DNA of 34,505 bases, from the NCBI GenBank assembly GCA_009785345.1, contig WQWL01000020.1:1-34505 (forward strand), in the 5' to 3' direction. The number at the start of each line of letters is the position of its first letter. The stretch's first letter is position 1. Below the pieces are notes generated by a model that saw nothing but the letters and a program-made list of their open reading frames with translations, did no database searches and was not told the origin of the DNA. The stretch comes from Oscillospiraceae bacterium. GTDB lineage: Bacteria > Bacillota > Clostridia > Oscillospirales > Oscillospiraceae. Shown here piece by piece: positions 1 through 34,505 of this stretch. Position numbers and translations under genes: made by a program.

Positions 1-6
1 CCGTAA

Positions 7-87
7 TCAAGCGGTATGTCATGGATTTTTCGCGTATGTAGGGCGATGAGACCCGTTCTAGCGAAAAATCCAGGACATATTGCTTGA
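7..87 (+). repeat. Long imperfect inverted repeat (27-nt arms) upstream of ackA
   Basis: Arms 7-33 and 61-87 flank a 27-nt loop. Pairing on the + strand gives 24 Watson-Crick pairs, two G-U pairs (the gg at 13-14 against tt) and one A-G mismatch. The two non-canonical pairs are wobbles only when the + strand is the RNA. The loop holds a ggg and a ccc that could close a small apical stem. No T-run follows, so an intrinsic terminator is not evident. It could be the tail of an upstream transcript, a REP/MITE-like element or a structured leader. Confidence 0.7.
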
Positions 88-162
88 TGGAGGCGGGTAT
101 TATGCATTAGCATGACTTGTAACAATTTTTAGATATAATGCAACCCAACTATCTATTCCCTC

Positions 163-191
163 TTGATTAAAATGCATTTATATATTAAAAT
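163..191 (+). promoter_or_regulatory. Predicted sigma-A promoter of ackA
   Basis: TTGATT (163-168), a 17-nt spacer and TAAAAT (186-191), about 70 nt upstream of the ackA start. An 11-bp near-direct repeat, tagcaatatcc (191-201) and tagcaatgtcc (207-217), covers the expected transcription start and could bind a regulator. Call rests on consensus only. Confidence 0.5.
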
Positions 192-260
192 AGCAATATC
201 CAAAAATAGCAATGTCCTAATTGTATTCCAATAAAATAATTTTATCAAGAGGTATGTTTA

Positions 261-1499
261 ATGAACGTGTTAGTAATCAATGCCGGCAGCTCCTCACTAA
301 AGTATCAGCTATTCAACATGGACACGGAAAAAATACTTGCAAAGGGCAACTGTGACAGAATCGGTCTGGATGGACATTTGAAGCACAAACCGGTTTCCAA
401 CGACAAACCCGTATTCGACAGTCCCATTCCTCTTCCCACACATGCAGAAGCAATAGCTGCAGTCATCGCAAAACTCACATCTGACGAATATGGCGTTATT
501 GATTGCCTGTCAGAAATAAACGCAGTCGGTCACAGAGTAGTACATGGTGGTCGTAAATTTTCATCGAGTGTGCTAATAGACCAAGAAGTTATTGCAGCAC
601 TTGAAGATTGTATTAGACTAGCACCGTTGCATATTCCGGCCAATCTAATGGGTATAAATGCATGTCGCGAATCAATGCCCAATGTTCCCATGGTCGCTGT
701 TTTTGATACTGCTTTCCATCACACAATTCCAGAAAGTGCATATGTTTATCCAATCCCATATAAATATTTTGAAGAAAACAATATACGTCGTTATGGTTTT
801 CATGGCACATCACACCGTTATGTATCAGCACTTGCAATAAACGAACTCGGTGGCAATGCAGAAGGAACAAAAATCATCACATGTCATCTAGGTAACGGCG
901 CATCCCTGGCAGCAATAAAGGACGGAATGTCAATCGATACAACAATGGGCGTGACACCACTTGAAGGTGTTCCAATGGGAACCCGTTCCGGTAGTGTTGA
1001 TCCATCGATTGTTGATATTATTGCAGCAATTGAAAATTGCTCACTTAAAGACGCAATGGATGTTCTTAATAAGAAATCCGGTGTACTGGGTATTTATGGG
1101 AAATCATCAGATTTCCGTGATATAGAAACTGCAGCAGGTATTGATATTAGCAATGGTAATCCCAAACCCGATGCCGATGTTGATAAGAAGGCAGCACTTG
1201 CACTTGACGTATTTAGTTATCAAGTAGCAAAGTTTATCGGCTCATACATTGTATCCCTCGGTGGTCTTGATGCACTTGTCTTTACTGCTGGTATTGGCGA
1301 AAATTCTCCGTACATTCGCAGAGCAATATGTAGTAGATTAAATGGTATTGGCATTAAAATAAATGAAACCGTAAACGCAGTTAGAGTTAGTGAATTCCTT
1401 GATATCACAGGGGATGACTCGATTGCTAAAGTATTTACAATCCCAACTGACGAAGAACTCGTTATTGCCCGCGACACTATTGAAATTGTCGCACCCTAA
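261..1499 (+). CDS. ackA: Acetate kinase
   Basis: Cytosolic ATP:acetate phosphotransferase. It converts acetyl phosphate plus ADP to acetate plus ATP in fermentation, and works in reverse for acetate activation. At 412 residues it is close to the usual family length (about 400). Family motifs are intact: NAGSSSLK near the N terminus for nucleotide binding, GHRVVHGG, FDTAFHHTIP, RRYGFHGTSHRYV, the HLGNGAS stretch, the GTRSGSVDP segment and FTAGIGENS near the C terminus. The ATG is preceded by AGAGG at a reasonable distance. No phosphotransacetylase gene is visible, but the upstream neighbour is cut off by the window edge. mutS2 follows after 28 nt on the same strand, so the two may share a transcript. 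Confidence 0.97.
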   Translation: MNVLVINAGSSSLKYQLFNMDTEKILAKGNCDRIGLDGHLKHKPVSNDKPVFDSPIPLPTHAEAIAAVIAKLTSDEYGVIDCLSEINAVGHRVVHGGRKFSSSVLIDQEVIAALEDCIRLAPLHIPANLMGINACRESMPNVPMVAVFDTAFHHTIPESAYVYPIPYKYFEENNIRRYGFHGTSHRYVSALAINELGGNAEGTKIITCHLGNGASLAAIKDGMSIDTTMGVTPLEGVPMGTRSGSVDPSIVDIIAAIENCSLKDAMDVLNKKSGVLGIYGKSSDFRDIETAAGIDISNGNPKPDADVDKKAALALDVFSYQVAKFIGSYIVSLGGLDALVFTAGIGENSPYIRRAICSRLNGIGIKINETVNAVRVSEFLDITGDDSIAKVFTIPTDEELVIARDTIEIVAP

Positions 1500-1527
1500 T
1501 TAACTAAAGGCACACAGAAATATTATC

Positions 1528-3909
1528 ATGACATTATTTGAAAAATCACAAAAAATTCTTGAGCTTCCAAATATTTTGGAAATGCTTTCGGCAGAAGCAA
1601 TAAGTATGACAGCAAAGGACGCAGCTACACAGCTGCGTCCACATGTCGATGCAGAAATTGTAAAATCAAATCTTGCTGAAACATCCGCTGCAAAACACAT
1701 GATGGTTCTCAGACAAACTCCGCCGTTTTCCGGTGTAAAGGATGTTAGAGGATCTATTCAGCGCGCAAACATGGGCGGAATGTTAAATATTAGAGAATTA
1801 CTCGATGTTGCCGAACTACTAAGAGCATCTGCTTCGTCCACATCATATTTTAACCGAAATAAAGATGGTGAAAAAACAGCAATCGACTATCTTTTCCTCG
1901 CATTATATTCAAACAAGCACTTAGAAAACAAAATTTCTACAGCCATAGTATCAGAAGATGAAATTTCCGATAATGCCAGTCGTGAACTTGCGGATATTCG
2001 TCGTCATATGCGTATCGCATCAGAAAAAGTGCGACAAACGCTAAATAAAATCGTAACATCTCCAACATATGCAAAGGCACTACAAGAACCAATAATAACA
2101 ATGCGTAATGACAGGTATGTCGTGCCGGTCAAAGCAGAACATAAAGCAAGCTTACCCGGTCTTGTACATGATGTCTCCTCCTCGGGTGCAACACAGTTCA
2201 TTGAACCAATGACAGTTGTAAACATAAATAATGAACTACGTGAACTGGCAGCGCGAGAAAAACAAGAAATTGAACGTATTCTTATGGAGTTATCTGCCGA
2301 CGTGGCAGAACACGGCGAGAATATTATTACTGACTTTGAAATATTAGCTCAATTAGACTTAGTTTTTGCGAAAGCCAAGCTTTCATATAAGCTTGACGCA
2401 ATTGAGCCGGAAATATCCGATGAAATGCGTGTGGTATTAAATCAGGCACGCCACCCCCTACTGCCAAAAAAAGAAACTGTTCCGATTAATATAAGGCTCG
2501 GCGGTGAATTTGATACATTAATCATCACCGGTCCAAATACAGGCGGAAAAACTGTTGCACTTAAAACTCTCGGATTAATGTGTACTATGACTCAATGTGG
2601 ATTGCATATTCCTGTCAAAGACGGAAGCGTTGTCCCTATATTCAACGCTATTCTCGCTGATATTGGTGATGAACAGTCAATTGAGCAATCTCTTTCCACA
2701 TTTTCATCACACATGACGAATATCGTTAGTATCCTTGAACATAGTGAACCCGGTTCATTATTGATGTTTGACGAACTAGGTGCAGGTACTGACCCGGTTG
2801 AGGGTGCTGCTCTCGCTATCTCTATCATTGAGCATGCTAGAAGACGAGGCTCACTAATCGCTGCAACAACACATTATGCAGAGCTTAAAAGTTATGCTGT
2901 AACAACCAACGGGATTGTCAATGCATCCTGTGAATTTGATATAGAAACACTCAGACCCACATATAAGCTAATTATAGGCATACCCGGAAAATCAAATGCC
3001 TTTGCTATTTCAAAGCGATTGGGGCTTTCTGATGATGTGATAAACGATGCACGTGAGAGGGTTAGCACTGAGAGTGTTTCATTTGAAGATGCTGTTTCTG
3101 ATTTAGAAGAAACGCGTTTGCAGTTAGAAAACGAAAGAGATGAAGCAAAGAGGCTGCTCCGCGAGGCTGATATTAACAAGCAAAAATCAGACGAAATAAA
3201 AGCAAAGCTTGACAAAGAACGAGAGGATGCTGCAAACATTGCAAAACGCGAAGCTGCAAAAATATTAGAAGATGCACGAAGAACAGCAGAACATATTCTA
3301 AGCGAAGTACAAAAAATGCAGCAAAAAGCTGCAGATAATATAAATCAACAAGAGCTAAATGACGCAAAGGCAGACTTATTCCGTAGATTAAACGAAGCTG
3401 ATAGTAAACTTGGTGAAACCGAGACTACGTTGGAGCCTTCTGCACCCTCTAGGAAAATCGTACCCGGTGATAGGGTAAAACTACGCAGCCTAGGAACGCT
3501 TGCAGATGTCATATCCATAAGCCCGGATGATGTTCTTTCTCTACAAGCCGGAATTATGAAAATAACAGCCAAGCTAAATGAGGTTGAGTTAGTAGAAGGT
3601 GGCATTCAAAATGAAGTGAAAAACCACATAAGAAAATCCGAAGCTACATTACGACAAATGAGCGTAAAGCCGGAGATTGACTTACGTGGCATGAACACAG
3701 ATGAAGCATTACCACTTCTCGAACGATTCCTTGATAATGCTCGAATGGCGAAGCTAAACTCTGTAACGGTCATTCATGGCAAAGGAACAGGAGTTCTTCG
3801 CAAAGCAGTGCACAACAGCCTACGCCGGGAAAAACGCGGCATAAAGTCCTTCAGACTAGGTGTATACGGCGAAGGAGAAGACGGCGTCACCATTGTTGAG
3901 TTGAAGTAA
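1528..3909 (+). CDS. mutS2: Endonuclease MutS2 / ribosome-collision ATPase
   Basis: MutS-family ATPase without the mismatch-recognition domain, 793 residues, full length. The N-terminal core/lever region covers about residues 1-300. The Walker A motif GPNTGGKT lies near residue 335 and the Walker B region LLMFDELGAGTDP near 412. A long Lys/Glu/Ala-rich coiled coil (about 510-620) is followed by a KOW-like linker and a C-terminal Smr domain from about 716 with the DLRGM and HGKGTG motifs. Known family roles are suppression of homologous recombination through branched-DNA binding and, in Bacillus, splitting of collided ribosomes. The ribosome binding site is unclear: aaagg lies unusually far upstream of the ATG. 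It converges with the lipoprotein gene with a 15-nt gap and no obvious terminator. Confidence 0.95.
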   Translation: MTLFEKSQKILELPNILEMLSAEAISMTAKDAATQLRPHVDAEIVKSNLAETSAAKHMMVLRQTPPFSGVKDVRGSIQRANMGGMLNIRELLDVAELLRASASSTSYFNRNKDGEKTAIDYLFLALYSNKHLENKISTAIVSEDEISDNASRELADIRRHMRIASEKVRQTLNKIVTSPTYAKALQEPIITMRNDRYVVPVKAEHKASLPGLVHDVSSSGATQFIEPMTVVNINNELRELAAREKQEIERILMELSADVAEHGENIITDFEILAQLDLVFAKAKLSYKLDAIEPEISDEMRVVLNQARHPLLPKKETVPINIRLGGEFDTLIITGPNTGGKTVALKTLGLMCTMTQCGLHIPVKDGSVVPIFNAILADIGDEQSIEQSLSTFSSHMTNIVSILEHSEPGSLLMFDELGAGTDPVEGAALAISIIEHARRRGSLIAATTHYAELKSYAVTTNGIVNASCEFDIETLRPTYKLIIGIPGKSNAFAISKRLGLSDDVINDARERVSTESVSFEDAVSDLEETRLQLENERDEAKRLLREADINKQKSDEIKAKLDKEREDAANIAKREAAKILEDARRTAEHILSEVQKMQQKAADNINQQELNDAKADLFRRLNEADSKLGETETTLEPSAPSRKIVPGDRVKLRSLGTLADVISISPDDVLSLQAGIMKITAKLNEVELVEGGIQNEVKNHIRKSEATLRQMSVKPEIDLRGMNTDEALPLLERFLDNARMAKLNSVTVIHGKGTGVLRKAVHNSLRREKRGIKSFRLGVYGEGEDGVTIVELK

Positions 3910-3924
3910 TAACAGCTAAACCGC

Positions 3925-6336
3925 CTACCTTTCTCTCTCCGCTAAAAATCTCTGCACCCGGGACTGGATAATACGTGCAGTGTCTTCCGCAGAGCGAGTT
4001 CCGGCAAAAAATGCCTGGACATCTTCATTAACAATATTTTGAACGGAATGCCCTGCTATGGAACTGAGTCCGATATTTGAGATAATGTCACGCAAAAGCT
4101 CTGCATCCGGTTCTGTCATTGGCACCACCTCTAAAGTACCGAACCCATAACGAGCTGTTATAGTAGGTCCAACACGGTCTAGCTCACGGGAAATCAATTG
4201 CTCAAACTGGTCGATACGCGAGGGAAAAGCAAATACGTCATGACCCAAATTACGCGGCAGTAAACTGAGTCGCACAAATTCCCAGGCAGCTTCTGTGTGG
4301 GGGCTGTTTGATCGGATGCCTACCGCTGTTCCATGTGATTCATGCACAATATGTGTCGGGGCATCATTTGAAGGGAAACCAAATGGGGTAATGCCACCGA
4401 GCCGCATCTGCAAAGCGCGAAAAGCCACCGTATCACTTATAAACTCAGAAGGAAGTAGAAGCTTTTCACCTTGAAACAACTCGCCAACAGGATCCCATTG
4501 ACCGGAGAATCTTATCTCTTCCGGTATCCTTTCCCACCCTCGTTCCGGTAGAGTTATGACGAAATTTAGGACATTTATGAACGATTCACTGTCAAAGTCC
4601 GCCACTGCGGTCCGCTCACAAAAGAAGGTATCATCTGTAAACAGGAGCATTCCCAAGATTTCCAGGCGGTCTATTGCCTGACCCAATGGATAGTCGTATC
4701 CTGCTTCTCTCGCCTCTTCATAAAAAGCAATAAAATCTGCATAGTTCCAGCTTTCCGGAGCTTCAGGAAAGACAGATTGCATCCCCACAGCTGTCTGAAT
4801 TGAAAAACTCGGAGCAATCTGCACCAGTTCTCCCCGGCTGTTTTCCCATGCAGAGAGAATATTAGGAAAGAAATCTTCACGATTTATATCTGGGTCAGCA
4901 TCAATCATCTGATAAAGGTCAAGTATGAAAGGTCCCTCAGCAAGTGCTGCTGCAAGCTCGATTCCCCACCCGCCGAGCACAAAAATATCGGGACCTCTCC
5001 CTGCTATAAGTTCCGTGCGCAAGCGATCTCTGTCATCAAAGGAGTATTCTACGACCTCAATTTGATGTGTGTCACTTCGACGGTTAAACACTGTAGCTTG
5101 GTCTATCAAGGAGAACGAAATATGAATCCCGCCGAGTGTAATTACTTCACGCTCAATAACCGCATCTGATTCTGCTCTTGGAGTTAATAGAAACACGGTT
5201 ACTTCTTCGCGCCTTAATGATGCGTTCCAACTCATATTCACAGTGGTTATTCGCCCATCCTCCCACAGTAAAAAGCTATTTCTATTTATTCTACCATGGT
5301 TAAGCGGCACACCAATCTCTAAAAAGTCAATCAGCAAGGTGAACGTTCCATCTGAGTTGCGATAACCTATAAGCTCCCCATCGTTGGCAATTAAATAAAC
5401 ATCGAATTCACTTGCCGCTGGTGCCGGAAAAGCTCCGTTTATGCTGTCGATATGACCTGTTCCAATTTCAGGGCCTTCTGTTATTGCAATATTTTCAAAA
5501 TCTACTTCATAAAACATAATTATTTCTGTCGTTGGAAACTCTGTGACACCCTGAACAATAACCTGCCCGTCAGGCCTTCGATGGAACAGTCCTAATGAAA
5601 GTGTCTCATCTTCCACCTCATAAAAGTCCCCCGTTAACTCATTATTAAATATGAAAAATGATTGACCCCCGATACCCTCTGGAATCATCCCTTGCTCAAA
5701 ACCGACAGGACGCCAAGAAGCCGATGCTATAGCATTTCCATCTAAATCAAAAGCTACATCAGAGATTCTAATTTGCCGCTCCTCATTATTTAGGCTCTCA
5801 ATTCCAAATGCAGAAACTATTTCGCCATCAGGGGCGATTCTGCGATAGACATAAGAGTTGCTGATTTCAAAATCCCATAAACCATCAACAAGATAGTCCT
5901 CCCTCGTATGCGGCGGTAGTATCATATTATCTGTTGTAACAAGAGAAATGTAACCATCATCGTGTTTTTCAAATCCGAGAATATTGAAAAAGTCTACACT
6001 TTCATCTAACAGGGTACGATAAACTTCTTGCACATTAGTCCCATCTGCATTCATAGTGAGCAAATTAATATATGAGTTTAATGTGTCCTCATCCACTTCA
6101 AGCAAAAAGAGATGGAGCTGATTTTGGTGAATAATAAAGTAAGATTGCTTAAAGTTAATATCAATATCAACTTGGGATGACTGAACATCATAGTTGCGGA
6201 CTGCGCTGAGCAGTTCGATGCTCTCGGCCATGTGCTGTCCGCCATCCACATAGCCCTCCTCACGACTATCATCATCGCAACCAATTAAGATGATTATAAG
6301 AAGTAATGTTATCAGAAGAATTGTGAGTTTTTTCAT
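3925..6336 (-). CDS. Large lipoprotein with C-terminal ABC solute-binding domain (family 1 type)
   Basis: Predicted lipoprotein of 803 residues: a Lys-rich start, a hydrophobic stretch and lipobox LIGC followed by DDDS, so it is probably anchored outside the membrane. Residues from about 400 to the end look like an extracellular solute-binding protein of the sugar-binding type. They include a segment ending in GPDIFVLGGWG, the WENSRGELVQIAPSF region, and a late AWEFVRLSLL helix typical of that fold. The first ~350 residues are beta-rich (repeated short strands with DG/NG turns) and resemble a propeller-like module; that is an inference from pattern only. At about 800 residues it is nearly twice a normal binding protein (about 420-450). 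No permease or ATPase gene lies beside it, so ligand and partners are unknown. RBS AAGGGA lies 10 nt before the ATG. Confidence 0.8.
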   Translation of the reverse strand: MKKLTILLITLLLIIILIGCDDDSREEGYVDGGQHMAESIELLSAVRNYDVQSSQVDIDINFKQSYFIIHQNQLHLFLLEVDEDTLNSYINLLTMNADGTNVQEVYRTLLDESVDFFNILGFEKHDDGYISLVTTDNMILPPHTREDYLVDGLWDFEISNSYVYRRIAPDGEIVSAFGIESLNNEERQIRISDVAFDLDGNAIASASWRPVGFEQGMIPEGIGGQSFFIFNNELTGDFYEVEDETLSLGLFHRRPDGQVIVQGVTEFPTTEIIMFYEVDFENIAITEGPEIGTGHIDSINGAFPAPAASEFDVYLIANDGELIGYRNSDGTFTLLIDFLEIGVPLNHGRINRNSFLLWEDGRITTVNMSWNASLRREEVTVFLLTPRAESDAVIEREVITLGGIHISFSLIDQATVFNRRSDTHQIEVVEYSFDDRDRLRTELIAGRGPDIFVLGGWGIELAAALAEGPFILDLYQMIDADPDINREDFFPNILSAWENSRGELVQIAPSFSIQTAVGMQSVFPEAPESWNYADFIAFYEEAREAGYDYPLGQAIDRLEILGMLLFTDDTFFCERTAVADFDSESFINVLNFVITLPERGWERIPEEIRFSGQWDPVGELFQGEKLLLPSEFISDTVAFRALQMRLGGITPFGFPSNDAPTHIVHESHGTAVGIRSNSPHTEAAWEFVRLSLLPRNLGHDVFAFPSRIDQFEQLISRELDRVGPTITARYGFGTLEVVPMTEPDAELLRDIISNIGLSSIAGHSVQNIVNEDVQAFFAGTRSAEDTARIIQSRVQRFLAERER

Positions 6337-6352
6337 TGTTTTTCAGTCCCTT

Positions 6353-6380
6353 GTCATTCTGCGGGTCGTCGCAGAATGAC
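6353..6380. repeat. Perfect 11-bp inverted repeat abutting the RBS of the lipoprotein gene
   Basis: GTCATTCTGCG (6353-6363), a 6-nt loop, and its exact complement (6370-6380). On the minus strand the hairpin ends directly against the AAGGGA ribosome binding site of the lipoprotein gene. No T-run follows in that direction. The sequence has the look of widespread GTCATT-type palindromic repeats, and the downstream gtcatccc repeats at 25251-25511 have a similar flavour. It could be a REP-like unit, an operator or a 5' mRNA stabiliser. Confidence 0.7.
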
Positions 6381-6443
6381 GTTAATTTTTCATAGACTAT
6401 TTAACATTATCGATGTTAAACTTTCCGTGACATATTATTCATC

Positions 6444-7763
6444 TTACCTACCAATAGCTGCCTGTAATACTTGGTTTGCAATTGGGGCTGCGACAGCGGC
6501 GCCTCCGCCGCCGTTTTCAACTACTACTACGAATGCCAGAGGATGGCCTGGATTTGTGATATATCCGGCAAACCAGGCGTGGGGGTCATGACCGCCGCCT
6601 ACCTGTGCTGTACCGGTTTTTGCATATATTTGAAGCCCGGGAAAGTTTTGTCTATTTTGAATCTCAATAACTTCACTCAATTGCTGGGCAGTACTTCTGC
6701 TCAGTATTCTTTCTGTTCTGGGTGGAAGCAAAGATACCGGACCTGTTCTTTGCATATAATGTAAATCTATAGCATTTCCGTCATTTGCAATAGCACCCAT
6801 TAAACGCAGCAAACTTGCAGGACAAACTGTATTTGTAAATTGACCAATACCTGACCATGCTAAATCTGCTGAATTACGAGGCGCAGCATCAAAGTTGCCA
6901 CTGGCAGTCTGCATACCGCTAACAGCTGTCCTGCCTGCTATGCCAAGTCGTTCTGTGTATTGCAGCATGGTATTTCCGCCCATCTCGAGTGCCAGTTCAC
7001 CAAATACAACATTGCATGATACTTGCATTCCACGAATAATACCAAGACTTCCATGATTCCCTGGACAAGTTACCCTCAGACCGCTTACATCAAAACCGCC
7101 ATTACAGTACCAGGCACGATCAAAAACATTAGGTACCTGCTCAATAGCCGCTGCGGCTGTAATAACTTTAAAAACAGAACCCGGTACAAAAGCCGACTGA
7201 ATTCCACGGTTAACAAAAACACCATCTTCAAACGTGTCAGGTGGATTGCTTGGGTCAAATGTAGGACCGGAAACCATAGCCAGTATTTCGCCAGTCTCAT
7301 AATTTGCAACCATAACAACACCACGTCTTCCACCGAGTGCTCTCATAGCTTCAGCGCTTATTCTAGCATCAATGGTCAATTCTATTCGCCTACCGGGATC
7401 ACCACCTCTATGATATGATCCTGTAATTAAGTTAAATCCCGTTAACTCACTGGCAAAAACGGTAAGTGCACCGGTACCTACCCTGCCTTCTCTATCACCT
7501 ACAGCATGAAGTGTAGCGCGACGAACATCAGCATTATCGGCAAAAACCCGTCTACCGTCAACTACATCTGCAAGAGTAACACCGTTTCTATCTACTACAG
7601 TTCCTACATTAAGCATTCCTCCGTCGAATATAGTCCGGTTAAATGGTGCAGCAGCCCACTGTGCTCCATGCACAACATATCTAACTATATAAAATCCCAT
7701 CCCAAGTAGGGCAACAATAACCAATAGCATTACTGAAAGAGATCTTTTTTGAACTTTTTTCAT
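6444..7763 (-). CDS. Class B penicillin-binding protein (PbpA/FtsI-type transpeptidase)
   Basis: Peptidoglycan D,D-transpeptidase, 439 residues, with one N-terminal membrane anchor (about residues 10-32). It then has a short extracytoplasmic region and a C-terminal transpeptidase domain. The three active-site motifs are visible: SVFK with nucleophile Ser196, SCN at 249-251, and KTG starting at Lys382. It is shorter than PBP2/PBP3 proteins (550-700) and close to the PbpA type, which has a small N-terminal module. Its ATG overlaps the stop of the upstream FHA-SEDS gene (ATGA), indicating translational coupling, and the two products are the expected polymerase/transpeptidase pair. The few bases before the ATG give only a weak RBS, consistent with coupling. 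Confidence 0.93.
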   Translation of the reverse strand: MKKVQKRSLSVMLLVIVALLGMGFYIVRYVVHGAQWAAAPFNRTIFDGGMLNVGTVVDRNGVTLADVVDGRRVFADNADVRRATLHAVGDREGRVGTGALTVFASELTGFNLITGSYHRGGDPGRRIELTIDARISAEAMRALGGRRGVVMVANYETGEILAMVSGPTFDPSNPPDTFEDGVFVNRGIQSAFVPGSVFKVITAAAAIEQVPNVFDRAWYCNGGFDVSGLRVTCPGNHGSLGIIRGMQVSCNVVFGELALEMGGNTMLQYTERLGIAGRTAVSGMQTASGNFDAAPRNSADLAWSGIGQFTNTVCPASLLRLMGAIANDGNAIDLHYMQRTGPVSLLPPRTERILSRSTAQQLSEVIEIQNRQNFPGLQIYAKTGTAQVGGGHDPHAWFAGYITNPGHPLAFVVVVENGGGGAAVAAPIANQVLQAAIGR

Positions 7764-9706
7764 CGATCATTACCGCCTTCCCAAAACGAATCGTCTAAAT
7801 TTTCCCAGAACTTCTCATCTGGGTCTCCCCATTCATAGGTTTGATTGACACCACTTTGGGGTTCTTGATTATCATCCCATGAAAGATCATAATTGCCTTC
7901 ATCATTTTCACCGATATACTCTTCATCATACTCGTTTTTATATATTATTGAGCCACCACCACTAAATTTTGGACGCTTTGGTGCTTTAACAACAAAACTT
8001 GCATTCTGTCTTGTATCGGCAGCTTTAAAGAAGGCGAGCATTCCCCAACTGGCAACTAAACTCGTTCCCCCTCTTGACACAAACGGAAATGTAACGCCTG
8101 TGAATGGTAGTATATCCATTGAGCCAAGTACGTTTAACATCATTTGAAACACCATCATTGCAGACATTGCACAAGCCGCAATAACATAAAATGAGCTTCG
8201 TGCTTCATCGGCATAGCGCACTGTATAAACCGCATAGATTAATATGGCTATCACTGCAATCATTGCAACAATCAAGCCGAGTTCTTCACTTACCATTGCA
8301 AAGACTAAGTCAGAATCTGCAGCAAATATATTTTGAAACCAACCATTACCCGCACCTACACCAAATAGCCCTCCACTTGCTGCCGCAGTCATTGCACGTG
8401 TCTGCTGAAACCCTCCGGCAGTGTCAACATATTCCCATGCTCGTCCCCATGACGCAAAGCGTCCGATTATATGTGGTCTTGAGGTGAGCGCAATAAAACC
8501 TGCAAAGCCTGCACCGGCAACACTCAAGACGATTGTAGTAAAATCACCTGAGCGCAAAAAGGCAATAACAAGATAGGCAACAAAGAAAATCATCGCTGAG
8601 CCAAAGTCAACCATCAATGCAAGAAGCCCTAAGCATACTCCCATTAAGCCAACAAATGCAAATATATTTCTTCGTTTAAATAGGCGTTCTAGTGTCGCAG
8701 CGCCTGCAAATATTATCGCTATTTTTACAAATTCTACCGGTTGTACCGATATTCCGCCTATGACAATCCAACGTGTTGCTCCAAAGCGGTTAGTTCCAAG
8801 TACTAATGTAATTGCAAGCAAGAGTGGACCAATTATTGCGATTGGCCGACGGAATTTCTTAATTCTGTCGAGATCTCTCAAAAACCAGCCTATAGTGAAA
8901 AAGCCTATCACACCAAGAACTATAAACATTATTTGAGTCATAATGTCGGAAGGTACACTTGATGCTGTTACAGAAAGACCTATAGTTGTTAAGAAAAATC
9001 CGATTGTTTCTATTTCAAAGGCTACCCTCTTCAAGATACGCGTGATAATATAGCATGACCATGTAAGTATTATCAATGCTAAGAAGCTATATATAACTGC
9101 CGACGAAAATTGCTCATCAAGTGCAATATACAGTTGTAGAGCTAAGAACATTTGAAATAATGTCAGATATGCAATTGTTACACGCTGCTTATAGTATCGT
9201 CCGGGCTTTGTTCTGCTTACTGCTTGTTCATACTCATCAGTATTATCTGCGGCAATAAACGTTAACGGAATACCTCCCAGTTCAATGGTATCGCCTGAGT
9301 TAACAGGAACACCAATATCACCCTCAATTTTTTTTCCATTGACAATAACACCCGTTTTTGACTCAATGTCATAAACTTTCCAATTAGCTTTATCATCACG
9401 AATTAATGCAGCATGGTTTCGTGATATTGTTGGATAATCCGAAAAAACATCCGATGACTTAGCTCTGCCTATTATATTTTCCCATGAAAACATGTCAAGA
9501 ATTGTACCATTGGGAAATTTGAGCTGACCCCACAGTTCACTTTCGCTTCTTTCTCTAAACAGTGAGTGAGAACAACGAACAAGAATTATTATTGCCAGTA
9601 CAGGCAGAATAAACCGAATCATCATCGTTGCATATGATGACAAGCCTCCATCTAATCCTGCAGTAAATTCATTTATACGATATAATATATCACGTATAAT
9701 ATCCAC
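7760..9706 (-). CDS. FHA-domain/SEDS peptidoglycan polymerase fusion (RodA/FtsW/SpoVE family)
   Basis: Membrane glycosyltransferase that polymerises lipid II, 648 residues against about 370-420 for a plain RodA/FtsW. Order: one N-terminal membrane segment (about 25-45); a cytosolic FHA domain (about 60-135) with IIGR, the ISRNHA core and VNG, expected to bind phosphothreonine; then about ten membrane helices with the SEDS signatures QPVEFVK, VSEELG and FPFVSRGGTSL. An acidic, Trp-containing tail of about 75 residues ends the protein. Start is GTG, chosen because AAGAGG sits 7 nt upstream and no better start follows. The coupled class B PBP gene downstream is the likely partner. FHA suggests control by a Ser/Thr kinase that is not in this window. 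Confidence 0.93.
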   Translation of the reverse strand: MDIIRDILYRINEFTAGLDGGLSSYATMMIRFILPVLAIIILVRCSHSLFRERSESELWGQLKFPNGTILDMFSWENIIGRAKSSDVFSDYPTISRNHAALIRDDKANWKVYDIESKTGVIVNGKKIEGDIGVPVNSGDTIELGGIPLTFIAADNTDEYEQAVSRTKPGRYYKQRVTIAYLTLFQMFLALQLYIALDEQFSSAVIYSFLALIILTWSCYIITRILKRVAFEIETIGFFLTTIGLSVTASSVPSDIMTQIMFIVLGVIGFFTIGWFLRDLDRIKKFRRPIAIIGPLLLAITLVLGTNRFGATRWIVIGGISVQPVEFVKIAIIFAGAATLERLFKRRNIFAFVGLMGVCLGLLALMVDFGSAMIFFVAYLVIAFLRSGDFTTIVLSVAGAGFAGFIALTSRPHIIGRFASWGRAWEYVDTAGGFQQTRAMTAAASGGLFGVGAGNGWFQNIFAADSDLVFAMVSEELGLIVAMIAVIAILIYAVYTVRYADEARSSFYVIAACAMSAMMVFQMMLNVLGSMDILPFTGVTFPFVSRGGTSLVASWGMLAFFKAADTRQNASFVVKAPKRPKFSGGGSIIYKNEYDEEYIGENDEGNYDLSWDDNQEPQSGVNQTYEWGDPDEKFWENLDDSFWEGGNDR

Positions 9707-9754
9707 TTTTTTACCTCTTGTTTATTATTAAAATATATTGAACTTATTCCATAT

Positions 9755-9783
9755 ATTTTATCGCATTATTAAGGACAGGTCAA
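9755..9783 (-). promoter_or_regulatory. Predicted promoter of the FHA-SEDS/PBP operon
   Basis: On the minus strand TTGACC (9778-9783), a 17-nt spacer and TAAAAT (9755-9760), about 50 nt upstream of the GTG start. The -35 hexamer lies inside the 12-bp inverted repeat at 9771-9796, so any protein bound there would block polymerase. Consensus match only. Confidence 0.5.
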
Positions 9784-9796
9784 GTGACCTGTCCTT
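9771..9796. terminator. Perfect 12-bp hairpin between the EF-G-like gene and the wall operon
   Basis: Arms 9771-9782 (aaggacaggtca) and 9785-9796, separated by only 2 nt. It lies just past the end of the EF-G-like gene, where a terminator is expected. The downstream side on the minus strand (aataatgcgataaaat) has no clean T-run, so an intrinsic terminator is plausible but not certain. The same repeat contains the -35 box of the next operon, so an operator role is the main alternative. Confidence 0.55.
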
Positions 9797-9816
9797 ATCG
9801 CATAATATATTATCTA

Positions 9817-11868
9817 TTATTCTGCTTCTGTTAGATACTTGGATTCTTCTATGATTTTTTGTTGAATCGGCATTGGGGCTTCTTCATAGCGTGAAAACGC
9901 AATTGAGAATGAGCCTCTGCCTTGAGTCATTGAGCGTAAATCAATTGCATAGCTGGACATTTCGCCCATTGGCACTTCAGCTTCAACAACTTGCATTCCT
10001 TCAGCATTCATATTCATACCGAGCGGGCTTCCACGTCTTTTTGACAAATCGCTCATAATGTCGCCCATATAAGCATCAGGAATTGTTACTGATAATACCC
10101 CAATAGGTTCTAGCAATACAGGGTTTGCTTGAGGAACACCCTCTTTGAATGCTAGTTGTGCTGCAAGCTTAAATGCAAGCTCGTTAGAGTCTACGGAGTG
10201 ATAAGAACCATCAACAAGTGTTGCTTTTAGGAACACAAGTGGGTAACCGGCAAGTACGCCACGTTGAATACTTTCACGAAGACCTTTTTCAACAGCCGGG
10301 AAGAAGTTTCTTGGTACACTTCCACCAAAGATTTTTTCTTCAAATGTCAAATCTTCTGTATCACCGGCTTCAAATTCGATAACAACATCACCGAATTGAC
10401 CCGCGCCACCTGATTGTTTCTTATGTCTACCACGTACAGAAACTTTTTTACGGATTTTTTCACGATATGGTACACGTGCCGGGTTAAGTTCAACTTCAAC
10501 ACCGAATTTATCTTTTAGTTTTGCACATAGAACATCAAGTTGAATGTCACCTGCACCCGAAAGAACAAGTTGCCTCGTTTCAGGGTTATTTACAAATGTA
10601 AATGTTACATCCTCTTCACCAAGTCTGCCAAGACCTTGAGCTATTTTGTCTTCTTGTCCCTTTGTCTTTGGAGAAATAGCCATAGCATAACATGGAGGTG
10701 TAAAGTCAATTTTCTTTGCAGTAATTTTTGTCTTAGAATCACTCAAAGAATCATTTGTTTTTGTATCAGAAAGTTTAGATGCTGCAGCTAGGTCACCGCA
10801 TATAACTTCTTTGGTTTCAATGTTCTTCTTGCCTTGCATTTTGAACATATTACCCATTTTTTCTGACGTACCTGTCCGAGTATTAACTAATTGCATGTCC
10901 GATGTGATTTTACCTGACAATACTTTAAACAAACTGAATTTGCCATACTGGTCAGATAATGTTTTATAGACAATAGCACAGGTCGTGCCGTTTGGATCGA
11001 CTACCAGTTCTTCACCTTCTTCGGTAAATTCATTTCTGTCAAGTGGTGACGGGAAGAAATCCGCAATTGCATCAAGTAGTGGAATTGTTCCGAGACCTGT
11101 TGTTGCGCAGCCACAAAATACAGGGAAGAATGTAAGGTCTTTAAGACCAATTTTTACACCCTTGATAACTTCATCTGTTGTATATTCTTCGCCATATTTT
11201 TCCATGAGTTCTTCGCATGTTTCTGCGATACTCTCGTTAAAGATTTCATAATATGCCTCTAGTTCATCTGCCATACTGTCCGGCACAGGGATTTCTTTTT
11301 GTTTGCCACCTTCGAAACTATAAGCTTTACGATAAACTAGGTCATAAACTCCTTCGACTTTTCCTGAAGCGTTTTTAACAGGAACCGTTAATGGACATAC
11401 GGATGTACCGTATTTATCTCTCAGTGCTTCTAAAACTGTATCAAAGTCACCGTTTTCTTCATCAACTTTTGATATATATGCTGCTCTTGGAAGCTTATTT
11501 GCAGATAAAACGCTCCATCCCTTCTCAAACCCAACACTAATACCGTCTTTCGCTGTACACATCACGATACCTGCATCGGCAACACGCAATGCTTCAAGTA
11601 CTTCACCTGCAAAATCGAAAAATCCGGGCGTATCCAGAATATTCATTTTGCAGCCTTTGTGTTCAGTAAACATTGTTGCAAGGTATATGGTTATTTGACG
11701 CTTGATTTCTTCAGAGTCTGAATCGCCTACAGTATTACCGTCAGTTACTTTTCCGAGTCTGTCAGAAGAGCCTGTTAAGAAAAGCATACTCTCGGCAAGA
11801 CTTGTCTTTCCGCTACTTCCGTGTCCGAGAAGTGCAATATTGCGAATTTTTTCTGTGGTATATGGCAT
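9817..11868 (-). CDS. Elongation factor G-like translational GTPase
   Basis: Soluble GTPase of 683 residues with EF-G architecture. The G domain comes first (P-loop GHGSSGKT near residue 15), then domain II, domain III with a family-typical insertion, domain IV with the GRHKKQSGGAGQFGD stretch, and domain V. The subgroup is EF-G-like rather than canonical FusA. The G3 motif reads DTPGFFDF where EF-G has DTPGHVDF, so the catalytic His is Phe, and G4 reads SKVD instead of NKMD. Related EF-G-like proteins often have Tyr at the His position. Its role is unclear; ribosome-linked GTPase activity with altered hydrolysis is the natural guess. It is not in a str operon, which also argues against it being the housekeeping EF-G. 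RBS AAGGGG precedes the ATG. Confidence 0.9.
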   Translation of the reverse strand: MPYTTEKIRNIALLGHGSSGKTSLAESMLFLTGSSDRLGKVTDGNTVGDSDSEEIKRQITIYLATMFTEHKGCKMNILDTPGFFDFAGEVLEALRVADAGIVMCTAKDGISVGFEKGWSVLSANKLPRAAYISKVDEENGDFDTVLEALRDKYGTSVCPLTVPVKNASGKVEGVYDLVYRKAYSFEGGKQKEIPVPDSMADELEAYYEIFNESIAETCEELMEKYGEEYTTDEVIKGVKIGLKDLTFFPVFCGCATTGLGTIPLLDAIADFFPSPLDRNEFTEEGEELVVDPNGTTCAIVYKTLSDQYGKFSLFKVLSGKITSDMQLVNTRTGTSEKMGNMFKMQGKKNIETKEVICGDLAAASKLSDTKTNDSLSDSKTKITAKKIDFTPPCYAMAISPKTKGQEDKIAQGLGRLGEEDVTFTFVNNPETRQLVLSGAGDIQLDVLCAKLKDKFGVEVELNPARVPYREKIRKKVSVRGRHKKQSGGAGQFGDVVIEFEAGDTEDLTFEEKIFGGSVPRNFFPAVEKGLRESIQRGVLAGYPLVFLKATLVDGSYHSVDSNELAFKLAAQLAFKEGVPQANPVLLEPIGVLSVTIPDAYMGDIMSDLSKRRGSPLGMNMNAEGMQVVEAEVPMGEMSSYAIDLRSMTQGRGSFSIAFSRYEEAPMPIQQKIIEESKYLTEAE

Positions 11869-11907
11869 ATTTTTGTCCCCTTACGATATAAATTTGCAGT
11901 GGTAAAA

Positions 11908-11936
11908 ATTATATACTATTAATGTATAGAATACAA
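11908..11936 (-). promoter_or_regulatory. Predicted promoter of the EF-G-like gene
   Basis: Minus-strand TTGTAT (11931-11936), a 17-nt spacer and a perfect TATAAT (11908-11913), about 40 nt upstream of the start codon. Consensus match only. Confidence 0.55.
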
Positions 11937-12002
11937 TAGTAAATTCAATGATTTGAGGTTTAGCGTCCCAAGTTTTAAAAGTTTTAAATTCATTATGTTA
12001 AC

Positions 12003-12020
12003 AACTAACCCCTAGACCCT
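12003..12020. repeat. Copy of a CCCCTA-type repeat at a gene 3' end
   Basis: The stretch aactaacccctagaccct overlaps the stop codon of the pseudo-P-type ATPase gene. It closely matches the tandem repeat just after metK at 15403-15434. Confidence 0.6.
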
Positions 12021-14556
12021 ATTTTTTAAGTCTCACATAGCCGCAAACAATTAGCACTGTTGCAAGCATGCAAAGCATAAAAATAACAAGATTTCCGGGA
12101 CTTGCCGATTGAAGCGCACCGGTCCAGCATATGTAAAACATAATGAGAACCCCTAAACCCGCTGATACAATTGAAAGTATTGACGCAAAAAACGCAGCTG
12201 CCCTAAGCAGTCTACCAGACGTTATCGCTTCAGCGAACGGATTTAGTCCCTCTCGTAATAATATAGCTGACATTCTTCCCGGTTTTTCTGAGTGTAAATC
12301 TGAAATGCTATATGAATTTTTTGCCGGAATGAATACGAAACTATCGAATGGAACTTTGAATTTTTGACCAACCATTGCTGGTGTGACATTAAAGTCGCGC
12401 ATTGCAAAGTAAAGATCAATTCTCCACTTTAACATTGATATTAATGCACTCTGAACTGAAGGAAGTGGTTTATAGTCAACCGCAAACATCGCCACCAGTC
12501 TATTGTCCACAGCTGTATAAACAGCATTTTTCATATTTGTATCGTCAGGAACGCGGACATGATGCAAATTCATAAATGCAGCTGAACCTGTCGTCACTTT
12601 TTGACCTCTAATCGTTCCTGCAATACCACTTTCATGATACTCAAAATCATCTACTTCTATTGAACTCAACCCTTGTTGCTTGAGTACCTCAGTAAATAAT
12701 CCGGTTAGTCCAGAACCTGATGACATTATTAGACTCGCTGTATATCTTATTGAGTGTTCCGGAGATGCTCCATCATACACCTTTACTCCACTTAGTTTTA
12801 ACATTCCCGGTGGAAACAAATCGTCATCTGTTACACATACGCCATCTGTATAATGAATATCATCGGCACCACCCCATCCCGCTAATGCAACACCTGACTT
12901 CCTAGTTGATTTAACCATCGTAATAAATGGTATTGAAAATGCCAGCAATGCAGAAAATGGTGCCGCAGCGGCTAACAACGCTGACAATATATGCAGTGTG
13001 TAGATAAACATACCATCTCTAAAAATAATAATTAGAATTGTTAAAAGTAGAGAAGCAACTAGTAGTATTGGTGTAGCAACTCGATATGTAACTTCAGATA
13101 TATCCGGTTGCATTAAGTTGTTATAAAAGCCATCTGTGCGATTATATACTTTTTTAAGTATAGTTTTGTCAATATCCTCGTTATACTCAGCTTGTACACC
13201 ATATGGCTCGTTTGACCCAATTGCAGTTTTCAATGAGTCTGTTATTGCACGTAAGTTATACTTTTCTGCATGAGCAGCAAATGTTATTGATAGGGCTGAT
13301 ACCACACAAAAAGGCAATGGCAAGTGCAGTAGTTCCAGGTCTGATGCCATAGTAAATATCATAATAAATATTGGTGATAGTACCGAGAATGCACATGAGA
13401 ATAATATCAGTGTTTCTGCATTTGGTTCACCTTTTTTCAGAAAATCAAAACCTCTGACTAAAACATCTGAGCAAAGCATCATTACAATTAGTAAGCAAAT
13501 CGTAAGTATGCTGGCAGCAATATTCATATTGTGTCCAATGCCAAAAGGCAAAATCAGTCCGGCTTCAAAAGCAAAGGTCACAACCAGCATGAATATTGTT
13601 GTTACCGATGCTGGAATAACTCTAATAGATATCGAATTGCAAGCTCTCGCAAACTTTCGCACTGCATTCTTTAACGGTGGTTCCACAGGCAGATCTTCTT
13701 CGGTCAACACTTGCTCATTCTGATTTTCGAACATACTCATCGATGAATCCATGTTATGCTCGTGAGTGTGTGTTTTTGCACCTCTATTGAACAGATTCGC
13801 AAAACTCCACTTCGGTTTCATTTGTAGTTCTTCATCGTGGAAATGTTCATCATTAAATAGATTTGTCTCTTGGAATACTCTGGTTTCCTGATTTTGCAAT
13901 GAGTCCATGTCTCGCTCTTTATAGGAATCCTCGCGAAATTGATCAAATAAAATTATCGGATTATCGTTATGGGCTGGTTCTTCTTGTAATTCTTGGCTTG
14001 AATTTACTTTTGTACTTGATTGTTCTATATTAATTGGGAAAACAGAGTCTTCAGAATTATCAACATCACTTGGTGGTGATTTCATAGGTATTGATGGCAC
14101 TGTGTCCATAGTTGTCCCGAATAATGACACTGAATCATCAAGCCTTTGCACTCTCTCATCATCAGCAATGGGAGTAAGTATTATCGGCAACTCATCAGTC
14201 TCGTCGAAATCAGGCTCAAATATTGAGCTATCAACTGCCTGATTTACATCATATTCTGCACTTAAACTTGGAACACTTCCGGCACGTACATTATCACTTT
14301 GATTTAACTCATTATGCAAATCATTTATATCAAAACCACCAGCAGATGTTCGTGCTGTTGCATCAGCTATTGTTTTCGGCTCGTACTGTTCTTCTGCTTC
14401 TCTGAGTATCCTGTCCGCTTTTTCTTGTAGCACATCATGTGGAGTTTTTTTGTCACCGTTAATAAAAGCTGAACCTTTAACCTCAGCTAAAATAGACCCG
14501 AATGAAAAACCATCGTTTTCATCAGTCCCGCCGGAGAATTTGAATTCATCAGACAT
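12019..14556 (-). CDS. P-type ATPase-like membrane protein lacking catalytic residues (predicted pseudoenzyme)
   Basis: 845 residues, not a named family I recognise. Residues 1 to ~310 are acidic, low complexity and probably disordered and cytosolic. From ~317 the order matches a P1B-type ATPase: four membrane helices, a short cytosolic segment, two helices, a large cytosolic region, then two C-terminal helices. The helix-6 segment APFSALLAF (Pro533) with SGVALAG after it parallels the CPC-ALGLAT and GILIKG segments, but both Cys are missing. Where DKTGT should be, the protein has VCVTDDDLF, with Thr576 at the phosphorylated Asp. The DxFxxHxxGIxGxxxGxxVxxG pattern of the nucleotide-binding domain persists. 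The TGD motif reads MRD, GDGxND is gone, and the loop between helices 4 and 5 is short with no TGE. RBS AAGGGA is good. It follows rlmB by 29 nt, probably on the same transcript. Confidence 0.7.
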   Translation of the reverse strand: MSDEFKFSGGTDENDGFSFGSILAEVKGSAFINGDKKTPHDVLQEKADRILREAEEQYEPKTIADATARTSAGGFDINDLHNELNQSDNVRAGSVPSLSAEYDVNQAVDSSIFEPDFDETDELPIILTPIADDERVQRLDDSVSLFGTTMDTVPSIPMKSPPSDVDNSEDSVFPINIEQSSTKVNSSQELQEEPAHNDNPIILFDQFREDSYKERDMDSLQNQETRVFQETNLFNDEHFHDEELQMKPKWSFANLFNRGAKTHTHEHNMDSSMSMFENQNEQVLTEEDLPVEPPLKNAVRKFARACNSISIRVIPASVTTIFMLVVTFAFEAGLILPFGIGHNMNIAASILTICLLIVMMLCSDVLVRGFDFLKKGEPNAETLILFSCAFSVLSPIFIMIFTMASDLELLHLPLPFCVVSALSITFAAHAEKYNLRAITDSLKTAIGSNEPYGVQAEYNEDIDKTILKKVYNRTDGFYNNLMQPDISEVTYRVATPILLVASLLLTILIIIFRDGMFIYTLHILSALLAAAAPFSALLAFSIPFITMVKSTRKSGVALAGWGGADDIHYTDGVCVTDDDLFPPGMLKLSGVKVYDGASPEHSIRYTASLIMSSGSGLTGLFTEVLKQQGLSSIEVDDFEYHESGIAGTIRGQKVTTGSAAFMNLHHVRVPDDTNMKNAVYTAVDNRLVAMFAVDYKPLPSVQSALISMLKWRIDLYFAMRDFNVTPAMVGQKFKVPFDSFVFIPAKNSYSISDLHSEKPGRMSAILLREGLNPFAEAITSGRLLRAAAFFASILSIVSAGLGVLIMFYICWTGALQSASPGNLVIFMLCMLATVLIVCGYVRLKK

Positions 14557-14585
14557 AACAGTACTATCCCTTCATAAAAAGCTTA

Positions 14586-15347
14586 TTAACCTTTACGCTG
14601 TCTGACAGTTTCGTATAGAAGTACTGCTGCAGACACAGATGCGTTAAGCGATGAAAGATTTCCATTCATAGGAATATTTACCTTATGGTCACAGTTTTCG
14701 CTAATAAGACGGCTGATTCCTGTTCCTTCAGAACCGATTACAAATGCAGTAGCAGATTTAAAGTCAGACTCCCACAGAGACTTTTCACCATCCATGGTTG
14801 CTGCAGAAACCCAAACCCCGGCTTTTTTAAGTTCCTTAATTGCTGCCGTAAGATTTGACACACGCGCAATTGCCATATGGAATATCGCACCGCTTGATGC
14901 CTTCGCTACAGTAGCGTTAACCCCTGCACTCCTGCGCTTCGGGATAATAACACCATGTGCACCTGTTGCCTCACAAGTTCTTATTATTGCACCGAGATTA
15001 TGCGGATCTGATATTTCATCACAAATAATAACAAGTGGCTCTTCACCTCGCTGCTTTGCGATAGCAAGTATATCGTCAATAGATACATATTGTGCATATG
15101 CAGCCATTGCAATGACACCTTGATGTGAGTTAGTGACACTCATAAAATCCAACTTACGCTTATCAGCATCAACAACAACTATACCTACAGCACGAGCCTT
15201 TGAGGCTATATGCTTAAGTGTTGAATCAACTTCACCCTTTAAGATGAAAATCTTATCAATATTTGCCCCAGAACGCAACGCCTCAATAACAGCATTACGC
15301 CCCTCAATTATACCCTCTCGCCTATCGTTTTCCAACTCAACGGACAT
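14586..15347 (-). CDS. rlmB: 23S rRNA 2'-O-methyltransferase, RlmB/TrmH (SpoU) family
   Basis: SAM-dependent rRNA ribose methyltransferase of the SPOUT class. About 253 residues from the ATG chosen here. The N-terminal substrate-binding domain begins EGRNAVIEALRSG. The SPOUT knot domain carries EISDPHNLGAIIRTCEATGAHGVI (motif 1), the FVIGSEGTGISRL stretch (motif 2) and PMNGNLSSLNASVSAAVLLYE (motif 3). An upstream in-frame GTG at 15380 would add 11 residues. I prefer the ATG at 15347 because AAAGGA lies upstream of it in a sequence context shared with several other genes in the window. The target is probably a conserved 23S guanosine such as G2251, by family. It lies downstream of metK, which makes its cofactor. 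Confidence 0.92.
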   Translation of the reverse strand: MSVELENDRREGIIEGRNAVIEALRSGANIDKIFILKGEVDSTLKHIASKARAVGIVVVDADKRKLDFMSVTNSHQGVIAMAAYAQYVSIDDILAIAKQRGEEPLVIICDEISDPHNLGAIIRTCEATGAHGVIIPKRRSAGVNATVAKASSGAIFHMAIARVSNLTAAIKELKKAGVWVSAATMDGEKSLWESDFKSATAFVIGSEGTGISRLISENCDHKVNIPMNGNLSSLNASVSAAVLLYETVRQRKG

Positions 15348-15402
15348 ATTTATAACGATTCCTTTCACTAAGCAAATCACAAAACAACTATAAAATCAGA
15401 AA

Positions 15403-15434
15403 CTAACCCCTAAACCCTAGCCCCTAAACCCTAA
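15403..15434. repeat. Tandem 14-bp CCCCTAAACCCTAR repeat after metK
   Basis: Two adjacent units, cccctaaaccctag (15407-15420) and cccctaaaccctaa (15421-15434), preceded by ctaa and ending one base from the metK stop codon. On the transcribed strand this is a G-rich TAGGGTTTAGGGG stretch. A related single copy ends the gene at 12019. Confidence 0.85.
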
Positions 15435-15435
15435 T

Positions 15436-16596
15436 CTACAGATAACTTTTAAGCTGCTCTACCATGTCTAGTTTTTCCCATGGAAAACCTTCATTTTCAC
15501 GTCCAAAATGACCATATGCAGCAGTGGATTTGTAAATCGGTCTCAGCAGATCGAGCTTTTGAATAATCCTTGATGGTCTAAAATCAAAGTTTTCTTTTAT
15601 AATATCAGCAATACGTTCATCAGAAAACACACCCGTACCTCTTGTGTCAATATGGACAGACACGGGTTGTGCAACTCCGATTGCATATGCAAGCTCAATT
15701 TGGCAAGCTTTTGCAAGACCTGCAGCTACAAGGTTTTTGGTTACATAGCGTGCCATATACGCTGCACTGCGGTCTACTTTTGAAGGATCTTTTCCAGAGA
15801 ATGCACCGCCACCGTGACTTGCGTAACCACCATAAGTATCAACAATTATTTTACGTCCTGTTAAACCTGAGTCACCAACCGGACCTCCAATTACAAAACG
15901 CCCTGTAGGGTTTACATATATCTTCGTATCCTTGGTTATCAGATGTGCCGGAATTGTTGGCTTTATGACGCAATCAGTAATGGCTTCACGAAGTTTGTCA
16001 ATTTCAATATCAGGGTCATGTTGAGTTGATACAACAATTGCAGGAACAGAAATTACATTGCGGTTTTCATCGTACTCTACAGTAACTTGACTTTTTCCAT
16101 CAGGTCTAACAAATTTCAGTTCGCCACTTTTTCTTACATCAGCTAACTTTTTTGTGAGCGCATGAGAGAAAGCTAATGGCGCCGGCATGTACTCTGGTGT
16201 TTCATCACATGCAAAACCGAACATCATACCCTGATCTCCGGCACCTTTCTCGTCAGCATCATCATGCGCATTATTAACACCCATTGCTATATCCGGGCTT
16301 TGCTCATCAATTGTTGTCATTACTGCTGAACCTTTATAATCAAATCCAAGTTCCGGTTCAACATATCCAATTTCACGTACTGTGTCACGTACAACATTTG
16401 GTATATCTACATATGTACTTGTTGTTATTTCTCCCATTACAAGCACCATTCCCGTTGTGCATATAGTTTCACAAGCCACACGAGCAGTAATATCCCCTGC
16501 AAGTATCGCATCTAGTACTGCATCTGATATTTGATCACAAACTTTATCTGGATGCCCTTCTGTAACTGATTCTGATGTAAATATTCTGTTTGACAT
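15436..16596 (-). CDS. metK: S-adenosylmethionine synthase
   Basis: Makes S-adenosylmethionine from methionine and ATP; cytosolic tetramer. 386 residues from the ATG used here, typical for MetK. Motifs: [16 protein letters not shown] near the N terminus, [16 protein letters not shown] (the loop over the active site), and [19 protein letters not shown] in the second half. A longer in-frame version would add 14 residues starting with MIDYNEY. That segment is not part of the family, and AAGGAG lies just upstream of the ATG at 16596. No SAM riboswitch fits in the 67 nt to the citrate synthase gene upstream, so metK is probably transcribed from the citrate synthase promoter or a weak local one. 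Confidence 0.96.
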
Positions 16597-16663
16597 GCTA
16601 ATTTTTCTCCTTCGATTGTATTCGTTATAGTCAATCAACTGTTTTGTTATTTAGTGTTTAGTA

Positions 16664-18034
16664 TTAGCGGTGTTCTAATGGCACATAATCTTTATCGAGT
16701 GCAATTGCCTTATATGCCGGCCTAATTATTCTTCCTCCACCCCAAGCTTCTTCCAGTCTGTGTGCACACCACCCTGCCATTCTTGCAATTACAAAAAGTG
16801 GTGTGTATAATTCTTGCGGGATTCCCAACATTTCGTAAACAAGTCCGGAGTACATATCGACATTAGCGCAGATTTCAGCTTTTTTGATGCCTTTTCTTCT
16901 ACCAAGTGCATATGGAGCAAGTCTCTCTACTGTTTCCAATAAATAAAACTCATCAGACATTCCTTTGTTACTTGCAAGATTACGTGCAAGTTCTTTTAAC
17001 ATTATTGATCTTGGATCAGAAATTGTGTATATAGCGTGTCCCATTCCATAAATCAGACCATCACCTGAAGCAGCTTCACCACTTAAAATTTTATCCAGAT
17101 AGCGAGAAACTTCATCATCGTCTTTCCAGTCTTTGACATCTTTCTTAATATAGTCAAACATTTCAATGACTTTTTCATTTGCTCCACCATGTCGCGGACC
17201 CTTTAATGAGCCAATGGCTGCCGAAATGGCGGAATAAATATCCGTTCCTGATGAGGTAAGTACACGGCAAGAAAACGCAGAATTGTTTCCTCCACCATGT
17301 TCTGCGTGCAAAACCATGCATAAATCAAGAAGACGTGCTTCCTCTTTGGTAAATGAGTTATCATGACCTACTGAATGTAAGAAGTTCTCTGCCATTGAAT
17401 ATCCTGGCTGCGATCTGTGCAAATATAGCCCTTCTCCATCAAAATAATGACGCTTCGCAGCATATGCATGTGCAACAATAATTGGACAACATGCTAATAA
17501 TTTCAATGCTTTTGTAAGCTCTCCCTCAATATCACGCTCATTGAGTTCAGGAGAGTCATCGTATGAATACAACGCCAAAATACTGCGTGATATCTTGTTC
17601 ATTATATTTTTACTTGGCGCAGGGAGTATCATATTTTCTGTGAACCCGGGCGGGAGTTCGCGAAAATCCTCCAGCATTAGTCTAAATGCTTCCAGTTCCG
17701 GTTTACACGGAAGCTTACCTAGTATTAATAAATAAGCCGTCTCTTCAAAACCGGGACGATCATCTTTCAAAAAGCCGTCAACTATATCTGCAACATCGAT
17801 GCCTCTATAGTACAGCCTACCTTCCATTGCAGTTTTTTCACCATCGCGCATATAGTAACCCTGAGTACTTCCGATGCTCGTAACACCCGCCATAACTCCG
17901 GTTCCATCATCATTTCGCAGTCCGCGCTTTACTCCATGTAACACAAGCTGTGATTTTTCAACTCTGATTTGTTCTAGCAGCGAATCTGCATGATTATGTA
18001 TAAATTTAGTATATAGCTCTTGTTCAGCTGACAT
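16664..18034 (-). CDS. Citrate synthase (clostridial 450-residue type)
   Basis: Condenses oxaloacetate and acetyl-CoA to citrate; 456 residues. Visible active-site regions are LHAEHGGGNNSAF (substrate His), GSLKGPRHGGANEKV, GMGHAIYTISDPRS, where family members usually have GHRVY or GHAVYTxSDPRA, and NVDMYSGLVY with the catalytic Asp. The N terminus is longer than in E. coli-type short forms, as is common in clostridial homologues. Methylcitrate synthase is possible by sequence alone, but no prp genes are nearby. A near-consensus promoter sits upstream. GAGGAG is about 12 nt before the ATG. It is first in a four-gene minus-strand series with metK, rlmB and the pseudo-ATPase. Confidence 0.93.
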   Translation of the reverse strand: MSAEQELYTKFIHNHADSLLEQIRVEKSQLVLHGVKRGLRNDDGTGVMAGVTSIGSTQGYYMRDGEKTAMEGRLYYRGIDVADIVDGFLKDDRPGFEETAYLLILGKLPCKPELEAFRLMLEDFRELPPGFTENMILPAPSKNIMNKISRSILALYSYDDSPELNERDIEGELTKALKLLACCPIIVAHAYAAKRHYFDGEGLYLHRSQPGYSMAENFLHSVGHDNSFTKEEARLLDLCMVLHAEHGGGNNSAFSCRVLTSSGTDIYSAISAAIGSLKGPRHGGANEKVIEMFDYIKKDVKDWKDDDEVSRYLDKILSGEAASGDGLIYGMGHAIYTISDPRSIMLKELARNLASNKGMSDEFYLLETVERLAPYALGRRKGIKKAEICANVDMYSGLVYEMLGIPQELYTPLFVIARMAGWCAHRLEEAWGGGRIIRPAYKAIALDKDYVPLEHR

Positions 18035-18076
18035 AGGTATAGATCTCTCCTCATCCCTTGTTCACGTGTATAAACC

Positions 18077-18088
18077 GTGTGTACACAC
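18077..18088. promoter_or_regulatory. Palindromic operator candidate at the citrate synthase transcription start
   Basis: Perfect 12-bp palindrome GTGTGTACACAC, starting about 8 bp downstream of the -10 box, so it covers the expected start site. Half-sites of the GTnTAC kind recall GntR-family operators, but no regulator is encoded nearby. Confidence 0.5.
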
Positions 18089-18095
18089 ATCGTTA

Positions 18096-18124
18096 ATAAT
18101 ATCGCAAATCGGCGATTATGTCAA
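18096..18124 (-). promoter_or_regulatory. Strong predicted promoter of the citrate synthase operon
   Basis: Minus-strand TTGACA (18119-18124), 17-nt spacer, TATTAT (18096-18101). This is the best sigma-A match seen in the window, about 62 nt upstream of the start codon. Confidence 0.75.
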
Positions 18125-18209
18125 AAAATAATTCACATATTCGCGCAGACGTGATACACTCTCCATTACTAAACAAAACAGGAGTTCGGCGAAAAGGATA
18201 GTCATATAT

Positions 18210-19091
18210 ATGCAGACAATTGAAAATAAGAGTAGAAATGGACCTCTATTTATAGCTTTAGCTTCATTATGCTGGAGCTTTGGCGGATTATTTATCAGAT
18301 TTATTCCCTGGAGTGCAATGAGTATCGTTGGTATTCGCGCATTTCTTGCCGCCATTGTATTTATCATCTACCGTCGTAATGTAAAGTTAGAGTTTACTCG
18401 TGGTAATGTGTTTACTGCATTATGCTTGTCCGCAACAACAATTTTATATGTTTATGCAAATCAGCTCACAACTGCGGCGGCTGCTATTTTATTACAGTTT
18501 ACCGCTCCAATTTTCATAATACTGATATATCTTGTTTTCTATGGAAAGAAACCGTCATTGAGTGCAATTGTCGCTGTATTTATGACATTAGTTGGCATGA
18601 TGCTATTCTTTGTTGAAAATTTGGAGTATGGAGCATTGCTTGGCAACATATTTGCTCTTCTCTCCGGATTGTCAATGGCTGGTGTCTATGTGTGTAATAA
18701 GAGACCGGATACTAATCCAGAAAATGCTCTGTTTTTGGGTTTTCTTATTAATTCAATTATCGGCTTGCCTTTTGCGATTACCGGAGTAACCGCCGATATT
18801 GGACCTTGGGTAGCTGTTTTCTTCCTCGGTGTTGTTCAAGTCGGGTTTGCATATATCTTCTTTTCAAAAGGAATAAAGAAAACATCAGCATTACTCGCCT
18901 GCCTAACATCCACAGTTGAGCCGATTCTCAACCCAATTTGGGTCATGCTTGCCGGGCTTTGGGGATTTTTACCCGTAACAGAGATTCCGGGAATATTTGC
19001 ACTAATCGGCGGTATCGTAATTATATTGACAGTTGTCGGCTATAATATGTATATTGAGCGAACCTCTAAAAATGCCTCAGGTGCTGACTAG
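18210..19091 (+). CDS. DMT-superfamily (EamA) transporter
   Basis: Integral membrane protein of 293 residues with about ten hydrophobic helices in two EamA repeats. The first begins ALASLCWSFGGLFIRF, and the second includes the ASTVEPILNP-like segment CLTSTVEPILNPIWVM that is typical near the C terminus of the family. Family members export or import small metabolites and amino acids; the substrate cannot be read from sequence. Start ATG is preceded by AAAAGGA within a context shared with accD and others. It diverges from citrate synthase. Its stop codon overlaps the stop of the convergent rhodanese gene by 4 nt (ctag). Confidence 0.88.
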   Translation: MQTIENKSRNGPLFIALASLCWSFGGLFIRFIPWSAMSIVGIRAFLAAIVFIIYRRNVKLEFTRGNVFTALCLSATTILYVYANQLTTAAAAILLQFTAPIFIILIYLVFYGKKPSLSAIVAVFMTLVGMMLFFVENLEYGALLGNIFALLSGLSMAGVYVCNKRPDTNPENALFLGFLINSIIGLPFAITGVTADIGPWVAVFFLGVVQVGFAYIFFSKGIKKTSALLACLTSTVEPILNPIWVMLAGLWGFLPVTEIPGIFALIGGIVIILTVVGYNMYIERTSKNASGAD

Positions 19092-19516
19092 TTGTTATCC
19101 CAATTCGTTATCTCCTGCATATCGTAAACATTTGTGTAGCCATTCTCTACAAGAATGCTTGCAGCGATTGCACTGCGCCTCCCTGCCCTGCAGAATACAA
19201 TAATAATTGCATCTTTATCGGGGAGTTCTGATAGTCTTGATTCTAACTCAGTGTATGGAATATGAATTGAACCTTCTATATGATGCGTGTCAAACTCATC
19301 CTGATTTCTTACATCTAACAAAATTGCCGAATCATTACCCTCGTAGAGTTTGCTTGCCTCCGCACCTGATATTACAGTACTCACTAAAGCATTGTTCAGA
19401 GGCTCGGAGGGACTGTCACTTTCTGTCAAGGCGTTACTCTCTGCCCCCGTACATCCACTTAACATAGTGATGCTCATCAAAATTAATGTAATTATAATAA
19501 TATATTTTTTTAACAT
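19088..19516 (-). CDS. Rhodanese-domain lipoprotein
   Basis: 142 residues from the chosen ATG. LKKYIII followed by a hydrophobic stretch and lipobox LSGC indicate a lipoprotein signal. The rest is a single rhodanese domain with LLDVRNQDEFDTHHIEGSIHIP and the active-site loop CRAGRRS. The catalytic Cys is present, so persulfide transfer or thiol chemistry outside the membrane is possible; the acceptor is unknown. A TTG at 19531 would add five residues. The ATG at 19516 follows GGAGG and begins the signal peptide properly. The end overlaps the EamA transporter gene in convergent orientation by 4 nt. Confidence 0.9.
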   Translation of the reverse strand: MLKKYIIIITLILMSITMLSGCTGAESNALTESDSPSEPLNNALVSTVISGAEASKLYEGNDSAILLDVRNQDEFDTHHIEGSIHIPYTELESRLSELPDKDAIIIVFCRAGRRSAIAASILVENGYTNVYDMQEITNWDNN

Positions 19517-19630
19517 AACCCTCCACCACAAAGCATAATATTTCCAATGAGTATATCACATCATAAAATTACAATCTACTTTTCCAAAAGCGTTAAGTGG
19601 CGGAGAAGATAAATTGTAAAGGAGAACAGC

Positions 19631-20218
19631 GTGACCAAAAACACATCAACTCTTAACCTCCGTATGACCATCTATTGTGCTTTTTTTACAGCACTTATTA
19701 TTGTAGGTGGTTTTATAAGTATTCCTATTCCTATTAGCCCTGTTCCTATCGTATTAGCTGACTTTTTCATAATGTTAACCGGATTATTTTTAGGACTCAA
19801 ACATGGTCTTATCAGCACATCATTGTACATTGCCCTAGGTACAATAGGTCTACCTGTTTTTGCCGGAGGTAGAGGTGGACTTATAGTTTTTTTCGGACCT
19901 ACAGGCGGCTTCTTATTTGGATATCTAGCTATGGTTGTATTTATTGGCTTTATTTCCGACAAAATGAAGCCAAAGATTTCCTCATTTTTAATCGCATTGA
20001 TTGGTGGAAATATACTACTCTATTTAATTGGTGTACCTTGGCTTAGAATAGTTACGAACATAAGTTGGTCGGCAGCCATAGCCACAGGCTTCATTCCCTT
20101 TGCTCCCGGTGCTATCTTCAAAATAATCGCGGCTATTGCCATTGGACATACATATTTTATTAAACTCAAGAGAGCGCCAATTTCTTCATCGCATCGTGGC
20201 GATGATGTTGTTAGCTAG
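19631..20218 (+). CDS. bioY: Biotin transporter S component BioY
   Basis: Substrate-binding membrane subunit of an ECF biotin importer, 195 residues with about six helices, normal for BioY. Family features: the start LRMTIYCAFFTALIIVGGFI, the PIPISPVPIVL loop and GLPVFAGGRGG followed by GPTGGFLFGY. The energising EcfA/EcfT units are not in this window, so it probably uses shared modules encoded elsewhere. GTG start, with AAAGGAG 6 nt upstream. It points toward the biotin ligase gene, and the two stop 28 nt apart. With acetyl-CoA carboxylase next door this forms a biotin uptake, attachment and use island. Confidence 0.95.
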   Translation: MTKNTSTLNLRMTIYCAFFTALIIVGGFISIPIPISPVPIVLADFFIMLTGLFLGLKHGLISTSLYIALGTIGLPVFAGGRGGLIVFFGPTGGFLFGYLAMVVFIGFISDKMKPKISSFLIALIGGNILLYLIGVPWLRIVTNISWSAAIATGFIPFAPGAIFKIIAAIAIGHTYFIKLKRAPISSSHRGDDVVS

Positions 20219-20246
20219 CCACTGATTAAGGCTCTTATAAGGCAGG

Positions 20247-21059
20247 CTATTGGTTACGGATTTTGATTTCTCCGGATATGAGTGTTTTCATTTCACCATT
20301 TGATGTTTGCACGATTAGGTGACCATGTTCGTCAATATCTATTGCTCTTGCCATATAGCTTTCTTCCCCTTGAATGACAGTGATTTCTTTGTTCAAAACA
20401 AATAATCGTGCTTTGTATTGTTCAAATATCTGTGTTTCGCTTGGTTTTTCCAAATGAAGCACATTTTTTATTATTTCAGCAACTAATTGATCTCTTTTAA
20501 TGGGTACTTTACCATCAGCGTAAAGTGAAGTTGCTATTTCACCAAGCTCGTCCGGGAAATCATTTTGCCTTGTACTAACGTTAATCCCAATACCAAGTAC
20601 GAATATATTTGCACCTTGGTTCTCAGATTCTGTAATTACTTCAGTTAAAATGCCACATATTTTTTTCCCATTCAAAAAAATATCATTAACCCATTTTATT
20701 TGGGGATTGAGATTAGATAGCCTTTCTATTACTTTGCACACACATACAGCTGCGTAAGCTGTTATTACCGTCGGATTACTAAATCCTAACTTATCAGGAT
20801 ATAATATAATACTCATATAAATCCCGGTGCCTCGGGGAGAAAAAAACTTCTTACCCTGTCGTCCCTTACCGGCTGTCTGGCAATCTGAAAGTATGACAGT
20901 TCCGTGTGGTGCACCTTCAATTGCCTGTTTTTTTGCTTCTATATTGGTAGAATCTATTTCTCGAAACACATGAACTTTACATGTGCTTTTTGAGTCAGTA
21001 GAGTTCATAAATGACTTTATGCCCTCCTCTGTAAGTGTATCGCTTTCGTAATCGTGCAT
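20247..21059 (-). CDS. birA: Biotin-[acetyl-CoA-carboxylase] ligase, no DNA-binding domain
   Basis: Activates biotin to biotinyl-AMP and transfers it to a lysine of AccB. 270 residues. The ligase core begins near residue 30 with REIDSTNIEAK, followed by the nucleotide-binding loop GKGRQGK and SPRGTGIYMSIIL. KWVNDIFLNGKKICGILTE carries the catalytic Lys region, and a small C-terminal domain ends the protein. There is no room for the N-terminal helix-turn-helix of bifunctional BirA (usually about 320 residues), so it is not expected to repress a biotin operon. GAGGAG precedes the ATG. It is divergent from accB, whose product is its substrate. Confidence 0.94.
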   Translation of the reverse strand: MHDYESDTLTEEGIKSFMNSTDSKSTCKVHVFREIDSTNIEAKKQAIEGAPHGTVILSDCQTAGKGRQGKKFFSPRGTGIYMSIILYPDKLGFSNPTVITAYAAVCVCKVIERLSNLNPQIKWVNDIFLNGKKICGILTEVITESENQGANIFVLGIGINVSTRQNDFPDELGEIATSLYADGKVPIKRDQLVAEIIKNVLHLEKPSETQIFEQYKARLFVLNKEITVIQGEESYMARAIDIDEHGHLIVQTSNGEMKTLISGEIKIRNQ

Positions 21060-21210
21060 ATAATATGACTACTCCTCTCTTCGTGATTTAGTCAGAACTC
21101 GCCTAGGATTTTTGGGATGTAAATTTGTATAATATGGCAAATAGTTCGTATAATTTAGCATTCTTAACAATTAATTTACACATATTTCGGGAATTTAGTT
21201 AATTTCACTA

Positions 21211-21237
21211 TTGTTTTTACTCATTTTATGTTATAAT
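21211..21237 (+). promoter_or_regulatory. Predicted promoter of accBCDA
   Basis: TTGTTT (21211-21216), a short 15-nt spacer and a perfect TATAAT (21232-21237). The short spacer suggests a weak or regulated promoter. It would leave a leader of about 165 nt before accB. Confidence 0.45.
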
Positions 21238-21276
21238 TTCACGTTCAGGGCAAACTCACATAATGTTTTTATAATA

Positions 21277-21296
21277 TTTTTATTGCGCAATAAAAA
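21277..21296. promoter_or_regulatory. Perfect 20-bp palindrome in the accB leader
   Basis: tttttattgcgcaataaaaa is fully self-complementary. It lies about 35-55 bp downstream of the expected transcription start of accBCDA, a position suited to a repressor operator. It does not look like the FapR or FabT consensus as I know them. Confidence 0.55.
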
Positions 21297-21408
21297 ATAG
21301 TTTTTATACCATTGGCAAGACCCCACTTCAAACGTCAAAGGTATTAGGTGGTGGGTACAATAAAGCATTTTTTATACCGCAAGATTTTCGAAAGGAATTG
21401 TCATTAAT

Positions 21409-21900
21409 ATGGATTTAGAAAAATTAAAAAAGATAATTGAAATGTTAGAAGATTCATCGCTTCATAAACTGCAACTCAAAGATGGAGACGAGGAGCTACT
21501 TTTAGAAAAGGAATCGACCTCCCATGAAATAACATCTATAGTATCTCCGATTCAACACAGTGTACCAGTTTCTCCGCATATTATCCATGATAATTTTGCT
21601 TCGACATCGCCCTCCACAACAAATGAAGAAACAAAAATTGAAGAAACTCCAAAAGCTTCTGATTACACAGTAGTTGTTTCGCCATTAGTAGGTATTTACT
21701 ATGAGGCCAGTGCTCCGGAACAACCAGCATTTGTTGAAGTTGGAAGTCAGGTTAAAGTTGGGGATACCCTTTGTATTATCGAGGCAATGAAAGTACTAAA
21801 TGAAATAAAGGCATCGGTTGCGGGTGAAGTAAAAGCCATTCATGTAAAAAATGGTGATATCCTATCCTATAATCAAACTCTTATTGAAATAGGAGAATGA
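21409..21900 (+). CDS. accB: Acetyl-CoA carboxylase biotin carboxyl carrier protein
   Basis: Carrier subunit of acetyl-CoA carboxylase, 163 residues. The N-terminal segment (LEKLKKIIEMLEDSSLHKL) matches AccB proteins, a Ser/Thr/Pro-rich linker covers about 45-90, and the biotinyl domain follows. The biotinylation motif is EAMKV with Lys128 as the attachment site. First gene of accB-accC-accD-accA; its stop is 2 nt before the accC start chosen here. The start ATG follows GAAAGGA by 12 nt in a sequence context shared with accD, accA, rlmB and the NRPS-operon permease. BirA, encoded divergently, would biotinylate it. Confidence 0.96.
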   Translation: MDLEKLKKIIEMLEDSSLHKLQLKDGDEELLLEKESTSHEITSIVSPIQHSVPVSPHIIHDNFASTSPSTTNEETKIEETPKASDYTVVVSPLVGIYYEASAPEQPAFVEVGSQVKVGDTLCIIEAMKVLNEIKASVAGEVKAIHVKNGDILSYNQTLIEIGE

Positions 21901-21902
21901 GT

Positions 21903-23261
21903 ATGTTAAAAAAAATATTAATTGCAAATCGTGGAGAAATTGCAGTTAGAATTATTCGAGCATGCAAGGAGCTAGGCATAGAAAGTGTTGCAATTTACTC
22001 AACCGCTGAACACGATGCCCTACACGTTCAATTAGCAGATGAAGCTATTTGTGTTGGTGAACCAAGAGCAGTTGATAGTTATTTGAATATGCAAAATATA
22101 CTAAGTGCCGCCTGTAATACAGGTTGTGATGCTGTTCACCCGGGATATGGTTTTCTTTCAGAAAACAGTAAATTTGCGCGCTTGGTAAACCAATGTCGAC
22201 TTACTTTTATCGGTCCCGATCCGGAAATAATTGATTTAATGGGCAATAAAGCCTCAGCACGTGCCACGATGATTAAACATAATGTGCCTGTCGTACCGGG
22301 AAGCGATTCTGTAATCACCTCCATAACCGACGGTCTCAAGTGGGCAAAGGAAGTAGGATATCCTGTTCTTATAAAAGCATCAAGTGGCGGCGGCGGAAAA
22401 GGCATGCGCATTGCATATAATCCTAAAGAACTTGAAACGGCTTACAAGCTTGCAACCGCCGAAGCAAAAGCCAACTTTGGTGATGATAGCGTTTATCTGG
22501 AAAAATTCATTGAGAATCCAAAGCATATTGAAATTCAAGTAATGGGTGACCATCATCAAAATTATGTTCATTTTTATGAGCGCGATTGCTCTGTGCAACG
22601 AAATTATCAAAAAGTTATTGAAGAGGCACCCTGTGCAGTATTGCGCGAAGATGTGCGACAAAATATGATTGATGCTGCGATTAATGCTGTTGCCGCGCTC
22701 AACTATACAAATGCCGGTACAATCGAATTTATTTTAGACCAAGACCAAAATTATTACTTTATTGAGATGAATACCAGAATTCAAGTTGAACATCCTATAA
22801 GTGAAATGATTACAGGTGTGGACTTGATTAAAGAGCAAATACGTGTTGCCTCAGGATTCCCGCTATCCGTTAGGCAAGAAGATATACATAGAAATGGCTA
22901 CGCAATGGAATGCCGCATTAATGCCGAAAATGCGTTTAACGGCTTTCAACCTTCTTCAGGAAAAGTTGAAACACTCATTTTACCCGGCGGTTTCGGCGTA
23001 AGGGTTGACACATATCTTTATCAGGGAGCGAATGTCCCACCCTTTTACGATTCAATGGTAGGAAAATTAATTGTTCACGGAAACAACCGTGAAGAGTGCA
23101 TTTATAAAATGCGACGCGCATTGGAAGAGTTTATCGTTGAGGGTATTACGACTAACATCGATTTTCACTATTATCTTTTGCATAATTCTAATTTTGTAAA
23201 TGGAGAATTTGATGTTGGATTTATTGGTCGAGTGTTAATGGAGTTAGAGAAGTATGAATAA
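21903..23261 (+). CDS. accC: Biotin carboxylase subunit of acetyl-CoA carboxylase
   Basis: ATP-grasp enzyme that carboxylates the biotin on AccB, about 452 residues, normal length. Motifs: KKILIANRGEIAVRIIRACKE at the start, HPGYGFLSEN, the ATP-grasp glycine loop SSGGGGKGMR, and EMNTRIQVEHPISE near the catalytic region. Two ATGs lie close together. The one at 21897 overlaps the accB stop but leaves one base to AGGAG, so I chose 21903, which is 7 nt from that site. The last codons and stop are part of a 13-bp perfect hairpin (23247-23274) that opens the structured intercistronic element ahead of accD. Confidence 0.96.
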   Translation: MLKKILIANRGEIAVRIIRACKELGIESVAIYSTAEHDALHVQLADEAICVGEPRAVDSYLNMQNILSAACNTGCDAVHPGYGFLSENSKFARLVNQCRLTFIGPDPEIIDLMGNKASARATMIKHNVPVVPGSDSVITSITDGLKWAKEVGYPVLIKASSGGGGKGMRIAYNPKELETAYKLATAEAKANFGDDSVYLEKFIENPKHIEIQVMGDHHQNYVHFYERDCSVQRNYQKVIEEAPCAVLREDVRQNMIDAAINAVAALNYTNAGTIEFILDQDQNYYFIEMNTRIQVEHPISEMITGVDLIKEQIRVASGFPLSVRQEDIHRNGYAMECRINAENAFNGFQPSSGKVETLILPGGFGVRVDTYLYQGANVPPFYDSMVGKLIVHGNNREECIYKMRRALEEFIVEGITTNIDFHYYLLHNSNFVNGEFDVGFIGRVLMELEKYE

Positions 23262-23384
23262 ATTCATACTTCTCAATGTACCAATTGCTCCCTCTGCGGG
23301 GAACCGCAAATTGATGCACAAAATGACCATCCTTATTTCATGGTTATTATGTGATTATATGCAGCGAAAAGGATGGTCATAACT
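23247..23384 (+). promoter_or_regulatory. Structured intercistronic leader of accD (copy 1 of a two-copy element)
   Basis: Three successive stem-loops. H1: 23247-23259 with 23262-23274, 13 perfect pairs including the accC stop. H2: 23278-23319, a bulged stem gtaccaattg/caaattgatgcac capped by a CCC/GGG hairpin. H3: 23323-23334 (atgaccatcctt) with 23369-23380 (aaggatggtcat), 12 perfect pairs across a 34-nt loop. The H3 3' arm contains the accD Shine-Dalgarno. The same layout, with compensating changes, precedes the ABC permease gene at 28186-28322. Translation-gating RNA is my favoured reading; a palindromic mobile repeat is the alternative. Confidence 0.75.
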
Positions 23385-24278
23385 ATGAATAAAGTATTTA
23401 ATGAACAAAGAAAAAAAATGAAACGCTTTTCCGGCACAAAAGAGTCAAAGCGGTCACATGTAGTTGCAAATACTCCCGATGGACTTTATGAAAAATGTGG
23501 AAGCTGTCACGAAAATGTGCTCATGGAAGATTTGCAGCAGAACTTATATGTGTGCTTCCATTGTGGCGATCATGGACGATTATCTGCTGCAGAACGTTTA
23601 AAACAAATTGCTGATGATGGGACGTTTGAAGAAACATTTGCTTCTGATATAAGCAATAATCCGCTGTCAATACCGGGCTATTCTGAAAAACTAGCACAAA
23701 ATAGACGAAAAAACAATATGAACGAAGCTGTCGTTACCGGCACCTGCCAAATTAACGGACATGAATATGCTATTGCTGTAATGGATAGTTATTTTCTGAT
23801 GGGAAGCATGGGAGTCGTTGTTGGTGAAAAAATCACAGCCTTAGTTGAAATGGCAACAGAAAAAAAATTGCCACTATTGATTTTCTCGACTTCCGGCGGT
23901 GCCAGAATGCAGGAAGGAATTTTGTCATTGATGCAGATGGCAAAAACGAGCGCAGCAATTGGGCGTCATCACAATGCAGGATTATTATATATTTCTGTGC
24001 TAACACATCCGACAACCGGAGGCGTTAGCGCCAGTTTTGCAAATCTCGGTGATATTATCATCGCTGAACCCAATGCTCTAATCGGATTTGCAGGTCCTCG
24101 TGTAATTAAACAAACCATCAACCAAAATCTACCCGAAGACTTTCAACGTTCAGAATTTTTACTTGAAAAAGGTTTTGTAGATCAAGTTGTAAAACGCGAA
24201 CATTTAAAAGATGTATTGACAAAGCTATCAAAACTCCATCGAATTAGTGAAAGGAATGGTCATACGGATGAGCCTTAA
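23385..24278 (+). CDS. accD: Acetyl-CoA carboxylase carboxyltransferase beta subunit
   Basis: Transfers the carboxyl group from carboxybiotin to acetyl-CoA together with AccA. 297 residues from the start used here. An N-terminal zinc ribbon, CGSC followed about 18 residues later by CFHC, precedes the crotonase-like carboxyltransferase fold with STSGGARMQEGILSLMQMAK and GGVSASFANLGD. A further in-frame ATG at 23373 lies inside the Shine-Dalgarno region, so the ATG at 23385 is preferred. The Shine-Dalgarno is predicted to be paired in hairpin H3 of the leader, so output relative to accC may be regulated. It overlaps accA by 11 nt. Confidence 0.96.
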   Translation: MNKVFNEQRKKMKRFSGTKESKRSHVVANTPDGLYEKCGSCHENVLMEDLQQNLYVCFHCGDHGRLSAAERLKQIADDGTFEETFASDISNNPLSIPGYSEKLAQNRRKNNMNEAVVTGTCQINGHEYAIAVMDSYFLMGSMGVVVGEKITALVEMATEKKLPLLIFSTSGGARMQEGILSLMQMAKTSAAIGRHHNAGLLYISVLTHPTTGGVSASFANLGDIIIAEPNALIGFAGPRVIKQTINQNLPEDFQRSEFLLEKGFVDQVVKREHLKDVLTKLSKLHRISERNGHTDEP

Positions 24279-25209
24279 AAATACTGAACTACTGATTGAG
24301 CAACTTAAACAGCAACTGGAAACTTTGGATGAGTCGGGAGATAAAAATAACACATTAAAAAGTGAGTTGACGCAGTTAATTGAAAACGCGCAACAAGAAG
24401 CATTTAACCAATTGGAACCTGAAGATAAGGTTTATCTCGCACGTCACCCACTTCGACCCAATGCTAAATCGTATATTGACACGTTATTTGACGACTTCAT
24501 AGAAATGCACGGTGATAGAAACTATGGTGATGATAAATCAATTGTAGGCGGAATCGGGCTGCTCCAAGGTATACCGGTAACTGTCATTGGGCAAGTAAAA
24601 GGCAAAACATTAGAAGAAAATATGGAGCGCAACTTTGGTATGCCTCACCCGGAAGGCTACCGAAAAGTGCTACGTTTGGCTAAACAAGCTGAGAAATTCG
24701 GTCGTCCTATTATTACATTTATTGACACCCCGGGTGCCTATCCTGGAATTGGTGCAGAAGAGCGCGGTCAAGCCGAGGCAATCGCCGCATGCTTAATGAC
24801 ATTCATGGAGTTGAGAGTTCCAATTATAGCAATCGTGGTTGGTGAAGGTGGAAGTGGCGGTGCATTGGCGATTGGTATAGCCGATAAAATTATGATGCTC
24901 GAACACAGTATCTACTCGGTATTATCACCGGAAGGATTTGCAAGCATTTTGTGGAAAGATGCCGGAAGAGCAAAAGAAGCAGCTAAACTAATGAAGTTAA
25001 CTGCACAAGATTTACATCAATTTGGAATTGTAGACATTTTGATTGAGGAACCGGTTGGCGGAATTCATACACAGGTCGATTTTGTGATGAAGCAATTGAA
25101 AGAAGTGTTATTCAGAGAGCTAATGATACTTATTGACAAGGATGCAAATATGCTCCTAGATCAGCGTTACAAAAAATTTAGAAACATGGCAACTCCAGAA
25201 GCTGTATAG
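24268..25209 (+). CDS. accA: Acetyl-CoA carboxylase carboxyltransferase alpha subunit
   Basis: Partner of AccD in malonyl-CoA formation, about 313 residues. Motifs: ARHPLRPNAKSYIDTLFDDF, the HGDRNYGDDKSIVGGIG segment, TFIDTPGAYPGIGAEERGQAEAIA, and GEGGSGGALAIGIADK in the carboxyltransferase core. The N-terminal ~45 residues are a Glu/Gln-rich helical segment typical of AccA. An upstream GTG at 24247 would add seven residues. The ATG at 24268 is favoured because AAAGGA lies upstream of it in the same context as in accB and accD. The start lies inside the end of accD, so the pair is probably translationally coupled. It is the last gene of the cluster and converges on carA across palindromic repeats. 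Confidence 0.96.
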   Translation: MSLKNTELLIEQLKQQLETLDESGDKNNTLKSELTQLIENAQQEAFNQLEPEDKVYLARHPLRPNAKSYIDTLFDDFIEMHGDRNYGDDKSIVGGIGLLQGIPVTVIGQVKGKTLEENMERNFGMPHPEGYRKVLRLAKQAEKFGRPIITFIDTPGAYPGIGAEERGQAEAIAACLMTFMELRVPIIAIVVGEGGSGGALAIGIADKIMMLEHSIYSVLSPEGFASILWKDAGRAKEAAKLMKLTAQDLHQFGIVDILIEEPVGGIHTQVDFVMKQLKEVLFRELMILIDKDANMLLDQRYKKFRNMATPEAV

Positions 25210-25250
25210 CTTAGTGGGTGTTGCTGCGAAACACTAAAACTGAATGAATC

Positions 25251-25511
25251 GTCATCCCGGGCTTGACCGAGACTGCTGAAAAAGTCCCATTTGTCATCCC
25301 GGGCTTGACCTGGGATCTATTACAAAGCTTGATTCTATCAGATTGCGGCTCCCTGAATCAAGTTCAGGACAGGCTCCGGCCGCAATGACAATAGGTAAAA
25401 ATATGCACTTTGTCAGCAACCTCGGCTTGACCCGGGATATATTGCAAAGCTTGATTCTATCAGATTGCGGCTCCCTGAATCAAGTTCAGGACAGGCTCCG
25501 GCCGCAATGAC
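25251..25511. repeat. REP/BIME-like tandem palindromic repeats between accA and carA
   Basis: The 321-nt gap between convergent accA and carA holds no gene. An 18-bp unit gtcatcccgggcttgacc occurs at 25251-25268 and 25293-25310. An 86-bp unit occurs at 25304-25389 and again at 25426-25511 (period 122), with only about 3 differences. Each 86-bp unit contains the hairpin cctgaa/ttcagg, nested between attgcggc and gccgcaat. The pair is much more GC-rich than its surroundings. Position between convergent 3' ends fits REP-like elements, and the hairpins could serve as a bidirectional terminator. Confidence 0.85.
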
Positions 25512-25530
25512 GAATGTTCGATTCTGCACT

Positions 25531-26610
25531 TTATTTAACCGTACCCATAATTTCAACAAATTGGTCAAATAGGTAGTTTGAATCTCGAGGTTCTGGGTAA
25601 GCTTCCGGGTGATATTGAACTGAAAACGCAGGATATTTCTTATGTTTTAGTCCTTCAATGCTACCATCCTCAATAGCATATTGTGTTACTTCTAAATCAG
25701 TTCCCTCCAGTGAGTCCACGTCTACATGAAAGCCATGGTTTTGAAACGTTTTCAATGTTTTTCCTGTCGCAATATCTCTAACAAGCATTTTATCATCACG
25801 GTGTCCGAACTTCATTTTTGTAGTTTGGGCACCGTTAGCTATAGCAAATAATTGATGCCCTAAACAGACACCAAACAATGGATATTTCGTTTGTAGCTCT
25901 CGTATAACCGGTAAAAGCTCAGGCAAATCCAGCGGATCCCCCGGTCCACTACTAAAAACAACTCCATCAGGCTCATATGTCTCAATTTCATCAATCGAAG
26001 TGTTATATGGGAGAACAACCACTTCACAGTTCCTCGCTATAAGTTCGTTAACAATCCCCTTTTTTGCTGTAAATGCGACAACAGCAACCCTAAATTTTTT
26101 ATTATCAACTGAAACCATGTATGCTTTTTTGGGAGAAACTTGTTTTACATGGTTTGTTACATGTGGTGCTGAAGTAAGCTTTACCATTGCGAGATCATCC
26201 GGCATATCAACATCAACAATGATTCCATACATAACGCCATCTTCACGAATTTTTGTTGCAAGTGCATCTGCATCAACACCATATAAACCGGGTATATTTT
26301 TTTCCTTTAGTAGTCCATTCAGTGATTTCGATGGATGCCAATTTAATAGTACATCACTGAATTTATTTACAATCAATGCTGATGCACCATTTAGCGCATC
26401 ATAATCATTTTGGTTAATTCCATCATCATTTTTGTCATTGTGAGTCATCACAACAATTTGATTATAATAATCTGTATCTGTCAATACATCATTGTATCCC
26501 GTTTTTGCTGTCTGAAAAACCACCTCGCAAATGACTTCCGTGTCTGAACCGAAAGCATTTCCAAAAATCACCGTTCCATCAGCCAAAATCAATTTGCGAT
26601 TATAACTCAT
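25531..26610 (-). CDS. carA: Carbamoyl-phosphate synthase small (glutaminase) subunit
   Basis: Hydrolyses glutamine and channels ammonia to CarB for carbamoyl phosphate, used for arginine and pyrimidines. About 359 residues. The N-terminal CarA domain begins RKLILADGTVIFGNAFGS. The class I amidotransferase domain has VVFSSGPGDP, the nucleophile elbow FGVCLGHQLFA with the catalytic Cys, and YHPEAYPEP with the catalytic His-Glu pair. No carB is present on either side here, unusual since the two are commonly adjacent. GTG at 26613 and ATG at 26610 are adjacent; ATG is chosen with GAGGAG about 8-9 nt upstream. It follows the PPTase gene by 29 nt, so it may ride on the NRPS transcript. Confidence 0.95.
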   Translation of the reverse strand: MSYNRKLILADGTVIFGNAFGSDTEVICEVVFQTAKTGYNDVLTDTDYYNQIVVMTHNDKNDDGINQNDYDALNGASALIVNKFSDVLLNWHPSKSLNGLLKEKNIPGLYGVDADALATKIREDGVMYGIIVDVDMPDDLAMVKLTSAPHVTNHVKQVSPKKAYMVSVDNKKFRVAVVAFTAKKGIVNELIARNCEVVVLPYNTSIDEIETYEPDGVVFSSGPGDPLDLPELLPVIRELQTKYPLFGVCLGHQLFAIANGAQTTKMKFGHRDDKMLVRDIATGKTLKTFQNHGFHVDVDSLEGTDLEVTQYAIEDGSIEGLKHKKYPAFSVQYHPEAYPEPRDSNYLFDQFVEIMGTVK

Positions 26611-26639
26611 CACTACACGCTCCTCTCTTTTCTAGACCA

Positions 26640-27335
26640 CTAGTCCTTGACAAAGAGATAATGACACATTTCTTCCACCGTAATTTCGTCTATCTTATCT
26701 GGAAAGTCATCAACCATCGAACAAATCGATAATTTATAACCCTCGATAGGAAGTTGCCTAAAGTGAGGACTGGTTTTCCGGTTAATATCGGTCACTGAAA
26801 TGCCTGAACATGATATGTCAAAGCAAAATGAATCTAATGGAATCGACATTCCAAGCCCAAGCCATTTCATATAACTCTCTTTAAGTGTCCATAATGAATA
26901 GAAGTAATCAAGGCGATTATTAATATTTTGAGCAAATAAATCTTCGTACTCACGCTTACAAAAATAGTGTTTTGCAAGATCTAAATCAATGTCTTTTACT
27001 TGCTCTATGTCGACTCCTACCTCATGTTCGCTAAAGGCACAGACTACAAAATCGCCTGCGTGGGAAACGTTGAAATGTACAGGAGAATCCTTGATATACG
27101 GTTTCCCCTCATCTCCCTTTAGTATCTCGATTTCATCATTTGCAAATGAATACTGCTGACACAATACATGACGAAACATTAATTCTCCATATAAAGTGCG
27201 CAAAGCATCTTTCTTAAACATAAACCGTTGACATTTTTCTCTGTTCTCGTCTGAGATGACTTGAAGCAAGCCATTGAAAATATCATCGCTTAATGAAGAG
27301 TCTATTTTAGCTACGTAAATATGGTTTTTACACAT
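26640..27335 (-). CDS. Sfp-type 4'-phosphopantetheinyl transferase
   Basis: Transfers phosphopantetheine from CoA to serine of carrier domains. 231 residues, the size of Sfp (about 224). Motifs: GKPY followed by FNVSHAGD, VGVDIEQVKDID with the metal-binding Asp and Glu, and WTLKESYMKWLG with the W-x-x-KE-xxx-K signature. Its start overlaps the permease stop by 8 nt, so the genes are coupled. It is in the same minus-strand series as the NRPS, whose two visible carrier domains are its obvious targets. The RBS is weak, consistent with coupling. Confidence 0.94.
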   Translation of the reverse strand: MCKNHIYVAKIDSSLSDDIFNGLLQVISDENREKCQRFMFKKDALRTLYGELMFRHVLCQQYSFANDEIEILKGDEGKPYIKDSPVHFNVSHAGDFVVCAFSEHEVGVDIEQVKDIDLDLAKHYFCKREYEDLFAQNINNRLDYFYSLWTLKESYMKWLGLGMSIPLDSFCFDISCSGISVTDINRKTSPHFRQLPIEGYKLSICSMVDDFPDKIDEITVEEMCHYLFVKD

Positions 27336-28185
27336 ATCGTCTTGACATTCTCCAAACAGATAAAAGGAAAAATAGAATCGCTGTCCCTGCTAAGACAAGC
27401 ACACTATCCAACATCGTAAACTGACGTCCGTTAATCACATAAATAACTCCCATTGACTCCTGGAACTCCTGCAAATACTCAGCCGGAATGTGTGAAAACG
27501 CATCCTCAGCAATTCCATCGATAAACAATTGTCTAAATAATACTGTCGTATGGGATTGAGGAAAAAAGCGAATGAGGGTTTGAATAGGTCCCGGTAAATC
27601 TCCTATCGGCACATAAATTCCCATCAAAAATCCAATTAAGGTGCCTAAAATGGTAGATATTGCCCCAAACGCTTGATTTGTCTTAATATACATAGTGAAA
27701 AAGAAAATCATAAACGAATTAAGCAGTACACTAAGGACTAAAATACCCATAGCTTTAGTCATATTCAATAAAGACATCACATGATTGCCCATAATTGCAT
27801 TATATGAAGTCAAAACTACAAGAATAATTATACTCATGACGGTTCCCACAAAAAACGCACCGAGAGCGTATCCAGCTACAATTCTATATCTTTGAACCGG
27901 TGTTGAGTAAAAATCCTTATATAAATGATGCACTTTATCATTGACCATAACAACAAAGGCGCCTTTGGTTGTTGTTACAGTCGTTACACCCAGAATTCCT
28001 GCAAAAATCCAGTTGTTAACAACCTCATTTACTTCTTCAAAGCTACCACCATAATAACTAGTAATTGTATTACCTAAAAACAAAACAAACAGAGCTATAA
28101 TCAAAAGTACGGATAATAAGGAGAAAAACACCCCTAATTTATCTCTAAAATATAGTAAAACATTTCTCATCGCTAGTGTTGTCAT
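27328..28185 (-). CDS. ABC-2 type transporter permease
   Basis: 285-residue membrane protein with about six helices: 20-40, a pair in the NWIFAGILGVTTVTTTKGAF region, YRIVAGYALGAFFVGTVMSI, AMGILVLSVLLNSFMIFF, FGAISTILGTLIGFLMGIYVPIGDLPGPI and a C-terminal helix before MSRRYV. The AGxLxxxxPxG-like loop near the fifth helix (GIYVPIGDLP) is a signature of ABC-2 drug and lipopeptide exporters. It pairs with the ATPase gene just upstream; in this operon it probably exports the NRPS product. The start at 28185 is chosen over the in-frame codon at 28206 because the latter overlaps the Shine-Dalgarno. Its leader is copy 2 of the structured element. Confidence 0.9.
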   Translation of the reverse strand: MTTLAMRNVLLYFRDKLGVFFSLLSVLLIIALFVLFLGNTITSYYGGSFEEVNEVVNNWIFAGILGVTTVTTTKGAFVVMVNDKVHHLYKDFYSTPVQRYRIVAGYALGAFFVGTVMSIIILVVLTSYNAIMGNHVMSLLNMTKAMGILVLSVLLNSFMIFFFTMYIKTNQAFGAISTILGTLIGFLMGIYVPIGDLPGPIQTLIRFFPQSHTTVLFRQLFIDGIAEDAFSHIPAEYLQEFQESMGVIYVINGRQFTMLDSVLVLAGTAILFFLLSVWRMSRRYV

Positions 28186-28322
28186 ATTTATAACCATTCC
28201 TTTCACGAAGCTTTACACAAAACAACCATGAATTTGAATGGTTATTTCGTGCATCAAATTGCGGTTCCCTATAGGGGAAACAATTGGCACATTCTTTCGT
28301 AAGTTTGAATTTATTCAAACTT
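28186..28322 (-). promoter_or_regulatory. Structured intercistronic leader of the ABC permease gene (copy 2)
   Basis: Minus-strand counterpart of 23247-23384. H1: 28301-28310 with 28313-28322, a 10-bp perfect stem over the ATPase stop codon. H2: 28249-28290, gtgccaattg/caatttgatgcac plus a ttccc/gggaa cap. H3: 28236-28245 (ataaccattc, read on minus) with 28190-28199 (gaatggttat), 10 perfect pairs that enclose the Shine-Dalgarno. H3 and H1 arms differ from copy 1 by paired changes that keep complementarity. Unpaired segments such as ggaaccgcaa and ttcatggtt are nearly unchanged. Confidence 0.75.
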
Positions 28323-29244
28323 TATTATCATCCCTGCCTGTTATATCCAGAAAAACATCATCCATGGTCCCATTGATGATTTCAACATTGGTAATCTCAT
28401 CTTTGATTATATTAGCAAATGGAATGGCATCCATAGTTGAATCAAATTTTACTTCGATGACTTCACCGCTTTGAACAAAGTCAATTTGGTATTCTGTAAG
28501 TGCTTCTACAAAGGAATCCATACATTTTGGTACAAATTTTAGTAAGTCGTGGCAATACTTCTGCTTCAATTCCAAAGGAGTTCCTTTTGCCAATATCTCA
28601 CCATGCCCAATAATTGTGATAAAATCTGACTGTTCAGCTTCTTCCATATAGTGAGTTGTCAAGAAAACGGTTACTCCATTTTCTTTTTGCAGAGTTCTAA
28701 TTGTTGACCAAATATCTTTTCGAGTTTGAGAGTCAAGCCCTGTCGTGGGTTCATCTAAAAACAAAATTTTAGGTGTATTAATGAGTGCTCTTGCTATATC
28801 AGCCCTCCTCCTTTGTCCACCGGATAATTTTTCATAAGGTCTATGAAGAAATTCTCCTAATTGAGCAATTTCGGTGACAGCTTCAATGCGTTCTTTCAAC
28901 TTCTGTTTTGAAAATTTATAAAATCTCCCTCTGATTTTCAAATTTTCATGAACAGTTAGCATAGAGTCTAGTAAACTTCGCTGAAAAACGATTCCGATTG
29001 ATTTTCGTATTTCAAAATCATTTTTTCCCAACTCATGACCGTCAATAATGACTTTCCCGGCATCGGGTTCTAGCAGGGTGCAGAGTATATCAATTGTTGT
29101 TGATTTCCCCGCACCATTTTTTCCCAAAAACGAAAACATTGTTCCCTTTTCTACATAGAAATCAATTCCCCTGACGGCCTTGACTTCTTTTCCTTGCACA
29201 GTGTAACTCTTGGCAAGTGATTTTACTTCAATAATCTTCTCCAC
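28315..29244 (-). CDS. ABC transporter ATP-binding protein (drug/antibiotic exporter type)
   Basis: About 309 residues. Walker A GKNGAGKST, Q-loop region GIVFQRSLLD, signature LSGGQRRRADIARAL, Walker B ILFLDEPTTGLD and the switch region TTHYMEEAEQ are all present. The C-terminal ~90 residues form the extension seen in DrrA/NatA-like exporters. The longest frame begins with TTG at 29256 and an ATG follows at 29250. I prefer GTG at 29244 because TTGGAG then lies 6 nt upstream and the protein begins MEKIIEV, as relatives do; this choice is uncertain. It lies between the NRPS and permease genes. The stop codon is inside hairpin H1 of the permease leader. Confidence 0.93.
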   Translation of the reverse strand: MEKIIEVKSLAKSYTVQGKEVKAVRGIDFYVEKGTMFSFLGKNGAGKSTTIDILCTLLEPDAGKVIIDGHELGKNDFEIRKSIGIVFQRSLLDSMLTVHENLKIRGRFYKFSKQKLKERIEAVTEIAQLGEFLHRPYEKLSGGQRRRADIARALINTPKILFLDEPTTGLDSQTRKDIWSTIRTLQKENGVTVFLTTHYMEEAEQSDFITIIGHGEILAKGTPLELKQKYCHDLLKFVPKCMDSFVEALTEYQIDFVQSGEVIEVKFDSTMDAIPFANIIKDEITNVEIINGTMDDVFLDITGRDDNKV

Positions 29245-29329
29245 ATTCATCTCCAAATCTCATTTTTCATACTGATCACTGATAGAAAACGTTGATATAT
29301 TTGTGAGATTATTTTTCGTCAGTCAAGGC

Positions 29330-29369
29330 AAAAATCCGAAGGAATGTCTGTGGCCTTTCAAGGATTTTT
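29330..29369. repeat. aaaaatcc/ggattttt inverted repeat between NRPS and ABC genes
   Basis: Arms 29330-29337 and 29362-29369, with a second pairing aagg/cctt inside. Read on the minus strand it is followed by ggatttttgcc, so it could attenuate transcription from the NRPS into the ABC genes. The stem motif also occurs, in inverted arrangement, in the hairpin at 7-87, so it may be a dispersed repeat. Confidence 0.5.
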
Positions 29370-29412
29370 AACGATGAATGGCGGAAAATAGCTCGCAAAA
29401 ATTCAATGGTTT

Positions 29413-32400
29413 CTATTGGTGATTAGTATTAAGTCTCTCGATGGTTTGATCTTGGTCTTCACATAAGTTGTCTATGATCTTGACAAATTCAGCCATCATT
29501 TTTTCTATTGTTTCCTTCTTAAACAAGTCACTACAGAACTTGAGTGTCACAGTATGTTCGCCACCATTTTCTACAATTTTGCAAACCAGGTCAAACTTAG
29601 CTTCTTCGTCTGTAAATGTAATTTCTTCAGGTTGGAAATATAATCCATCTATCACCACTTCATCCAACATGTAACTATCTTCTTCGTAAAATATATATTG
29701 AACATCATACAAAGGTGTTCTGGATTTGTCTTGATACGCCTGTGGCTCATATAATGATGCAAGAGATTCAAATGGATAATCTTGATTTTCATAAGCCATC
29801 AAACAGTTTTCTTTTACTTCAGCTAAAAACTTACTAACTGATTTTTCTTTTTCCGGCATGCCACTCATAAGCAATCGATTTATAAATACTCCCTGCATTT
29901 CTTCAGTGTCCTTATGTGTTCGACCTGAGATTGGCGTTCCTACCACAACACTTTGATCGCTATAGTTACTTAGTAAAATCATTGTCACTGACAACCATGT
30001 CATGAATTCAGTTAAGCCAGCTTTTTGACCGATTTCAACAACTTTGTTACTGAGCATTTTATCGAGTTTTTTTACAACCACGTCTCCATTGAATTTTTTC
30101 TTTTCCGGTCTTGGATAGTCTTCCGGTAGTTTCAATTTCGGAACACCATTTTTAAAATGATTCATCCAATAGTTTTTCTGATCGTCAAGTTGTCTATTTA
30201 ATGTCCACTCACTGTAGTCCTTATATTGTAACTTTGGTGGTGTAAGCTCACCACCTGTGTACAAACTGACAAACTCACTTAAAAACAACTCTCCAGATAT
30301 TCCGTCAGTAATAATATGATGACTATCCAAAAAGAGTATATAATTCTCTTCTCCGGTTTTGATAACTTTTGTTCTCATTAAAGGAGCTTTTTCTAAATCA
30401 AAAGGACGTACAAAGTCACGAGCAAACTTGTCAAATTCCTCTTCGTCATAACACTCCTCGTAAGTCATATCCATTTCTACCCGATCATGAATTTTTGCAA
30501 CAGTTTCATTCCCAATCAAATGGAAGCTTGTTCGAAAGATTTCATGACGATTTAGTAATGTTTCAAAAACCATTTCTGCTTTTTCTACATCAAAGTTTCC
30601 ACGCACTTTCAATGCGCTAGGAGTATTGTTTGTCATATCTATTGTATTGTAATCCCATAAATGAGCCGTTAGGAAATATAATTTTTGTGACGGAGATATT
30701 GGATAGTATTCTTTTACATCGGCTACCGGTATTGGTTCATAGCTGCCCTCTAGATCCTCTAGAGCCAAACAGATGCCCTCTACTGTCACCCCAAGGAAGA
30801 TATCTTTGATGCCTAATCTCACACCCGTTGCCTGCTCGATTTGGTTCACGAGCAAGGTTGCTCGCAATGAGTTGCCACCAAGTTCAAAGAAGCTTTCCTT
30901 GATGCCGATTGGGTTGATTTTGAACATTTCCTCAAAAACGGCTACAACCGCTTTTTCAATCGGTGTTATTGGCGCAACATATACTTTTGTTGTTGTAAGC
31001 TCTATTTTAGGCAGAGCTCGTTTATTTAGCTTGCCGTTACTTGTCACTGGAAAATGATCAATTCTCATAAAGTGCACAGGAATCATATAGTCGGGCAAAT
31101 TGCTCCGCAGTTCAAATCTTATCTGATCTACATCAAGTTCATTTTCACTTTGAACATAAGCACATAACGCCTGTTCTCCATGGTCATCTGTTTGCACGAT
31201 AACCACGGCATCGGAAATGCTCGGAAGATTGCGTAAGTTGCTCGCAATCTCGCCCAGTTCAATTCTAAGACCTCGTATTTTAACCTGTTCGTCGATTCTT
31301 CCGAGATATTCAATGTTGCCATCGGGCAGCCATCTTGTCGCGTCACCAGTTCTGTACAGCTTACCCGTTCCAAAGGGGTTGTCGATAAATTTTTCATCAG
31401 TCAATTCGGCATTGTTCAAATATCCCTTTGTCACCCCGGCTCCTGCAATACAAAGCTCGCCAACCATGCCAATGCCACAGAGCGCAACTCCGTTCAAGAT
31501 ATACGCCTGGTAATTGCCGATGGGCTTGCCAATTGAGCTGATTCTTTCGTTTTCTCTCAGCAGATAGTGAGTAGCATCGACACTTGTTTCTGTCGGTCCA
31601 TATGTATTTACCAGCTCTGCATCCTTGTTATATGCTCCGACTAATTGATAAAACATGTTAACATCATTGGTGCTGATTGCCTCACCGCCTGCAAAAACAT
31701 AGCGCAAACTTTTTAGCATATTGCCGTATTTCAGAGGATCCATTGCCACTTGTGCCAGAAATACTTTTAACATCGACGGTGCAATCTGCATTTCTGTCAA
31801 TTGGTGTGCCTCAATGACTTCACACATTTTAACAGAATCTTTTTCATCGCCAGGTGTCAATAAGTGACCACTTGACCCAACCAAACTCCACCTGAAAATC
31901 TCAACAATTGACGCGTCAAAGGTGTATGTTGTTTTTTGCAATACTCGCTCGTTCATTGGATAATATTTTTGCAAATAACTGATGAGGTTAACCGTCCCCT
32001 TGTGCAAACACATTACACCCTTAGGTTGACCGGTTGTTCCTGATGTGTACAGTAAGCACAAATCGTCTTCGGTAGTATTTACTATTGGCAAATTTTCAAC
32101 ATTTCCATCGTATACAGACGAATCTGCCAAATCGATTATCGGTAAATTCATGTCAACATCCACTTGGTATGTCAACATCGCTTTTGCTTGCGAGTCTTTT
32201 AGCATATAATCCAGTCTTTCGGGTGGGCACTCCGTATCAACTGGCATATACGCGCCACCAGATTTGATGATTGCATAAATTCCAATGACAAGCTCCATGC
32301 TACGCTCTGTCATAAGCGCAACATAGTCGCCTGGCTTAACTCCCATGTCCCTGAGTGTCTTTGCTATGGCATTAGATTTTGCATTTAGCTCGCCATAGGT

Positions 32401-34505
32401 CATGTGCTTATCTTCGAAGGTCATGGCTATTTTGTCAGGAGCTTTCGCCGCTTGTTCCTCAAAAAGCTCTATGACAGTCTTATCATTTGGATAATCCATC
32501 TCTGTTGCATTAAAATTCTTCAGAATTCTACTCTTCTCATCTTCTAACGCAAGTTCGATATCACCTATCAGGCTTGATTGTTTCTCACTTAGTTGACCCA
32601 GCAAATAGGCAAGTCTGTCAATAATCAAATTTACGGTTTCTTCTTTGAATAAATCCGTGCAATATTCGAACGCCACTTCATATCCACCGTCCGATTCTGT
32701 CATCAGCAGAGATAAATCGAACTTTGCTATGGGATCATCATCTATGTTTTCAAAGGTCTCAAATTGGATGCCGTTGACTGTTGTACGATTTTGTTCCATG
32801 TTCTCACCCAAAGTAAACATCACATCGAACAACGGATTTCTCGACATATCACGTGGTAAATTTAAGGCTTCTACCAACTCTTCAAATGGATAGTCTTGGT
32901 TTTCATATGCTTGTAAGCTGAATTCTTTGATTTCCTCTATGAACCCAGCTAGAGTCTTATTTCTCTCGGGCTTGCCTCTCATTACCAAGGTGTTAACAAA
33001 CATGCCAACCATGTTTTCTGTGTCTCTGTGGGTTCTGCCTGATATCGGTGTCCCCACTACCACATCTTCCTGATTGCTGTACTTGCTCAAAACAATCATA
33101 AATGATGACAACAACACCATGTATTCCGTCGAACCTGTTCGTTGAGCCAGGTTCAACACGTGGTCACGCAGACTTTTATCCAGATTTCTTATAATGGCAG
33201 CACCTTCAAAGCTTTGAAGCGTAGGTCGTGGATAATCTGTCGGCAACTCAAGAACAGGAATCTCATCTTCAAACTGCTCCAGCCAATACGATTTTTGTGT
33301 ATTTAAATCACGTCCGAGCATCCACTGTGTGTAGTCTTTGTATTGCACACGTACTTTCGGTAACTCTTCTCCTGCGTATAACGACAAGAAATCAGACATC
33401 AAGATTTCTGTTGATATTCCATCTGAGATTATATGATGCATATCCAGAAGTAATACATGCTCATCTTCTTCCACTGTAACAAGTTCTGCTCTAATTAGCG
33501 GTGCCTTGCTTAAATCGAATGGGCGAACAAATGCTTCCATTGCTTGACCGATATTTGTCGCTTCGGCTAATTCCTTATGAACAACATTTAACTCTAAATC
33601 ATCATGGACATATTGAACCGGCTCTGATCCCATAAGGCCAAAGCTTGTTCTAAGAGCCTCATGCCTTTCGATGAGTTTGTTAAATGCGATCTCTGCCCTG
33701 TCAACATCTAACTTGCCTTTGATTGTCAATGCAGTAGGCATGTTGTATGCGGTGCCTGTATCTTCAATTTGATTGAGAACAAACAATCTCTTTTGAGCAG
33801 ATGACATAGGATAGTACTCTTTTTCGTCAGCTTGAGGAATCGGCTCATAGCTACCCTCAAGACCTTCTAAAGCTAAACAAATACCCTCTACCGTTACTCC
33901 CTGGAAGATGTCTTTGATTCCCAATCTCACGCCCAAGGCTTGTTCGATCTGATTAACTAGCAATGTCGCCTTCAGCGAGTTGCCACCTAAGTCAAAGAAA
34001 CTATCCTTAATACCTACCTGCTCAAGACCAAACATTTCTTCAAAAATACCGACTACTGCTTCTTGGCTCTCTGTGGTAGGAGCCACATATTCTCTTACAT
34101 TGGTTATTCCTATCTCAGGTAAGGCTCTCATATTCAACTTACCACTACTTGTCACAGGAAATTCTGTCACTCTCAGAAAATGACTTGGTACCATGTAATC
34201 AGGTAGATGATTACGCAGCTGAATCTTGATTTGCTCTACATCAAGATTACCTACATTCGTTGCAACACCACCTGACTCAGTACCATCTAATTCAGTACCG
34301 TTTGCAGCAGCTATGTCTAGTTTAGCATCGTCAGTATCAGTACTGTCAACACCAGTACTACCTATACTGCCTATTTCAGCACCGCCCAAGTCAAGTCCTT
34401 CTTCAGTTTGCACATATGCACATAATACTTTATCGCCGACTTCACTTGTTTGAACTATCGCTACTGCATCCGTGATACCTTCGAGTCTGCGTAAACTACT
34501 CTCTA
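29413..34505 (-). CDS. Nonribosomal peptide synthetase, 5' end outside the window
   Basis: The frame stays open to the window edge (about 1,696 codons visible), so it is partial. Domain order: end of an adenylation (A) domain, carrier (PCP) domain, condensation (C) domain, A domain, PCP, C domain, stop. PCP serines lie in GGNSLKA (codon 33976-33978) and GGNSLRA (30868-30870). Both C domains keep the active motif: HHIISDG (about 33419-33447) and HHIITDG (about 30300-30327). The complete A domain (about 31000-32520) has LLYTSGTTGQPKG, NTYGPTETSVD, YRTGDATRWLPDG and SNGKLNKRALP. Its specificity code reads roughly D-A-V-Q-F-G-T-V-D-K by hand alignment to GrsA, closest in feel to Gln/Glu codes. 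No epimerase, thioesterase or reductase follows. The chain end TNHQ shortly follows the last C domain. Confidence 0.95.
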   Translation of the reverse strand, partial: ESSLRRLEGITDAVAIVQTSEVGDKVLCAYVQTEEGLDLGGAEIGSIGSTGVDSTDTDDAKLDIAAANGTELDGTESGGVATNVGNLDVEQIKIQLRNHLPDYMVPSHFLRVTEFPVTSSGKLNMRALPEIGITNVREYVAPTTESQEAVVGIFEEMFGLEQVGIKDSFFDLGGNSLKATLLVNQIEQALGVRLGIKDIFQGVTVEGICLALEGLEGSYEPIPQADEKEYYPMSSAQKRLFVLNQIEDTGTAYNMPTALTIKGKLDVDRAEIAFNKLIERHEALRTSFGLMGSEPVQYVHDDLELNVVHKELAEATNIGQAMEAFVRPFDLSKAPLIRAELVTVEEDEHVLLLDMHHIISDGISTEILMSDFLSLYAGEELPKVRVQYKDYTQWMLGRDLNTQKSYWLEQFEDEIPVLELPTDYPRPTLQSFEGAAIIRNLDKSLRDHVLNLAQRTGSTEYMVLLSSFMIVLSKYSNQEDVVVGTPISGRTHRDTENMVGMFVNTLVMRGKPERNKTLAGFIEEIKEFSLQAYENQDYPFEELVEALNLPRDMSRNPLFDVMFTLGENMEQNRTTVNGIQFETFENIDDDPIAKFDLSLLMTESDGGYEVAFEYCTDLFKEETVNLIIDRLAYLLGQLSEKQSSLIGDIELALEDEKSRILKNFNATEMDYPNDKTVIELFEEQAAKAPDKIAMTFEDKHMTYGELNAKSNAIAKTLRDMGVKPGDYVALMTERSMELVIGIYAIIKSGGAYMPVDTECPPERLDYMLKDSQAKAMLTYQVDVDMNLPIIDLADSSVYDGNVENLPIVNTTEDDLCLLYTSGTTGQPKGVMCLHKGTVNLISYLQKYYPMNERVLQKTTYTFDASIVEIFRWSLVGSSGHLLTPGDEKDSVKMCEVIEAHQLTEMQIAPSMLKVFLAQVAMDPLKYGNMLKSLRYVFAGGEAISTNDVNMFYQLVGAYNKDAELVNTYGPTETSVDATHYLLRENERISSIGKPIGNYQAYILNGVALCGIGMVGELCIAGAGVTKGYLNNAELTDEKFIDNPFGTGKLYRTGDATRWLPDGNIEYLGRIDEQVKIRGLRIELGEIASNLRNLPSISDAVVIVQTDDHGEQALCAYVQSENELDVDQIRFELRSNLPDYMIPVHFMRIDHFPVTSNGKLNKRALPKIELTTTKVYVAPITPIEKAVVAVFEEMFKINPIGIKESFFELGGNSLRATLLVNQIEQATGVRLGIKDIFLGVTVEGICLALEDLEGSYEPIPVADVKEYYPISPSQKLYFLTAHLWDYNTIDMTNNTPSALKVRGNFDVEKAEMVFETLLNRHEIFRTSFHLIGNETVAKIHDRVEMDMTYEECYDEEEFDKFARDFVRPFDLEKAPLMRTKVIKTGEENYILFLDSHHIITDGISGELFLSEFVSLYTGGELTPPKLQYKDYSEWTLNRQLDDQKNYWMNHFKNGVPKLKLPEDYPRPEKKKFNGDVVVKKLDKMLSNKVVEIGQKAGLTEFMTWLSVTMILLSNYSDQSVVVGTPISGRTHKDTEEMQGVFINRLLMSGMPEKEKSVSKFLAEVKENCLMAYENQDYPFESLASLYEPQAYQDKSRTPLYDVQYIFYEEDSYMLDEVVIDGLYFQPEEITFTDEEAKFDLVCKIVENGGEHTVTLKFCSDLFKKETIEKMMAEFVKIIDNLCEDQDQTIERLNTNHQ

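Follow-up and report, generated by a model that had tools for sequence, protein, structure and literature searches.

A structured repeat with two full copies in a 34,505-nucleotide stretch of an Oscillospiraceae genome (hereafter the window) is probably a non-autonomous, mobile-like element that replaces ribosome-binding sites (RBSs) and brings with it a Shine-Dalgarno sequence (SD) with two structural states. As read from the aligned sequences, the element has a constant orientation and separates a gene's own SD from its start codon, leaving the element's SD as the one in front of the gene. That SD belongs to the 3' arm of a helix, H3, and covariation shows that the H3 5' arm can pair with a middle segment instead, an arrangement predicted to free the SD.

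With the family as a guide, the limits of the two full copies were set at 23245-23387 on the forward strand and 28183-28327 on the reverse strand, a few bases past those of the preliminary description, which had rightly reported a copy upstream of accD and one on the minus strand, a nearly full-length alignment of the two, and their H1 and H3 arms. The copy between accC and accD terminates in the accD start codon and scores 134.0 bits with covariance model R2 (E 2.1e-27) and 143.4 bits with model R1, while the second copy scores 136.4 bits with R2 (E 6.1e-28), both copies being members of the training sets of both models. Compared with dinucleotide shuffles, the folds have z values of -6.5 (accD copy) and -5.5 (minus-strand copy), and for neither copy did any of 200 shuffles fold as well. 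Immediately 5' of the accD copy, within the end of accC, lies the putative original accD SD region (TGGAGTTAGAG, 23239-23249, forward strand), at the position where an excess of SDs is seen family-wide. The predicted fold of this copy begins with H1 (GAGAAGTATGAAT-aa-ATTCATACTTCTC, 23247-23274), which contains the accC stop codon TAA (23259-23261) and, downstream of the upstream SD, an ATG (23254-23256); the element therefore includes the end of one gene, and its final bases are the start codon of the next. H2 (GTaCCAATTGC...GCAAATTGATGCAC, 23277-23319) encloses a small hairpin whose end is GGGGAACC, and H3 (23324-23379) pairs TGACCATCC (23324-23332) with GGATGGTCA (23371-23379); both helices are indicated by fold and covariation. 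The tail, identified by a motif match, comprises the SD carried by the element and the start codon (AAAAGGATGGTCATAACTATG, 23367-23387), and H3 is predicted to sequester the accD SD within it, as the preliminary description had proposed from the fold. The alternative hairpin of the accD copy (23316-23353) pairs GCACAAAATGACCAT (23316-23330) with ATGGTTATTATGTG (23340-23353) and is predicted to be incompatible with H3 and with the base of H2, leaving the SD free. This competing second helix had no place in the preliminary description, and the stretches that had been taken there as conserved and unpaired are mostly paired: GCAAATT and GCAC form the 3' side of H2, and TTCATGGTT lies within the 3' arm of the alternative hairpin, opposite GCACAAAATGACCAT. 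The exception is GGAACC/GAAACC, which follows the small hairpin and is the clearest conserved unpaired stretch.

The window holds a series of forms of the element, from the two full copies to bare tails. A decayed copy precedes accB (21273-21411, forward strand; R2 27.5 bits, E 2.6e-4; tail at 21391-21411), and the tail of a probable 5'-truncated copy (15345-15365, reverse strand) precedes a gene named rlmB by NCBIfam, with a middle-arm remnant, GTTGTTTTGTGA, upstream and an R2 match of only E 0.22. A tail-only copy identified by a motif match precedes accA and overlaps the end of accD (24250-24270, forward strand), and a probable tail-only copy (18192-18212, forward strand; three mismatches to the tail motif, SD-like ACAGGAG just 5') precedes an ORF that we take to be EamA-like. 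The element tail is hence the RBS of four further window genes (rlmB, the EamA-like ORF, accB and accA) and, accD counted, of three of the four acc genes; a birA-like ORF in the window has a similar GGAGTAGTCATA. The ORF downstream of the minus-strand copy matched 0 NCBIfam families and presumably encodes an ABC-transporter permease. The flanks of this ABC pair are, by our assumption, a long NRPS-like ORF with carrier-protein-like repeats (29413-34413, reverse strand) and a phosphopantetheinyl-transferase-like ORF (26640-27335, reverse strand).

The element had been described as a two-copy structure; it belongs instead to a large dispersed family. A core pattern allowing up to 3 mismatches occurs at 27 places in the host genome, compared with 0 for the reversed control, which excludes chance. 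By inspection, 26 of these 27 matches end at an ATG in the same orientation, the exception being L021. The preliminary description had held that random positions and orientations would mark a mobile repeat; on placement its expectation was borne out, since the copies are not random, yet the family remains mobile-repeat-like in other respects. Covariance model R1, built from 25 of the 27 core matches (L021 and L024 left out), found at least 80 places in the host at E<=0.01 among the 150 of 2237 candidates that were scored. Across 60 genomes, host included, R1 matched in 20, comprising 16 of 19 genomes of the genus, 4 of 18 from other genera of the family and 0 of 23 from other families. Copy number differs widely within the genus, with at least 52 copies in G000 and at least 54 in G010 (52 candidates scored per genome), 19 in G005, at most nine in the remaining genomes and 0 in G003, G011 and G017. 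The host genome is a fragmented assembly (237 contigs, 85.86% complete) and the named relatives are metagenome-assembled genomes (MAGs); the matching relatives in the pattern scan were Oscillospiraceae MAGs with the isolate codes Co191 and Emb289. Both codes also appear in a study of higher-termite gut MAGs (PMC7024585), and the host genome may likewise come from a termite gut. The first exact pattern gave 0 matches in the genome-contig collection, and the phage collection held no match to the element. A phage origin was rejected, as two patterns searched on viral contigs gave 0 and 2 matches, both of the latter lacking the fold.

Several variants were observed within the family. A divergent subtype (L228, L231, L115) has an H2 of about GCGTGAGC...CGCGAAACC...GCTC.TACGCAC, and three copies of G012 (L157, L158, L160) carry one or two additional GGAAATCCGCGACGCGCGG-like units within H2. 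Elements occur in tandem at L243 (C41:3917-4190) and at C10:7565-7848, and both members of the L243 pair share a rare tail variant, GGAATAGACA, with a matching 5' arm. On G000 contigs C87 and C92 (L229, L232), element copies are interrupted or adjoined by copies of another repeat, a probable insertion sequence with GGAACTGTCCAG...CAGACAGTTCC-like ends. Five host copies (L021, L225, L227, L228, L240) have no tail before an ATG. An H1-like match at C80 lies within an open frame and looks like chance.

Covariation was assessed in 104 copies, obtained by an alignment A4 search over 100 of the 118 loci L058-L175 (left out: L071, L085, L098-L106, L120, L121, L132, L134, L135, L159, L164), in which 104 of 112 matches passed E 1e-14; these copies are the stronger matches, with weak and truncated copies under-represented. 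Among them, 94.7% of cells pair and 29 of 32 pairs show two-sided changes. Because this alignment had been fitted to the structure, it is biased in favour of it; within it, two-sided cells number 289, compared with 53.7 in shuffled and at most 54 in slid controls, and 0 of 500 shuffles were as high. In alignment A2 (25 copies), which was built without structure, two-sided cells number 19 versus 3.8, the pairs having been chosen from the consensus fold of A2 itself. The arms differ strongly in sequence between copies, with H1 versions such as AGTTTGAAxx... and TAGCGTGAxx..., and with H3 5' arms of the versions TGACCATTCC, AGTCCATTCC, TGACAATTCC and TGATCATTCC that are mostly matched by their 3' arms. 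Covariation in both alignments far exceeds what recent duplication would leave, and with shuffled and slid controls exceeded it supports, on comparative evidence, the structured cis-acting RNA proposed previously.

The alternative helix joins the H3 5' arm to the middle segment (GCAC.AAATGACCAT with ATGGTTGTTTTGTG[C]). Its positions pair in 88.9% of cells, compared with at most 57% in slid controls, with 35 two-sided cells versus 12.0 shuffled, in an alignment that was not fitted for this helix. Margins are smaller for two other measures, two-sided pairs being reached by 25 of 500 shuffles and pair types by 3 of 500; the columns were chosen on L089 after the pairing had been seen, and part of the signal could be carried over from the shared H3 5' arm. 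H3 and the alternative helix are mutually exclusive, and as the H3 5' arm pairs either the SD arm or the middle segment, the leader appears to be built as a two-state structure. In predictions for naked RNA over 103 copies (one copy without a recognisable tail SD was left out of this calculation), the mean probability that the SD is unpaired is 0.28 and the median cost of opening it is 4.2 kcal/mol above the optimum. For the 96 of 103 copies that could be scored for the hairpin, again as predicted naked RNA, the SD-free optimum contains the alternative hairpin (at least 7 such pairs) in 78, and the unconstrained optimum already contains it in 36, indicating that SD closure is not uniform.

The end of the model, which includes three start-codon positions, coincides with ATG in 96 of the 104 copies and with a start codon in 99, in line with the preliminary placement of copies before start codons. 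Behind 99 copies the reading frame is 60 codons or longer or extends past the end of the locus, and the other five are followed by short frames only. On the 5' side, SD-like tetramers are most frequent about 8-19 nt ahead of the H1 NTG, and upstream duplexes with the anti-SD of -6 kcal/mol or lower were predicted for 67% of copies versus 18% in a control stretch (Wilcoxon p 5e-15). An SD upstream together with the SD of the tail places the element between the gene's own SD and its ATG, with a new SD at its end.

An NTG behind an SD could also be the start of a leader peptide, in which case the element would be an attenuator whose ribosomes start at this codon and whose progress decides between H3 and the alternative hairpin. 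The codon is present at SD spacing in 99 of 104 copies (TTG 73, GTG 16, ATG 9, CTG 1), and stops inside H1 occur in its frame in 10 of 94 classified copies, compared with 94 of 94 and 54 of 94 in the other frames, a difference that arises because of the NTGA sequence itself. Neither the peptide nor its end is conserved, however, and the H1-H2 spacer shifts the frame, with three frames found within one genome (L089, L108, L156). As the frames vary, a leader peptide is not supported, and we regard such an attenuator as very improbable. An in-frame translated insertion of the kind represented by Rickettsia palindromic elements likewise does not describe the copies, in which both frames and stops vary.

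Comparison of orthologous loci is consistent with insertion between SD and start codon. At eno, a plain SD-ATG arrangement is found in all seven other genomes examined, whereas G004 has SD-element-ATG. At pgsA, G004 carries the element. In G018, G016 and G005 the SD is plain and the upstream gene's stop overlaps the start codon; in G011 a plain SD follows a longer intergenic stretch, and G010 has the tail alone, after an SD-like GAGGAG. This comparison indicates that in G004 the upstream gene runs into the element and takes its stop codon from it. By eye, no target site duplication was evident at the empty sites of these two loci. AccD orthologues occur in 12 of the 19 genus genomes, host included, but those other than the host protein are 48-51% identical and too distant for an empty-site comparison at accD; upstream DNA was read at 3 of the 12 loci.

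The genes behind the copies are diverse. In a hand-picked set of 20, NCBIfam families included Era, pyroglutamyl peptidase, thiamine diphosphokinase, QueA, MoaA, PilT, AspS, HisS, RplX, RuvX, RpoC, PlsX, enolase, SecY, MnmA and TruA. Among the proteins following the 104 copies, only one ParA-like pair (G004/G016, 92% identical) is clearly orthologous across genomes; seven other matches reach 24-35% identity (best 34.5% over 284 aa), several of them between transporter-like proteins. A set of orthologous downstream genes, as a riboswitch-like regulon would have, was thus not found across the 104 copies, nor was a shared pathway apparent in the hand-picked set. A riboswitch specific to acc genes was ruled out, as the same element stands before unrelated genes. 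Copies group by genome on a tree in which inner branches are often weak, with 21 label changes compared with a shuffled mean of 51.8 and a minimum of 44 in 200 shuffles. The proposal that the element is dedicated to tuning carboxyltransferase relative to biotin carboxylase, or serves a ligand regulon, is not supported by these observations on downstream genes and grouping, nor by a copy number that runs from 0 to dozens within one genus.

A broader version of this idea, a very large cis-regulatory regulon in which a protein-, sRNA- or ligand-binding translational switch precedes many genes without being mobile itself, would account for the fixed place and orientation at start codons, the strongly conserved SD-sequestering and alternative helices and the conserved unpaired GRAACC segment, and it could draw on the five hand-picked downstream genes that are linked to tRNA (QueA, AspS, HisS, MnmA, TruA). 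We nevertheless consider it unlikely, given the near-absence of orthologous downstream genes, the 0 copies in three genomes and dozens in two others of the same genus, the many truncated and tail-only copies and the lack of an Rfam match. At curated scores Rfam gave 0 matches in the window, with none relevant at E<=10 for the accD copy, and on six loci of the family and its cousins the sole match was a neighbouring T-box, which agrees with the preliminary statement that no known riboswitch class is recognised.

Copies truncated at the 5' side but intact at the 3' end are common, and tail-less copies are fewer. With up to 3 mismatches allowed, the tail motif has 152 host matches, compared with 2 for the reversed control. 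Tail plus ATG at up to 2 mismatches, full copies included, gave counts of 132 (G000), 138 (G010) and 64 (G005), compared with 1, 4 and 1 in the copy-free genomes. Across 19 genomes tail count follows R1 copy number (rank correlation rho 0.958), a relation that is partly built in, since full copies carry tails, and in which the copy counts of G000 and G010 are lower bounds.

The distribution of tails bears on how copies might spread. An element-like tail is present upstream in about ten of the 104 copies, and in five the upstream flank fits the copy's own tail, partly a rare variant, better than any other tail, which suits recombination or tandem duplication better than simple insertion. A general target duplication of the SD region was rejected: flank and own tail resemble each other more than in shuffles (a value reached by 1 of 2000 permutations), but only a minority of copies contribute to this, five of the high scorers having their own tail as best fit. 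Terminal inverted repeats of the MITE kind were not found: in the consensus, the 5' end has no partner outside H1 and the 3' end none other than the inner H3 arm. Neither candidate driver follows the copies: three Y1_Tnp matches were found in G000 and none in G010 or G005 (assemblies 90-95% complete, which leaves room for a gap), and RVT_1 was found in 7 of 19 genus genomes, none of them G000, G010 or G005. A transposase-free spread, in which recombination or gene conversion uses the common tail and RBS as its anchor, would fit the failure of Y1 transposase and reverse transcriptase to track copy number, the variable 5' ends, the upstream tails and the homology offered by the 152 host tail matches. 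Full copies, however, have a sharp 5' boundary beside SDs that are mostly without tail homology, and relatives have plain SDs at eno and pgsA, and we judge this route quite unlikely.

Under the preferred reading, that of a mobile-like repeat replacing RBSs, copies would multiply inside individual genomes by inserting into translation initiation regions, with the spacer between SD and start codon as the probable target; the fixed position could also reflect selection rather than targeting. After insertion, the downstream gene would rely on a partly closed SD, and later loss of the 5' part (H1, H2 and the 5' arm) would leave the tail alone as a new, open RBS and relieve the closure. Our guess is that the two-state fold chiefly makes insertions less harmful or helps the element to spread. 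If this reading is correct, a selfish repeat can multiply in a bacterial genome by using the short SD-to-start spacer, including that of rpoC, secY and rplX, and leave a standard RBS behind; the evolution of RBSs by mobile elements becomes testable, and dozens of closely related leaders with a two-state SD are naturally available in a single genome.

The family extends beyond the genus. At E<=1e-5, R2 matched in at least 14 of 394 genomes of the order, host included, with seven candidates scored per genome. Some matches are of the SD type (e.g. L269-L272), and matches of this type extend to another family of the order. A further eleven have H1, the H2 core (e.g. GTGCCATTTCCTCGCCCC...GGGGCAACCGGAAATGATGCAC) and a long H3 in common and are apparently not bound to start codons. 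As judged by eye, six of these 11 cousins (L273, L274, L275, L277, L280, L284) begin directly 3' of a compact terminator-like hairpin, at its T-run, and two further cousins (L278, L283) stand behind a longer predicted hairpin, indicating that Oscillospiraceae cousins outside the genus are often positioned behind intrinsic terminators. Cousins also occur on two named human-gut plasmid records, of Vescimonas fastidiosa and Pusillibacter faecalis, the latter following a strong predicted hairpin. At L274, the cousin (1501-1648) stands right behind a T-box leader (1261-1486), between the T-box and the downstream gene. A tentative reading, which we regard as doubtful, is that a single Oscillospirales H1-H2-H3 family settles immediately after a signal for gene expression and ends in a renewed version of the same signal, with an SD in and an SD out before start codons in the genus, and a terminator in and a terminator-like hairpin with T-run out in other genera. 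If so, the target would be a feature of the transcript, recognised as RNA or through base pairing, and a mobile element would be rewriting the translation signals of its host.

Searches of open-licence PMC text turned up no account of a folded repeat that separates an SD from its start codon, and the element, a folded, mobile-like repeat of ~140 bases tied to translation starts, appears to be new. Rickettsia palindromic elements are selfish palindromic repeats of similar size that lie in frame inside genes; unlike them, the element stands before the start codon and does not have a conserved reading frame. Group IIC introns insert next to intrinsic terminators and in this resemble the cousins of the family, which adjoin terminators; they differ from the element, which is ~140 nt long, has no recognised ribozyme core or Rfam match and occurs in G000, G010 and G005, where RVT_1 was not found. 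REPINs and REPs are mobilised by RAYT (TnpA-REP) Y1 transposases and, to our knowledge, have no link to start codons. Unlike the REPIN/RAYT system, the element reaches high copy number in two genomes without a Y1_Tnp match (G010, G005), and it folds into a three-helix RNA whose SD has two states. The closest parallel in position is offered by the TAACTGA direct repeats of Beggiatoaceae, which are dispersed, mostly just before start codons and in forward orientation, show no pattern in gene function and have been suggested to act in translation (PMC4679880). These are tandem 7-base units with little SD character, and a folded element with a new SD is not among the features described in the part of that source dealing with them (PMC4679880). 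MITE-like repeats such as RUP, Correia/NEMIS, ERIC, BOX and SPRITE are, in the portions of the sources drawn on here, small non-autonomous mobile repeats, some of which are transcribed and act on mRNA (PMC2229807, PMC3049150). Pneumococcal repeats are described in part of one of these as over-represented between convergent genes (PMC3049150), unlike the element, which lies between SD and ATG in a single orientation and brings an SD. In kind, the element is nearest to such MITE-like repeats together with REPINs/REPs, which, as partial accounts describe them, are short hairpin repeats without a gene of their own that are amplified within single genomes (PMC3116915, PMC8266576, PMC8049555), the element being likewise short, geneless and genome-amplified.
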